From: Rhizobium sp. CCGE531
GTDB lineage: Bacteria > Pseudomonadota > Alphaproteobacteria > Rhizobiales > Rhizobiaceae
Assembly: GCF_003627795.1 (NCBI RefSeq)
Contig: NZ_CP032684.1
Location: 6,001-70,000 of the forward strand
Length of the DNA: 64,000 bases
Direction: 5' to 3'
Below the pieces are notes generated by a model. That model had not been told where the DNA came from, made no database searches, and worked only from the letters and a program-made list of their open reading frames with translations. Shown here in pieces: positions 1-64,000 of this stretch. A program made the translations under genes and the position numbers. Every line of letters begins with the position of its first letter. The first letter of the stretch is position 1.

Positions 1-63
1 GCCCGCGACACGCGTTCGCGCGATCCGAATTGGAAACTCGTGGCGACCGAATCCGAACAATGA
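1..63 (+). CDS. Tim44-like domain protein, C-terminal end only (partial)
   Basis: The first 20 codons read in frame 1 end in SRDPNWKLVATESEQ and then TGA. This resembles the C-terminus of Tim44/TimA-like import-domain proteins that sit just before mltA in rhizobia; the family assignment is from memory of that gene order and motif. The rest of the gene is outside the window. The stop overlaps the mltA ATG as ATGA, which suggests translational coupling. Too little sequence is present to say more. Confidence 0.6.
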   Translation, partial: ARDTRSRDPNWKLVATESEQ

Positions 64-1178
64 CGATCCCATCGCAGGAATTCAGGCTGGAGCCGGCAAC
101 CTTCGCCGATCTGAAGGGCTGGAAGGACGATGATCCTTCCAGCCTTTTTCGCGCAATGAAGGACTGTCGGGCCTATATCAGCGATGTGAAGCCCTATCGC
201 ACGGGCTCTGCCGGACTGACGGCCGATGATCTCCTGTCGCTTCTCGATGCCGCTGAAGGACGCAAACCGCGCGATGCGGCAGAAGCCCGGTCTTTTTTCG
301 AGGAGCATTGCCAGCCTTTCTTCATCCGCCGCGATGGCGGGGCGACCGGTTTCGTAACCGCCTTCTACGAGCCGGAAATCGAAGTATCGGCCGAGCCGAA
401 CGAAACCTACCGCTATCCCTTTTATCGCCGGCCGGATGATCTGATCGATCTGGATGACGGCAATCGCCCAGCAGAATTAGACCCGTCCTATATGTTTGGC
501 AGGGTTTTGGACGGCACAGTTTCCGCCTATCCCGATCGTGGCGAAATCGATCGCGGCTATCTCGAAGGCAAGGGGCTGGAAATCGCCTGGGCGAAATCCA
601 AGGTCGATGTCTTCTTCGTGCATGTTCAGGGTGCCGCGCGCCTGCGCTATCCGGATGGGCGTCTTGGCCGCATCACCTATGCCGCCAAGGCCGGCCATCC
701 CTTTTCGGCAGTTGGTCGCTTGCTTATCGATCGCGGCTTGCTCGATCGCGCAACCATATCCATGCAAACGATTCGCGACTGGCTCTATGCACATCCCGAG
801 CAGGTCGATGAAGTCCTCTGGCACAATCGATCCTATATCTTCTTCCGCGAAGCCGAGGTCGGCGATGTGGGCCTAGGCCCGATCGCGGCCGCCAAGGTGC
901 CGCTGGTCGCCGGCAGGTCCCTGGCGGTCGATCGGCTGATCCACACCTTCGGCTTTCCCTTCTTCATCCGTTCGGAAAGCTTGACGCATCTCGATGCCGG
1001 AAAGCCTTTCGCGCGGCTGATGCTGGCGCTCGACACGGGGTCGGCGATCGTCGGGCCGGCGCGCGGCGATATCTTTACCGGTTCGGGCTATGATGCCGGG
1101 GAGCTCGCCGGCACCGTGCGCAATGACGCCGATTTTTATATATTCATTCCGAAGGCGGCGGCGCAGAGGTTCGGCTGA
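60..1178 (+). CDS. mltA: MltA-family lytic murein transglycosylase
   Basis: 372 residues. MltA enzymes cleave the MurNAc-GlcNAc bond of peptidoglycan to give 1,6-anhydromuropeptides. The MltA domain runs from about residue 90 to 260 (GFVTAFYEPEIEVS, VQGAARLRYPDG). A C-terminal 3D domain follows with LDTGSAIVGPARGDIFTGSG, where Asp325 and Asp337 are candidate catalytic or structural acids. The ATG at 60 is chosen because it overlaps the upstream stop as ATGA; a TTG at 30 would also be in frame. The odd point is that neither start gives a signal peptide or lipobox, although the substrate is periplasmic. The downstream Smr gene overlaps by TGATG. Confidence 0.93.
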   Translation: MTIPSQEFRLEPATFADLKGWKDDDPSSLFRAMKDCRAYISDVKPYRTGSAGLTADDLLSLLDAAEGRKPRDAAEARSFFEEHCQPFFIRRDGGATGFVTAFYEPEIEVSAEPNETYRYPFYRRPDDLIDLDDGNRPAELDPSYMFGRVLDGTVSAYPDRGEIDRGYLEGKGLEIAWAKSKVDVFFVHVQGAARLRYPDGRLGRITYAAKAGHPFSAVGRLLIDRGLLDRATISMQTIRDWLYAHPEQVDEVLWHNRSYIFFREAEVGDVGLGPIAAAKVPLVAGRSLAVDRLIHTFGFPFFIRSESLTHLDAGKPFARLMLALDTGSAIVGPARGDIFTGSGYDAGELAGTVRNDADFYIFIPKAAAQRFG

Positions 1179-1756
1179 TGGCCCCGGAGAACAAGCAACG
1201 AAAGCTCAGCGCGGAGGACCGCATCCTTTGGGGTAAGGTCGCCAAGAGCACCCGACCCATGCCGGGCCGCATGACGGATATCGAGGCTTTCGAAGCAGCG
1301 TTGCAGGCAGAAGCCGAAAAAGAGGAAAGCAGCCGTGCCGCAAAGGCAAAGGCGGCACCGGTGTCCACGAGCGCGCAGGAAACTCCGACGCCCCCGAAAC
1401 AGCCTGCCGGGCGCCATCACCCGCTGGAACGTCCCGTCAAGCGCAAGATCGCCAAGGGCCATTTGGCGCTCGAGGCCCGCATAGACCTTCACGGCCTCAT
1501 CCAGAGCGAAGCACATTCCATGCTTCTGGATTTTCTGCTGCGAGCTCACGGTCGCGGCCTTCGCCATGTGCTCGTCATAACTGGCAAGGGCAGCTCCATG
1601 GGCAGCGAGGGAGCCTTGAAGCGCGCCGTGCCGCTCTGGTTTTCCAAGCCGGAATTCCGCTTTCTGATCTCCTCCTACGAGACGGCGGCGCAACATCACG
1701 GCGGCGAGGGCGCGCTTTATATCCGCCTGTCGCGCTTGAAGGGGGAGAAGCTTTGA
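1178..1756 (+). CDS. Smr-domain protein (putative endonuclease or nucleic-acid binding)
   Basis: 192 residues. The N-terminal third is charged and low in complexity (Glu/Ala/Lys rich). The C-terminal half is a small MutS-related (Smr) domain: RIDLHGL at about 105, the TGKG motif at about 137, and HHGGEGALYIRL near the end. Smr domains bind or nick nucleic acids; in gamma-proteobacteria related proteins cleave mRNA at stalled ribosomes. The role here is inferred only from the domain. The ATG overlaps the mltA stop as TGATG and the stop overlaps the next gene's TTG, so the run mltA-smr-xre is probably one transcript. Confidence 0.9.
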   Translation: MAPENKQRKLSAEDRILWGKVAKSTRPMPGRMTDIEAFEAALQAEAEKEESSRAAKAKAAPVSTSAQETPTPPKQPAGRHHPLERPVKRKIAKGHLALEARIDLHGLIQSEAHSMLLDFLLRAHGRGLRHVLVITGKGSSMGSEGALKRAVPLWFSKPEFRFLISSYETAAQHHGGEGALYIRLSRLKGEKL

Positions 1757-2118
1757 CCCCGTTCGGCGAAGCGGTGCGAAAGCTGCGGCTGCGCAAGGGC
1801 GTCTCGCAGAAGCAGATGGCGGCGGCGCTGAACGTGACTCCGGCTTACTTATCCGCCTTAGAACATGGGAAGCGCGGCTTGCCGAGCTTCGATCTGCTGC
1901 AGCGCATCGCCGGATACTTCAATATCATCTGGGACGAAGCCGAAGAACTCTTCCTGCTGGCCCGGTTTTCCGATCCGCGCGTCGTCATCGATACATCCGG
2001 GCTTGCGCCCGAATATACGGCCTTCGTCAACCACTTGGCGGGCAAGATCCGCGGCCTTGACGCCGCGACGATCCGGGAACTGGCCCGGGTTCTGGAAAAT
2101 GCCGGCAAAACCGGCTGA
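1753..2118 (+). CDS. XRE-family helix-turn-helix regulator
   Basis: 121 residues. The N-terminal half is a Cro/C1-type HTH: FGEAVRKLRLRKGVSQKQMA, then VTPAYLSALEHGKR as the recognition helix, up to about residue 60. The C-terminal half is short and helical with no recognised ligand domain. The start is TTG at 1753, overlapping the TGA of the Smr gene. A conserved HTH of this size follows mltA and smr in many rhizobia; its targets are unknown. It may regulate its own operon, but no operator could be assigned. Confidence 0.85.
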   Translation: MTPFGEAVRKLRLRKGVSQKQMAAALNVTPAYLSALEHGKRGLPSFDLLQRIAGYFNIIWDEAEELFLLARFSDPRVVIDTSGLAPEYTAFVNHLAGKIRGLDAATIRELARVLENAGKTG

Positions 2119-2220
2119 AAACCGCCTTAATCCCCTGTTTTATACCTCATTTCGGGGCCTTCCGTTTGGAACTTCAGGGTGAAACATCCTATATACAAGC
2201 TAGGAAAAACCGCTGATTCG

Positions 2221-2336
2221 TTAGAGTCGGATGATTTTAGGTCTATTCGACCTAAAATCTGAATCCGCTCTAAACTCAAAGAAGTAGAGCATGATGTCGT
2301 CCGAAAACGCTCACACTTTTCGGCATCATGCTCTAA
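2221..2336. repeat. RIME-like mosaic palindromic repeat, copy 1
   Basis: Two palindromes stand side by side. The first has arms GATTTTAGGTC (2233-2243) and GACCTAAAATC (2249-2259). The second has arms TAGAGCATGATG (2285-2296) and CATCATGCTCTA (2324-2335). The same unit occurs in opposite orientation at 32811-32925. This matches the description of Rhizobium-specific intergenic mosaic elements; the name is from memory. It fills most of the gap between the XRE gene and gyrB, so it is transcribed if the gyrB promoter lies upstream of it. Confidence 0.85.
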
Positions 2337-4814
<2,478 letters not shown>

Positions 4815-4832
4815 CCGCTCGCTTCAGACATA

Positions 4833-4870
4833 AAAAGGCCCGTCAGGAACATCCGGCGGGCCTTTTCTTT
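4833..4870. terminator. Bidirectional intrinsic terminator after gyrB
   Basis: Perfect stem AAAAGGCCCG (4833-4842) with CGGGCCTTTT (4857-4866), followed by a T-rich run on the plus strand. An A-run upstream becomes a U-run on the minus strand. It therefore serves both gyrB (plus) and the convergent nitroreductase gene (minus). Confidence 0.92.
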
Positions 4871-4879
4871 TTTTATCAA

Positions 4880-5479
4880 TTACTTGGCGATGAAAGTGCC
4901 GTTGAAGGCGAGTCCCGAAAGCGGGTTGCGCTGGCTCGGCACTTCGCGCTCGCGCAGCTTTTCCGGAAGCTGGTTCTTGTCGCCGACCTTGCCGATTGCA
5001 ACGGCTGCCTCGACGCGGAAACCTTCGGGAACACCGAGAACCTCGTAGGATTTCTCGACATGGAAGCCACCCATGCCATGGGCCGCATAGCCGGCTAGAT
5101 GTGCCTGGATCGCCAGGAAGCCCCAGGCTGCACCGGCATCGAAGGAATGGCTGTAACTGGGCTTCTGTTCGGCGGAACCGAGTTCGCCGCTGTGGGTGCG
5201 CGAGATGACGAAGAGCAGTGCCGAGGCGGATTTCGCCCAGCCCTGGTTGAACTCGACGAGAAGGCTCAGGAACTTGTCCCAGTTTTCCGAACCGCGCAGG
5301 GCGTAGACGAAACGCCAGGGCTGCAGGTTCGAGGCGGAGGGTGCCCATTGGGCGGCTTCCAGAATGGTCAGCAGATCAGCTTCCGGCATGCTCTCGTTGG
5401 AATAGGCGCGGGGAGACCAGCGGTCGAGAAAGAGCTTGTCGATTGGATATTGGGATTCGCGGCTATTGCTTGATGTCAT
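4880..5479 (-). CDS. Nitroreductase-family flavoprotein
   Basis: 199 residues. N-terminal FMN-binding signature RWSPRAYSNE (about 21-30) and WAPSASNLQPWRF (about 46-58), then a C-terminal stretch AVAIGKVGDKNQLPEKL typical of the nitroreductase fold. These enzymes reduce nitro-aromatics, quinones or other acceptors with NAD(P)H through FMN; the physiological substrate cannot be read from sequence. The DUF2218 gene lies 80 bp upstream on the same strand and may be co-transcribed. It converges on gyrB and shares its terminator. Confidence 0.9.
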   Translation of the reverse strand: MTSSNSRESQYPIDKLFLDRWSPRAYSNESMPEADLLTILEAAQWAPSASNLQPWRFVYALRGSENWDKFLSLLVEFNQGWAKSASALLFVISRTHSGELGSAEQKPSYSHSFDAGAAWGFLAIQAHLAGYAAHGMGGFHVEKSYEVLGVPEGFRVEAAVAIGKVGDKNQLPEKLREREVPSQRNPLSGLAFNGTFIAK

Positions 5480-5559
5480 GGGACTTCTTTCACTAGAGGG
5501 GATCAGCTCTCAGTCCGCGGAAAACGGGCTATTGGCTGGCTATGAACAGAGGACGGAAC

Positions 5560-5859
5560 CTATACGCTGGTCGCACCGGCAGTCCAGGCCACGTCGAGCT
5601 CTTCGCGGAAGGCGAAGCGCTTGAGGTGATCGGCGACGACATTCTGCATGCGTTCGAGATCTTCGGGCTTCTCGACCGTCAGCGTCATGATCAGGATGCC
5701 GGGCTCTGCCGCCAGATCAAGGGAGTTTTCCGGGCTGAAGGGCACCTTGCCGGCCGCCGCATCGAATTCCACGCTGAAGCGGTGGCTCCAGTGCTTGCAG
5801 AGCTGTTGAAGATAACGGCTCGCATGATCGGTTTTAACGTTGGAAATGGATGTCGCCAT
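5560..5859 (-). CDS. DUF2218-family small protein
   Basis: 99 residues when started at the ATG at 5859 (MATSISNVKTDHASRYLQQL), the usual length and N-terminus for DUF2218. A longer reading to 5934 adds 25 residues unlike the family. Visible features are the N-terminal HASRYLQQLCKHW motif and a repeated DLAAEPGILIMTL strand. The family has no established biochemical role; in other bacteria it occurs near siderophore or redox genes. Here it precedes a nitroreductase gene on the same strand. Confidence 0.85.
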   Translation of the reverse strand: MATSISNVKTDHASRYLQQLCKHWSHRFSVEFDAAAGKVPFSPENSLDLAAEPGILIMTLTVEKPEDLERMQNVVADHLKRFAFREELDVAWTAGATSV

Positions 5860-6035
5860 GGGATGATGCTCCAATAAACCTGATCGCAAAACCTGATCGC
5901 AGTCAGCACTTTTCATACATAGAGCTATCCGCATTCTCCAGGTAGACAGTCTGTTTCAAGTTTGCGTTATTCCGGTGAAATTCTGTTCCGCTATGGTGTC
6001 CTTATGAAGGAACAGGTGCGAGTGGAGACAGAACC

Positions 6036-6989
6036 TTGCTGGTAAATGGGAAATGGACTGAGGATTGGCAGCCGGTCCAGGCCAAGGATGAGAAGGGCGG
6101 TTTCGTTCGCCAGACCTCGAGTTTTCGGAATTGGGTCACGCCGGATGGCGGGGCAGGACCGACGGGTGAAGGCGGCTTCAAGGCAGAGGCCGGCCGCTAT
6201 CATCTTTATGTCGCGCTGATCTGCCCCTGGGCGTCGCGGACCCTGATCGGCCGCAAGCTGAAGGGGCTGGAAGAGGTCATTTCGATTTCCGTCGTCGAAC
6301 CGGTGCTGTCCAAGCAGGGCTGGCGGTTCGGCGATTATCCAGGCGCCACCAATGACGCCGTCAATGGCGTCACCTACATGCACGAGATCTATACGAAGGC
6401 TGATCCCCATTTCACCGGCCGCGCCACCGTGCCTGTGCTTTGGGACAAGCAAAAGGGTACGATCGTCAACAACGAGTCGGCTGATATCCTGCGCATGTTG
6501 AACGGCGGCTTCGGAGATCTCGCCGGCAACGACATTGATCTTCATCCCGCCGACAAGCGGGAAGAGATCGACAGATTCAATGCCCGGATCTATCCCGTTC
6601 TCAACAATGGCGTCTATCGCGCCGGCTTCGCCACGACGCAGATCGCCTATGAAGAGGCCTTCAACGAGGTATTCGCTTGCCTCGATCGGGTCGAGACGGA
6701 ACTGGAGGGCAGGGATTTCCTCTTTGCCGACAATCCGACCGAGAGCGATATCAGGCTGTTCGTCACCCTCGTCCGTTTCGACGTCGCCTATCACGGCCTG
6801 TTCAAATGCAATCTCCGCCGTCTGTCCGATTATGCCAATCTCCAGTCCTTCTGCCGTCGCATGCTGGATTGGCCCGGCATTGCGGAAACGGTGAATTTCG
6901 ATCATATCAAGCGCGGTTACTACTCGATAGCAACGCTCAATCCCACAGGCATCGTGCCGCTTGGGCCTGCTCCCGACGAGCTGTTCTGA
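6036..6989 (+). CDS. Glutathionyl-hydroquinone reductase (Xi-class GST, YqjG/ECM4 family)
   Basis: 317 residues. The N-terminus LVNGKWTEDW and SSFRNWVTPDG match the YqjG family. The active-site Cys63 lies in LICPWASRTLIGRKLKGLE, at the same position as the catalytic cysteine of E. coli YqjG. A C-terminal alpha-helical GST domain follows (DRVETELEGRDFLFADNPTESD). These enzymes reduce glutathionyl-hydroquinones, recycling or detoxifying quinones. The start is TTG at 6036, with GTGGAG about 9 bp upstream; no better in-frame start exists because an upstream ATG at 6004 is out of frame and stops quickly. Confidence 0.92.
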   Translation: MLVNGKWTEDWQPVQAKDEKGGFVRQTSSFRNWVTPDGGAGPTGEGGFKAEAGRYHLYVALICPWASRTLIGRKLKGLEEVISISVVEPVLSKQGWRFGDYPGATNDAVNGVTYMHEIYTKADPHFTGRATVPVLWDKQKGTIVNNESADILRMLNGGFGDLAGNDIDLHPADKREEIDRFNARIYPVLNNGVYRAGFATTQIAYEEAFNEVFACLDRVETELEGRDFLFADNPTESDIRLFVTLVRFDVAYHGLFKCNLRRLSDYANLQSFCRRMLDWPGIAETVNFDHIKRGYYSIATLNPTGIVPLGPAPDELF

Positions 6990-7053
6990 TACTCGACCAA
7001 GTATCAGAACCGGTCTAAGGTCCCCCTCGTTCGATGGAGCGGGGAGGACCGTC

Positions 7054-8472
7054 ATGGATTGGGAAGAGTTCCGGCAGTGGTCGGAGAAAGCAGCGCATTG
7101 GGGCGCGGATTATCGCGCGTCGCTTCGCGACAGGCCGGTCCGGGCGAAGATGGCGCCGGGAGAAATCGCCGCCCACATCGCGGACTCCCCGCCGGTAACA
7201 GGCGAAACCATGGAGGATATCTTCAAGGATTTTGAGGATATCCTCGTTCCTGGCATGACGCATTGGCAGCACCCGCGCTTCTTCGCCTATTTCCCCGCCA
7301 ATGCGGCCCCCGTCTCGGTGGTTGCCGAATATCTGGTCAGCGCCATCGCCGCCCAATGCATGCTCTGGCAGACATCGCCTTCCGCGACGGAGCTTGAAAC
7401 GAAAGTCGTTGACTGGCTGCGCCAGGCGCTCGGCCTGCCGGAAACATTTACCGGCGTCATCCAGGATTCTGCCTCGACCGCCACGCTTGCCGCGGTCCTC
7501 GTGATGCGCGAGAGAGCACTCGACTGGCAGGGTAACAGAAGCGGGCTCGCGGCCAACAAGGCGGTGCGCATCTATTCCACCGACCAGGTTCACACCTCCA
7601 TCGACCGCGCCATCTGGATATCAGGCGTCGGCGAGGAAAACCTGGTGCGCATTCCCTCTGCTGGTCCCAGCAAAGCCATGGATCCGCGCGCGCTTGCCGC
7701 CGCTATAGAGCGCGATCGTGCGGCGGGGCTTTTGCCGGCCGGCGTCATCGCCTGTGTCGGCGGCACCAGCGTTGGCGCCTGCGACGATATCGCCGCCGTC
7801 GTCGAAGTCGCGCATGCGCGCGGGCTCTATGTCCATGTCGATGCCGCCTGGGCAGGCTCCGCGATGATCTGCCCGGAATTCCGCACGCTTTGGCAAGGCG
7901 TCGAGCAAGCCGATTCCGTCGTCTTCAATCCGCATAAATGGCTTGGCGCGCAGTTCGATTGCTCCGTCCAGTTCGTTCGCGAGCCGGAGATGCTGGTTCG
8001 CACGCTCGCGATCCAGCCGGAATATCTGCGCACCCATGGTCATGACGGCATCATCAACTATTCGGAATGGTCGGTGCCGCTCGGCCGTCGCTTCCGCGCG
8101 CTGAAGCTCTGGTTCCTGCTGCGCTATCACGGCCTGGAAGGGCTGCGGACCATGATCCGCAACCATGTTTCCTGGTCGCGGAATCTGGCTAAGCGCCTTG
8201 CCGCCGAACCCGATTTCGAAATCGTCACCGAGCCCTTCCTGTCGCTGTTTTCCTTCGATCACAAGGCGCCAGCGGGCGTCGGACAGGAGGAGCATACACA
8301 GCGGCTGATTACGGCCATTAACAATGACGGTCGGATCTACCTGACGCTGACTCGCGTCGACGGCCGGCTGGTCATTCGCTTCCAGGCCGGACAGTTCGAG
8401 GCGACGGCCGAAGATGTCGACATGGCCTTCGACGTCATCGTCGAAATCGCCAGGTCATTATCCCCGAGCTAG
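7054..8472 (+). CDS. PLP-dependent group II decarboxylase (aromatic-L-amino-acid decarboxylase type)
   Basis: 472 residues from the ATG at 7054, which has a GGGGAGG ribosome site at 7041-7047. PLP lysine 295 is in VFNPHKWLGAQFD, with the upstream HVDAAWAGSA strand. The N-terminal HWQHPRFFAYFPAN is diagnostic of the DDC/TDC branch. Family members decarboxylate L-DOPA, tyrosine, tryptophan or phenylalanine, and some act as aldehyde synthases. Substrate cannot be fixed from sequence. It lies 64 bp after the hydroquinone reductase gene and may share its transcript. Confidence 0.88.
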   Translation: MDWEEFRQWSEKAAHWGADYRASLRDRPVRAKMAPGEIAAHIADSPPVTGETMEDIFKDFEDILVPGMTHWQHPRFFAYFPANAAPVSVVAEYLVSAIAAQCMLWQTSPSATELETKVVDWLRQALGLPETFTGVIQDSASTATLAAVLVMRERALDWQGNRSGLAANKAVRIYSTDQVHTSIDRAIWISGVGEENLVRIPSAGPSKAMDPRALAAAIERDRAAGLLPAGVIACVGGTSVGACDDIAAVVEVAHARGLYVHVDAAWAGSAMICPEFRTLWQGVEQADSVVFNPHKWLGAQFDCSVQFVREPEMLVRTLAIQPEYLRTHGHDGIINYSEWSVPLGRRFRALKLWFLLRYHGLEGLRTMIRNHVSWSRNLAKRLAAEPDFEIVTEPFLSLFSFDHKAPAGVGQEEHTQRLITAINNDGRIYLTLTRVDGRLVIRFQAGQFEATAEDVDMAFDVIVEIARSLSPS

Positions 8473-8603
8473 AAAAGCTGTTTTTCCAGCGCGGAGGGGC
8501 GAGCCATGCTAGGCTTCCAAAATCGATTGATGACACTGGTGAATAATTCGTTCATATATGATGTTATCAATCTCGTCTTTGAAAATGCAGGGAAGGAAAA
8601 TCC

Positions 8604-9446
8604 ATGAAATTGTTGCGTGTTGGCGAAGTCGGCAAGGAAAAACCGGCGCTTCTGGATAGCGACGGCAAGATCCGCGATCTCTCCGCCCATGTCGGCGATA
8701 TCGGCGGCGAGGCCATTTCGCCTGCCGGCCTGGCGAAGATCGCAGCCCTCGATCCGAAGAGCCTGCCCGAACTGGCGGAAGGTCGCCTCGGCGCTTGCGT
8801 TGCCGGCACCGGCAAGTTCATCTGCATTGGCCTGAATTTCTCCGACCATGCTGCCGAAACCGGCGCCACCGTACCGCCGGAGCCGATCATCTTCATGAAG
8901 GCAAGCTCGGCCATCGTCGGCCCGAACGACAATGTGCGGATCCCGCGCGGTTCGGAAAAGACCGACTGGGAAGTCGAGCTCGGCGTCGTCATCGGCAAGA
9001 CTGCGAAATATGTCAGCGAAGCCGATGCGCTTGATTATGTCGCCGGTTACTGCGTCTCGCACGACGTATCCGAACGCGCTTTCCAGACCGAGCGCTCGGG
9101 ACAGTGGACCAAGGGCAAGTCCTGCGACACCTTCGGCCCGATCGGCCCCTGGCTCGTCACCAAGGATGAGATCGCCGATCCGCAGAATCTCGGCATGTGG
9201 CTCAAGGTCAACGGCAAGATGATGCAGAACGGCTCGACCAAGACCATGGTCTACGGCGTTGCCTACCTCGTCTCCTATCTCAGCCAGTTCATGTCGCTAC
9301 ATCCGGGCGACGTCATCTCCACCGGCACGCCTCCCGGCGTCGGCATGGGCATGAAGCCGCCGCAATATCTGAAGCCGGGCGATGTCGTCGAGCTCGGCAT
9401 GGAAGGCCTCGGCTCCCAGCGCCAGACCTTCCTGGCCGACGCATAA
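8604..9446 (+). CDS. Fumarylacetoacetate hydrolase (FAH) family enzyme
   Basis: 280 residues. The FAH domain covers about residues 70-275: FICIGLNFSDHAAETG, the metal-binding KTDWEVELGVVIGK, and GDVISTGTPPGVGMG near the end. The family includes ureidoglycolate lyase, homoprotocatechuate isomerase/decarboxylase and sugar-acid dehydratase-type enzymes such as 2,4-diketo-3-deoxyfuconate hydrolase. Automated annotations often say ureidoglycolate lyase, but no purine-catabolic neighbour is visible, so no specific reaction is assigned. ATG with AGGGAAGG just upstream. A perfect terminator follows. Confidence 0.85.
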   Translation: MKLLRVGEVGKEKPALLDSDGKIRDLSAHVGDIGGEAISPAGLAKIAALDPKSLPELAEGRLGACVAGTGKFICIGLNFSDHAAETGATVPPEPIIFMKASSAIVGPNDNVRIPRGSEKTDWEVELGVVIGKTAKYVSEADALDYVAGYCVSHDVSERAFQTERSGQWTKGKSCDTFGPIGPWLVTKDEIADPQNLGMWLKVNGKMMQNGSTKTMVYGVAYLVSYLSQFMSLHPGDVISTGTPPGVGMGMKPPQYLKPGDVVELGMEGLGSQRQTFLADA

Positions 9447-9490
9447 CGTGTACGGCTCGGGAACTTTAACTTTTTGAGATCATTGTTGAT

Positions 9491-9520
9491 GCCGGAGAAG
9501 CGATTCTCCGGCGTTTTTTA
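9491..9520 (+). terminator. Intrinsic terminator after the FAH-family gene
   Basis: Perfect 9-bp stem GCCGGAGAA (9491-9499) with TTCTCCGGC (9504-9512), a GCGA tetraloop of the GNRA type, then GTTTTTTA. The remaining gap to phaZ (9521-9746) holds no gene or repeat that could be recognised. Confidence 0.93.
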
Positions 9521-9746
9521 TAAGAAGAACCGGCAGTCGTTATGTTGCCCTGCAGCAAAAGCTGCTAGGCTGAATGGTAAGAGCTTAAAGGATGAGGATC
9601 GAGGCCGAGAGCCGTAATCATCCTGCTGCACAGCGCGACCGGAGGAGCGCCGCAGTGAAAGCAGCGACACGCAAGAGGCGTATCGTTTTGAAGATCTATG
9701 TGATTTGCGAGATCGCATACTCGCATCACGAAAGGCAAAGCCCCTA

Positions 9747-11024
9747 ATGTTTTATCAGTTTTATGAACTCAATCATGCCGCTCTCGCCCCTTTTCGCGCC
9801 GCGGCAGACATGATGCGCCTGGCCTATGCCAATCCCCTTAATCCCCTCTCGCACACCGTGTTCGGCCGTACTTTGACGGCAAGTCTCGAGGTTTTCGAGC
9901 GCACGACCAGACGCTACGGCAAGCCGGAATTCGGGCTGCATGAGACGGTGATCGAAGACAGGCCGGTCTCGGTGCATGAGAAGATCGTCTGGAAGAAGCC
10001 TTTCTGCAATCTCATCCATTTCGAGCGCAGCCTGCCCGCGGGCCATGGCGCCGATCCTCGCATCCTGATCGTCGCGCCGATGTCCGGTCACTATGCCACG
10101 CTCCTGCGCGGCACGGTGGAAGCCCTGCTGCCAGGCGCCGACATCTACATCACCGACTGGATCGATGCCCGCATGGTGCCGATGACCAATGGCACCTTCG
10201 ATCTGGAGGATTATATCGATTACGTCATCGAAATGCTGCATCACCTTGGGCCGGATACACATGTCGTTGCCGTCTGTCAGCCCTCGGTGCCGGTCCTGGC
10301 GGCGGCGGCCGTGATGGAGGCAGCCGGCGACCGTCTCGCGCCCTCGTCGATGACGCTGATGGGTGGCCCGATCGATACCCGCATCAATCCGACTGCCGTC
10401 AACCAGCTCGCCAAGGAAAAGCCGCTGGAATGGTTTGCCGGCAATGTCGTCATGAACGTGCCCTGGCCGCAGCCGGGCTTCATGCGGCCCGTCTATCCCG
10501 GCTTCCTGCAGCTTTCCGGCTTCATGTCGATGAACCTCGACCGCCATATGATCGCGCACAAGGACTTCTTCGTGCATCTCGTCAAGAATGACGGCGAGCC
10601 GGCCGAGAAGCACCGCGATTTCTATGACGAATATCTGGCGGTGATGGATCTGACGGCGGAATTCTATCTGCAGACCGTCGATCAGGTATTCATCAAGCAC
10701 GCGCTTCCCAAGGGCGAACTCATGCATCGCGGCGAGCGCGTCGACCCTTCCGCCATCCGCAACATCGCGCTTTTGACCGTCGAGGGCGAGAACGACGATA
10801 TCTCCGGCGTCGGCCAGACCCATGCGGCGCAGACCATCTGCACCAGCATTCCCGACCACATGCGCATGCACTATCTGCAGCCGGATGTCGGCCATTACGG
10901 CGTCTTCAACGGCTCGCGCTTCCGCCGCGAAATCGCGCCGCGCATTCTGGCTTTCACCCGCGAGCATACGCGCACCGGCCGGCCGGTCGTCAAGCGGGTC
11001 ATCAAGGGTGGCAAGTCAGCCTGA
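9747..11024 (+). CDS. phaZ: Intracellular poly(3-hydroxybutyrate) depolymerase
   Basis: 425 residues from the ATG at 9747 (MFYQFYELNHAALAPFR), the conserved N-terminus of this family; an upstream in-frame ATG at 9705 adds 14 unrelated residues. Alpha/beta-hydrolase fold with the nucleophile Cys177 in VAVCQPSVPVLAA; the cysteine in place of serine is characteristic of intracellular PhaZ enzymes. GENDDISGVGQTHAA and DVGHYGVFNG carry the acid and histidine of the triad. It mobilises stored PHB to 3-hydroxybutyrate, important for rhizobia in carbon starvation and symbiosis. No phasin or synthase gene is adjacent. Confidence 0.95.
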   Translation: MFYQFYELNHAALAPFRAAADMMRLAYANPLNPLSHTVFGRTLTASLEVFERTTRRYGKPEFGLHETVIEDRPVSVHEKIVWKKPFCNLIHFERSLPAGHGADPRILIVAPMSGHYATLLRGTVEALLPGADIYITDWIDARMVPMTNGTFDLEDYIDYVIEMLHHLGPDTHVVAVCQPSVPVLAAAAVMEAAGDRLAPSSMTLMGGPIDTRINPTAVNQLAKEKPLEWFAGNVVMNVPWPQPGFMRPVYPGFLQLSGFMSMNLDRHMIAHKDFFVHLVKNDGEPAEKHRDFYDEYLAVMDLTAEFYLQTVDQVFIKHALPKGELMHRGERVDPSAIRNIALLTVEGENDDISGVGQTHAAQTICTSIPDHMRMHYLQPDVGHYGVFNGSRFRREIAPRILAFTREHTRTGRPVVKRVIKGGKSA

Positions 11025-11047
11025 CGCCGCTCAAAAGTCAAAAACGA

Positions 11048-11081
11048 GGGCATGATGGCGTTCGAAGGGCCCATCATGCCC
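11048..11081. terminator. Hairpin after phaZ; rest of 11025-11361 is empty
   Basis: Perfect 11-bp inverted repeat GGGCATGATGG (11048-11058) and CCATCATGCCC (11071-11081). No U-run follows, so it may be a Rho-assisted terminator or an mRNA-stabilising hairpin. The stem partly resembles the GCATGATG core of the RIME-like repeat. Nothing else could be identified in 11025-11361. Confidence 0.55.
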
Positions 11082-11361
11082 GACCAAACGTGAATTCTCG
11101 TCAGCGCAAAATATTAGCTTTTGTTGAATTATACGGGCAGATTCAAGCACTTGTTAGATTCCGCCTGGTGATCCCATTGAAGCCTCACGAGGAGGTTACC
11201 ATCTCGATTCCAACGGTACCGCAGAGATGATCGGGCCGTTTGCCGCGCCGCGCGTCCTTGGAACGCGCTGAGATGCAGGTAGAGCTTTAAAAACCGCGCA
11301 GAAGCCTTTCCATCGACCGGTATGGGTCGAGGGGCGATGCGCCGTGCGAGGATACCTGACA

Positions 11362-11799
11362 ATGAACCAATCTGCATTACTTCGCCCGGATTGGACTCCG
11401 GCTACTATTGTCCTGATGGTACTTGGCTTCATGGTCTTTTGGCCGCTGGGCTTCGCCATGCTCGCTTATATTCTCTTCGGGGAACGTCTGCGGGATTTCA
11501 AGCGGGATGTGAATGAAAGAACCGACGGCATGTTTGCCGGCTGCGGCCGTCATCGCGGCCGTCACCGTCATTCCTTCTCCACCGGCAACGTCGCCTTCGA
11601 CGATTGGCGCAAGGCTGAACTTGAGCGTCTCGAAGAGGAGCGCCGCAAGCTGGACGAGATGCGCGCCGAGTTCGATACCTATGTTCGCGAACTGCGCCGT
11701 GCCAAGGACCAGGACGAGTTCGACCGCTTCATGCGCGAGCGCAACAGCGTCAAGCGCAATGACAATGGCGGCCCGGCGACGGAATTCCAGACACCGTGA
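11362..11799 (+). CDS. DUF2852 membrane protein
   Basis: 145 residues from the ATG at 11362. One N-terminal membrane segment (about residues 13-38, TIVLMVLGFMVFWPLGFAML) is followed by a glycine/histidine-rich linker (GCGRHRGRHRHSF). A charged coiled-coil-like helix follows (ELERLEEERRKLDEMRAEF) with the conserved DQDEFDRFMRER motif. This matches DUF2852, a family found in alphaproteobacteria with no known function. The topology suggests an inner-membrane protein with a cytoplasmic coiled coil; that is inference. Confidence 0.85.
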   Translation: MNQSALLRPDWTPATIVLMVLGFMVFWPLGFAMLAYILFGERLRDFKRDVNERTDGMFAGCGRHRGRHRHSFSTGNVAFDDWRKAELERLEEERRKLDEMRAEFDTYVRELRRAKDQDEFDRFMRERNSVKRNDNGGPATEFQTP

Positions 11800-11822
11800 C
11801 CTTGAGCCTGCCACATAATCGA

Positions 11823-11851
11823 AACCGGCATCATCAGATGCCGGTTTTTCT
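11823..11851 (+). terminator. Intrinsic terminator after the DUF2852 gene
   Basis: Perfect 10-bp stem AACCGGCATC (11823-11832) with GATGCCGGTT (11837-11846), loop ATCA, then TTTCTTT. Confidence 0.92.
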
Positions 11852-11889
11852 TTGCCCGATATCAGCTCGAATCGTATAAAACTGCCTCC

Positions 11890-12651
11890 ATGTTTCCGCT
11901 TCTATCCAGATCACGAAGATCTCCCGCCAAGTCGTCCGCGCCGGAAACGCGCACCCTCGATGTCGCCGGCCGGCTGATGCCGCTGACGATCCGCCAGCAT
12001 GAGCGGGCAACGCGCATCACGCTCAGGATCGAGCCCGGCGGGCGGTCGCTGAAGATGACCATTCCGCGCGGCCTTGCCGCACGCGAGGTCAATGCTTTTC
12101 TCGACCGGCATCAGGGCTGGCTGCTGACCAAGCTCGCGAAATTCGCGGCCGACGGCAGCCTGCGCAGCGGCAGCGAAATCCTTCTCCGCGGCGTGCGCCA
12201 CAGGATCGAGCATACGGGCAGCCTGCGCGGCCTTACCGAAGCCGTCATCGTCGATGGCCTGCCGGTGTTGAGCGTCAGTGGCCTGCCGGAACATGCCGGC
12301 CGCCGCATCGCGACCTTCCTCAAGAAGGAGGCGCGTGCCGATCTGGAAAGATATGTGGCGGTGCATGCGAAGGCCATCCGCGCCACCGTCACGTCAATCG
12401 CCATGAAGGATACCCGCAGCCGCTGGGGCTCCTGCTCCTCCCAGGGAAACCTGAGTTTCTCCTGGCGCATCGTCATGGCGCCGCCGCTTGTTATTGATTA
12501 CCTCGCCGCCCACGAGGTCGCGCATTTGCGCGAAATGAACCACGGTCCGCGCTTCTGGGCGCTCTGCGGCAAGCTCTGCCCCAACATGGACGAAGCCAAG
12601 GCATGGCTGAAGCGCCATGGCAGCCAGCTGCATGCGATAGACTTCGATTGA
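11890..12651 (+). CDS. YgjP/SprT-like zinc metalloprotease (DUF45)
   Basis: 253 residues. The zinc-binding helix is HEVAHLREMNHGPRFW at about residue 205, giving the HExxH site with a downstream His. The preceding DTRSRWGSCSSQGNLSFSWR is the family signature. The N-terminal region RATRITLRIEPGGRSLKMTIPRG is also typical of YgjP (M48-like, DUF45) proteins. Substrates are unknown; SprT-type relatives act on DNA-protein crosslinks, but that should not be assumed here. The gene starts 39 bp after a strong terminator, so it has its own promoter. Confidence 0.9.
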   Translation: MFPLLSRSRRSPAKSSAPETRTLDVAGRLMPLTIRQHERATRITLRIEPGGRSLKMTIPRGLAAREVNAFLDRHQGWLLTKLAKFAADGSLRSGSEILLRGVRHRIEHTGSLRGLTEAVIVDGLPVLSVSGLPEHAGRRIATFLKKEARADLERYVAVHAKAIRATVTSIAMKDTRSRWGSCSSQGNLSFSWRIVMAPPLVIDYLAAHEVAHLREMNHGPRFWALCGKLCPNMDEAKAWLKRHGSQLHAIDFD

Positions 12652-12790
12652 ACTTGCTCGAAGGCGCCCAAACCTGGCTTTGAGTAGGGGTTGTACCTGT
12701 GGTTTCATCATTCCGGTTGTTGCGGCAGCTTTGAGCCAACAGCGGCATGTTACACGAGTAAAGACCTTTGCTCCTGGCGCTCGGAACGGT

Positions 12791-13222
12791 TCATTCAGGC
12801 CCGACAATACGCATCGGACGCGTTCCGATGGGAGCCCCCGTTGCACGGTCAATCGTAACGGCATCGATCTCTGTTCCAGTTTCAGCGTCGAAGAACCGGG
12901 TCACGCCGTCGCTTGGGCGATGCTTGCGCCCCCATGCGCCGATTGCAAACAGGACCGGCAGGAAGTCCTGACCAGCCGCCGTCAGCACATATTCATCACG
13001 CGGAGGCCGCTCGGAGTAACGGCGTTTTTCAAGCAGGCCATCTTCTGTGAGCGCAGATAGTCGAGCGGTCAGCATCGTCGGTGCGATGCCAAGGCTCTTG
13101 CGAAACTCGTCAAAGCGGGTGAGCCCTGCATGGGCGTCCCGCATGATCAGCATGCTCCATGCATCGCCCACCAATGCGAGGCTGCGGGCGATCAGACACG
13201 GCTGGTTCGAAAGATTCTTCAT
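12791..13222 (-). CDS. HxlR/DUF24-family transcriptional regulator
   Basis: 143 residues. Winged helix: ARSLALVGDAWSMLIMRDAHAG, FDEFRKSLGIAPTMLTARL as recognition helix, and a wing at KRRYSERPPRDEYVLT. Cys9 in NQPCLIARS sits where DUF24 proteins such as YodB, CatR and HypR keep the cysteine used to sense quinones or other electrophiles. It is divergent from an SDR gene, with a dyad in the 89-bp gap. By analogy it is a repressor of that gene and itself; this is inference. Confidence 0.9.
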   Translation of the reverse strand: MKNLSNQPCLIARSLALVGDAWSMLIMRDAHAGLTRFDEFRKSLGIAPTMLTARLSALTEDGLLEKRRYSERPPRDEYVLTAAGQDFLPVLFAIGAWGRKHRPSDGVTRFFDAETGTEIDAVTIDRATGAPIGTRPMRIVGPE

Positions 13223-13234
13223 GTCGATATCTTT

Positions 13235-13265
13235 TTGATAGTGACTTACTACGGATTTGATAGTA
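13235..13265. promoter_or_regulatory. Candidate HxlR operator between the regulator and SDR genes
   Basis: Direct repeats TTTGATAGT at 13235-13243 and 13257-13265 are spaced 22 bp apart, about two helical turns. Overlapping the first is the imperfect dyad TAGTGACTTACTA (13240-13252). The TAGT...ACTA form resembles published sites of DUF24 regulators such as YodB (TACTATTTGTAGTA). It lies in the divergent gap. No footprint or expression data support it. Confidence 0.5.
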
Positions 13266-13311
13266 ACAGAATGTTCATCGATGTTCCACGTGAAAATGAA
13301 AGCGAAGACCG

Positions 13312-14127
13312 ATGAGCAAGACAGAACGCGGTGTCGCCCTGGTCACGGGCGCCTCTTCCGGTATAGGGCGAGTGACCGCACAGGCGCTGCGGCGCGAGGG
13401 ATATAGGGTATTTGGAACCAGTCGAAAACCGACGGCCGACGCTCCCGACGGCGTTTCAATGCTGGTCTGCGACGTCACCGACGATAAATCCGTGCAGGCG
13501 ACGGTCGATGACATAATGGTCCAGGCTGGGCGGATCGATCTGCTCGTCAACAATGCGGGAATTGGATTGCTTGGCGGCGCCGAGGAGTCCTCCGCGGCAC
13601 AGGCGAAGGCACTTTTCGATGTCAACGTCTTCGGCGTTCTGCGCATGACGAACGCAGTCCTGCCCGCAATGAGACGGCAAAGAAAGGGCAGAATCATCAA
13701 TATCAGCTCCATCCTCGGGCTGATTCCCGCGCCCTACAACGCACTCTATGCATCGACCAAGCATGCTATAGAGGGATATTCCGAATCTCTCGACCACGAA
13801 GTCCGCACGCAAGGCATACGCGTGGTCCTCGTCGAACCCGGTGTTACCCGCACCGCCTTCGAAGAGAACATCACGCGGCCAGATCTCCCGCTTCGAGAGT
13901 ATGACGACGTTCGCGCCGATGCGGAAAAGCTGATGCGTGAGATTGTCGAGAAAGGCGATGCGCCGGAGGTGGTCGCCGACATGGTGGTCAAGGCCGCCAA
14001 CGCCGCATCGCCCAAGAGACGCTACACCGCGGGTAGGATGGCAAAGCAGGTTCGCTTCATACGCCGTTTTCTGCCGGAAGCGCTCGTCGATAAAAACTTG
14101 CGCAAATTCAACGGGCTTCCGGCCTGA
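13312..14127 (+). CDS. Short-chain dehydrogenase/reductase (classical SDR)
   Basis: 271 residues. Cofactor motif TGASSGIGR (about 13-21), NNAG at about 80, the active-site Ser in INISSILG, and YxxxK in YASTKHAIEGYS. The cofactor preference is probably NADP(H), from TSRK at the end of strand 2. Substrate unknown. It is divergent from the HxlR regulator gene and is followed 71 bp later by a quinone reductase gene, suggesting an electrophile or aldehyde stress cassette. Confidence 0.92.
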   Translation: MSKTERGVALVTGASSGIGRVTAQALRREGYRVFGTSRKPTADAPDGVSMLVCDVTDDKSVQATVDDIMVQAGRIDLLVNNAGIGLLGGAEESSAAQAKALFDVNVFGVLRMTNAVLPAMRRQRKGRIINISSILGLIPAPYNALYASTKHAIEGYSESLDHEVRTQGIRVVLVEPGVTRTAFEENITRPDLPLREYDDVRADAEKLMREIVEKGDAPEVVADMVVKAANAASPKRRYTAGRMAKQVRFIRRFLPEALVDKNLRKFNGLPA

Positions 14128-14198
14128 TAGCCTCCATTGCCGGGTATGGCATCTTCGATTCCCGGCTGCTCATTACCCTGAAAACGAAAGTCAGTCCC

Positions 14199-15200
14199 AT
14201 GAAAGCATTTCTGATCGATCGCTATGCGAAGGGTGGCGCTCTTCGGTCTGGTGAAAGCCCGGTGCCAGAGTTGCGAGAGAATGATGTGATGGTGGAGGTT
14301 CATGCCGCCAGCGTGAACCTTCTTGATGCCAAGATCAGGGATGGTGAGTTCAAGCTCATCCTGCCTTACCGGCTTCCGCTCATCCTCGGCAACGACGTCG
14401 CGGGCGTCGTCGTCCGGGTCGGCTCCAGGGTCCGTGGCTTCAAGCCGGGCGACGAAGTTTATGCGCGTCCGGCCCAGGATCGCATCGGCACGTTCGCGGA
14501 GTTCATCGCGATGAACGAGGCCGACGTGGCGCTCAAGCCGCAGAACCTGACGATGGAAGAGGCGGCGTCGGTGCCTCTCGTTGCATTGACCGCCTGGCAG
14601 GCGCTCGTCGAGCGGGCAAATCTGAAGAAGGGGCAAAAGATACTCATCCACGCGGGCTCGGGCGGCGTGGGGACGGTTGCCATTCAGCTCGCCAAATACC
14701 TCGGAGCGCATGTTGCGACGACGACGAGCACAGCCAATGTCGATCTCGTCAAAAGCCTCGGAGCCGACGTCGTCGTCGACTACAAGAAAGATGATTTCGA
14801 GAAAGTACTGCAGGGTTACGACGTCGTCCTGAACAGCCTTGGCAAGGATACGCTGGAGAAATCGCTTCGTGTCCTGAAGCCGGGTGGGAAGCTCATCTCG
14901 ATTTCCGGTCCGCCGGATGCGGCGTTTGCCAGGCAGAATGGTTCCGGATGGTTGTTTCAGCAGCTCATGGGGCTGTTGAGCTCCGGCATTCGGAGAAAAT
15001 CAAAACGCCACGCCGTCAGCTATTCGTTCCTCTTCATGACCGCGAACGGTGGACAGCTCGGCAAGATCACCTCTTTGATAGAGGCAGGGGCCATAAGAGC
15101 GGTCGTCGATCGGGTCTTCCCGTTCCAGGGCACGAATGAGGCGCTGGCCTATGTCGAGACCGGTCGTGCCAAAGGCAAGGTTGTGATCGCCGTGAAGTAA
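14199..15200 (+). CDS. Zinc-independent NADPH:quinone oxidoreductase-like MDR protein
   Basis: 333 residues. The N-terminal GroES-like domain contains GNDVAGVVVRVGSRVRGFKPGDEVYA. The nucleotide-binding Rossmann motif is HAGSGGVGTVAIQLAKYLGA (about 152-171). The cysteine/histidine ligands of zinc alcohol dehydrogenases are absent, so it belongs to the quinone-reductase (QOR) branch of the MDR superfamily. It may reduce quinones or enals. It shares strand with the SDR gene and is likely induced with it. Confidence 0.9.
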   Translation: MKAFLIDRYAKGGALRSGESPVPELRENDVMVEVHAASVNLLDAKIRDGEFKLILPYRLPLILGNDVAGVVVRVGSRVRGFKPGDEVYARPAQDRIGTFAEFIAMNEADVALKPQNLTMEEAASVPLVALTAWQALVERANLKKGQKILIHAGSGGVGTVAIQLAKYLGAHVATTTSTANVDLVKSLGADVVVDYKKDDFEKVLQGYDVVLNSLGKDTLEKSLRVLKPGGKLISISGPPDAAFARQNGSGWLFQQLMGLLSSGIRRKSKRHAVSYSFLFMTANGGQLGKITSLIEAGAIRAVVDRVFPFQGTNEALAYVETGRAKGKVVIAVK

Positions 15201-15311
15201 AGCGCGAACTGTTGTTTCAAGAGGCCATTGCGACGGTCACGGGCCGAAAAACCGCCCTTGACCGTCGCCTTTAGGCTCGACTCTTTCGAAATTTCGTGTC
15301 ACTCCGCTGCC

Positions 15312-15982
15312 ATGAACCCCGATATCAAAATTTGTGGTCTGAAGACGCCGGAAGCGGTGGATCGTGCTATCGAGCGCGGGGCTACCCATATCGGTTTCAT
15401 CTTCTTTGAAAAAAGCCCGCGCTATATCGAGCCCGATCTCGCCGGCCAGCTGGCGGAGCGCGCGCGCGGCAAGGCGAAGATCGTCGCCGTCACGGTCGAT
15501 CCCACCAATGACGATCTCGATGAGATCATGGCGCTGGTGAAGCCGGATATGCTGCAGCTTCATGGCAATGAAAGCCCCGAGCGCGTGCTGACCATCAAGG
15601 CGGTCCATAACGTTCCGGTCATGAAGGCCATGTCGGTGCGCGAGGCCGATGACCTGAAGCGGGTGGAATCCTATATCGGCATCGCCGACCGCTTCCTGTT
15701 CGACGCCAAGCCGCCCGCCGGCTCTGTGCTGCCGGGCGGAAACGGCGTATCCTTCGATTGGAGCCTTATGAGCTGGCTCGACGATCGTGTGGATTACATG
15801 CTGTCCGGCGGCGTCAACAAGGACAATGTCGCCGAGGCGCTGGCCTCCACCAAGGCCACCGGCATCGATCTTTCCTCCGCCCTGGAGAGTGCGCCGGGCG
15901 TGAAGGATCTCGGTAAGATCGACCAGTTTTTCGACGCTTTTGCAGAAGCATGTCTGCCGGAACCGGCAGCAGGGAGTAGAGA

Positions 15983-15986
<4 letters not shown>
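15312..15986 (+). CDS. trpF: Phosphoribosylanthranilate isomerase
   Basis: 224 residues from the ATG at 15312 ([15 protein letters not shown]); the open frame extends upstream to 15228 but without homology. General-base Cys8 is in KICGLK and the general-acid Asp in FLFDAKPP. C-terminal phosphate site [15 protein letters not shown]. It converts PRA to CdRP in tryptophan synthesis. The stop overlaps the trpB GTG start (GTGA), showing coupling. The earlier trp genes (trpE, trpD, trpC) are not in this window. Confidence 0.98.
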
Positions 15987-17197
<1,211 letters not shown>

Positions 17198-17207
17198 GTT
17201 AGACGCC

Positions 17208-18047
17208 ATGACCGCACGTATGGACAAACGCTTCGCCGCTTTGAAGGCTGAAGGCCGCCCGGCACTCGTCACCTATTTCATGGGCGGCGATCCCGATTAC
17301 GAGACCTCGCTCGGCATCATGAAGGCGCTGCCGGACGCCGGCGCCGACGTCATCGAACTCGGCATGCCCTTTTCCGATCCGATGGCCGACGGCCCTGCGA
17401 TCCAGCTCGCCGGCCAGCGCGCCTTGAAGGCCGGCCAGACGTTGAAGAAGACGCTGCAGCTCGCCGCCGATTTCCGCAAGACGGACGCCGATACGCCGAT
17501 CGTGATGATGGGCTACTACAATCCGATCTATATCTACGGCGTCGAAAAGTTTCTCGATGACGCTATCACCGCCGGCATCGACGGCCTGATCGTCGTCGAC
17601 CTGCCGCCCGAAATGGATGACGAGCTCTGCATTCCGGCGATCCGCAAGGGCATCAACTTCATCCGTCTCGCGACGCCGACCACCGATGACAAGCGCCTGC
17701 CGACCGTGCTCAACAACACATCCGGCTTCGTCTATTACGTCTCGATGAACGGCATCACCGGTTCGGCGCTGCCGGATCCGTCGCTGGTCTCCGGCGCCGT
17801 CAAGCGCATCAAGCAGCACACCGACCTGCCTGTTTGCGTCGGCTTCGGCGTCAAGACGGCCGAGCACGCCAAGCTGATCGGCGCTGCCGCCGATGGCGTC
17901 GTCGTCGGCACCGCGATCGTCAACCAGATCGCCACCAGCCTCACCAAGGACGGCAAGGCGACGGCCGATACCATCCAGGCCGTGGCGACCCTGGTGCGCG
18001 GCCTGTCGACGGGCACCCGTTCCGCCCGCCTTGTTGCCGCCGAATAG
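17208..18047 (+). CDS. trpA: Tryptophan synthase alpha chain
   Basis: 279 residues. Catalytic Glu50 and Asp61 are in [30 protein letters not shown] and [10 protein letters not shown] form the phosphate-binding loops. It cleaves indole-3-glycerol phosphate and channels indole to TrpB. A large hairpin separates it from accD. Confidence 0.99.
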
Positions 18048-18051
18048 TTTC

Positions 18052-18102
18052 CCCATATAGGCCTTTCAGCAATCCCCTACGGATTGAGGAAAGGCCTATG
18101 GG
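18052..18102 (+). promoter_or_regulatory. Long hairpin between trpA and accD
   Basis: The outer arms CCCATATAGGCCTTTC and GAAAGGCCTATGGG pair with a 2-nt bulge, and the inner arms CAATCC and GGATTG continue the stem. No U-tract follows. It may be a partial terminator or an RNase-processing or stabilising element that sets different mRNA levels for trp and accD-folC; the effect is inferred. Confidence 0.7.
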
Positions 18103-18154
18103 CATTTGGTGACGACTGGGCTATCGATTAATTCGGTCGATTAGGAGTTTCGAA

Positions 18155-19066
18155 TTGAACTGGATCACGAACTACGTCCGCCCGCGGATCAATTCCATGC
18201 TGGGCCGCCGCGAGGTTCCGGAGAATCTCTGGATCAAGTGCCCGGAAACCGGCGAAATGGTCTTCCACAAGGATCTGGAAGGCAACAAGTGGGTCATCCC
18301 CGCTTCCGGCTTCCACATGAAGATGCCGGCCAAGGCCCGCCTTGCCGATCTTTTCGACAATGGCGAATACGAAGCCCTGCCGCAGCCGAAGGTCGCGCAG
18401 GACCCGCTGAAGTTCCGTGATTCGAAGAAATATGCCGATCGCCTCAAGGACAGCCGCCTGAAGACCGAGCAGGAGGATACGATCCTTTCCGGCCTCGGCA
18501 AGGTTCGCGGCCTGAAGCTCGTTGCCATCGTGCATGAATTCAATTTCATCGGCGGTTCGCTCGGTATGGCGGCCGGCGAAGCGATCGTGAAGGCTTTCGA
18601 GCGCGCCATTGCCGAAAAATGTCCTGTCGTGATGTTCCCGGCCTCGGGCGGCGCACGCATGCAGGAGGGCATCCTGTCGCTGATGCAGCTGCCGCGCACG
18701 ACGGTTGCCGTCGACATGCTGAAGGAATCGGGCCAGCCCTATACCGTGGTTCTGACCAATCCGACGACCGGCGGTGTTACGGCCTCCTACGCCATGCTCG
18801 GCGATATCCAGCTTGCCGAACCTGGCGCCGAAATCGGCTTTGCCGGCAAGCGCGTGATCGAGCAGACGCTGCGTGAAAAGCTTCCGGAAGGCTTCCAGAC
18901 GTCGGAATACCTGCTGGAGCATGGTATGGTCGACATGGTCGTCAAGCGTCACGATATTCCGGATACCTTGGCAACCCTTTTGAAGATCCTGACCAAGGTG
19001 CCTGCCAACGACGTGTCCGCCAAAAGCAAGAACGGTGCTGCGCTGGCGGTGGCTGCGAGCGCCTGA
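18155..19066 (+). CDS. accD: Acetyl-CoA carboxylase carboxyltransferase subunit beta
   Basis: 303 residues, TTG start at 18155 with TAGGAG 7 bp upstream. The carboxyltransferase crotonase-like fold shows [29 protein letters not shown] and [17 protein letters not shown]. With AccA it transfers CO2 to acetyl-CoA, the first step of fatty-acid synthesis. Unusual: the N-terminal Cys4 zinc ribbon of E. coli AccD is reduced to one cysteine (Cys29 in WIKCPET), with Thr, Ile and Ser aligning to the other three. folC follows after 32 bp. Confidence 0.98.
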
Positions 19067-19098
19067 CATTATCGATTGCCGACTGGCGGAGGTGCGGG

Positions 19099-20451
19099 AT
19101 GACGGCTATGGATCAATCCGCAATGAGCGAGGCAGCACGGGAAATCGAGAAGCTCATGGGATTGCATCCCAAGGGCTTCGATCTGTCTTTGGAGAGAATA
19201 ACCCGGCTGCTCGACGTCCTCGGCAACCCGCACAGGAATTTGCCGCCGGTGATCCATGTTGCCGGCACCAACGGCAAGGGCTCGGTGACGGCCTTCTGCC
19301 GCGCCCTGCTCGAAGCTGGCGGCTATAGCGTGCATGTCCACACCTCGCCGCATCTCGTCAACTGGCACGAGCGTTATCGCATCGGCGTCAAGGGCGGTCG
19401 CGGCAAGCTTGTCGACGATGCCGTCTTCGCCAATGTGCTAAGGCGCATCGCCAAGGCCAATGACGGGCAGAAGATCACCGTCTTCGAAATTCTGACGGCC
19501 GCGACCTTCCTCCTCTTTGCCGAGCATCCGGCCGATGCCGTCGTCATCGAGGTCGGCCTTGGCGGCCGCTTCGACGCCACCAATGTCATTTCCGATCCTG
19601 CCGTCTCGGTCATCATGCCGATTTCCCTTGATCACCAGCCCTATCTCGGCGATCGGATCGAGCTGATCGCGGCCGAGAAGGCGGGCATCCTCAAGGCCGG
19701 CCACCCGGTCGTCATCGGCCATCAGGAATATGATGCCGCGCTCGATGTGCTGATATCGACGGCCGAGCGGCTTCGTTGCCCGACCGCCGTTTTCGGCCAG
19801 GATTTTTCCGCCCACGAGGAATATGGCAAGCTGGTTTATCAGGACGAGTTCGGCCTGGCCGATCTGCCGCTGCCGCGCCTGCCGGGCCGCCACCAATATG
19901 GCAATGCCGCCGCCGCCATACGGGCGGTCAAGGCCGCCGGTTTCGTCGTCACCGAAGCGATGATGGAAAAGGCGATGACATCGGTCGAATGGCCCGGCCG
20001 CCTGCAGCGACTGACGGAAGGCGAGCTAATGCCGCATGCTCCCGAGCGCGCGGAAATCTGGGTCGATGGCGGCCACAATCCCGGCGCCGGCGAAGTCATC
20101 GCGGAGGCCATGGCGAATTTCGAGGAGCGCCGGCCACGCTCGCTGTTCCTGATCATCGGCATGATCAACACCAAGGATCCGGTGGGATACTTCAAGGCCT
20201 TTGCCGGCCTTGCGGAGAAGGTTTATTGTGTGCCGATCCGCGGCAGCGATGCAATGATCGACCCGGTCATCCTGGCCAATGCCGCCTATGATGCCGGCCT
20301 CATAGCCGAGCCCATGTCGAGCGTGGTCGAGGCGCTGGATGCTATCAAGGCGGTCGCAGTGCCGGACTCGCCCGCTCCGCGCATTCTGATCGGCGGTTCC
20401 CTCTATCTAGTCGGCGATGTCCTCGCCGACAACGGCACGCCGCCGAAGTGA
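19099..20451 (+). CDS. folC: Bifunctional dihydrofolate / folylpolyglutamate synthase
   Basis: 450 residues, ATG with GGAGG at 19088-19092. The Mur-ligase-type ATP site is VAGTNGKGSVTAF (about 53-65), followed by HTSPHLVNWHER and VGLGGRFDATNVI. The C-terminal domain begins around WVDGGHNPGAGE. It adds glutamate to dihydropteroate and then to tetrahydrofolate. The accD-folC pairing is common in proteobacteria. Confidence 0.97.
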   Translation: MTAMDQSAMSEAAREIEKLMGLHPKGFDLSLERITRLLDVLGNPHRNLPPVIHVAGTNGKGSVTAFCRALLEAGGYSVHVHTSPHLVNWHERYRIGVKGGRGKLVDDAVFANVLRRIAKANDGQKITVFEILTAATFLLFAEHPADAVVIEVGLGGRFDATNVISDPAVSVIMPISLDHQPYLGDRIELIAAEKAGILKAGHPVVIGHQEYDAALDVLISTAERLRCPTAVFGQDFSAHEEYGKLVYQDEFGLADLPLPRLPGRHQYGNAAAAIRAVKAAGFVVTEAMMEKAMTSVEWPGRLQRLTEGELMPHAPERAEIWVDGGHNPGAGEVIAEAMANFEERRPRSLFLIIGMINTKDPVGYFKAFAGLAEKVYCVPIRGSDAMIDPVILANAAYDAGLIAEPMSSVVEALDAIKAVAVPDSPAPRILIGGSLYLVGDVLADNGTPPK

Positions 20452-20476
20452 TTCCTGTAAGCGGCGATTCACCGCC

Positions 20477-20620
20477 CGCCCTCGTGGTTCGAGGCTTCGG
20501 CCCCTTCAACAGGCTCAGGAGCCTGCGCACCTCACCATGAGGGCTGCTCCCTTACTTGGCTCGCAACTCGCTCCGCCCTCATCCTGAGCTTGTCGAAGGA
20601 TCAGGGCGGCCCATGGGGCA
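20477..20620. repeat. CTCATCCTGAG-family intergenic repeat, copy 1
   Basis: Begins with CGCCCTCGTGGTTCGAGG, passes through CTCACCATGAGGG and contains CTCATCCTGAG at 20578-20588, followed by TCGAAGGATCAGGGCGG. Related blocks occur at 40613-40758, 57460-57533 (reversed) and 58832-58887. It occupies most of the 291-bp gap between folC and trxA; no gene is seen there. Confidence 0.8.
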
Positions 20621-20692
20621 AGCGCAAACACAACACGGTTGCTGAGGTGCGAAGCCTCGAAGGGCGAGGATGGCCCGTGCTCTCCGACCAAC

Positions 20693-20721
20693 AAAAAAGC
20701 CCGGCTTAGCCGGGCTTTTTT
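20693..20721. terminator. Bidirectional terminator between folC and trxA
   Basis: A 13-bp stem made of A6-GCCCGGC (20693-20705) and GCCGGGC-T6 (20709-20721) with loop TTA. U-runs form on both strands, so it ends both the accD-folC and the trxA transcripts. Confidence 0.93.
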
Positions 20722-20742
20722 GTTTCATGCGATCGATACCGA

Positions 20743-21063
20743 TCAGGATGCGCTGGAGATCCAGTTCTGCAGGGCCGTCTTGGGAGCGGCGCCGACCTTG
20801 ATGTCGGCGACTTCGCCGGCCTTGAACATGGCGAGCGTCGGGATCGAGCGAACGCCGAACTGGGCGGCCAGTTCCGGATTTTCGTCGATGTTGAGCTTGG
20901 CAACCTTGACCTTGCCTTCGAACTGCACGGCGAGTTCTTCAAGAGCCGGAGCAATCATTTTGCACGGACCGCACCATTCGGCCCAGAAATCAACGACGAC
21001 AGGCTCTGCAGACTGCAGCACTTCGGTGGCGAAGTTGGAGGTATCGACTTTAATGGTAGCCAT
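20743..21063 (-). CDS. trxA: Thioredoxin 1
   Basis: 106 residues with the redox motif WCGPC (Cys31 and Cys34) in [21 protein letters not shown], and the cis-proline in [11 protein letters not shown]. It reduces protein disulfides in the cytoplasm, including ribonucleotide reductase and PAPS reductase. It lies 75 bp after addA on the same strand, ahead of a strong terminator, and may be read from the addAB transcript as well as its own promoter. Confidence 0.98.
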
Positions 21064-21138
21064 AGGCTGCTCCTTACCAGAATTTACGGGTTGCTAGATA
21101 TGTGATGGTGCGGTGCCCGGATGTCAATATTTGGTATT

Positions 21139-24100
21139 TCACTTTGTCTCGAGCTCAGCAAGCGCCAATGCGAGAGCCCTGTCGGACAGCGTGTAGATCG
21201 AGGCATTTTCGGTATAGACCAGCATGCAGTCGACGCGCTTTCCCGGATAGAGCGGAGACAGAATCTCGCGGTAGATCGCGAGCTGAGCTTTGTGTGCGAA
21301 GGGGATAGAGCTTTCCTCGCTGGGCGGCACGCGATTCGTCTTGTAGTCGAGAATGACGACACGGTCGTCCAGGTCAGCCAGCCGATCGATACGGCCGGAG
21401 ACCGCATAGGACTGGCTGCCGAGCTTCAGCGTGCCCATGATCGAGACTTCCGCCTGCGCATGGGGGCTGAAAGTGCCCTGCAGGTCCGGATGCGACAGTA
21501 GCGCCATGACGGACTTTACCAGCGCATCCCGCTCCGCCTGAGGCCAGAAGCGCGCGGCTCGTTCGGCATAGCGCCGAGCCGCATCGGCGCGCTCCTCGGG
21601 CGCGATTTCGGGCAATGTCTGCAGCATGCGGTGAATGAAGCGGCCCTTTTGCAGGGCGCGGTCGGATTTGGTCTTTTCGCCGAAGAGCGCCGAGGTCACG
21701 AGCAGATCGTCGGCTTCCTCATCGATGACGGTGCCGACGCCGGAGGGGCTGAGCGGTCGCGGCAGGCTTCTTTGCGGCGGCAGCGGCCGGTTGAGGCCAT
21801 CAGGCAGGCCCACGCGCTCCCCGCGCTTTTCATGCTCTCTGGCGGTTTCGAAATCAAGCTGGACCTGGGCAACACGCCAGCTCAAGCCTTCCCAGTCGCC
21901 ATCGGGGCCGGAAAAGGTCTTTTGCGTGCAGTGCTGCTCATCTCCGCGCAAGGCGGTGGAAATCATGGCGTGCCACGTATCGGCATTTTCCCGAATGCCG
22001 CGATAGCCGCAGATAATCAGGCGGTCTGCGGCGCGCGTCATGCCGACATAGAGCAGGCGGCGATATTCCTCCTCCGCCAGCGCCTGCAGCCGTGCCGTAT
22101 CGGCCTGGGTCATTAAATTGGCGAGCGCCGAGACCGGCACCCAGACCGGCAGCGGGATCTGGTCCCGGCCCGTCTCGATCAGCCGCATCTTTGGTAGATG
22201 CGTATGGGTGAAGGCCTTGCCGCCGCCATCGACGAGGAAAACGATCGGCGCTTCCAGCCCCTTCGAGGCATGCACCGTCATGATCCGCACTTCGTTGCGG
22301 CCCTTATCCTGCTCGCGCTTGACCGTCGGCGCCTCCAGTTCCAGCGTCGAGATGAAGGATTGCAGGCCGGGTAGGCCGCTCGTCTCATGATCGAGCGTGA
22401 AGGTCAGGAATTCATCGAGGATATCGCTGACCTCCGTGCCGAGCCGTGCCAGAAATTGCCGCCTGCCGCCGAAGCTGCCGAGCACGCGCGCATAGAAATC
22501 ATGCACGGCCAGGCTCTTCGACAGGGCCAGGAACGTTCGCAGCCGCTCGACCACCTGTATGAAGCGCTCATGGCCATCTCCGGCAAATCTCTGCAGGTGG
22601 CTCCAGACGCTCTGGCCGTCATCGCGATAGGCCGCGACCGCGAAGACATCTTCCTCATTGAGGTCGAACAATGGGCTTTTCAGCAGCGCGCAAAGCGAAA
22701 GATCGTCTTCCGGCAGCAGCAGGAAGCGGCCGAGCGCCAGAAGATCCTGAATGGCAATATGGCTGGTCAGGACAAGACGGTCGGCGCCGGCAACGGGAAT
22801 ATTGCCGCGCCGTTTCAGGGCGCGGGTCAGCGCGTTGACGAAACTGTCGCGCTTGCGCACCAGCACGAGAATGTCGCCGGCCTCGATGAAACGGGCCTTG
22901 CCCTTCTCGATGATCTTTTCCCGGCCGACGAGGTTGCCGATCGTCTGTGCCATCCGCCGCGCCAGGATGGCGGCGGGTGCGCTTTCAGGCGTCGAATCGA
23001 AAGGCGCGGTCCAGTCCTCCTCCTTGGCGGCCGGCTCCGGCGCGATCATCTCCCAGAGATCGACGGCGCCGGGGTGGCCGATGCGGCTGGAGCGATGCAC
23101 CACCGGCTCGCTGACGGCGCTGAGCCCCCGGGCATTGTCCGGGCTGGTGAAGACATGATCGACGGCGCCGAGCACATCGGCCGTCGAGCGGAAGGACAGG
23201 GGCAGCCGGATCGACGAGAATTGCTGGCCGCTGGCCGCCACCCGCCGCCGGGTGCGGTCGCTCTCCTCGGAAAACCGTTCGGGACGGGCACCCTGGAACG
23301 AATAGATCGACTGCTTCTCGTCGCCGACGGCAAAGATGGTCCTGAGCGTCGGCCGGGCGCTGTCGCCGGAGAAGAAATCCTCCGCCAGCGACTGGATGAC
23401 GCTCCACTGGATGGGGCTCGTATCCTGCGCCTCGTCGACCAGAATGTGATCGATGCCCTGATCCAGCTTGTAGTGGATCCATGGCCCGACATCCTTCTTG
23501 GTCAGAAGATCGGCCGTGCGGGTGATGAGATCTTCGAAATCGAGCTGGCTGCGCCGCTTCTTCAATTCCTCATAATCGCGGGTCAGGCGATCGGCGAGAA
23601 TGAGGGCGGCGCGCGTGGCGCGATACATCCGCATCAGCTTCAGCCGGTCGCGGCAGGCAACGACATGGGCGCGCGCCGCAGCCACAGCATCGGCGAGCGC
23701 AGGTGCATCGGCCAGCATCGCCTTAACGAAGAACTGGGTATCGGATTTCGGTTCGCCCTTGGCGGTCAGGACGGCCTTTTCAAGGATTTCGGCACGGGCA
23801 AGCGGATTTGCCTCGCGCTTCGCAAGGCGCAGCGCATAAGCCACCTCCTGCGCCTTGGCGCCACCCTTCTCGTCGGCGAGCGTGAGATAAAGCTCCAGCG
23901 TGGCGCCGGCCAGGCCGGGTAGCGGCCAGTATTGCTCCGCAATGCTCGTTTCCGTCTCGTCGACGGAAAGGCCAAGCCGGGCAAGCAGCGCGGCTTCGAT
24001 GCCACCTTTGCGATCGGCGCTTTCGGTGAAACGGCGGATCGCATTGCGATTGGCGACGATATCGCCGAGCAGCGTCTCAAGACCTGATTCGTCGCCGAGA

Positions 24101-24705
24101 TCGAGTACATAATCGAAGGCCCGCGCCAGTTCGGCATCGCCATGTGGGCTGGTGGATGTCAGCAGCGCGCGGCGCGCATCGTCGAGCAAGACCTCGGCCG
24201 CCCGATCGTCGAGAACGGAGAAATGCCCGGCGACGTTGGCCTCGAGCGGGAACTGATGCAGCAATGCCTCGCAAAAGGCATGGATGGTCTGGATCTTCAG
24301 TCCGCCCGGCGTTTCCAGCGCCTTGGCGAAGAGCCGGCGTGCCTCGGCCAGCTTGAAGAGATCGGGCTGTCGGCCTTCGATATCGGCAATGCGTGTCTTC
24401 AGCTCTTCGTCCGGCATGGTCGCCCAGGCGGCCAGCCGGTCGAACACACGGTTCGACATTTCGGAGGCCGCGGCCTTGGTATAGGTCAGGCAGAGGATGG
24501 CCGAGGGGCGTGCGCCAGCCAGAAGCAGGCGAATGACACGCTGCGTCAGCACATGCGTCTTGCCGGAGCCGGCATTGGCCGAGACCCACGCCGAGCGCTC
24601 GGGATCGGAGGCGATGGATTGCTGGATCGTCGTCCAGCTGATCCACACACCGGGATCGTCGCTTTCGGGCAGGGTGGCGATATCGGCGGCGGGAAAATCA
24701 CTCAT
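21139..24705 (-). CDS. addA: AddA: helicase-nuclease subunit of the AddAB recombination complex
   Basis: 1188 residues from the ATG at 24705 (MSDFPAADIATLPESDD); the open frame to 24780 adds residues inside addB. UvrD-type superfamily 1 helicase: Walker A ANAGSGKTHVL (about 42-52), TYTKAAASEM, the DEAQDTS Walker B region, and LLYVGMTRAADRL (motif VI). The C-terminal RecB-like nuclease motif is VVILDYKTNR with the preceding VSGRIDRLADLDD. With AddB it resects double-strand breaks for RecA loading. It overlaps addB by 8 bp. No Chi-like claim is made. Confidence 0.97.
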   Translation of the reverse strand: MSDFPAADIATLPESDDPGVWISWTTIQQSIASDPERSAWVSANAGSGKTHVLTQRVIRLLLAGARPSAILCLTYTKAAASEMSNRVFDRLAAWATMPDEELKTRIADIEGRQPDLFKLAEARRLFAKALETPGGLKIQTIHAFCEALLHQFPLEANVAGHFSVLDDRAAEVLLDDARRALLTSTSPHGDAELARAFDYVLDLGDESGLETLLGDIVANRNAIRRFTESADRKGGIEAALLARLGLSVDETETSIAEQYWPLPGLAGATLELYLTLADEKGGAKAQEVAYALRLAKREANPLARAEILEKAVLTAKGEPKSDTQFFVKAMLADAPALADAVAAARAHVVACRDRLKLMRMYRATRAALILADRLTRDYEELKKRRSQLDFEDLITRTADLLTKKDVGPWIHYKLDQGIDHILVDEAQDTSPIQWSVIQSLAEDFFSGDSARPTLRTIFAVGDEKQSIYSFQGARPERFSEESDRTRRRVAASGQQFSSIRLPLSFRSTADVLGAVDHVFTSPDNARGLSAVSEPVVHRSSRIGHPGAVDLWEMIAPEPAAKEEDWTAPFDSTPESAPAAILARRMAQTIGNLVGREKIIEKGKARFIEAGDILVLVRKRDSFVNALTRALKRRGNIPVAGADRLVLTSHIAIQDLLALGRFLLLPEDDLSLCALLKSPLFDLNEEDVFAVAAYRDDGQSVWSHLQRFAGDGHERFIQVVERLRTFLALSKSLAVHDFYARVLGSFGGRRQFLARLGTEVSDILDEFLTFTLDHETSGLPGLQSFISTLELEAPTVKREQDKGRNEVRIMTVHASKGLEAPIVFLVDGGGKAFTHTHLPKMRLIETGRDQIPLPVWVPVSALANLMTQADTARLQALAEEEYRRLLYVGMTRAADRLIICGYRGIRENADTWHAMISTALRGDEQHCTQKTFSGPDGDWEGLSWRVAQVQLDFETAREHEKRGERVGLPDGLNRPLPPQRSLPRPLSPSGVGTVIDEEADDLLVTSALFGEKTKSDRALQKGRFIHRMLQTLPEIAPEERADAARRYAERAARFWPQAERDALVKSVMALLSHPDLQGTFSPHAQAEVSIMGTLKLGSQSYAVSGRIDRLADLDDRVVILDYKTNRVPPSEESSIPFAHKAQLAIYREILSPLYPGKRVDCMLVYTENASIYTLSDRALALALAELETK

Positions 24706-27700
24706 CGCCGCCGCCTTCCTGCTCGCTTTCCGCCGTCGACCACTCCGAAACGCGGGCAAGATGGTCGTAGTCGCCGCCATACTCGAATTGCTGCGCAGGG
24801 ATCAGCCGTGAAGAGAAGCCCTTCTCGCCCGATTGCAGCAGCGAAACGAACTTCACGAGCTGGTCCATCGACTCCTGCGCGAGATCCATAGCCGACTTCG
24901 TTTCCGTCCTGCCGCCTCGGCTGGAATGCTCGTTGTTGACCGGATCGACCTTGAAGCGATCGCCGGGCCGCAGCCGGACATAGAGCAGGTTCTCAGGGGT
25001 CAGCGCGGCGATATTGCGGAAGGCGCCCGCCTTCAGCGCATAGGCTTCCAAAGCCAGCTGCGGATCGAGCAGCGCGCGCGCCTGTGCCGGGGAGGGATTG
25101 TAGCCGGTCTTGTAGTCGATAAGGTCGGCGCCTCTGTCGCTCTTGATGTCGATGCGGTCGGCAACACCAGTCAGGCGAATGCCGATCGGTTCGATCTCGA
25201 CGCCGGCCGGCACTTCCGTCGCCGTTTTGCGCACTTCGGGCCGCCGTTCCGCTTCCCAGGCAAGGAAAGCCCGCGCCACTTCGCGAAAACGCGGCCGCCA
25301 GACGCTGTCGATATGAACAGGCAATCGCTCGGCATCGAAGAGGTCGGCAATGATGCGATCCATCGCCAGCGTCGCATCCGATGTGCCGGCTACATGCCCC
25401 TCGCGGACGAAACGGTCGATGATCTTGTGGTAAAGCGTGCCGCGCTCGGCGGGGCCGGGATCGCGGTTGAACGGGTCGACCGGATCGAGCCGCAGCACGC
25501 GCCGGGCATAGATCGAGTAGGGGTCGCGGCGCAGCCGCCCCACTTCGCTGAAGGAATAGCTCTTCGGCTGCAGTTCCATAGGCGGCTTTGGTGCTGGGCG
25601 CAGCGCCGGGGCCTGGTTTTCGCCCTCGTCGATCATCGCGGCCCAATGGCGGTATTGGTCGCCGCGAGCCTTCATGGCGTCTTCCAGCTCCTTGCCGCCG
25701 AGTGCGATCAGTCGCTGCAGCCAACGTGACGCGACCGTCGGCGTCGACCCCTGACGCAGCGCGCGGGAATAAATCAGGTCGCGGGTGCCGTTCGCCATTT
25801 CGAAATCGTGTGCGAGTTGGCCGATGCGGCGCTCCGGCGGCTCCAGGCCGATCTCCGTCTTCATGCTGCGAGAGATGAAGGGGTTGTTCGCCGTCTGCCC
25901 CGGCCATGAGCCTTCGTTCAACCCGCCGAGGATCAGCGTGTCGACGCTCTGCAGACGCGCTTCCAGCGTACCGAAGATGAAGAGGCGGGGATGGCTGAGC
26001 GCCCTCGGCTTCACCGCCTGGCCCACGCAGAGTGCGACCATGATGTCGATCCACTGTACCCCGTCGGCTTCAAGCTGGCCATCGGTCTCGATAACATCTT
26101 TGAGCAGGCTGGCAAGCGTGTCCCCGGCTTCGCCGGACCAGAGGCCTGCCAGGCTGCTGCGTTCGTCGATAGCGGCGGCTTCCAGAGCACGGCCGGTGCG
26201 CTCGGCCCAATCCGAAAGGGTCAAGAGACCTTCCGAAGCGGGCAGCGAAAGTGCCAATACCAGCGGTTCGCAGGCGGCGGTCACTCGTTGCGCCAGCGCG
26301 CGCGCATGCGCGATGGCTTCGGGCGGCAGCGATTTACGCCATTGCGGCGCATGGCGATTATTGGCCTGTTCCGCCACCCGCTCGTCGAGCAGGGCTTCCA
26401 ACCTGCCGATGTCGACATTGGCGACACCGCCCCTGAGCGCCAGGATCTCCAGCGCATCGACGCCGGGCTGATGTGTTTCCGCCGGCAGGCCGAACAAAGC
26501 GAGGGGATGCTTCAGCAGCGAAACGACGGCAACGGGATCACCGGGGTGAAGGGCTGCCTCCAAAAGCAATTGCAGCAGCGTGCCTTGCGGTGTCGCATTC
26601 AGCGGCGTGCCGGCCGAATCGTCGGCGGTGATGCCGAAGCGGGCAAGCTCGGCGGTCACCCGCCGGGCGAGATTGCGGTCGGGCGTGATCAATGCCGCCT
26701 GGCTTTCGCCGCCGTCGCGTCCCGGTTTGTCCAGCGCCAGCCGCAAGGCGATGGCGATTGCTGTCGCTTCCTCGCGCTCATTGGCGGCTTCGATCAGCGC
26801 CACGTCGGCGAAAGCGTCCGGGATTGCAACGGGAGAGAGCGTCTTGCGCCAGCTTCCCCAGCCGCTCGTCGCCTTGGCCGGCGCCAGCGCTCGGGACAGG
26901 ATCTGCGCCCGCATCTGCATGGTGTCAGCCGCATCTGCGATGGCTTCGACATCGCGACGGCTGACGCGCAGCCGCTTCAAGAGCAGCGAAAGACCATATT
27001 GCGGATGGCTGCGCGTGGTCGGATCGGCTCTTTCGCCGATGGAGGTTTCCGGCGCCACGAGATGCCAATCCTCTTCCGGCATCGCAAGATCGAGACCGGG
27101 CAGCACGATCACGCCTTGCGGCAGGGCAGCGACCGCTGCAATCAGCTCCGCCGTTGCCGGCACCGAGCCGGTCGAGCCTGCAACGATGACCGGCCCGGGA
27201 TGGCGCATGGTGGAGATCCGCTGCGCCTCGGCGCGCAGGATGGCGTTGCGGTTGCGGGCTGGCGAGGATTTGCCGAGTTCTTCGAGGCGCGCCGGCCAGA
27301 AGGCGCTGGCAATCGCCAGGAATTCGGCCGTCAGTTGCCACCACAGCGCATGATCCTCGGCGGTGAGAGTGGCAAGCTCGCTCCACTTGCGATCCTCGGT
27401 CTCCAGCGAATCGATGAGCTCGGCGAGATTGCGTGCCAGCCATATGGCGTCCGCCGGGCTTGCGGGCGCCACCAGCGGCGAGTCGGAGTGAATGTCCCGC
27501 ACGATCTGCGGCAGCTTGTTGCGCCAGGCAAGGATCAGCCGCGCCAATTCCAGCAGCCGGGCGGTGTTGGCGAGCGGCTGTGCCAGATCGGCCGTCTCAG
27601 GCAGGGCTTCCTCGAAATAGCCGCTGTCGTCGTCGGTCTCGCCGAGCGGGCGAATGGTGGGCAGGATGGCGGAGCGGCCGCCGAGCAGGTCGACGAATTC

Positions 27701-27889
27701 CGAACGCAGCACGCGCGCCGCGCGCCGCGTCGGCAGGAAGATGCTGACCTTGGCAAGCGACAGCGGGTCGCCCGGATCATGGCGGAAATGTTCGGTCAGC
27801 CGCCCGTCGCAGAGCGCTGCCGCAAGGGTCTTCAGGAAGGGCAGGCCCGCCGGAATCGTCAGGATGCGCTGCCGGTGCCCTCCCGTCAT
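24698..27889 (-). CDS. addB: AddB: second subunit of the AddAB double-strand-break repair complex
   Basis: 1063 residues from the ATG at 27889 (MTGGHRQRILTIPAGLPFLKTLA), 4 bp after the murU stop; an in-frame TTG at 27901 would overlap murU. AddB-type proteins resemble inactivated helicases plus an active RecB nuclease. SIFLPTRRAARVLRSEF lies near the N-terminus, and the nuclease domain has GVADRIDIKSDRGADLIDYKTGYNPS near the C-terminus. It partners AddA, and translation is coupled through an 8-bp overlap. Confidence 0.95.
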   Translation of the reverse strand: MTGGHRQRILTIPAGLPFLKTLAAALCDGRLTEHFRHDPGDPLSLAKVSIFLPTRRAARVLRSEFVDLLGGRSAILPTIRPLGETDDDSGYFEEALPETADLAQPLANTARLLELARLILAWRNKLPQIVRDIHSDSPLVAPASPADAIWLARNLAELIDSLETEDRKWSELATLTAEDHALWWQLTAEFLAIASAFWPARLEELGKSSPARNRNAILRAEAQRISTMRHPGPVIVAGSTGSVPATAELIAAVAALPQGVIVLPGLDLAMPEEDWHLVAPETSIGERADPTTRSHPQYGLSLLLKRLRVSRRDVEAIADAADTMQMRAQILSRALAPAKATSGWGSWRKTLSPVAIPDAFADVALIEAANEREEATAIAIALRLALDKPGRDGGESQAALITPDRNLARRVTAELARFGITADDSAGTPLNATPQGTLLQLLLEAALHPGDPVAVVSLLKHPLALFGLPAETHQPGVDALEILALRGGVANVDIGRLEALLDERVAEQANNRHAPQWRKSLPPEAIAHARALAQRVTAACEPLVLALSLPASEGLLTLSDWAERTGRALEAAAIDERSSLAGLWSGEAGDTLASLLKDVIETDGQLEADGVQWIDIMVALCVGQAVKPRALSHPRLFIFGTLEARLQSVDTLILGGLNEGSWPGQTANNPFISRSMKTEIGLEPPERRIGQLAHDFEMANGTRDLIYSRALRQGSTPTVASRWLQRLIALGGKELEDAMKARGDQYRHWAAMIDEGENQAPALRPAPKPPMELQPKSYSFSEVGRLRRDPYSIYARRVLRLDPVDPFNRDPGPAERGTLYHKIIDRFVREGHVAGTSDATLAMDRIIADLFDAERLPVHIDSVWRPRFREVARAFLAWEAERRPEVRKTATEVPAGVEIEPIGIRLTGVADRIDIKSDRGADLIDYKTGYNPSPAQARALLDPQLALEAYALKAGAFRNIAALTPENLLYVRLRPGDRFKVDPVNNEHSSRGGRTETKSAMDLAQESMDQLVKFVSLLQSGEKGFSSRLIPAQQFEYGGDYDHLARVSEWSTAESEQEGGGDE

Positions 27890-27893
27890 AGGC

Positions 27894-28625
27894 TCACGCA
27901 AACGCCCGGAAGGTCCGGATCGCTTCCTCCGCCTCGCCGATCGCCTCCGGCGTGCCCACAGTCAGCCAGTGACCGTCCATCATGGTGCCATAGAGCCGGC
28001 CGCGCTCGATGGCCTTGTCGAAGTAGATATTGACGTTGAAGGCATCGCTCGGCGCGTCATCGAGGAAGGACGGTTTCATCGCGATTGCGCCGGCATAGAC
28101 GACGCCATCGCGTCCGACATCGCGGTAGCGGGCAAGCCTTCCGTCTTGCGCCATGCTGAAGTCATTCTTGCCGTTATGGCCTATGGTTCTTTCCAGTTCG
28201 ACGCAGAGCATCGCCATGTCCATGCGCTGCTCGTCGTAGAATCCGGCTAACTTTTCGAGATTGGTCTGATGGCCGGGCTTCTCGCCGACCCAGAACAGGT
28301 CGGCATTCATGACGAAAACAGGATCGCGGCTCAAAAGCTTCAGGCCTTTGACAAGGCCGCCGCCATTGTTCATCAGCGCGTCCCGCTCGTCGGAAATCAG
28401 GATTTCAAGGCCGCGATAGCTGCGCAGATGCGCTTCCATCTGGTCGGCATGGTGATGGACGTTGACGACGACCCGCTCGACGCCTGCCTGCACCAGCGCA
28501 TCCAGCGTATAGTCGATCATCGGCTTGCCGGCGATCTTCACCAACGGCTTCGGGATGGTGTCGGTGATCGGCCGCATGCGGGTTCCGAGCCCCGCGGCCA
28601 ATACCATGGCTTGCTTGATGGTCAT
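27894..28625 (-). CDS. murU: MurNAc-1-phosphate uridylyltransferase-like nucleotidyltransferase
   Basis: 243 residues from the ATG at 28625 (MTIKQAMVLAAGLGTRMRPI). Sugar-nucleotidyltransferase signature GLGTRMRPITDTIPKPLVKI (residues 12-31) and metal-binding FVMNADLFW. The immediate upstream gene carries an AmgK-like sugar kinase domain. AmgK and MurU together form UDP-MurNAc from recycled MurNAc in Pseudomonas and Caulobacter, bypassing MurA. The MurU assignment rests on this pairing and on similarity; a mannose- or glucose-1-phosphate transferase is the alternative. Confidence 0.85.
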   Translation of the reverse strand: MTIKQAMVLAAGLGTRMRPITDTIPKPLVKIAGKPMIDYTLDALVQAGVERVVVNVHHHADQMEAHLRSYRGLEILISDERDALMNNGGGLVKGLKLLSRDPVFVMNADLFWVGEKPGHQTNLEKLAGFYDEQRMDMAMLCVELERTIGHNGKNDFSMAQDGRLARYRDVGRDGVVYAGAIAMKPSFLDDAPSDAFNVNIYFDKAIERGRLYGTMMDGHWLTVGTPEAIGEAEEAIRTFRAFA

Positions 28626-28700
28626 CTCGTCTCGAACTTTCGATTCACTATCCGTTTTCCTTAGCACAAGGCCGGAAAGCCGTCGCCGGGTCTCTGGCTG

Positions 28701-30212
28701 TTATGCCTGGCCGATACCCGCCTTCTCGCACCATTCGCGCAAGGGTGCGAGCGCTTCATGCTCGAAGGCGATGGCGAGATAGGCGAGCGTGCGGGGCATG
28801 TGCTTCAGATATCCCGGCTTGCCGTCGCGTTGCAGCAGCCGCACCCAGAGGCCGGCGAGCTTGCAGTTGCGCTGTGCCGACATGATCGCCCAGCTCTTCA
28901 GGAACTTGGCCTCGTCGAAGCCGCCCTGGGTGTGCCGGAGGGCGAGATAATCGGCCATCAGCCGATCATGCAGATCGCGTTCGATCGTCACCCGGGCATC
29001 CTGCACGAGCGAGGCCAGATCGTAGGAGGTCGGCCCGATCATCGCGTCCTGGAAATCGATGAGGCCGATGCGCTGGATACCCTTTTCCCGCGCCCGCCAG
29101 ATGATATTCGGCGAATGCATATCGCGCAGCAGCAGGTTCTTTTCCGCATCATCCAGCTGGTCGATCAGCCGGTCCCAGATCGCCAGATAGTCGGCGCGCT
29201 CCTCGTCGCTTGCCGGCGTGCCGCGCTTCCAGGGCAGATGCCAGTCGAGAAGCAGCCGCGCTTCCATCTTCATCGCGGTCCGGTCGAAATCCGGAATGTG
29301 ATGGACGTGATCCGGCGTCAACGGAATGTCGTGGGGGATCGAAAGGCCATGCAGATGCGCCAGGCATGCGACGCTGGCGCGATAACGCTCGGCAATCGGC
29401 CTCCCTTCACCGTCAAGCACGCCATCGGTGCCGAGATCCTCGATCAGAAGGATGCCCTGGTCGTAATCGGCGGCGAAGATTTCCGGGGCGGCAAAGCCGT
29501 TCTCTCTGAGGACATTGGCGATCGCCACGAAGGGATAGGTATCCCAGGCGAGATGCGCGACCTTCGGATAGGGCTTGCCGTCGAGCACGGGCGGCCCTTC
29601 CGGCAGGCGCGGCCAATCCATGAGAATGATGCGGCTGCCGCCATCGCTGGGATAAATGGATTCATAGGCCCGCAGCGAGGCGTCGCCCGTCAGGAAGCGC
29701 CTGATGGCGCCGCGATAGGCATGCGAATCGAGAAAGGCGCGGACGGCTAACACGCGCTCGATGCGCGCCATCTGTTTGGCCGGTGCGGTGATCACGGCGC
29801 GCCGTCCTTCGCCCTCATGCGTGAGCTTGAAGTCGATACGCTCCTTCGGCAGCTCGCCTTCGGCCATTTCGGGCCACTCGACAAGGCAGATGCCGGTCTG
29901 CAAGGCTTCGTCGAAGCCGAGTTCCGTCAATTCGCTGGGATCGCCAAGGCGATAGAGATCGAAATGCGAGACCGGGATGCGCAGCTCGTAGGATTGCACG
30001 AGCGTGAAGGTCGGGCTCGGCACATCCAGCTCGGCATCGTCGGCCAAGGCGCGCAGCAGCGCGCGTGCGAGCGAGGATTTGCCCGCACCAAGATCGCCTG
30101 ACAGTGCCAGACAATCGCCGGCCTTCAATGCCAGCGCCAGGTCCTCGCCGAGCTGAGCCGTGGCCGTGTCATCTGCGAGGAAAAGGGAAATGCTGCTGCC
30201 GGAGGCTGTCAT
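28701..30212 (-). CDS. tsaE: TsaE-AmgK fusion: t6A-synthesis ATPase fused to anomeric MurNAc/GlcNAc kinase
   Basis: 503 residues. Residues 1-150 are TsaE (YjeE): Walker A SGDLGAGKSSLARALL (Lys45), DVPSPTFTLVQSYE and HFDLYRLGDPSEL. TsaE is the ATPase that drives threonylcarbamoylation of tRNA A37. Residues about 165-500 are an aminoglycoside-phosphotransferase-like kinase: LLIEDLGTDGVLDG, the catalytic loop LLLRDMHSPNIIW and metal site IGLIDFQDAMIGP, resembling AmgK. Its start overlaps the divL stop as ATGA, and murU follows after 75 bp. The fusion is uninterrupted in frame, with no sign of a frameshift. Confidence 0.92.
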   Translation of the reverse strand: MTASGSSISLFLADDTATAQLGEDLALALKAGDCLALSGDLGAGKSSLARALLRALADDAELDVPSPTFTLVQSYELRIPVSHFDLYRLGDPSELTELGFDEALQTGICLVEWPEMAEGELPKERIDFKLTHEGEGRRAVITAPAKQMARIERVLAVRAFLDSHAYRGAIRRFLTGDASLRAYESIYPSDGGSRIILMDWPRLPEGPPVLDGKPYPKVAHLAWDTYPFVAIANVLRENGFAAPEIFAADYDQGILLIEDLGTDGVLDGEGRPIAERYRASVACLAHLHGLSIPHDIPLTPDHVHHIPDFDRTAMKMEARLLLDWHLPWKRGTPASDEERADYLAIWDRLIDQLDDAEKNLLLRDMHSPNIIWRAREKGIQRIGLIDFQDAMIGPTSYDLASLVQDARVTIERDLHDRLMADYLALRHTQGGFDEAKFLKSWAIMSAQRNCKLAGLWVRLLQRDGKPGYLKHMPRTLAYLAIAFEHEALAPLREWCEKAGIGQA

Positions 30213-32788
30213 TCTGCTGCGACGGAATGGGGCAATTCAGCCGAAGGAATCCGGCAGGTCACCATCGTCCCCTTGCCCGGCTGGCTTTCGATGGAAACCT
30301 CGCCTTCATGCAGGCTGACGAAGCTTTCGACGATGGAAAGACCAAGGCCCGCGCCGCTGCGCTTGCCGCCCTTGCCGCCGGAGGCGAAGCGGTTGAAGAC
30401 CGTGTGGATCAGCTCTTCCGATATGCCTGGACCCTTGTCGGAGACCGAGAAGACGAAATCCGAGCCTTCGCGCCCGCATTTCAGCGAGATCGTCGATCCC
30501 TCGGGCGCGAAATTGGCGGCATTGGTCAGAAGCTTGAGCAGGATCTGCTTCAGCCGCTGCTGATCGGCAATGATGGAGCCGAGATGGGCCGGCACGGTGA
30601 TCTCAAGCGTCACACCGCTTTCCTGCAGCCGGTCGGCGATCTGCATCGACACTTCGTCGAGCAGGTCGGAGAGCACGATCTCGGAATAGTTCAGCCGCAT
30701 GATGCCGGCATCGACCGTCGCGAGATCGAGAATGTCGTTGACCAGCGTCAGAAGGACCGAGGAGGAGGTCGAGATATGGTCGATATATTCGGCCTGCCGC
30801 TCGTTCAGCGAGCCGATGCCCGGCGTCTTCAGGAGGTCGGTAAAGCCGATGATGTTGGTCAGCGGCGAACGCAGCTCGTAGGAGACATGCTGGACGAAAT
30901 CGTTCTTCAGCTCGTCCGCCTTCAGCAGCGCCTCGTTCTTCTCGGTCAGCGCCCGTTCGGCGCGCACGCTGTCCGTCTTGTTGACGAAAGTCAGCATGGT
31001 CTGCGCATTCGGCAGCGGAATGACGGCGTAGTCGAGCACCAGATTGGAAAAGAGTTCCAGCGTGCCCTGCGAGGACGGGCGCTCGTCGTCGAAGCTGGTG
31101 ATCTGCTCGGCAAAGCGCTTCCAGCCGTCGGGCCGGTCATAGGAGGGAGCGCAGGCTTCGGCCAGAGCCTGGATATGTGTGCCGGGCTTCGCCTGCGCCT
31201 CGGTGATGTTCCAGAGGATGCGGAAGGCCGGGTTCGAAAGCCGGATGCGGCCATCGGGGCCGAAAACGGCGACGCCTTCGGAAAGATGGTCGATGGTTTC
31301 ACCCTGGACCTTGACCAGCGTGTTGTAGCGCGTTTCGAGATCGACCTGCTCGGTCAGGTTCTCGAATACCCAGGTGGCGCCACCCTGCGGATGCGCCGTG
31401 GCAAAAACCCTGAGGATTTGGCCATTGGGCAGATGCCAGAGATCGGCCTGCGTATCGAGCGCGCGATAGACCGAAAGGACGCCGTCCTTCCATGTCTTCC
31501 AGTTCAACTGCTCGGGCAGCTTCTTGGCGCCACGCAGCCGGTCCAGAAGCTCGCTATTGTCGGGCCGCTTCTCCAGAAACGCGATGTCGAGTTCCCAGAG
31601 CTGGACGAAGGCCTGATTGTAGAATTGCAGGCGTCGCTCGCCGTCGAAGATCGCAACCGGCGTTGCCAGATGATCGAGCGTTTCGGCGTGGCTCTTCAGC
31701 GTGCGCGCGAGTTCGGCGCGAACCGATTCCGCCTCGGACACGTCGATGGCAATGCCGGCGGTGCCGTTCGGGGCTCTTACATCGACGACATCGAAGAAAG
31801 TGCGGTTGCCGTGCACGACGGTTGAGATCTTGTCGTGGAAGGGCGATTCCGGGGTGGCCGCCGCGCGAATGCGCTCACGGGCCACGGTCGTCAGGAATTC
31901 GCGTCCCTCGCGGAGGGCTTCTTCCGTGGAAACCGCTTCCACCGCTTCGCTATAGGCCTGGTTGACCCAGGTCAGCGTGCCTTCCGTATCGCGTTGCCAT
32001 ACGGGCAGGTCGATGGCATCGAGCAGGTTCTGGAAGGTGGAGATCGAGGTCATCAGACGGTCACGCTCGATCTTCAGCTCTGCCAGCTCGGCGCGCAGAT
32101 TGTTGAGCGCGATGAAGCGGACGAAGGCGCGCCCGCCGGAAATGCGGCCCTGCGCCTCCAGGATTTCGTCGCGGTTGGTTTCGACCACCATGTCGAAGCT
32201 CTGGCCGCTGCCGCGCAGCTTATCGATCGCCTTGTCGAGTTCGCCGGCCGACCATGATTTCAGCCAGCGTCCGAAGGCGAGGAATTCGTTGTCCTGCGGC
32301 GCGCCGGTCTCGACCGGAAGCTGGCCAAGCAGCTCTGGCCGCGCATTCTGACCGTCCCAGATGACGATGCGGCGGTTCTTGTCGGCAATCAGCGCCTGAT
32401 ATTGCGAAATGCGCTGGTTGGCATCGGAAAGAGCCGTGCGGATCTCGCGGCTTTCGCTTTCCATGTTGCCGCGCTGCCGCACCATCCACATGGTCGAGAA
32501 GAGCGCGGCGGAAATGACGCCGATGATGACGGAGAAAACAGCCATTTCCGAGGAAGTAAAGAGGCGCATGCTCGCTTGGGCGGCATCATTGCTCTGCGCG
32601 AGAACGGGTCCCGCCAGACCGGTCACAAGGCCGCCGAAAACGCTGAGCCGCAGCAGGCGGCTCAGGCCAGCCAGCCGGCCCTCGCCGCGCTTTGCCCGCG
32701 CTGGCAACCAATATGCACCGCCCTGCCGCAACCGCGCCGCCACTCGGTGTGGCGCTGGTTGATGCAGGTTGTCTTCCCCTTCAAACAT
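30209..32788 (-). CDS. divL: DivL-type sensor kinase with tyrosine at the phospho-acceptor site
   Basis: 859 residues. Two hydrophobic segments near the N-terminus (about 42-65 and 79-103), then PAS-like repeats (DLPVWQRDTEGTLTWVNQAY; TPVAIFDGERRLQFYNQAF; GVAVFGPDGRIRLSNPAF), a DHp domain and an HATPase domain (NAANFAPEGS, SDKGPGISEE, GAGLGLSIV). The H-box reads QHVSYELRSPLTN: Tyr637 replaces the usual His of SHELRTPL. This is the hallmark of Caulobacter DivL, which binds DivK and controls CckA-CtrA. The location next to ahcY and tsaE agrees with rhizobial divL. The ATP-binding motifs look intact. Confidence 0.9.
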   Translation of the reverse strand: MFEGEDNLHQPAPHRVAARLRQGGAYWLPARAKRGEGRLAGLSRLLRLSVFGGLVTGLAGPVLAQSNDAAQASMRLFTSSEMAVFSVIIGVISAALFSTMWMVRQRGNMESESREIRTALSDANQRISQYQALIADKNRRIVIWDGQNARPELLGQLPVETGAPQDNEFLAFGRWLKSWSAGELDKAIDKLRGSGQSFDMVVETNRDEILEAQGRISGGRAFVRFIALNNLRAELAELKIERDRLMTSISTFQNLLDAIDLPVWQRDTEGTLTWVNQAYSEAVEAVSTEEALREGREFLTTVARERIRAAATPESPFHDKISTVVHGNRTFFDVVDVRAPNGTAGIAIDVSEAESVRAELARTLKSHAETLDHLATPVAIFDGERRLQFYNQAFVQLWELDIAFLEKRPDNSELLDRLRGAKKLPEQLNWKTWKDGVLSVYRALDTQADLWHLPNGQILRVFATAHPQGGATWVFENLTEQVDLETRYNTLVKVQGETIDHLSEGVAVFGPDGRIRLSNPAFRILWNITEAQAKPGTHIQALAEACAPSYDRPDGWKRFAEQITSFDDERPSSQGTLELFSNLVLDYAVIPLPNAQTMLTFVNKTDSVRAERALTEKNEALLKADELKNDFVQHVSYELRSPLTNIIGFTDLLKTPGIGSLNERQAEYIDHISTSSSVLLTLVNDILDLATVDAGIMRLNYSEIVLSDLLDEVSMQIADRLQESGVTLEITVPAHLGSIIADQQRLKQILLKLLTNAANFAPEGSTISLKCGREGSDFVFSVSDKGPGISEELIHTVFNRFASGGKGGKRSGAGLGLSIVESFVSLHEGEVSIESQPGKGTMVTCRIPSAELPHSVAAE

Positions 32789-32810
32789 AAAAGGTCTGTC
32801 TCCGTCTTTC

Positions 32811-32925
32811 AGAGCATGATGCCGAAAAGTGTAAGCGGTTTTCGGATGACATCATGCTCTACTTGTTTGATTGTAGAGCGGATTCAGATTTTAGGTCGAA
32901 CAGACCTAACATCATCCAGCTCTAC
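32811..32925. repeat. RIME-like mosaic palindromic repeat, copy 2
   Basis: Reverse-oriented relative of 2221-2336. It starts AGAGCATGATGCCGAAAAG, contains CATCATGCTCTA, and ends with the GATTTTAGGTC / GACCTAA palindrome. It lies upstream of divL within the 318-bp gap 32789-33106; the part from 32926 to 33041 shows nothing recognisable. Confidence 0.87.
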
Positions 32926-33041
32926 TGTGCCGCATCCTGACAAGACATCCCATTTTCATGGCTCCGGGCACGCCCGGTTCGTCACGAATCAAGTGTAAAA
33001 ACAATACTGCCTAAGGGAATCGGCGGGAAGGGAGCTGGCTA

Positions 33042-33076
33042 AAAAATAAGCCCCGGCATTTTGTCAATGCCAGGGC
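33042..33076 (-). terminator. Intrinsic terminator of ahcY
   Basis: Stem GCCCCGGCATT (33050-33060) with AATGCCAGGGC (33066-33076), one mismatch. Read on the minus strand it is followed by TTATTTTTTAG. Confidence 0.85.
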
Positions 33077-33106
33077 CACAAGATGTTGTGGATACTGATT
33101 TTGTAA

Positions 33107-34507
33107 TCAGTATCTGTAGTGGTCGGACTTGAACGGGCCCTTCGGCGTCACGCCGATATACGATGCCTGCTCGTCGGAAAGCTCCGTCAGTTTGACGCCG
33201 AGCTTGGCGAGATGCAGGCGGGCGACCTTTTCATCGAGGTGCTTCGGCAGCACGTAGACCTGGTTCTGGTAGTGGCCGGGCTTAGTGAAGAGCTCGATCT
33301 GCGCCAGCGTCTGGTTGGTGAAGGAAGCCGACATGACGAAGGACGGGTGGCCGGTGGCGTTGCCGAGGTTCAAGAGGCGGCCTTCCGACAGCAGGATGAT
33401 GCGGTTGCCCTTGGCGAACTCGACCATGTCGACCTGCGGCTTGATGTTCGTCCACTTCAGGTTACGCAGAGCGGCAACCTGGATCTCATTGTCGAAGTGG
33501 CCGATGTTGCCGACAATCGCCATGTCCTTCATCGCACGCATGTGGTCGATGCGGATGACGTCCTTGTTGCCGGTCGTGGAGATGAAGATGTCGGCGCTGG
33601 AGACGACGTCTTCGAGCTGGACGACTTCGTAGCCGTCCATGGCAGCCTGGAGCGCGCAGATCGGATCGACTTCCGTGACCTTGACGCGGGCGCCGGCGCC
33701 GGAAAGCGAAGCGGCCGAACCCTTGCCGACGTCGCCATAGCCGCAGACGACGGCGACCTTGCCGGCCATCATGACGTCGGTGGCGCGGCGGATGCCGTCA
33801 ACCAGCGATTCCTTGCAGCCATACTTGTTGTCGAACTTCGACTTGGTGACGCTGTCGTTGACGTTGATGGCCGGGAAGGGCAGCAGCCCCTTCTGGCTGA
33901 GCTGGTAGAGGCGGTTGACGCCGGTGGTGGTTTCTTCCGTCACGCCCTTGATGGCGTCGCGCTGCTTGGTGAACCAACCCGGCGAAGCCTGCAGGCGCTT
34001 GTTGATCTGGGCGAAGAGGATTTCCTCTTCTTCCGAATGCGGATGGGAGAGCACGTCCTCGCCGGCCTCGGCGCGGGCGCCGAGCAGGATGTACATCGTG
34101 GCGTCGCCGCCGTCATCGAGGATCATATTGGACAGGCGACCATCGGCCCACTGGAAGATCTTGTCCGTGTAGATCCAGTAGTCCTCAAGGCTTTCGCCCT
34201 TGATGGCGTAAACCGGAACGCCGGAAGCAGCGATCGCGGCAGCGGCATGATCCTGGGTCGAGAAGATGTTGCAGGATGCCCAGCGGACTTCGGCACCGAG
34301 TGCCACCAGCGTCTCGATGAGAACGGCTGTTTGAATCGTCATGTGCAGCGAGCCGGTGATGCGCGCGCCCTTCAGCGGCTGCGCTTCGCCGAATTCGGCG
34401 CGGCAGGCCATCAGGCCCGGCATCTCGGTTTCGGCGATCGTGATTTCCTTGCGGCCGAAGTCGGCAAGGCCGATATCCGCGACGACGTAGTCCTTCTCAG
34501 TGCTCAT
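33107..34507 (-). CDS. ahcY: S-adenosylhomocysteine hydrolase
   Basis: 466 residues, normal for bacterial AhcY. Substrate site [40 protein letters not shown]-binding [15 protein letters not shown] (about 240-254), and C-terminal [14 protein letters not shown] and KSDHYRY. It splits SAH to adenosine and homocysteine, keeping methyltransferases from product inhibition. The start is the ATG at 34507 with GGAG about 8 bp upstream. The leader is long, structured and preceded by a dyad operator (separate entries). Confidence 0.99.
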
Positions 34508-34515
34508 GAAAGTCT

Positions 34516-34622
34516 CCAGCCTGAACGATGCAGCCGCGCCTGGGCAAACGCCTCGGCCGAATGCAACAAAATTGCACGCTGACAGCGTGTGGGATGATGC
34601 CGTGTAGCAGGCTTCAGGCTGG
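34516..34622 (-). ncRNA. Structured ahcY leader with long-range pairing next to the ribosome site
   Basis: Perfect 10-bp complementary arms CCAGCCTGAA (34516-34525) and TTCAGGCTGG (34613-34622) close a domain of about 107 nt. Inside are hairpins CACGCT-GAC-AGCGTG (34575-34589) and the overlapping TGCAA/TTGCA (34562-34576), which cannot form together. On the mRNA the 3' arm ends in the GG of the GGAG ribosome site, 8 nt before the ahcY ATG. It does not match the SAH riboswitch consensus as I know it. Cis-regulation is inferred. Confidence 0.5.
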
Positions 34623-34634
34623 AAATCAATGACG

Positions 34635-34654
34635 ACATAAAGAAGTCTTTATGT
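34635..34654. promoter_or_regulatory. Dyad operator upstream of ahcY
   Basis: ACATAAAGAAGTCTTTATGT has 9-bp arms symmetrical about a 2-bp centre, and the half-site recurs just beyond it (GTCTTTAT, 34653-34660). ArsR-family regulators that sense SAM or SAH (SahR, SamR) control ahcY and met genes in proteobacteria, so this is a plausible site for one. I do not recall the exact consensus, and the regulator gene is not in the window. It may also act as a weak hairpin at the end of ptsH. Confidence 0.6.
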
Positions 34655-34685
34655 CTTTATATCCCGGCAGTGGCCGGAGGAAAAC

Positions 34686-34961
34686 TTACATTTCCTCGCC
34701 GAACTTGTCGGCCACCAGCTGGTCGAGCGCATCGATGGCTTCGGCGGCCTGATTGCCGCTTGCCGTCACCAGCACGCTGCAGCCCGGGCTGGCGGCCAGC
34801 ATCATCAGGCCCATGATCGAATTGCCGCCGACCGTGGTGCCGTCCTTCGAGACGGTGATGGCGGCGTCGTACGCTTCGACGGTCTGGACGAATTTTGCCG
34901 AGGCACGGGCGTGCAGGCCCCGTTTGTTGATGATCAGGAGTTCCCGGGAAAGCTCGGTCAT
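34686..34961 (-). CDS. ptsH: HPr phosphocarrier protein (PTS-Ntr)
   Basis: 91 residues from the ATG at 34961 (MTELSRELLIINKRGLHAR). His17 in RGLHARAS is the site phosphorylated from enzyme I, and Ser48 in GGNSIMGLMML is the target of HprK. It lies 19 bp after the EIIA gene. No sugar permease (EIIB/EIIC) is present, so it acts as a regulatory phosphorelay rather than in sugar uptake, as known for alphaproteobacteria. Confidence 0.96.
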   Translation of the reverse strand: MTELSRELLIINKRGLHARASAKFVQTVEAYDAAITVSKDGTTVGGNSIMGLMMLAASPGCSVLVTASGNQAAEAIDALDQLVADKFGEEM

Positions 34962-34980
34962 GGGGGCGGTGTTTGCCTCG

Positions 34981-35382
34981 TTATTTGCCACTGAGCACAC
35001 GGCTGGCCACATTGATATATTTGCGTCCGGCCTCTGAAGCTTCCACCAGGGCCCTTTCCATGTTGTTGTCGCCGCGCACGCCCGCGAGCTTGATCAGCAT
35101 CGGCAGATTGACGCCCGCGATGACCTCGGTGTGGCCGCTATTCATGACGGAGATTGCGAGATTGGAAGGAGTGCCGCCGAACATGTCGGTGAGGATGATG
35201 ACGCCATGCCCGTCGTCGGCGCCGGCAACGGCCTGCAGAATGTCCTGCCGCCGCTTGTCCATGTCGTCTTCGGGACCAATGCATACCGTCTCTATGAACT
35301 TCTGCGGACCAACGACATGCTCGACGGCATGCCGAAACTCTTCAGCCAGCTTGCCATGAGTGACAAGCACAAGTCCAATCAT
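34981..35382 (-). CDS. manX: PTS mannose-type EIIA component, regulatory
   Basis: 133 residues from the ATG at 35382 (MIGLVLVTHGKLAEEF). His9 in VTHGKL is the phosphorylation site, and ILTDMFGGTPSNLA is the second family motif. With HPr and HprK it forms the incomplete PTS of rhizobia, reported to affect carbon metabolism and ChvG/ChvI-related regulation. The 151-bp gap to hprK may hold its own promoter. Confidence 0.94.
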   Translation of the reverse strand: MIGLVLVTHGKLAEEFRHAVEHVVGPQKFIETVCIGPEDDMDKRRQDILQAVAGADDGHGVIILTDMFGGTPSNLAISVMNSGHTEVIAGVNLPMLIKLAGVRGDNNMERALVEASEAGRKYINVASRVLSGK

Positions 35383-35533
35383 GATATTACTGCTCCCATG
35401 GCATACGCAAACAGTGGCCCATATCGCAATGCAGCAATGTCGTCCACCGGTGGGGGGACATCTTGGCGATGAAAAGACGAAGTGCAAGCTTAAAATATAG
35501 GATTTGCGTGCCTATGCGGGCCTAAATGGCCGA

Positions 35534-35998
35534 TTAATCGAAACTCGCGCCGATTTTCGCCGTTATTATGGCGAGCGGATTCGCGGAGGTTGCGGACAAA
35601 CGGATCAAGGGCAGCCGGATGGCGCTGGTAATATCGATCTGCTCATCCTCTGGCGGCAACCTTTCCGCTGTCGCCGGGTCCACCGCGCGAACGGCGAAAT
35701 GCATTTCGCCTCGGGAAACATAAGGCATCCGAACAATCCCGGTATAACGGATCTCCATCAAGCCGGCGATCGAGGGCGGACATTCCGCGATCACGGAACC
35801 GTCTTGTTTGGAGATCAGCACGCGATCGTCGGCGATCAGGCTGGCGGCAAGCCCGAGCGGTTTGGCGGCCGTAAGGCACGAGAAGGCAAGAGTGGATTTG
35901 CCGCTGCCCGAAGGTCCGAGAAACAGAAGCCCGGTCCTGCCGATGATGATCGCCGTCGCGTGGATATTGGTCGCTTCGCCAGTCATGCGGCCGCTCAC
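35534..35998 (-). CDS. hprK: HPr kinase/phosphorylase, short alphaproteobacterial form
   Basis: 154 residues with the GTG at 35998, which overlaps the chvG stop as GTGA; an ATG at 35986 would give 150 residues and is also plausible. Walker A GPSGSGKST (28-36) and ADDRVLI. Only the catalytic domain is present; the N-terminal domain of Firmicutes HprK (about 130 residues) is missing, as usual in alphaproteobacteria. It phosphorylates and dephosphorylates HPr at Ser48. Its coupling to chvG suggests that envelope signalling and PTS state are linked. Confidence 0.95.
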   Translation of the reverse strand: MSGRMTGEATNIHATAIIIGRTGLLFLGPSGSGKSTLAFSCLTAAKPLGLAASLIADDRVLISKQDGSVIAECPPSIAGLMEIRYTGIVRMPYVSRGEMHFAVRAVDPATAERLPPEDEQIDITSAIRLPLIRLSATSANPLAIITAKIGASFD

Positions 35999-37833
35999 GC
36001 CGGCGTCTGGGCGGGCAGCGACAGGATGAAACGAGCGCCGAGCAGCGTCGAGCCGTCGCTGTCGACGATGTTTTCGGCGCGCAGCGACCCGCCATGCGCC
36101 TCGGCGATCTGCCGGCTGATAGAAAGACCGAGGCCGGAATTCTGCCCGAATGCTTCCGATTCCGGCCGGTCGGTATAGAAGCGTTCGAAGATGCGATCGA
36201 TGTTTTCGGCCTGGATGCCAGGGCCGTTATCCTCGATATAGATGACGCAGCGCGTTCTCGTGCGCGTCAGCCGGACGGTAATCTTGCCGGTGTCGCTCGG
36301 AACGAAAGACCGGGCGTTTTCGATGAGATTGCTGACGATCTGGCCGATGCGGAGATCGTGTCCATCGATAGAGAACTTCGCCTTGTTGGCCGGTTTGCGG
36401 TCGACCACATATTCGATCTCGACGGCCCTCTTGCTGTGTCCGACCTGTCTCGAAATCTCGATCATGTCGCGCAGCAGCACCTCCAGATCGAGCGATTTCG
36501 CATCGGAGCGGGCGAGTTCGGCATCGAGCCGCGATGCGTCGGAGATATCGCTGATCAGGCGGTCGAGGCGGCGAACGTCGTGCTGGATCACATCCATCAG
36601 CCGCTTCTTGGAATCGTCGCTCTTGGCAAGCGGCATGGTTTCGACAGCGCTGCGCAGCGAAGTCAGCGGGTTCTTGAGCTCGTGGCTGACGTCGGCCGCG
36701 AAACTTTCGATCGCGTCAATACGGTCGTAGAGCGCCGACGTCATGTCGCGCAGCGCGATCGACAGGTTGCCGATCTCGTCCTGGCGGGCTGAAAAATCCG
36801 GAATCTCCTCGCGCTCCTTCGCGCCGCCACGGCGCACGCGGATGGCCGCGGCGGAAAGCCGGCGCAGCGGATTGGCGATGGTGGAGGATAAAAGCAGCGA
36901 CAGCACGACGTTGACCAGCGTCGCGACGCCGAAGACACGCATGATCGCCAGGCGCTCGGCATGAACGATCTTGTCGATGTCGCCGGCCTGGGTCGACAGG
37001 AGCAGGACGCCAAGAACGGCACGGAAGCGCTGGATCGGCACGGCGACCGAAACGATCAGCTCGCCCTTCTCCGTGGTGCGGACGACCGCGCCGCGCACGC
37101 CGGTCAGCGCATTCATGACTTCCGGATAGATGGAGCCGTCGCCGCCGGGCGCTTCCTTGTAAACAGGCAGGTTGCCCGGCTGCAGCATCTTGTTGAGCAG
37201 GCCGCTGAACCAATCGGACCAGCTCTGCTTCTCGTCGTCGACGGGCGGCAGGTCATAGCGCAGCACCTGGCCGCGCGAATAAAGATGGCGGCTGTCGAGC
37301 AGCAGGTTGGCATCGGCGTCAAAGATGCGGGCGCGGGTGCGTGTCGGCGAGATCAGCCGCGTCAGCACCGGCGCCACCTTTTCCGGATCGATCGGGAATT
37401 CCAGGTCCTCGTCGTTCGGAACGGGCGTGATGCTCTGGCCGGCCTGCAGCTCCAGGAGCTTCTGCGGATCGATGGTGATGGAGTTCGTGTCGACCGATGC
37501 CGAGGCGGAAACGGCGCCGGCGATGATCTCGCCCTGCGTCAGCAGGCTTTCGACGCGGGCGTCGATCAGGCCTTCGCGGAACTGGTTGAGGTAGAGAATG
37601 CCGCCGACGAGGACGACCAGCGCCGCAAGGTTGAAGAACAGGATGCGCCGCGTCAGGCTCGAAAAGACGGCATTGCCGAAGATGCGGCGGATCAGGACGA
37701 AGGGATGGGTCCAGCGCCGGCGCGCGATTCGAGCGCCGCTCGGGCTTTCCGAGTCGTCTATCTCTCTGTCCTGCACCAGCTGCGCCAAGCCAACGGCCCT
37801 TTCGAAGAACGGGATCGCCGATCCCGTCCGCAT
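35995..37833 (-). CDS. chvG: Sensor histidine kinase ChvG (ExoS)
   Basis: 612 residues. Cytoplasmic N-terminus, TM1 at about 65-83, a periplasmic domain of about 220 residues, TM2 at about 300-320, and HAMP (ANPLRRLSAAAIRVRRGG). His384 lies in FAADVSHELKNPLTS; ATPase motifs are NLIENARSF, EDNGPGIQ and SGLGLSI. In rhizobia and Agrobacterium it responds to acid and host cues through ChvI and is held in check by periplasmic ExoR, controlling succinoglycan, motility and virulence. It ends overlapping hprK and starts 47 bp after chvI. Confidence 0.97.
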   Translation of the reverse strand: MRTGSAIPFFERAVGLAQLVQDREIDDSESPSGARIARRRWTHPFVLIRRIFGNAVFSSLTRRILFFNLAALVVLVGGILYLNQFREGLIDARVESLLTQGEIIAGAVSASASVDTNSITIDPQKLLELQAGQSITPVPNDEDLEFPIDPEKVAPVLTRLISPTRTRARIFDADANLLLDSRHLYSRGQVLRYDLPPVDDEKQSWSDWFSGLLNKMLQPGNLPVYKEAPGGDGSIYPEVMNALTGVRGAVVRTTEKGELIVSVAVPIQRFRAVLGVLLLSTQAGDIDKIVHAERLAIMRVFGVATLVNVVLSLLLSSTIANPLRRLSAAAIRVRRGGAKEREEIPDFSARQDEIGNLSIALRDMTSALYDRIDAIESFAADVSHELKNPLTSLRSAVETMPLAKSDDSKKRLMDVIQHDVRRLDRLISDISDASRLDAELARSDAKSLDLEVLLRDMIEISRQVGHSKRAVEIEYVVDRKPANKAKFSIDGHDLRIGQIVSNLIENARSFVPSDTGKITVRLTRTRTRCVIYIEDNGPGIQAENIDRIFERFYTDRPESEAFGQNSGLGLSISRQIAEAHGGSLRAENIVDSDGSTLLGARFILSLPAQTPA

Positions 37834-37880
37834 GCTCTTATTCCATTCTCAGCCGTATGGTCTATGGTCCCAGCTAACGA

Positions 37881-38612
37881 CTAGGCCGCTTCGCGGAAGC
37901 GATAGCCCACGCCATACAGCGTCTCGATCATATCAAAATCGAGGTCGACCATCTTGAATTTCTTGCGCAAGCGCTTGATGTGGCTGTCGATCGTGCGGTC
38001 GTCGACATAGACCTGCTCGTCGTAAGCGGCGTCCATCAGCGCATCGCGGCTCTTCACGACGCCGGGGCGCTGCGCGAGGGAGTGCAGGATGAGGAACTCG
38101 GTGACGGTGAGCGTCACCGGCTCGCCCTTCCAGGTGCAGGTGTGCCGCTCCTGGTCCATGACGAGCTGTCCGCGTTCCAGGGAGCGGGCCTGCTGTGCGG
38201 CACCCGGCTTGGCGGCGGCGCTGCCGCCGGCGGCATTTGCGGCTTCGCGGGCCGAGGCGCGGCGCAGCACCGCCTTGACGCGTTCGACCAGCAGACGCTG
38301 CGAGAATGGCTTGGTGATGAAATCGTCGGCGCCCATCTTCAGGCCGAAAAGCTCGTCGATCTCTTCATCCTTCGAGGTGAGGAAGATCACGGGCAGGTCC
38401 GATTTCTGGCGCAGGCGGCGCAGCAGTTCCATGCCGTCCATGCGCGGCATCTTGATATCGAAGATAGCCAGTTGCGGCGGCCGGGCAAGCAGGCCGTCGA
38501 GCGCTGAGGCTCCGTCCGTGTAGGTCTCTACCTTATATCCCTCTGCTTCCAAGGCGATCGATACGGAAGTCAGGATATTGCGGTCGTCGTCAACGAGCGC
38601 GATTGTCAACAT
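37881..38612 (-). CDS. chvI: Response regulator ChvI
   Basis: 243 residues from the ATG at 38612 ([16 protein letters not shown]), with GGAG 9 bp upstream; a farther in-frame ATG at 38630 lacks these features. Receiver domain with Asp52 in [10 protein letters not shown], switch residues Thr and Lys in FLTSKDE and ITKPF, then an OmpR-type winged helix ([17 protein letters not shown]). The inter-domain linker is Ala/Gly-rich ([16 protein letters not shown]). Partner of ChvG. Confidence 0.97.
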
Positions 38613-38816
38613 GGTGTTCGTCTCCGTCATCAGTGCGCGTCTCCCGGATTTGGAATCCAGCCCAGGCGGTCTGCCAGCTCGATTGGCGGTAACCTGGCGC
38701 GCTTATGGGGATAAAGGTGGAACAAATTGTGGCAAAGATAAAGGGGAGGATTGCCGAGGCGTGATCTGCTTGATCTGCGGTTGTGCGACGAAACGTCTCT
38801 CCATCCCTGATTCAAA

Positions 38817-38855
38817 CGATTTAAAAATATCGAGATTTATTTAAATCGATTAAAT
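38817..38855. promoter_or_regulatory. Candidate pckA operators in the chvI-pckA gap
   Basis: A perfect 9-bp inverted repeat, CGATTTAAA (38817-38825) and TTTAAATCG (38840-38848), lies in AT-rich DNA. The second arm is the left half of the near-palindrome TTTAAATCGATTAAAT (38840-38855), whose central CG is typical of LacI/GalR-family sites. In Sinorhizobium, pckA is controlled by the LacI-type protein PckR; this is a candidate site for that regulator. The rest of 38613-38963 is AT-rich leader with a weak GCTCTT/AAGAGC hairpin (38887-38909) and no gene. Confidence 0.55.
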
Positions 38856-38963
38856 AACTGATATCATTAAAGTTTCTTTGTTTTTTGCTCTTGTGCTTTT
38901 AAAAAGAGCCCTCTAGGCTTTAGTTAATTCTAACGGCCAAGCCCCTTTGTAGAGGAAAATGTG

Positions 38964-40574
38964 ATGGAGCAATTCGGCGTCCGCAATCCCGCAACCGAAC
39001 TGGGATCGATCGGCCTGGGAGCCGCCGCCAGTGTTCGCTATAACCTGATGGAAGCTCACCTTTATGAGGAGGCGATTCGCCGTCAGGAAGCGGATCTGAC
39101 CGCCGACGGTGCGCTCAGGGCCTTGACCGGACAGCACACCGGCCGTTCCCCGAAGGACAAGTTCGTCGTGCGCAACGCCACCACGGAAGATCAGATCTGG
39201 TGGGACAACAACAAGCCGATGTCGCCGGAACATTTCGAGCTGCTGCATGAAGACATGCTGGCGCATGCCCGGGGCAAGGACCTGTTCGTCCAGGATCTGA
39301 TCGGCGGCGCCGATGTCGAATATGCCCTGCCGACGCGCGTCGTCACCGAATTCGCCTGGCATTCGCTGTTCATCCGCAATCTGCTGATCCGCCCGGAGCG
39401 CGCGGCGCTCGAAAGTTTCGTGGCGAAGCTGACGATCATCGATCTGCCGAGTTTCCGCGCCGATCCGGAGCGCCATGGCTGCCGCACGGAAACGGTGATC
39501 GCCTGCGATTTCGTCAACGGCATCGTCCTGATCGGCGGTACGTCCTATGCCGGCGAAATGAAGAAATCGGTCTTCACGGCGCTGAACTACATGCTGCCGG
39601 AGCGCGGCGTCATGCCGATGCACTGCTCGGCCAATGTCGGCCCCGAAGGCGATGCCGCGATCTTTTTCGGCCTGTCCGGCACGGGTAAAACGACGCTGTC
39701 AGCAGATCCGACCCGGACGCTCATCGGCGACGACGAGCATGGCTGGGGCGAAAACGGCATCTTCAACTTCGAAGGCGGCTGCTACGCCAAGACCATCCGT
39801 CTTTCGCCCGAGGCCGAGCCGGAAATCTACGCCACGACCCGCCGCTTCGGCACCGTGCTGGAAAATGTCGTGCTCGACGAACATGGCCGGCCGGATCTCG
39901 ATGACGGTTCGCTGACGGAAAACACCCGCAGCGCCTACCCGCTGCATTTCATCCCGAACGCCTCGGCGTCAGGCATAACAGGCCATCCCGAGACGATCAT
40001 CATGCTGACGGCCGATGCCTTCGGCGTCATGCCGCCGATTGCCAAGCTGACGCCGGATCAGGCGATGTACCACTTCCTGTCCGGCTACACCGCCAAGGTC
40101 GCCGGCACGGAGAAGGGCGTCGTCGAGCCGGAAGCCACCTTCTCGACCTGCTTCGGCGCTCCCTTCATGCCGCGCCATCCGGCCGAATACGGCAACCTGC
40201 TCAAGGAGTTGATCGCCCGTCACGGTGCCCGTTGCTGGCTGGTCAACACCGGCTGGACCGGCGGCGCCTATGGCAAGGGAAGCCGCATGCCGATCAAGGC
40301 GACCCGCGCTTTGCTGGCCGCCGCGCTGAAAGGCGATCTCGACAATGTCGACTTCCGCATCGATCCGAATTTCGGCTTTGCCGTTCCGGTCGCGGTCGCG
40401 GGCGTCGACAGTGCCATCCTCGATCCGCGCTCCACCTGGGCCGATGGCGAAGCCTATGATGCGCAGGCTGAAAAGCTGGTGCAGATGTTCGTCACCAACT
40501 TTGCCAAGTTCGAGGACCACGTCGACGGCAACGTCCGCGATGCGGCGCCTGGAATGCCGGTCGCGGCGGAGTAA
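38964..40574 (+). CDS. pckA: Phosphoenolpyruvate carboxykinase (ATP)
   Basis: 536 residues from the ATG at 38964, which has AGAGGA upstream; a GTG immediately before is possible. Walker [12 protein letters not shown] begins at residue 236, with [20 protein letters not shown] and the substrate-binding GRSPKDKF. It converts oxaloacetate to PEP, the entry to gluconeogenesis, needed for growth on dicarboxylates. It is divergent from chvI. Confidence 0.99.
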
Positions 40575-40612
40575 TTAATAATCACGCGGGCAATGACTCA
40601 CGTGAAACCCAC

Positions 40613-40758
40613 TCGCCCTCGTGGTTCGAGACGGCCTTTCAGGCCTCCTCACCATGAGGGCTAGTCTTTTTTGCCGACGCAACAGATCACTCCGTCCTCA
40701 TCCTGAGGAGCATTCCAGCGCGACGCGCTGAAATGCCTCGAAGGACGGGGCGGCCCCC
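40613..40758. repeat. CTCATCCTGAG-family intergenic repeat, copy 2
   Basis: Shares CGCCCTCGTGGTTCGAG, CTCACCATGAGGG, CTCATCCTGAG (40697-40707) and CTCGAAGGACGGGGCGG with the copy at 20477-20620. It contains small palindromes such as GGCCTTTCAGGCC and a CAGCGCGACGCGCTG hairpin. It fills the gap between pckA and arfB. Confidence 0.82.
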
Positions 40759-40822
40759 AAACTCCCCACAACCATATTTTCAACCGCGCACCGATGTGGG
40801 ATAGACAGGCGCGGAGAAAATC

Positions 40823-41257
40823 ATGGCCAGCGAAGCGCTTTACATCAACGACCGGATTACGATTGCCGGCTGGGAACTGACGGAACAATTCGTTCTGGCG
40901 GGTGGTCCTGGCGGCCAGAACGTCAACAAGGTCGCAACGGCGGTCCAGCTTTTCTTCGATGTCCAGAATTCTCCCTCGCTGACGGATCGCGTCAAGGCGA
41001 ATGCGGTCAAGCTTGCGGGGCGGCGCGTTTCCAAGGATGGCGTTTTGATGATCGAGGCCAGCCGTTTCCGCAGCCAGGATCGCAATCGCGAGGATGCGCG
41101 CGAACGGCTGAAAGAGCTTATTCTCGAAGCCGCCGCCCCGCCACCGCCGCCACGCAGGAAGACCAAGCCAACCAAGGGTTCGATCGAGCGCCGGCTGAAG
41201 GAAAAATCCGGACGTTCCGAGGTCAAGAAGATGCGCGGCAAGCCGGGCGGCGATTAG
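40823..41257 (+). CDS. arfB: Alternative ribosome-rescue factor ArfB (YaeJ family)
   Basis: 144 residues. GGQ motif at residues 30-32 in LAGGPGGQNVNKVAT, which hydrolyses peptidyl-tRNA on stalled ribosomes. The C-terminal tail (from about 105) is Lys/Arg-rich with a PPPPP hinge and matches the tail that enters the empty mRNA channel. It lacks the codon-recognition domains of RF1/RF2. It starts just downstream of an intergenic repeat. Confidence 0.96.
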   Translation: MASEALYINDRITIAGWELTEQFVLAGGPGGQNVNKVATAVQLFFDVQNSPSLTDRVKANAVKLAGRRVSKDGVLMIEASRFRSQDRNREDARERLKELILEAAAPPPPPRRKTKPTKGSIERRLKEKSGRSEVKKMRGKPGGD

Positions 41258-41333
41258 GTCTGCTTTTCGGGCTGCGGCTTTTCTAGGGGTGGGTTATATT
41301 CGCGTTCCTCGAGAAGGTGTTTCTGCGGCAGCC

Positions 41334-41369
41334 CCCTCACCCTAGCCCTCTCCCCGAGGGGAGAGGGGA
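41334..41369. repeat. Palindromic repeat CCCTCTCCCC/GGGGAGAGGG
   Basis: Short hairpin CCCTCTCCCC-GA-GGGGAGAGGG preceded by CCCCCTCACCCTAG. It is related to the repeat at 41417-41437 (interrupted by the IS) and to that at 60324-60370. Confidence 0.75.
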
Positions 41370-41453
41370 CAACTACCGCAACCGCCTCGATTTACCGGCA
41401 AAATGGGGCCGTTAAACCCCTTCTCCCCTCGGGGAGAGCGACTGTCTTGTTTG

Positions 41454-42668
<1,215 letters not shown>

Positions 42669-42683
42669 CTACCGGAACCATCC

Positions 42684-43292
42684 ATGCTGCTTCCCAACGG
42701 AATTCGCCATCTGCCCGGATATCTCGATCGCCCCGCCCAGGAAGCGCTCGTCGAGACAATCCGCGGCGTCGTGGCCGAGGCACCGCTCTACACGCCGGTC
42801 ATGCCCGGCACTGGCAAGGAAATGTCGGTGCGCATGACCAATTGCGGCTCGCTCGGCTGGGTCACGGACAAGCAGCGCGGCTATCGCTATCAGCCGACGC
42901 ATCCGGTCACGGGGCGGCCATGGCCGGCGATGCCGCCGCAACTGCTCGATCTCTGGCATGACATAGCAGGCTATGAAAAACCGCCGGAAGCCTGTCTCGT
43001 CAATTTCTACTCTGACGATGCCCGCATGGGCCTGCATCAGGATCGCGATGAACAGGATCTCAATGCGCCCGTGCTGTCGATCTCGCTCGGCAACAGCTGC
43101 CTCTTCCGGGTCGGCGGCCTTAATCGCAATGATCGCACGCTATCCTTCAAGCTTTCCAGCGGCGATATCGTCGTTCTCGGCGGCGAGGGAAGGCTGTGCT
43201 TCCACGGGGTCGATCGCATCCATCCGGCAACGTCGACATTGCTGAAGAATGGCGGGCGGATCAACCTGACGTTACGGCGAGTCCAGCCCTGA
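42684..43292 (+). CDS. alkB: AlkB-type alpha-ketoglutarate-dependent DNA repair dioxygenase
   Basis: 202 residues. Fe(II) ligands His118 and Asp120 in MGLHQDRDEQD and His174 in CFHGVDRIHP. 2-Oxoglutarate-binding Arg192 and Arg198 are in GRINLTLRRV. Nucleotide-recognition lid NCGSLGWVTDKQRGYRYQ. It oxidatively demethylates 1-meA and 3-meC. It converges on coaA with 3 bp between stops. The IS ends about 110 bp upstream, so the IS could alter its promoter. Confidence 0.96.
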   Translation: MLLPNGIRHLPGYLDRPAQEALVETIRGVVAEAPLYTPVMPGTGKEMSVRMTNCGSLGWVTDKQRGYRYQPTHPVTGRPWPAMPPQLLDLWHDIAGYEKPPEACLVNFYSDDARMGLHQDRDEQDLNAPVLSISLGNSCLFRVGGLNRNDRTLSFKLSSGDIVVLGGEGRLCFHGVDRIHPATSTLLKNGGRINLTLRRVQP

Positions 43293-43295
43293 GCC

Positions 43296-44291
43296 TCAGA
43301 GCTTCCTGAGCGCAACCTGTTCGATCAGGTGATTCTTGCCCTTCTGAAGGATCAGATCGGCGCGCGGGCGCGTCGGCAGGATGTTTTGGCGCAGGTTCTT
43401 CAGGTTGATGTTCTTCCAGAGTCCTTCGGCGATCGCCAGCGCCTCTTCCTCGCTGATCGAGGCGTAGCGATGGAAGAAGGAGTTGGGATCGCGGAAAGCC
43501 GTCTCGCGCAGCCGCATGAAGCGGGCGACATACCAATTGTGGATCAGCGGCTCGTCGGCATCGATATAGATCGAGAAGTCGAAGAAATCCGAGACCATCG
43601 GCACGATCTTGCCGTCTGCCGGCAGATGCCGCGACTGCAGCACGTTGATGCCTTCGAAGATCAGGATATCCGGGCGGTCGACCGTCTTGAACTCGTTCGG
43701 CAGCACGTCATAGACGAGGTGCGAATAGGAGGGCGCCTGCACATTCGGCTGGCCGGCCTTGATCGCCGAGAGGAAACGCAGCAGCGCTGCCGTATCGTAG
43801 CTTTCCGGAAAGCCCTTGCGCTGCATCAGGTTGCGGCGCTGCAATTCGGCGTTGGGATAGAGAAAGCCGTCTGTGGTGACCAGATCGACCTTCGGGCTCG
43901 ACGGCCAGCGGCCCAGCAGCTCCTTCAGGATACGGGCCGTCGTGGATTTGCCGACGGCGACCGAGCCGGCAATGCCGATGACGAACGGCGTCTTGGCGAT
44001 ATCGGAAAGGCTGAGGAACCGGTTGCGCTGCTCGAAGAGGATCTGCGAGGATTCCACATGCGAGGACAGCAGCCGTGACAGGGACAGATAGATGCGCCTG
44101 ACTTCGTCGAGGTCGATCGGGTCGCCCATGGAGCGCAGCCGCGTCACTTCGTCTGATGTCAGCGTCAGCGGCGTGTCGGCCCGGAATTTTGCCCACTCTT
44201 CGGAGGAAAAGAAATAATAGGGCGAATAGGCTTTCGCCTGGAAAATATCGAGCGTCTCGGGCGCGGGCTGGGTCTTGGTCGCTATCGTCAT
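43296..44291 (-). CDS. coaA: Type I pantothenate kinase
   Basis: 331 residues from the ATG at 44291 ([20 protein letters not shown]). P-loop GSVAVGKST (109-117) and [14 protein letters not shown]. It phosphorylates pantothenate, the controlling step of CoA synthesis. It starts 7 bp after hisE, so it is probably the last gene of the his transcript. Confidence 0.98.
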
Positions 44292-44298
44292 CGCATTC

Positions 44299-44613
44299 TT
44301 ACCGGCTGGCCTTTTCTTGAAGGCCGGATTGGGCGGTGCGCCTTTCGAGCTCACCCATGACATTCTGCAACGGAATGCCTGCAATCTTCAATACGACCAT
44401 AAGATGATATAGCAGATCGGCGGCCTCATAGGTGAGGTTGTCGCGATCGTTGGTAACGGCAGCCATCACGGCCTCGATCGCCTCTTCGCCCAGTTTCTTC
44501 GCCGCCTTCGGCTGGCCGGTGGCAAGAAGCTTCGCTGTCCAGGATTCGTCTGGCGAAGCCTTGGAGCGTTCCTCGATGATTCGTTCGAGGTCGGAAAGGG
44601 TAAATCCGCTCAT
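44299..44613 (-). CDS. hisE: Phosphoribosyl-ATP pyrophosphatase
   Basis: 104 residues, MazG-like fold with [14 protein letters not shown] and [11 protein letters not shown] carrying the metal-binding acids. Second step of histidine synthesis. It is separate from hisI, which is not in the window. It lies 14 bp after hisF. Confidence 0.98.
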
Positions 44614-44627
44614 CGGTTCGCTGTCTC

Positions 44628-45416
44628 CTAATCCAGCCGCATGGGAATGCCGCGTTCGGCCATGTAGCGCTTTGCCTCGCCCACCGAATAGGTGCCGAAG
44701 TGGAAGATCGACGCGGCAAGCACCGCCGTCGCATGGCCTTCCTTGACACCGGCGACGAGGTCGTCGAGATCGCCGACGCCGCCGGAAGCAATGACCGGCA
44801 CGCGCACGGCATCGGCGATCGCCCGTGTCAGCTCCAGATCATAGCCGACCTTGGTGCCATCGCGGTCCATGGAGGTGACGAGCAGTTCGCCGGCGCCGCG
44901 CTCGACCATCTTGCGGGCGAAATCGACGGCATCGATGCCGGTCGCGTTGCGGCCGCCATGGGTATAGATCTCCCAGGCGCTCATATTGTCGCCGCCGGGT
45001 GCTTCGGTACGTCGGCGTTTCGCATCGATGGACACGACGATGCACTGGTTGCCGAACTTGTCTGCCGCTTCGGCAACGAAATCGGGATTGTTGACCGCCG
45101 CCGAATTGATCGAGACCTTGTCGGCGCCGCAGAGCAGCAGCTTGCGGATATCGGCAATGGTTCGCACGCCGCCGCCGACGGTGACCGGCATAAAGCATTG
45201 TTCGGCGGTGCGGGCCACCACGTCGAAGATCGTGTCGCGATTGTCGGAGGAGGCGGTGATGTCGAGGAAGCAGAGCTCGTCGGCGCCGGCGGCGTCATAG
45301 GCCTTGGCAGCCTCGACGGGATCGCCAGCATCGACGAGATTGAGAAAGTTGACGCCCTTGACGACGCGGCCGTCCTTGACGTCGAGGCAGGGGATGACGC
45401 GGGCTTTCAAGGTCAT
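44628..45416 (-). CDS. hisF: Imidazole glycerol phosphate synthase cyclase subunit
   Basis: 262 residues. [21 protein letters not shown] with catalytic Asp12, and the second acid in SMDRDGTK. Half-barrel repeats are visible ([16 protein letters not shown]). It forms the synthase with HisH. It overlaps hisA by 4 bp (ATGA). Confidence 0.99.
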
Positions 45417-46156
45417 TGTGCTGCCTCCTTGGCCTGCTTGATCAGGGCCAGTGCCTCTTTCGGATCGATCCGGCCATCATAAAGCGCGCGGCCGGAAATC
45501 GCACCTTCCAGTTTGCGGGCATCCGGCTGGATCATGCGGCGGATATCATCCAGCGAAGCAAGCCCACCGGAGGCGATAACGGGGATGGAAACGGCCTCGG
45601 CCAATTCCAGCGTCGACGCCCAGTTAATACCCGTGAGAATGCCGTCACGGTCGATGTCGGTATAGATGATCGCGGCAACGCCGACGCCCTCGAATTTCTT
45701 GGCGAGCTCGATGATGCCGAGTTCGGAGGCTTCCGCCCAGCCCTCGACCGCCACCTTGCCACCCTTGGCATCGATGCCAACAGCGATGTGGCCCGGATAC
45801 CGCCGGCAGGCTTCGACGACAAGCGCCGGATCGCGCACGGCGACCGTGCCGAGAATGACGCGGGCAAGGCCGCGCGATAGCCAGTTTTCCATATGATCGA
45901 GCGTGCGGATGCCGCCGCCGAGCTGCACCGGATTTTTTGTTGCCTTGAGAATGGCGTCGACGGCAGCGCCGTTCACGGTCTCGCCGGCGAAAGCGCCGTT
46001 GAGATCGACGACATGCAGCCACTCGAAGCCCTGGTCCTCAAAGGCTTTCGCCTGGGCGGCTGGATCGGGATTGTAGACGGTCGCCTGCTCCATATCGCCG
46101 AGCTTGAGGCGCACGCATTGCCCGTCCTTGAGGTCGATTGCGGGAAAGAGAATCAT
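45413..46156 (-). CDS. hisA: ProFAR isomerase
   Basis: 247 residues. [14 protein letters not shown] with catalytic Asp8 and the partner Asp in YTDIDRDG; phosphate loops GGGIRT and ASGGLAS. Beta/alpha barrel homologous to HisF. It is 25 bp after hisH and coupled to hisF. Confidence 0.99.
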
Positions 46157-46181
46157 GTCTTTGTCCTTAAAGCGCTAGGCG

Positions 46182-46832
46182 TCACGGCTTCCAGCGCAGG
46201 AAATTGGCGATCAGGGCAAGGCCGAGTTTCTGGCTCTTTTCCGGATGGAATTGCGCGCCGGCCATGTTGTCGCGTCCGACGAAAGCGGTCATCGGCCCGC
46301 CATAGCTCGTCGTCGCGATGACATCGTCGCCATGATCCGCCGCCAGATGGTAGGAATGGACGAAATAGGCATGCAGCCCGTCCGGCCCGGTCTCGATCCC
46401 TTCAAAGAGAGCATGCGGATGGCGCAGGTCCAGCGTGTTCCAGCCGATCTGCGGGATTTTCAGGCCGGGGTCGCTAGGCGTCATCTCCTTGACGTCGCCC
46501 TTGATCCAGCCGAAGCCCTGAGTAGTCGTCTTCTCCAGCCCGCGCGAGGACATCAGCTGCATGCCGACGCAGATGCCGAGGAAGGGACGCGCCTTGTGTT
46601 CCACGACATCGACGACCGCTTCCGCCATGCCCGGCACCGCATCGAGGCCGCGGCGGCAATCGGCATAGGCGCCGACGCCGGGAAGCACGATGCGGTCCGC
46701 GGTGGCGACGCGCTCGGCGTCATCGGTCAGGTCGATCTCCGCGTCGATCCCTGCCTCGCGGGCGGCTCGCTCGAAAGCTTTCGTGGCCGAGCGCAGATTG
46801 CCGGAGCCATAGTCGATAATCGCGACGCGCAT
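46182..46832 (-). CDS. hisH: Imidazole glycerol phosphate synthase glutaminase subunit
   Basis: 216 residues. Class I amidotransferase: nucleophile Cys in LGICVGMQL, and His/Glu in QFHPEKS. N-terminus [11 protein letters not shown]. It supplies ammonia to HisF. It starts 2 bp after the DUF2628 stop. Confidence 0.99.
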
Positions 46833-46834
46833 GA

Positions 46835-47332
46835 TCAGCGTCCTCCATCATAGCCGGGAAGGCCGAAGCTCGGGCCTGGGCGGCTGGTATTGGTGTTTGT
46901 GGCTGGAATATCCCAATTGTTTGGATGGATATCTTGGCTTGGTTCCTGCTCCACGCGGGAAAAGTGGATTTCCTCCGCCGTTGCCAGATCACGCGCCGAG
47001 ACGAGATCGCCGACCTTCCAGCCGCGCCCGACAAGGCGATCGCTGATCGCATGCGGGCCTTCGAGGGCGGCGAGAACATGCACACCCAGCAGAAGCGCGG
47101 CACCGGCGGCAAAGAAGCCCGGCTGGCGCATTAGCTCCAGAGCGAAGCCCTGTAGCAGAAAGGCGGCAACCGCATATAGCCAAAGCCGGTGGAAGAGCAT
47201 CCAGAGCGTCGGAAACAGGAGCGCCTTCCACGAAAAGCCGTCGCGGATGAATCGCGTTCCGTCGCGATACCGATCCGATACTTCGGATCGATTAGGCGCT
47301 CCTGGCGGAGTCAAAATCAAATAGCTTGCCAT
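46835..47332 (-). CDS. DUF2628 membrane protein in the his operon
   Basis: 165 residues from the ATG at 47332 ([17 protein letters not shown]). A short [20 protein letters not shown] motif precedes two membrane segments (about 40-62 and 70-90). A hydrophilic C-terminal half ends in a Pro/Gly-rich tail ([16 protein letters not shown]). DUF2628 proteins sit between hisB and hisH in many rhizobia. Function unknown. Its tight spacing (25 bp from hisB, 2 bp to hisH) shows co-translation with histidine genes. Confidence 0.9.
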
Positions 47333-47357
47333 CTCTTCACTTTCCCCATGATGGGGC

Positions 47358-47966
47358 TCAGGCGAGCGTGCCTTTCGTCGAGGGCACCCGGCCTGCCTGC
47401 CGCGGATCGATCTCGGTTGCGGTGCGCAATGCGCGCGCAACGGCCTTGAAGCATGTCTCGGCTATATGGTGATTGTTGGCGCCATAATGGTTGAGAATAT
47501 GCAAGGTGATGCCGGCATTCTGCGCGAGCGCCTGGAAGAATTCACGCACCAGTTCGGTATCGAAGGTACCGATCTTCGGGGCGCTGAACGAAACGTTCCA
47601 GACGAGGAAGGGCCGGCCGGACAGATCGACGGCCGCTTTCGTCATCGTCTCGTCCATAGCCAGATCGATCGAGGCATAGCGGGTGATGCCGCGCCGGTCG
47701 CCCAGCGCCTTGGCAATCGCCTGGCCGATCGCGATGCCGGTATCCTCGACAGCATGGTGATCGTCGACATGCAGGTCGCCCTTGGTGTCGATCTCCATGT
47801 CGATCAGCGAATGTCGCGACAGCTGGTCCAGCATATGGTCGAAGAAGCCGACACCGGTCGAAATCGTCGATTTGCCGCTGCCGTCGATGTTGACGGAAAC
47901 GGAGACCGAGGTCTCGTTGGTCTTGCGGGAAACGCTTGCCGTGCGGCTCGCTGCGGTCTCTGCCAT
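47358..47966 (-). CDS. hisB: Imidazoleglycerol-phosphate dehydratase
   Basis: 202 residues from the ATG at 47966 ([20 protein letters not shown]), with GGAG 6 bp upstream; the ATG at 47978 lacks a ribosome site. Metal-binding HHAVEDTG and HHIAE motifs, plus [12 protein letters not shown]. Monofunctional, without the HisB-N phosphatase domain of E. coli. First gene of the his run and divergent from hslV. Confidence 0.98.
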
Positions 47967-48178
47967 GGGCTGCTCCATCGGAATACGGCCGTTCCATATC
48001 AGGCGTATCGGGAAATATCCAGAAGTTACGCGCGAGGCTTCGCGTTTAGCCGGCTTGCCGCCATCATTCGGGCGCGGCGGCCATTTGCAATCGCGAAAAC
48101 CCCTCTTACATAGTTGCTGACGGGGCCGATACGCGGCCCGGCAGAAAGCCCGCCGGAACGGGGGCAAACAGGTGTTAA

Positions 48179-48706
48179 ATGACGACAATCGTGACTATTC
48201 GCAAGAACGGCAAGGTGGTGATGGCTGGTGATGGCCAGGTGAGCCTTGGCCAGACCGTCATGAAGGGCAATGCGCGCAAGGTTCGCCGCATCGGCAAGGG
48301 CGATGTCATTGCCGGTTTCGCCGGCGCGACCGCCGATGCCTTCACCCTTCTCGAGCGCCTTGAAAAGAAGCTCGAACAATATCCCGGCCAGTTGATGCGC
48401 GCAGCCGTCGAGCTCGCCAAGGATTGGCGGACCGACAAATATCTGCGCAACCTCGAAGCCATGATGCTGGTTGCCGACAAACAAGTGACGCTCGCCATCA
48501 CCGGCAACGGCGATGTGCTCGAGCCCGAACATGGCGCCATGGCGATCGGCTCCGGCGGCAATTTTGCCCTCGCCGCCGCTCTGGCGCTGATGGATGGCGA
48601 CAAGTCCGCCGAAGATGTCGCCCGCCGCTCCCTCGATATTGCAGCCGACATCTGCGTCTACACGAACCACAATGTGATCGTCGAAACGCTCGATGCCGAA
48701 GCCTAA
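48179..48706 (+). CDS. hslV: ATP-dependent protease HslUV peptidase subunit
   Basis: 175 residues. [20 protein letters not shown]: Thr2 becomes the N-terminal catalytic nucleophile after Met removal. [11 protein letters not shown] and [15 protein letters not shown] are family motifs. It forms the double hexamer that degrades unfolded or regulatory proteins. hslU follows after 47 bp. Confidence 0.98.
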
Positions 48707-48753
48707 GACGTTCCTCTCTTGATAGTTTCTAGCCCTGACAGGGAACCCGCGAA

Positions 48754-50064
48754 ATGACCACTTTTTCCCCCCGCGAGATCGTTTCCGAGCTCGATCGTTA
48801 TATTGTCGGCCAGCATGAGGCCAAGCGCGCCGTGGCGATCGCATTGCGCAATCGCTGGCGCCGGCAGCAGCTCGAGCCCGACCTGCGCGACGAAGTCATG
48901 CCCAAGAACATCCTGATGATCGGCCCGACCGGCGTCGGCAAGACGGAAATCTCCCGTCGTCTCGCCAAGCTCGCCGGCGCTCCCTTCATCAAGGTGGAAG
49001 CCACGAAGTTCACCGAGGTCGGCTATGTCGGCCGCGACGTCGAGCAGATCGTCCGTGACCTCGTCGAAGTCGGCATCGGCCTGGCGCGCGAAAAGAAGCG
49101 CGCCGAGGTGCAGGCCAAGGCGCATATGAGCGCCGAAGAACGCGTGCTCGATGCTCTTGTCGGCGCCACCGCATCGCCGGCGACGCGCGACAGCTTCCGC
49201 AAGAAGCTGCGTGACGGTCAGCTCGACGACAAGGAAATCGATATCGAAGTTGCCGATACCGGCTCCGGCATGCCCGGCGGCTTTGAGATCCCCGGCATGC
49301 CCGGCGCCAATATCGGCGTCCTCAACCTCTCCGAAATGTTCGGCAAGGCCATGGGTGGCCGCACGAAGAAGGTGCGCACGACCGTCAAGGATTCCTACAA
49401 GGAGCTGGTCCGCGACGAATCCGACAAGCTGATCGACAATGAAGCGATCCAGCGCGAAGCCGTGCAATCGGCCGAAAATGACGGCATCGTCTTCCTGGAC
49501 GAGATCGACAAGATCGCCGCCCGCGACGGCGGCATGGGTGCCGGCGTCTCCCGCGAAGGCGTGCAGCGCGACCTGCTGCCGCTGGTCGAAGGCACGACGG
49601 TGTCGACCAAGTATGGCCCAGTCAAAACAGACCATATCCTCTTCATCGCCTCGGGCGCCTTCCACGTGTCGAAGCCGTCGGATCTTCTGCCGGAACTGCA
49701 GGGCCGCCTGCCGATCCGCGTCGAGCTCCGGCCGCTGACCAAGGAAGATTTCCGCCGCATCCTGACCGAGCCGGAAGCGAGCCTCATCCGCCAGTACAAG
49801 GCGCTGATGGAAACGGAAGAGCTGAAGCTCGACTTCACCGACGACGCCATCGACGCTCTCGCCGATGTCGCCGTGCATCTGAACTCCACCGTCGAGAATA
49901 TCGGCGCCCGCCGCCTGCAGACCGTCATGGAACGGGTGCTCGACGATATCTCCTACAATGCCTCCGACCGTGCCGGCGTGTCGGTGACCATCGATGCCGC
50001 CTATGTCCGCGAGCATGTCGGCGACCTCGCCAGCAACACGGATCTGTCCCGCTTCATTCTGTGA
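48754..50064 (+). CDS. hslU: ATP-dependent protease HslUV ATPase subunit
   Basis: 436 residues. AAA+ ATPase: Walker A GPTGVGKT (57-64), the intermediate I-domain about 110-240, Walker [11 protein letters not shown], and C-terminus [10 protein letters not shown], which activates HslV. Clp/Hsp100 type unfoldase partner of HslV, probably heat-shock regulated, though no sigma-32 promoter was identified. Confidence 0.99.
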
Positions 50065-50106
50065 GCGAGCCGGCAAAGGCGATTTAAAACAGTAAACACT
50101 CGACAG

Positions 50107-50140
50107 CGGGCCGTTAACTTTTTAGTTAGGGGCCCGTTTC
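50107..50140 (+). terminator. Terminator after hslU
   Basis: CGGGCC (50107-50112) pairs with GGCCCG (50131-50136); the inner arms TAACT and AGTTA extend the stem; GTTTCTTTG follows. Confidence 0.85.
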
Positions 50141-50168
50141 TTTGTGTAGGATGGCTTTATTCGGCCCG

Positions 50169-50273
50169 CTGCATAATTCCTTAAATCGGAATCGATTTAA
50201 GGATAAAATTATGCAGCAGCTTTAAAGTGCTACAGCGGCCTTTGCGCGTCATATATGACGCGCGGCGCTGTAG
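50169..50273. repeat. Two-part mosaic palindrome (RIME-like, second type)
   Basis: Part one: CTGCATAATT-CCTTAAATCG (50169-50188) pairs with CGATTTAAGG (50193-50202) and AATTATGCAG (50207-50216). Part two: CTACAGCG (50230-50237) with CGCTGTAG (50266-50273), enclosing GCGCGTCATATATGACGCGC. I recognise this as a common rhizobial intergenic repeat, distinct from the 2221-2336 type. It lies between hslU and the DUF1402 gene. Confidence 0.8.
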
Positions 50274-50331
50274 ATTATCCGTCAGGCAGCCGCACGGAAA
50301 CATCGGTTGAAACTTCGACAGGACAGCCATC

Positions 50332-51285
50332 TTGCGACGCATACTGATCACCCTTCTCCTGGCGGTCGCCAGCCTCACCTGGATACCCGTCTATGCGGAC
50401 GCGGCGACCACGGTGCCTCCGGGCAACCGCAATGCCGAGCAGCCGCCGGTCCCCGGCGCCTCCGTGCGGCGCACGCGCGGCACGAATTCGACCTTCGAGC
50501 GCAAGTACCAGAAGGTCCGCGAACTGCTGGCGACGGATACGAAGCTGATGGCGAAGATCAAGTCGACGGCCCGCGCCTACGGCATCGAGCCGATCCACAT
50601 CATCGGCGCGCTCGTCGGTGAGCACACCTATAATGTCGATGCCTATGACGGCCTGCAGTCCTATTACGTCAAGGCGGCGTCCTATGCCGGCCAGAGCTTC
50701 CGCTTCGCCTATAATGGTGAAAACGTCGGCGATTTCGTCGCCCAGTCGCAATTCGACAGCTGCAAGGGCAAGGGCGACTCCTACAGTCTGTGGACCTGCC
50801 GTGAGGATGTCTGGGAAGACGATTTCCGTGGCAAGACTGTCGGTGGCAAATCTTATCCCGACAATCGTTTCAGCGCCGTTTTCTTCCAGCCCTTCTATGC
50901 CGGCCAGACCTTCGGCCTCGGCCAGGTCAACCCGCTAACGGCGCTCGAGCTCTCCGACCTCGTCAGCCGTACCTCGGGCATTCCGAAGCTGGATGAGAAA
51001 GATGCCGGCGGCGTCTATAAGGCGATCATGGACCCGGATCTGTCGCTCGCCTTCGTCGCGGCATCGATCCGCAAGTCGATCGACGACTACCGCTCGATCG
51101 CCGGCATGGATATTTCGGGTAATCCGGGCATTACCGCGACGCTCTACAACCTCGGCAATTCCCGCAAGCGCGCCGCCGCCCTTGCCGCCAGGAACCGGGG
51201 CTCTTCACAGTCGGTCTGGCCGGAGGAGAATTACTACGGCTGGCTCATCAATGATAAGCTGAGCGACCTGAAGTCTCTGTTGTAA
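50332..51285 (+). CDS. DUF1402 exported protein, lytic-transglycosylase-like
   Basis: 317 residues, TTG start at 50332 with AGGACAG upstream. N-terminal signal peptide (MRRILITLLLAVASLTWIPV, cleavage near YADAA). The conserved block resembles the goose-lysozyme/SLT fold: HIIGALVGEHTYNV with candidate catalytic Glu97, FGLGQVNPLTA around Gln198, DLSLAFVAASIRKS, and ATLYNLGNS with Tyr272-Asn273. DUF1402 has no assigned activity that I know of; peptidoglycan cleavage in the periplasm is inferred from motif order only. Confidence 0.85.
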   Translation: MRRILITLLLAVASLTWIPVYADAATTVPPGNRNAEQPPVPGASVRRTRGTNSTFERKYQKVRELLATDTKLMAKIKSTARAYGIEPIHIIGALVGEHTYNVDAYDGLQSYYVKAASYAGQSFRFAYNGENVGDFVAQSQFDSCKGKGDSYSLWTCREDVWEDDFRGKTVGGKSYPDNRFSAVFFQPFYAGQTFGLGQVNPLTALELSDLVSRTSGIPKLDEKDAGGVYKAIMDPDLSLAFVAASIRKSIDDYRSIAGMDISGNPGITATLYNLGNSRKRAAALAARNRGSSQSVWPEENYYGWLINDKLSDLKSLL

Positions 51286-51405
51286 GCGTTCGGCGCGACG
51301 TTTTATCGTCTGGATTTCGCGAGCGGCGTTCACCATATCGGATGGGTGCGCCGCTCCGACGGCATCGATCAAGCAAAGGCGCGGTCTTCGAGGAGAATGG
51401 AACCC

Positions 51406-52800
51406 ATGGACATGATTCCGGAAGCCTTCTCCCCGCCGGCGCCGATCCCGCGAACCGTCCCGCCGTCGCGATGGACGATCATCAAAACCATCCTGCGCAA
51501 TCCGCTCGAACTCTGGGGCGAGCCGTCCTATACGCTGCCCTGGATCAAGACCAAATTCTTCAACGAGCGGACGCTGATCGTCAATGATCCCGGCCTGATC
51601 AAGCATGTTCTGGTCGATAACGCCGCCAACTACCGCATGGCCGATATCCGCCAGCTCGTGTTGCGGCCGATCCTGCGCGACGGGCTGCTGACGGCGGAAG
51701 GGCCGGTCTGGAAGCGCTCGCGCAAGGCAGTTGCTCCGGTCTTCACGCCGCGTCACGCCCAGGGCTTTGCCGGCCAGATGCTGAGCCAGAGCCTGGAATA
51801 TCTGCAGAAATACGATGAGATCGGCGATGAAGGCGCGGTGTTCGATATCGCTGCCGACATGACCGAGCTGACCTTCGTCATCCTGTCCGAGACCTTGTTT
51901 TCCGGCGAGATCGTCACCGAAAGCACGAGTTTTTCCGACGACGTCAACGAGCTCCTGCATCGCATGGGCCGGGTCGATCCCATGGATCTTTTGCGCGCCC
52001 CTGCCTGGGTGCCGCGCATCACCCGCATCGGCGGCCAGCGCGTGCTCGACAAGTTCCGCGGCATCGTTCGCACCACCATGGACCAGCGGCTGGAAAAGAT
52101 GCGCGGGGATCGGGCGAGCGCGCCCGACGATTTCCTGACTCTGCTTCTCGAAAAGGCCGGCCCCGATGGGCTGACGATGGAGGAAATCGAGGACAATATC
52201 CTCACCTTCATCGGCGCCGGTCACGAGACGACCGCCCGTGCATTGGCCTGGACGCTCTATTGCGTCGCCAACAGTCCGCATATTCGCGAGGCCATGGAAG
52301 AGGAAATCGACCGGGTGCTCGCAACCGATGCCGAGCCGGTCGCCTGGCTCGACCTGATGCCGCGTGTCCGCGCCGCCTTCGAGGAGGCGATGCGCCTCTA
52401 CCCGCCGGCGCCATCGATCAACCGTGCCGCGATCGCCGATGACGAATGGACGAGCGCCAAGGGCGAGCGCGTGACGATAGAAAAGGGGATTACCGTCCTG
52501 ATCATGCCCTGGACGCTGCATCGCCACGAGCTCTACTGGGAAAAGCCGCGCGCCTTCATGCCGGAGCGCTTTCTTCCGGAGAATCGCGGCAAGATCAATC
52601 GCTTCCAATATCTGCCCTTCGGCGCCGGCCCGCGCGTCTGCATCGGCGCGACCTTTGCGCTCCAGGAAGCCGTCATCGCCCTTGCCGTCATGATGCGCCG
52701 CTTCCGCTTTGACCTGACTGATGAGACCGACCCCTGGCCGGTGCAGAAGCTGACGACCCAGCCGCGCGGCGGCTTGCCGATGCTGGTGAAGAGGCGATAA
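51406..52800 (+). CDS. Cytochrome P450
   Basis: 464 residues from the ATG at 51406, 10 bp after AGGAG; an ATG at 51397 is too close to that site. Heme ligand Cys412 in FGAGPRVCIGATFALQE, I-helix oxygen-activating FIGAGHETTARAL, and the K-helix ExxR in EEAMRLYPPAP. No transmembrane anchor, so it is soluble. The substrate is unknown; the sequence looks more like fatty-acid-hydroxylating or eukaryote-like bacterial P450s than camphor-type. No ferredoxin or reductase gene is adjacent. Confidence 0.95.
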   Translation: MDMIPEAFSPPAPIPRTVPPSRWTIIKTILRNPLELWGEPSYTLPWIKTKFFNERTLIVNDPGLIKHVLVDNAANYRMADIRQLVLRPILRDGLLTAEGPVWKRSRKAVAPVFTPRHAQGFAGQMLSQSLEYLQKYDEIGDEGAVFDIAADMTELTFVILSETLFSGEIVTESTSFSDDVNELLHRMGRVDPMDLLRAPAWVPRITRIGGQRVLDKFRGIVRTTMDQRLEKMRGDRASAPDDFLTLLLEKAGPDGLTMEEIEDNILTFIGAGHETTARALAWTLYCVANSPHIREAMEEEIDRVLATDAEPVAWLDLMPRVRAAFEEAMRLYPPAPSINRAAIADDEWTSAKGERVTIEKGITVLIMPWTLHRHELYWEKPRAFMPERFLPENRGKINRFQYLPFGAGPRVCIGATFALQEAVIALAVMMRRFRFDLTDETDPWPVQKLTTQPRGGLPMLVKRR

Positions 52801-52805
52801 CAGCG

Positions 52806-52908
52806 TGCCTATCCCGCCCCCCTGGCGGGCGGGAAAGCAATTTCTTGGGATTAGGCGAGGGCTTGTCCCTCGTCTAATTCTTAGAAATTGCAAGGGCGGG
52901 GGTAGGCA
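52806..52908. repeat. Large interrupted palindrome after the P450 gene
   Basis: Outer arms TGCCTATCCCGCCCCC (from 52806) and GGGCGGGGGTAGGCA (ending 52908). The inner arms 52837-52861 and 52867-52891 are near-complementary (GCAATTTCTTGGGATTAG versus CTAATTCTTAGAAATTGC), with a 5-nt loop. The whole could fold as one hairpin of about 100 nt. Confidence 0.75.
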
Positions 52909-52958
52909 TGGACGCACCGTACCTGACATCGTTCGAGCAAGAAAAGACCCCCTCTCTT

Positions 52959-53041
52959 GCAATTTCAATGATTTAGCAATTGCGCCAAGCTTTGGACGTG
53001 TGGAGCTTCCGGTGTCGCAATTCCTAAACCAATGAAATTGC
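52959..53041. repeat. Second large palindrome before the HyuA-like gene
   Basis: 26-bp arms at 52959-52984 and 53016-53041 with three mismatches (GCAATTTCA...AATTGCG against CGCAATT...TGAAATTGC), spacer 31 bp. It shares the GCAATTTC half with the preceding palindrome. No gene was found in 52801-53152. Confidence 0.75.
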
Positions 53042-53152
53042 TTTCTCGTCCGCCCAGGGCGAGATAGGTTCTGCGCTTGCCGCTTCGCTCATATCTTTAA
53101 TCGGCGTTGTGGAAATTCATAATCATCACTCGGCCAGAGGTTCTATATCAGC

Positions 53153-55156
53153 GTGACGTCTCATTTCCTGCTCGGCATCGATACGGGTGGAACCTACACC
53201 GATGCCGTTCTTTTCCATGAAACCGATGGCGTGGTCGCCAAGGCGAAATCGCTGACCACGCGGCATGATCTGGCCGTCGGCATTGCCGGCGCAGTCGATG
53301 CCGTCATCGCCAGGGCCGGCATTCCCGTTTCGGCGATCGGCCTCGTCTCGCTGTCGACCACGCTCGCCACCAATGCGCTGGTGGAGGGGCAGGGCGGCCG
53401 CGCCGGGCTGATCATGATCGGCTTCGGACCGGATGATCTCAAGCGCGACGGCCTTGCGGAAGCGCTCGGGTCCGATCCCGTGCTGTATCTCCCCGGCGGC
53501 CACAATGTTCACGGCAATGAAAATCCGCTCGATCTGGCGGCGCTGCGCGACGCGCTGCCGGAACTGGCAAAGTCGGTCTCCTCTTTCGCTGTCGCCGGCT
53601 ATTTTGCCGTGCGGAATCCGGCTCATGAAATCAGGGTGCGCGATTGCATCCGCGAGATCTCGCACCTGCCCGTTACCTGCAGTCATGAGCTTTCTTCGAA
53701 GCTGGGCGGTCCGCGCCGCGCCTTGACGACGCTGCTGAATGCCCGTCTCGTCTCGATGATCGATCGCCTCGTCGGCGCCTGCGAAGGGTTCCTGGCGACG
53801 CGCGGCATTGCCGCGCCCATGATGGTGGTGCGCGGCGACGGAGCCCTGATTTCGGCTGATGAAGCCAAACTCAGGCCGATCGAGACCATTCTGTCCGGCC
53901 CGGCGGCAAGCCTCGTCGGCGCGCGCTATCTCACCGGCCTCGACAATGCCGTCATCTCCGATATCGGCGGCACCACCACCGATGTCGCCGTCATGGAGGA
54001 TGGCCGGCCGCGGCTGGATGCCGATGGAGCCGTGGTCGGAGGCTATCGCACCATGGTCGAGGCCGTCGCCATGCGTACCTACGGCCTCGGCGGCGATTCC
54101 GAAGTGAAGATCAACGATCGCGGCCTTGTCGCCGCTTTCGAGCTCGGGCCACGCCGCCTGTTGCCGCTCAGCCTTGCCGCTCATATGCACGGCGATGCGG
54201 TGCTTGAAGTCCTGGAGCAGCAGTTGCGGGCGCCGCATCTTGCCCGCAATGCCGGCCGCTTTGCGCTCCGCACCGGCGTTCCGAATCATCTGGCAAGCGG
54301 TCTTACGGCGCCGGAGCAGGCGCTGTTCGACCGGATCGGCGCCGTTCCCGCACCGCTCGACAAGCTTTTGACGATGACATCGCAGAAGGCGACGCTGGAT
54401 CGGCTGGTGGCGCGCGGCCTCGTGCATCTGAGCGGCCTGACGCCCTCGGATGCCATGCATGTGCTCGGTCGGCAGGGCCAGTGGAATGCTGAGGCGGCCC
54501 GCCTCGGGCTGGCTCTGGCGATGCGGCTGAAGGATGGCTCCGGGCGCGTCATCGCCGCATCCGTCGAGGAACTGGCGCAGAAGATCGTCGATCGGCTCAC
54601 CCGTCAGTCCGCGGATGTCATTCTCGCCGCCTGCCTCGCCGAAGATGGCGTTGCCGATCTGAATCCGGCCAAATCCATCTCCATCGATCGCGCCCTTCGC
54701 CGCGTGCCGGGGATCGCCCGCTTCGCCATTTCGCTCGATCGGCCCTTGGTCGGGCTCGGCGCCTCTGCCCCGGTCTATTATCCCGCCATCGCGGAAATGC
54801 TGGCGAGCGAAAGCGCCATCCCTTCCGATTCGGATGTCGCCAATGCCGTCGGCGCCGTCGTCGGTCAGGTGCGCACCAGCGTTACCGTTTTCGTCACTAT
54901 GCCGGAAGACGGCATCTATGTGCTGAACGGAGCCGGTGAGAGCCTGCGCTTCACCGATGAGGACCGGAGTTTCGCCGATGCCCGCTCGCGTGCCGCCGAG
55001 GCCGCGATGGCGCAGGCAAGGCTCAATGGTGCCGTGGACCTCGTGTTGGCGATGGATGAGCAGGTGGATGCGCCTGAAGTCGAGGGCAATCGAAAACTGA
55101 TCGAGGCGCGGTTCATCGCGACGGCGAGCGGCCGCCCGCGAATCGCCACGAATTGA
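53153..55156 (+). CDS. Hydantoinase/oxoprolinase family protein (HyuA-like), stand-alone
   Basis: 667 residues, GTG start at 53153. N-terminal Hydant_A_N domain with GIDTGGTYTDAVLF, and the Hydantoinase_A domain with SDIGGTTTDVAVMEDG, both ASKHA-type phosphate-binding loops, plus TYGLGGDSEV. Relatives hydrolyse 5-oxoproline, hydantoins or carboxylate acetone with ATP and need a HyuB subunit; no hyuB gene lies beside it here. Substrate unknown. Its C-terminal part (about 500-667) aligns to no domain I can name. Confidence 0.88.
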   Translation: MTSHFLLGIDTGGTYTDAVLFHETDGVVAKAKSLTTRHDLAVGIAGAVDAVIARAGIPVSAIGLVSLSTTLATNALVEGQGGRAGLIMIGFGPDDLKRDGLAEALGSDPVLYLPGGHNVHGNENPLDLAALRDALPELAKSVSSFAVAGYFAVRNPAHEIRVRDCIREISHLPVTCSHELSSKLGGPRRALTTLLNARLVSMIDRLVGACEGFLATRGIAAPMMVVRGDGALISADEAKLRPIETILSGPAASLVGARYLTGLDNAVISDIGGTTTDVAVMEDGRPRLDADGAVVGGYRTMVEAVAMRTYGLGGDSEVKINDRGLVAAFELGPRRLLPLSLAAHMHGDAVLEVLEQQLRAPHLARNAGRFALRTGVPNHLASGLTAPEQALFDRIGAVPAPLDKLLTMTSQKATLDRLVARGLVHLSGLTPSDAMHVLGRQGQWNAEAARLGLALAMRLKDGSGRVIAASVEELAQKIVDRLTRQSADVILAACLAEDGVADLNPAKSISIDRALRRVPGIARFAISLDRPLVGLGASAPVYYPAIAEMLASESAIPSDSDVANAVGAVVGQVRTSVTVFVTMPEDGIYVLNGAGESLRFTDEDRSFADARSRAAEAAMAQARLNGAVDLVLAMDEQVDAPEVEGNRKLIEARFIATASGRPRIATN

Positions 55157-55274
55157 TTTTTTCCCAGAGCGCATAAATCTTTCGAACTATTGCCAAATTG
55201 ACGGAAGCGAAACCATCGGCAAAGTGGCAGCATGTGAAAAATGAGCCAAAAGATGGCCTTGAGGAGTATTTGGC

Positions 55275-57443
55275 ATGAGCCGCATTGAGACGAACGGGCT
55301 TCAGATCGAATCGGTACTATATGATTTTCTCGTCAAGGAGGCTCTTCCGGGCTCAGGCGTGGACGCCGATGCCTTCTTCGCCGGCTTCTCCAAGATCGTC
55401 CACGATCTCGCGCCGAGGAACCGCGAGCTGCTCGCCAAGCGTGACCGCATGCAGGAAGCGCTCGACGACTGGTATCGCAAGAACGGCGCGCCTGTCGATC
55501 TCTCCGCCTACGAGGCTTTCCTTCGCGACATCGGCTACATCGTGCCCGAAGGCCCGGCCTTTACGATTTCGACCGCCAATGTCGACCCGGAAATATCAGA
55601 AATCGCCGGCCCGCAGCTCGTCGTTCCCGTCATGAATGCCCGCTATGCCCTGAATGCCGCCAACGCGCGCTGGGGATCGTTGTATGACGCCCTCTACGGC
55701 ACCGACGCCATTCCCGAGACCGATGGCGCCGAGAAGGGCAGGACCTATAACCCCAAGCGCGGCGAGAAGGTCATCGCCTGGGTCCGCGATTTCCTCGATT
55801 CCGCCGTGCCGCTGGCCGGCGCAAGCTGGAAGGACGTCAGCGGCCTTGCTGTAAAGGATGGCGCGCTGGCGATCACGACGAAGGGCGGCGCCGCAAAATT
55901 GGCTGATGGCAGCCATTTCGCCGGTTATCTCGGCGATGCGGCCAATCCCTCGCATATCCTCTTGAAGCAGAACGGCATCCATATCGAAGTCGTCGTCGAT
56001 GCCGGCACCGATATCGGCAAGGTCGACCCGGCAAACATTTCCGATGTCCGCCTGGAATCGGCGATCACGACGATCATGGACTGCGAGGATTCGATCGCGG
56101 CCGTCGATGCCGAGGACAAGGCCGAGGTCTACCGCAACTGGCTCGGCCTGATGACGGGCGATCTGACCGAGGAAGTCGCCAAGGGCGGCAAGACCTTCAC
56201 GCGCCGGCTCAACCCGGATGTCACCTATACGGCGCCGGATGGCAGCAGCTTCGATCTGCATTGCCGCTCGCTGATGCTGGTGCGCAATGTCGGTCACCTG
56301 ATGACCAATCCGGCGATTCTCGACCGTGACGGCAACGAGGTGCCGGAAGGCATCATGGATGCCACTATTACCGGCCTGATCGCGCTCTACGACATCGGTC
56401 CGAACGGCCGCCGCAAGAATTCACGCGCCGGCTCCATGTATGTCGTGAAGCCGAAGATGCATGGCCCCGAGGAAGTCGCCTTCGCGGTCGATATCTTTTC
56501 GCGCGTCGAGGACCTGCTTGGGATGCCCAGTAATACCATCAAGATGGGCATCATGGATGAGGAGCGCCGCACGACGGTCAACCTCAAGGAAGCGATCCGT
56601 GCCGCCCGCGAGCGCGTCGTCTTCATCAATACCGGCTTCCTCGATCGCACCGGCGATGAAATCCATACTTCGATGGAAGCAGGCCCGATGATCCGCAAGG
56701 GCGACATGAAGCAGGCGGCTTGGATCGGGGCTTACGAGAACTGGAACGTCGATATCGGCCTGGAATGCGGCCTCTCCGGCCATGCCCAGATCGGCAAGGG
56801 CATGTGGGCGATGCCGGACCTGATGGCGGCCATGCTCGAGCAGAAGATCGCGCATCCGAAGGCGGGCGCGAACACCGCCTGGGTGCCATCTCCGACGGCG
56901 GCGACGCTGCACGCCACCCATTATCATCGCGTCAATGTCGCTGAAGTCCAGCAGGGCCTGAAGAGCCGCGGCCGCGCCAAGCTTTCCGACATCCTCTCCG
57001 TGCCGGTTGCCTCGCGGCCGAACTGGACGCCGGAGGAAATCCAGCGCGAGATCGACAACAATTCTCAAGGGATCCTCGGCTATGTCGTGCGCTGGGTCGA
57101 TCAGGGCGTCGGCTGCTCCAAGGTGCCCGACATCAACAATATCGGCCTCATGGAAGACCGCGCCACCCTGCGCATCTCGGCGCAGCACATGGCCAACTGG
57201 CTGCACCACAAGGTCATCAGCGAAGAGCAGATCGTCGAAACGATGAAGCGCATGGCTGCCGTGGTCGATCAGCAGAATGCCGGTGATCCGCTCTACAGGC
57301 CGATGGCCGGCAATTTCGACGGTTCGATCGCCTTCCAGGCGGCCCTCGATCTCGTCCTCAAGGGCAGAGAGCAGCCGAACGGCTACACCGAGCCCGTCCT
57401 GCACCGCCGCCGCATCGAGCTGAAGGCGAAGCAGGTGGGGTGA
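55275..57443 (+). CDS. glcB: Malate synthase G
   Basis: 722 residues, the usual length of isoform G. Glyoxylate and Mg2+ site with [28 protein letters not shown], and the inserted domain between. C-terminal helical plug [23 protein letters not shown]. It condenses glyoxylate and acetyl-CoA to malate. It has AGGAG about 10 bp upstream. Its partner isocitrate lyase is not in the window. Confidence 0.98.
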
Positions 57444-57459
57444 ACCATTCTGTCCATCG

Positions 57460-57533
57460 GAGGCCGCCTCGATCCTTCGAGGCCTTGTCGCCTGCGCTGG
57501 CGCTTCGACGGCAAGGCGCCTCAGGATGAGGTG
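57460..57533. repeat. CTCATCCTGAG-family repeat, copy 3 (reverse)
   Basis: Contains CTCAGGATGAG at 57520-57530 and GATCCTTCGAGGC, the reverse complement of the motif order in copies 1 and 2. It also has a GCCTTGTCGCCTGCG/CGACGGCAAGGC palindrome. It lies between glcB and the second IS110 transposase. Confidence 0.75.
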
Positions 57534-57566
57534 GAAAGAGCTCTGCGGCTAGAGTATCCGTGTTGG

Positions 57567-58514
57567 TCAAGTAGGGGTTGCCGTCCATTCTCGGCCGTCC
57601 CTGAGCAATGCGTTTGCGAGCACGATGAGCTTTCGCATGATGGCTGTGATGGCAACCTTCGGTGCTTTTCCGGCAGCTTTGAGCTGGTCGTATTTTGCCT
57701 TGAGGTCGGGATTGAAGCGCATAGCGACAAGCGCCGGCATGTAGAGTGCCTGTCGCAGCTTTGCCCGGCCGCCGCGGATGAAGGCACGGCCGGTCCATGT
57801 CCCGGACTGCCGTGCGACGGGAGCCAGGCCAGCAAGCGAGGCTGCTTGGCCGTGGGCGAGCGTGCCGAGTTCGGGCATGTCGATGAGAAGCGCGAAGGCG
57901 GTGGTTGCTGAGATGCCGGGGATCGAAATGAGGCTTTCGAAGCGTCTTGCGAGGACGAGATTGTCCTTGATGAGCATCATGATCTCCCTTTCGATCGCGG
58001 CCATCTGGCGTTCGATCTGCCTGAGTTGCTCGGCGTTGTGACGCTTGAGCACGGTCAAAGTCAGGTTCTTTGCCCTGTTCTTGGCGGCGGTGCGGTTCTT
58101 GACCAGCGCCTCGCGGGCCATGTGCAAGTCCTTGAGGTCGTTGAGGATCGGGCTGCGTGCCGGCCGTGCTTCGAGTTCAAGGAGTGCCCCCATGCGCGCC
58201 AGCATAGCGGCGTCCAGCCGATCGGTCTTGGCGAGCTTGCCCGTGGCTTCGGCAAAACGCCGTGCCTGGCGTGGATTAACCTTGACGAGGGCCGCGCCTG
58301 CCGCAGCCAGCCGACGCTCGAAGGCCCGGTGATAAGGGCCTGTCGGTTCATAGACGATGCGTGTGTCATGAATGGTCTCAAGCTGGCCGAGCCAGCTCAT
58401 GAAAGCTCCGTGGCCGACACTGTCGTTGGCGAAGCGGCGGATCGCGCCGTCGCTCATCCGGTGGGCATCGAGATGATCTTTCGAGATATCGACGCCAATG
58501 GTATCCTTTGTCAT
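57567..58514 (-). CDS. IS110-family transposase 2 (DEDD)
   Basis: 315 residues from the ATG at 58514 (MTKDTIGVDISKDHLDAHR). DEDD acids in GVDISKD, YEPTGPYH and AKTDRLDAAMLARMG; Tnp_20 region with IPGISATTAFALLIDMPELG, AGLAPVARQSGTWTGR and GGRAKLRQALYMPALV. It is clearly diverged from transposase 1, so it is a different IS. The coding region is intact. Confidence 0.95.
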   Translation of the reverse strand: MTKDTIGVDISKDHLDAHRMSDGAIRRFANDSVGHGAFMSWLGQLETIHDTRIVYEPTGPYHRAFERRLAAAGAALVKVNPRQARRFAEATGKLAKTDRLDAAMLARMGALLELEARPARSPILNDLKDLHMAREALVKNRTAAKNRAKNLTLTVLKRHNAEQLRQIERQMAAIEREIMMLIKDNLVLARRFESLISIPGISATTAFALLIDMPELGTLAHGQAASLAGLAPVARQSGTWTGRAFIRGGRAKLRQALYMPALVAMRFNPDLKAKYDQLKAAGKAPKVAITAIMRKLIVLANALLRDGREWTATPT

Positions 58515-58690
58515 CTTTCGCTTGTCCTCTGCTTGTCGTCCGGAGCCAAACTCCGGGTATCCGTTCAGGACCAAAGAGAAAGACGAGGGCGATCCGACTC
58601 TAGCTCGACCCGTCAAACGGTCTGCGTTTCAACGATCCGACCCTCGCCGCTGTGGGAGGGCGGCTACCCTCTCTCAGCGGCTCATTCTTC
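58515..58690 (-). ncRNA. Non-coding end of IS110 element 2, possible bridge RNA
   Basis: Structured stretch upstream of transposase 2: TCCGGAG-CCAAA-CTCCGG, then CGAGGG (58584-58589) with CCCTCG (58641-58646) enclosing GACCCGT-CAA-ACGGTC, and the direct repeat GATCCGAC. The outer end of the IS was not located, so 58690 is a guess. Confidence 0.4.
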
Positions 58691-58831
58691 GCCTGTTCGG
58701 CAGCAAAAGTCATAAGACAAGCCCTTCAGCTTTTCACAGAAACTCTGAACCGCTCTATCTCTTTGTTATCTAGCAATTCCGGACGGAAAACCGCTGCGCA
58801 CTTTTCCTGGAATTGCTTGGGAAAAAGATCA

Positions 58832-58887
58832 GCCCTCATCCTGAGCGCAGCCGAAGGCGGAGCCTCGAAGGACGAGGGCGGATGAGG
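58832..58887. repeat. CTCATCCTGAG-family repeat, copy 4
   Basis: CTCATCCTGAG at 58835-58845 followed by CGCAGCCGAAGGCGGAG and CCTCGAAGGACGAGGGCGG. Together with the IS end it accounts for most of 58515-58971, which has no other gene. Confidence 0.75.
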
Positions 58888-58916
58888 CGGCATGGCGTCG
58901 ACCCAGTTCTTCAAAC

Positions 58917-58951
58917 AAAAAGGCCGCCGGATTTCGATCCGACGGCCTTTT
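58917..58951. terminator. Terminator of the L,D-transpeptidase gene
   Basis: AAAAAGGCCG and CGGCCTTTT arms with inner CGGAT-TTCG-ATCCG (UUCG-type tetraloop) and one mismatch; U-runs on both strands. Confidence 0.9.
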
Positions 58952-58971
58952 CAAATTCCGATTGCCAGCAA

Positions 58972-59664
58972 TTACTGGATAACGACGACCTTGGTGCTGT
59001 GACCCGGCAGGACGCGGCTATAGAGGTCGATGACGTCCTGGTTCATCAGGCGAATGCAGCCCGAGGAAGCGGCGGTGCCGATCGACGCCCATTCCGGCGT
59101 GCCGTGCAGGCGGAACAGCGTGTCCTGGCCCTTGTCATTGTAGAGATACATGGCGCGCGCGCCGAGCGGGTTCGACAGGCCGGGGTTCATGCCGCCATCA
59201 ACATATTTGGCGATTTCCGGACGGCGGACGGCCATTTCCTTCGGCGGATGCCAGCTCGGCCATTCCTGCTTCCAGGCAACGTAAGCCGTGCCCGACCAGG
59301 CAAAGCCCTGCTTGCCGACGCCGATGCCGTAACGCATCGCTTCGCCATTGCCGAGGATGTAGTAGAGATGGCGCTCGCGCGTGTTGACGATAATCGTGCC
59401 TTCAGTCTCGTCGGACTTGTAGGAAACGATCTGTCGGCGGAACTGCGGCTTCACCTTCTGGATCGGGATCGCCGGCAGCTGGAAGCCGTTGTCGCTCGTG
59501 ACGCCATAATCGCTGTCGAACGTCTTGATGGCGTCGGTAGCGGGAGCGGCAATGGTGGCGGGGTTGGCGATGGCGGAGGGCTTGGCTGCCGCAGGGATGG
59601 CATAGCCAGCCGTTGCGAGCGTTGCGACAAGGCCGAGTGCGGTCATAGCATTACGGATGCGCAT
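58972..59664 (-). CDS. L,D-transpeptidase (YkuD domain), exported
   Basis: 230 residues from the ATG at 59664 (MRIRNAMTALGLVATLATAG), with a Sec signal peptide ending near AIPAAAKP. YkuD domain from about residue 90: TIIVNTRERHLYYI, RLHGTPEWASIGTAASSGCIRL with nucleophile Cys203. Such enzymes make 3-3 cross-links in peptidoglycan or anchor outer-membrane proteins; both are known in rhizobia, where L,D-cross-links are abundant. Confidence 0.95.
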   Translation of the reverse strand: MRIRNAMTALGLVATLATAGYAIPAAAKPSAIANPATIAAPATDAIKTFDSDYGVTSDNGFQLPAIPIQKVKPQFRRQIVSYKSDETEGTIIVNTRERHLYYILGNGEAMRYGIGVGKQGFAWSGTAYVAWKQEWPSWHPPKEMAVRRPEIAKYVDGGMNPGLSNPLGARAMYLYNDKGQDTLFRLHGTPEWASIGTAASSGCIRLMNQDVIDLYSRVLPGHSTKVVVIQ

Positions 59665-59845
59665 GGAAGTCTCTTGAAATTTCGTGGCGGGGAACGGATG
59701 GTTATCAACCATCTTTGTCTACAGTTTATTTTCCATTAAACTTGGCTTTGCAAGCGGCTGTGGCACTACAAAAATAGCGCCGATGCGCAAATTAGAGGGA
59801 CATGGTTTTTTTGCAACAACGCTTGCCCTGTCCCCGAGGCAATTC

Positions 59846-60382
59846 ATGACCATTTTGAACGTTTACAATAACAATCCGTTAATAGATGGCCGGCAGTCGG
59901 AAAGGGCCATGCTTGTACGCAAGGGCGTGCAACTATTACTGCACGACATGCGCCATGCGGTCTTGCCGGAGTTGCCGCTTGCCAGCGGTCGCCGTGCCGA
60001 TCTCATCAGCATTTCGGAAAAGGGCGAGGTCTGGATTATCGAGATCAAGACGTCGATCGAGGATTTCCGTGTCGACCGTAAATGGCCCGAATACCGGCAG
60101 CATTGCGACCGGATGTTCTTTGCGACGCACAAGGACGTGCCGCTGGATATCTTCCCGGAGGATTGCGGACTGTTTCTATCCGATGGCTACGGCGCCCATA
60201 TGCTCCGCGAGGCGCCGGAGCATCGCCTGCCGCCGGCGACGCGTAAGTCGGTGACGCTTAACTTCTCGCGCGCGGCCGCCCAGCGCCTGCTGCTGGCCGA
60301 ATGGGCGACGGGCAAAGATTTTGCCTTCTCCCCCCGGGGAGAAGGTGCCCGAAGGGCGGATGAGGGGGGCGAGGAGCTTTAG
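59846..60382 (+). CDS. mmcB: MmcB-family DNA repair protein (PD-(D/E)XK fold)
   Basis: 178 residues from the ATG at 59846, with GAGG 7 bp upstream. Nuclease-like motif GRRADLISISEKGEVWIIEIKTS (the Asp of RRAD and the Glu-Ile-Lys of IEIK), then EYRQHCDRMFFATH. Named for the Caulobacter damage-inducible protein; function is not firmly known. The last 16 residues or so (SPRGEGARRADEGGEEL) are encoded by a palindromic repeat (60324-60370), so the original C-terminus was probably shorter. Confidence 0.9.
   Translation: MTILNVYNNNPLIDGRQSERAMLVRKGVQLLLHDMRHAVLPELPLASGRRADLISISEKGEVWIIEIKTSIEDFRVDRKWPEYRQHCDRMFFATHKDVPLDIFPEDCGLFLSDGYGAHMLREAPEHRLPPATRKSVTLNFSRAAAQRLLLAEWATGKDFAFSPRGEGARRADEGGEEL
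60324..60370. repeat. Palindromic repeat CCTTCTCCCC...GGGGAGAAGG inside the mmcB 3' end
   Basis: Arms CCTTCTCCCC (60324-60333) and GGGGAGAAGG (60336-60345), followed by TGCCCGAAGGGCGGATGAGG. This is the intact form of the repeat split by IS110 element 1 (41417-41437 and 42571-42600). Confidence 0.85.
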
Positions 60383-60441
60383 CTCAGAGCGCTCCTTAAA
60401 CCCGCGCACCACGCGGTCTTCTTCTCACCCAGGCGAAGGCG

Positions 60442-61029
60442 CTATTTCGGCGCGCGCTTGGCGAGGATGCGCTGCAGCGTGCGGCGATGCATGTTGAGGC
60501 GGCGGGCCGTCTCGGAAACATTGCGCTCGCACATTTCGTAAACGCGCTGGATGTGTTCCCAGCGGACCCGATCGGCCGACATCGGGTTCTCGGGCACTTC
60601 AGCCTTTTCGCCGGGGCGCTGCGTCAGCGCGGCATAGACGTCGTCCGCGTCGGCGGGCTTGGCGAGATAGTCGAGCGCGCCGAGCTTGACGGCGGTCACC
60701 GCCGTCGCGATGTTGCCATAGCCTGTGAGGACAACGATATGCGTATCGTCGCGCCGCTGGCGGATCGCCTCGATCACGTCCAGTCCGGTGCCGTCGCCCA
60801 GACGAAGGTCGACCACGGCGTATTTGGGCGGGTTCGCCTTGGACTTGGCAACGCCTTCCGCCACCGATTCCGCCGTCTCGACTGCAAAGCCGCGCGTTTC
60901 CATCGCGCGTGCGAGCCGGCGCAGAAACGGGCCGTCGTCGTCGACGATTAGCAATGTGGCATCCGGGCCGATATGGGCCGCGGCATCCTTCGCTTCCGCG
61001 TATGGGGCAGCGCTCTCTTTTTCCGTCAT
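60442..61029 (-). CDS. actR: Redox response regulator ActR (RegA/PrrA family)
   Basis: 195 residues from the ATG at 61029. Receiver with Asp74 in VVDLRLGDG, GYGNIATAVTAVKLGALDYLAKP, and a short Fis-type HTH at the C-terminus (ERNVSETARRLNMHRRTLQRIL). The SETARRLNMHRRTLQRILAK helix is nearly identical across the RegA family. It controls redox, nitrogen-fixation and acid-tolerance genes. It lies 75 bp after actS. Confidence 0.96.
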   Translation of the reverse strand: MTEKESAAPYAEAKDAAAHIGPDATLLIVDDDGPFLRRLARAMETRGFAVETAESVAEGVAKSKANPPKYAVVDLRLGDGTGLDVIEAIRQRRDDTHIVVLTGYGNIATAVTAVKLGALDYLAKPADADDVYAALTQRPGEKAEVPENPMSADRVRWEHIQRVYEMCERNVSETARRLNMHRRTLQRILAKRAPK

Positions 61030-61104
61030 TTTATCTTCTATCCCGGCGACCATACGCCTGCATATTCAACCGATTTTGACGATCGCTGTTTTAAGCCGTG
61101 AAAA

Positions 61105-62442
61105 TCATTTTGTCGAATTACTGTCGATCAGCACGCGCGGCCATTCGACGCGGACGCGCGCTCCCGGCGCCTCCGGATCGCGATTGCTGAAGGAAAGCGC
61201 GGCACCCGACCGTTCGAGTAGCGTCTTGGCGATGAAGAGGCCGAGCCCGAGGCCGCCGGCGGTATCGTCCCGCTGGCGCGATGTGACGTAGGGCTCGCCG
61301 ATCCGCGCCAGTATTTCGGGCGAATAGCCGTTGCCGTCGTCCTCGATGACGATAGTAAGAGTGCTGACAGTATATTCCACCGTGATGGTCACTGTCTTGC
61401 GGGCATAGTCGACTGCATTTTCGATGAGGTTGCCGAGGCCGTACATGATGCCGGCATTGCGGTTGAGGACAGGTTCGCCGGAGCGCGGGCTTTTCTCGAT
61501 CAGCTCCAGCGCGATCCCGAATTCGCGGTGCGGCGCGATGATCTCTTCCATCATGGAGGAGAGCGTCAGCCGCCGCATATGCGCCTCGTCTTCGGAGGAA
61601 AGCGTCGTCAGCCGGCGCAGGATGTCGCGGCAGCGTTCGCTCTGGCTGCGCAGCAGCGCCACATCCTCGCGGAAGCGATCGTCCTCGCGAAGTTCGCGTT
61701 CCATCTCCTTGGCAACGACGCTGATGGTCGCAAGCGGCGTGCCGAGCTCGTGCGCCGCGGCCGCCGCCAGCCCGTCGAGCTGCGACAGGTGCTTTTCCCG
61801 CTGCAGCACCAGTTCCGTTGCCGAGAGCGCGTCGGCGAGCTGCGAAGCCTCCATCGAGACGCGATAGGCATAGAAGGCGGCAAAGGCCATGGTGGAGGCG
61901 ATCGAGCACCAGACGCCGAGCTGCATCACATTGTGGACGTTGACCGAGACGCCTTCATACCAGGGAAGCGGAAAGGGCGAGAAGGCAAGCCCGGTGATGC
62001 AGATCATAGCAAGCAGGATCAGCGGCATGCTGTAGCGGATCGGCTGCGATGCGAAGGAAATGATGACGGGCACGCAGACCAGCGCCGAGAAGGGATTGGC
62101 AAGGCCGCCGGTGATCAGCAGCAGCCCGCAAAGCTGCAGGAGATCGAGGCTGAGCAGGGCGAAGGCTGCCGGCGGCTCCAGCCGGTGCGTCGGCGGATAG
62201 CGCAGTGTCAGGAAGAAGTTGATCCAGGCAAGGCAGGCGATCAGCACGCAGCAGGGCAGGAGCGGCATCGGGAATTTCAGCCAGAAGGCGACGATCATGA
62301 CGGTCACCGTCTGGCCGCCGACGGCAAGCCAGCGCAGGCGCACCAGCGTCTGCAGCCTCAGCCGCCGGCTGGTGTGGTGGTCATCCTGTGCCTTGATCTC
62401 GGCTTCGGAGAGTTTTTCCAGTCCTCGGAAGAAGCGTGCCAT
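61105..62442 (-). CDS. actS: Redox sensor kinase ActS (RegB/PrrB family)
   Basis: 445 residues. Six or so membrane segments (about 40-200) with the quinone-binding-loop motif GGLANPFSAL. His231 in AAAHELGTPLATI. Cys271 in SERCRDIL corresponds to the redox cysteine of Rhodobacter RegB. HATPase motifs NLIENAVDYA, EDDGNGYS and GGLGLGLFIAK. It senses respiratory redox state and phosphorylates ActR. Its start lies 2 bp from the hrpB stop. Confidence 0.96.
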   Translation of the reverse strand: MARFFRGLEKLSEAEIKAQDDHHTSRRLRLQTLVRLRWLAVGGQTVTVMIVAFWLKFPMPLLPCCVLIACLAWINFFLTLRYPPTHRLEPPAAFALLSLDLLQLCGLLLITGGLANPFSALVCVPVIISFASQPIRYSMPLILLAMICITGLAFSPFPLPWYEGVSVNVHNVMQLGVWCSIASTMAFAAFYAYRVSMEASQLADALSATELVLQREKHLSQLDGLAAAAAHELGTPLATISVVAKEMERELREDDRFREDVALLRSQSERCRDILRRLTTLSSEDEAHMRRLTLSSMMEEIIAPHREFGIALELIEKSPRSGEPVLNRNAGIMYGLGNLIENAVDYARKTVTITVEYTVSTLTIVIEDDGNGYSPEILARIGEPYVTSRQRDDTAGGLGLGLFIAKTLLERSGAALSFSNRDPEAPGARVRVEWPRVLIDSNSTK

Positions 62443-62444
62443 TG

Positions 62445-64000
62445 TCAGGTCCCCCGTGGCTTGACGCGTGTGGTCGGCAGGGCATCGGCCGGATCTTCCG
62501 GCCAGGGATGCCTCGGGTAGCGCCCGCGCATGTCGGCGCGCACATCCTTCCAGGATCCCGCCCAGAAGCCGGGCAGGTCGCGCGTCGTCTGAATCGGCCG
62601 GTGCGCCGGCGATGTCAGTTCCAGCACCAGAGGCAACCGGCCGCCGCCGATCGCCGGATGCTGCTTCAATCCGAACAGCTCCTGGACGCGAATGGTCAAG
62701 AGCGGTTCCTCGCCGTCATATTGTATGGGATGGCGCTGGCCGGTCGGCGCCTCAAAATGCGTCGGCGCCATCCGGCCGAGATCGCGCTGCAGCTCATGCG
62801 GCACCAGCGACATCAGCCCATTGGAAAGCCCGCCGGCCGAGATGTCTGAGAGGCCGCGCGCTTCCGTCTGAAATGGCGTGAACCAGTCATCCAGCCGCGC
62901 AAGCAGGGCCTCGTCGCTGACATCGGGCCAGGGTTCGCCGATCGTCCGGTGCAGGAAGCCGATCCTTTCCCGCAGCTGCGCGGCTTCCTTGGAAAAAGGC
63001 AGGACGCCGATCCCCAGCTCGCGAATACCTTCGGCCAGCGCCCTGGCCGCCTGCTCGCCGGAGGGGCGCGGCAGGGGCGTTTCCTCGAAGATGATGGCGC
63101 CAAGCCGCGTCGCCCGCCGCGCCCGCACCTGACGGCTGGCTCTATCGAAAAAGCTCTGGTCTTCGGTGCGGATCTCGCCTGGCAGATGCTCTTCCACCTC
63201 GGCGCGGGAAATCTCGGCCGCGGCGAGAATGCGCGCCTGCGCGGCGCGGCCGGTCAGGTCGGCAATGACAAGCATCTGCGAACCGGCAAGGCGTTCGGTT
63301 TCCGGCAGCTCCGCGCCGCGCCCGTTCGCCATGACGAAGCGTCCCCGCCCGCCGCGCTGCAGGGCGATCCGATCGGGGAAGGCATGCAGGAGCAGCGCAC
63401 CGGCGAGCGGGAGAGTGGAAGCCGCGCCGGTATTGCCGCCGGCAGCCTGGGCGAGGCGTCCGGCCAGGCGGCGCGAGGCCTCCGCCCGTTCGCCTCTCTC
63501 CGTCTTGAAGCGCCGCAGCCGGTCTTCCAGGTCGATGCTTTGTCCGCCGAGGCCCTGTTCCGTCAGCAGCACGGAGAGCAACGCCGCCTCGCGCGCCTGG
63601 CCGAATTCGGCGGCCGAAATCACCATGGCCGCCAGCCGCGGCGGCAGGGCCAGTTCGCGCATCAGCCGGCCACACGCCGTCAGCCCGTTTTCGGCGTCGA
63701 GCGCTCCCAGCTGCCGCAGCAAGGTCCGCGCCTCGGCAAGCGTTATCGCCGGCGGCTGGTCGACGAAGGCAAGCGTCGCCGGATCCTGCACGCCCCAATG
63801 AGCCAGATCGAGCGCAAGGCCTGAAAGATCGCTGGAAAGGATCTGCGGCGGCGTAAAGGCAGGCAGAGCCGCCGTCTGGCCCGGATGCCACAGGCGGATG
63901 GCGATGCCCGGCTCGGTTCGCCCGGCGCGGCCGGCGCGCTGATCGGCCGAGGCGCGCGATACGCGCACCGTCTCGAGCCGCGTGATGCCGGTCGAAGCCT
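62445..64000 (-). CDS. hrpB: ATP-dependent RNA helicase HrpB, C-terminal part (runs off the window)
   Basis: The open frame continues to the last base, so the N-terminal helicase core is missing here. The visible part starts inside motif VI (RLETVRVSRASADQRAGRAGR), followed by the HA2/ratchet domains and the HrpB C-terminal domain (GRYPRHPWPEDP, LTSPAHRPIQTTRDLPGFW). HrpB belongs to the DEAH family; its cellular role is poorly known. It ends 2 bp before actS, and the two may be co-transcribed. Confidence 0.96.
   Translation of the reverse strand, partial: ASTGITRLETVRVSRASADQRAGRAGRTEPGIAIRLWHPGQTAALPAFTPPQILSSDLSGLALDLAHWGVQDPATLAFVDQPPAITLAEARTLLRQLGALDAENGLTACGRLMRELALPPRLAAMVISAAEFGQAREAALLSVLLTEQGLGGQSIDLEDRLRRFKTERGERAEASRRLAGRLAQAAGGNTGAASTLPLAGALLLHAFPDRIALQRGGRGRFVMANGRGAELPETERLAGSQMLVIADLTGRAAQARILAAAEISRAEVEEHLPGEIRTEDQSFFDRASRQVRARRATRLGAIIFEETPLPRPSGEQAARALAEGIRELGIGVLPFSKEAAQLRERIGFLHRTIGEPWPDVSDEALLARLDDWFTPFQTEARGLSDISAGGLSNGLMSLVPHELQRDLGRMAPTHFEAPTGQRHPIQYDGEEPLLTIRVQELFGLKQHPAIGGGRLPLVLELTSPAHRPIQTTRDLPGFWAGSWKDVRADMRGRYPRHPWPEDPADALPTTRVKPRGT

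Follow-up and report, generated by a model that had tools for sequence, protein, structure and literature searches.

Known systems for the control of ahcY

The described system closest to the locus treated here is the SahR regulon of Alphaproteobacteria. The passages of Leyn et al. 2014 (PMC4239095) that deal with SahR place ahcY in the core regulon, record a SahR regulon for 11 of the 15 Rhizobiales genomes, and describe the SahR operator as a 20-bp palindrome. SahR control of ahcY has thus already been described for Rhizobiales, and the control that we propose below is of a known kind, its essential parts being known as well.

RNA elements acting on the same pathway form the second group of comparable systems. 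In its passages on riboswitches, PMC4239095 assigns the SAH riboswitch to gamma and beta groups, and the relevant parts of PMC4239095 and PMC2864571 place SAM/SAH and SAM-II/SAM_alpha sites before metK (in Rhodobacterales) and before metY/metA/metX; ahcY of Chlorobi is covered in a part of PMC2864571. Judged by titles or passages of the literature searched, an RNA element before rhizobial ahcY was not found described.

The ahcY locus and the leaders compared

The window, that is, the whole 64-kb stretch of DNA that was analysed, lies in a 7.1-Mb genome. On its minus strand, a ptsH-like gene is followed by a 178-nt intergenic stretch and then by ahcY:

34686 to 35012, minus strand: ptsH-like gene (HPr; TIGR01003, 93.1 bits, cut-off 47.9)
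33107 to 34507, minus strand: ahcY, adenosylhomocysteinase (TIGR00936, 597.7 bits, cut-off 497.6)

The coordinates of the ptsH-like gene are those of the listed open reading frame, and the real start is probably located further inside. We consider it highly probable that positions 34508-34685 hold a SahR-controlled ahcY promoter and a short 5' UTR, with an inverted repeat that is there by coincidence. The operator, the regulon, the promoter layout and the lack of covariation, on which this reading is based, were derived from sequence; SahR, its effector and ahcY as its target were taken from papers.

AhcY is present in 147 of the 148 genus genomes searched, and leaders were read from 84 of these 147. 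We dropped identical upstream regions as well as L026, which belongs to another family and in which the operator pattern was not found, and compared 83 distinct Rhizobium leaders, namely, 41 in group A (near the window) and 42 in group B. Further 120 loci came nearly all from other genera. Four Rhizobium loci among them (L139-L142) were dropped, as they would duplicate the groups, and 76 of the 116 others could be parsed for operator and promoter; the 40 loci that did not fit this operator-plus-promoter pattern are mostly from Rhodobacterales. Also dropped were L099 (-10 element without TG), L169 (contig ends early) and L191.

No Rfam family scores over threshold in the whole window, and at 34400-34800 just two chance-level matches came up when E-values up to 10 were admitted. 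The known SAH (RF01057), SAM/SAH and SAM-II riboswitch classes were rejected on this ground, since none of their Rfam covariance models gave a match. A preliminary description of this leader had likewise stated that it does not fit the SAH riboswitch consensus.

SahR operator and regulon

Upstream of the promoter described in the next section we found a dyad and an additional half-site:

34635 to 34654: SahR operator, 20-bp dyad ACATAAAGAAGTCTTTATGT, core ATAAAGA NN TCTTTAT
34654 to 34660, minus strand: extra half-site ATAAAGA, upstream of the dyad and 8 bp from its first half-site

The dyad, which had been noticed before as a 20-bp element, is present, and it can be extended by one base on each side (9+4+9 bp, 34634-34655). 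It is the published SahR operator. The operator core is kept in all 83 Rhizobium leaders, a set that was chosen by that motif. Elsewhere in the genome, the core ATAAAGANNTCTTTAT recurs with 0 mismatches at two more sites besides ahcY (sahR-metF and metH), and copies with one mismatch precede metK and bhmT, giving a total of five operators with at most one mismatch. When up to two mismatches were allowed, the genome scan returned 10 sites for the operator pattern vs 12 for its reversed control; therefore, two-mismatch matches carry no meaning. The metH and metF pieces score under the curated cut-offs because the sequence pieces are partial.

The SahR-like protein (L094) combines an HTH_5 domain (53.3 bits) with a Methyltransf_11 domain (88 bits), is encoded next to metF and has its own operator, and near full-length relatives of it occur in 56 of the 61 family genomes. 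A methyltransferase domain fused to the regulator is presumably a trait of SahR; among the matches listed for this protein, no model is named SahR. Just upstream of the sahR operator lie two identical tandem ORFs of 158 aa (L094, 1699-2175 and 2320-2796), the scanned copy of which is an IS200/IS605-family transposase (NF033573).

The known SahR site, the SahR-like protein and the four further operators at SAM-cycle genes support the ArsR-type (SahR-like) control that the preliminary description had offered as one part of its proposal. Transcription of ahcY is thus most likely controlled in response to SAH. As for the extra half-site, ATAAAS is found at its position in 81 of the 83 Rhizobium leaders and in 27 of the 76 leaders of other genera, and it might be the seat for a second dimer.

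Promoter and predicted transcription start

Downstream of the operator the leader contains the following putative promoter elements:

34625 to 34630, minus strand: -35 element, ATTGAT (TTG in 83 of 83 Rhizobium leaders)
34608 to 34624, minus strand: 17-nt spacer, which holds the entire 5' arm of the inverted repeat
34602 to 34607, minus strand: -10 element, CTACAC, with TG before it
34595, minus strand: predicted ahcY +1 (first -10 base plus 12), giving an 88-nt 5' UTR

Group A leaders share the promoter ATTGAT-N17-CTACAC and group B leaders ATTGCC-N17-CTAAAC, with few variations. The first half of the spacer is the most variable part, and the second half, GAAGCCTG, is conserved within Rhizobium. 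The distance from the end of the operator core to the -10 element is 29 nt in all 83 distinct Rhizobium leaders, and 28 or 29 nt in 73 of the 76 parsed leaders of other genera. In 72 of the latter 76, the T of TTG is located 22 nt before the -10 element, as read by a parser that required TTG and TGNTA and permitted five spacings. Compared with the rhizobial sigma-70 consensus CTTGAC-N17-CTATAT, as given in parts of PMC2573895 and PMC2873474, the promoter in the window differs at 4 of the 12 positions and has equal spacing; ahcY and SMc02755 are not named in the pertinent passages of PMC2873474. A simple scan for E. coli-type promoters detected none at the ahcY leader. From this conserved layout, the predicted start of ahcY transcription lies near 34595, past the 5' arm; the preliminary description had itself named a start in this region as one that would remove the arm from the RNA and speak against the switch.

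The operator sits upstream of the -35 element, which is not the plainest position for a repressor. In the window genome, the metK operator likewise precedes a CTTGTT element, so this arrangement is not peculiar to ahcY. In the mechanism that we propose, SahR, an ArsR-type repressor, would bind the dyad, which adjoins the -35 element and has its centre some 50 bp upstream of the predicted +1, and would presumably repress from there. RNA polymerase would use ATTGAT-N17-CTACAC and start near 34595. A rise in SAH would make SahR release the operator, ahcY would be made, and SAH would be removed. The ahcY mRNA made at the SahR promoter would then not contain the 5' arm of the repeat.

Two genomes differ in what precedes this unit. 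In G013, the stretch between ptsH and the ahcY operator (L011, 1766-2467) holds a divergent GST-family gene, and operator, promoter, leader and ahcY are still together despite the inserted gene. In G018, an intervening stretch (C1, 39259-40707) likewise parts the end of ptsH from the ahcY leader. That ptsH is separated while the leader stays with ahcY fits ahcY having its own promoter in 34508-34685.

The 5' UTR also varies in length. In some group B leaders (L016, L018, L020-L023, L067, L072, L074, L075 and L082), about 196-201 nt separate the -10 element from the ATG, against 68-98 nt in most other leaders, and these long leaders look as if a GC-rich stretch had been inserted in the 5' UTR. 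A possible leader peptide was considered by eye. The group B leaders L017, L012, L016 and L018 have an ATG near the predicted +1, and in some of these leaders its frame reaches or enters the ahcY start; no early ATG with a frame toward ahcY was seen in the window or in the group A leaders inspected in the same way.

The long inverted repeat

The preliminary description reported a perfect 10-bp long-range inverted repeat, the 3' arm of which touches the GGAG of ahcY, and suggested that the leader may be an RNA switch through which a ligand or a stalled ribosome controls translation. The repeat is indeed present, in fact with 11 bp, and its 3' arm runs into the GGAG:

34613 to 34623, minus strand: 5' arm, 11 bp, a DNA feature in the promoter spacer
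34515 to 34525, minus strand: 3' arm, overlapping the Shine-Dalgarno GGAG (34514-34517)

When the 128-nt sequence that follows the operator was shuffled 400 times with its dinucleotides preserved, a repeat of at least 10 bp occurred twice. Such a repeat is uncommon for one leader, yet this one was selected from a 64-kb window. The predicted fold of the leader is more stable than those of shuffled sequences (z = -5.76 for 181 nt including the operator dyad, and z = -3.99 for 123 nt without the dyad). At least nine of ten stem pairs can form in 35 of the 41 group A leaders (all 10 pairs in 12 leaders, 9 in 23, 8 in 4, and 6 in 2), and 90.5% of the cells pair. The perfect repeat extending to the GGAG, the stable fold, the pairing in group A and the two overlapping hairpins described in the next section would all suit a cis-regulatory RNA that masks the ribosome site in a stem of 10-11 bp and acts in combination with SahR.

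However, the covariation check of the 10-bp stem on the 41 related leaders revealed no compensatory pair: none of the ten pairs is altered on both sides among the 38 distinct rows of group A, the pair at columns 12/120 is broken in 22 of these 38 rows, and the covariation score of the stem equals the shuffled mean. The sequence TTCAG[GC]CTGGAG at the 3' arm hardly varies within Rhizobium and does not follow the sequence of the 5' arm, and within group A the 3' arm is nearly unchanging while the 5' arm drifts; the retention of the stem in group A can be ascribed to the conserved letters of the promoter and the ribosome site. Group B, the rest of the genus sample, is unable to form the stem, just 4-7 of the ten pairs being possible in its 42 leaders. 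Nor do the arms match their own partners better than swapped ones, with means of 6.71 v 6.67 in group A (116 of 300 permutations as high) and 3.79 v 3.85 in group B (287 of 300 permutations as high). Furthermore, with this promoter layout the 5' arm comes before the predicted start in 83 of 83 Rhizobium leaders. We therefore rejected a riboswitch or translation switch on the long stem, which has no compensatory change and the 5' arm of which lies in the promoter spacer, and struck the candidate riboswitch from the list; with no Rfam match in its favour either, a cis-regulatory RNA acting along with SahR deserves hardly any credence.

In the 76 leaders of other genera, the spacer and the ribosome-site region are slightly more complementary to each other than in swapped pairs, with a mean run of 4.41 v 4.08 (0 of 300 permutations as high). 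When one leader was kept per spacer cluster, 0, 63, 54, 120 and 292 of 400 permutations were as high at tightening cut-offs, and clustering on both segments gave 3-6 of 400. This excess is small, at roughly one third of a base pair. Since the matched stretches sit at differing places, they are not taken here for a single conserved stem.

The stem would form in a longer RNA. The ptsH-like gene lies directly upstream on the same strand, and a scan of 34450-34760 lists nothing terminator-like on the minus strand in the interval from ptsH to the promoter. It is therefore conceivable that a minority of longer transcripts, arising by read-through from ptsH, form the stem and lower the translation of ahcY, so that the mRNA from the SahR promoter alone is well translated. 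However, as the stem is lost in group B and does not covary, such an effect could be local at most, and in a read-through RNA the operator dyad would itself be a strong hairpin. We regard this explanation as quite improbable. If the stretch is a SahR-controlled promoter with a short 5' UTR, the inverted repeat is most likely there because the promoter spacer happens to match the conserved ribosome site. A stable and perfect inverted repeat beside a ribosome site can thus mislead, one of its arms being promoter.

Small hairpins near the predicted 5' end

Two small hairpins lie downstream of the predicted start:

34575 to 34589, minus strand: 5'-proximal stem-loop CACGC-TGTCA-GCGTG, beginning at predicted mRNA position +7
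34562 to 34576, minus strand: second hairpin TGCAA-TTTTG-TTGCA, with a two-base overlap with the first

They had been described as mutually exclusive. Both exist, but as they share two bases, they are exclusive only at full length. The second hairpin retains all 5 pairs in 37 of the 41 group A leaders and displays no clear covariation. In the 5'-proximal stem-loop, 97.4% of the cells are paired, and two pairs are changed on both sides, in one sequence each. A terminator scan flags 34589-34575 as terminator-like; an intrinsic terminator was rejected here, since it would end transcription 21 nt past the predicted start.

The position of the 5'-proximal stem-loop is kept across Rhizobium, and its sequence is varied: a 5-bp stem starts at +4 to +11 in 81 of the 83 Rhizobium leaders, with arms as different as CACGC/GCGTG, CCGCG/CGCGG, CGTGC/GCACG and GGCGC/GCGCC. 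The stems were compared by script, and no counts were drawn from a whole-genus MAFFT alignment of the hairpin region, in which the stems were out of register. With the reservation that related leaders are not independent and that all positions hang on the predicted start, 22 of the 25 non-redundant Rhizobium leaders have a 5-bp stem that begins no more than 1 nt from +6 (4.7 expected), and 23 have one that begins no more than 1 nt from +7 (4.8 expected). Under the same reservation, the corresponding counts in other genera are 22 of 68 and 22 of 67 leaders (11.0 and 12.1 expected), a minority, and 13 of 68 and 15 of 67 for 6-bp stems (5.0 and 4.1 expected). The fold z-scores of 28-nt windows agree with this: over 67 leaders from other genera, they average -1.01 at +6 and are mostly near 0 beyond. 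Smaller excesses of stems are seen near -13, -7, +16 and +32 in Rhizobium, and near -24, -16 and +20 in other genera. The leaders of sahR leave insufficient room to serve as a control for the 5' stem-loop.

As the sequence is free to vary in both stem and loop, a plain stem-loop at the 5' end is more likely than an aptamer. The ompA mRNA carries a stabilising stem-loop at its 5' terminus, and the 5'-proximal stem-loop of ahcY may similarly protect the 5' end of its mRNA. A reading in which selection has kept this stem-loop at +7 rather than the long stem, and in which it acts without a ligand as a shield against 5'-end decay or on early elongation, is compatible with the SahR-controlled promoter. 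The fixed position of the stem-loop, the surplus of 6-bp stems in other genera and the differing stem sequences argue for it, whereas the excesses elsewhere, the minority share in other genera, the predicted nature of the start and the relatedness of the sequences weigh against this reading; on balance, we hold it to be possible but rather doubtful. Somewhat more tentative still is the general form of this idea, in which the ahcY mRNAs of Rhizobiaceae would carry a selected 5' stem-loop, rewritten in place, that sets mRNA lifetime or early elongation as a ligand-free layer atop SahR. We treat the excess of 5'-proximal stem-loops as a lead. The promoter and operator layout of ahcY is now given across the sampled Rhizobiaceae.

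Comparison with known systems

The SAH riboswitch also controls ahcY, but differs from the leader described here in that the latter has no Rfam match and that its proposed stem is unconserved, half of it being promoter. The SAM/SAH riboswitch (RF01727) and the SAM-II/SAM_alpha elements of Alphaproteobacteria act in the same pathway and occur in the same bacterial class; unlike them, the ahcY leader has no match in Rfam. With 5' stem-loops of the ompA type, the 5'-proximal stem-loop shares its short length, its location a few nucleotides from the mRNA start and a position that matters more than the sequence, whereas the ahcY stem-loop is placed by a predicted start. From the SahR regulon of Alphaproteobacteria (PMC4239095; for Ensifer aridi sahR, PMC8877191) we found no distinguishing difference, the third half-site seen in Rhizobium being unmentioned in the passages of these two papers concerned with SahR. 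As in that regulon, a 20-bp palindromic operator precedes ahcY, the targets comprise sahR, metF, metH, metK and bhmT, and an ArsR-type regulator is encoded in the genome.
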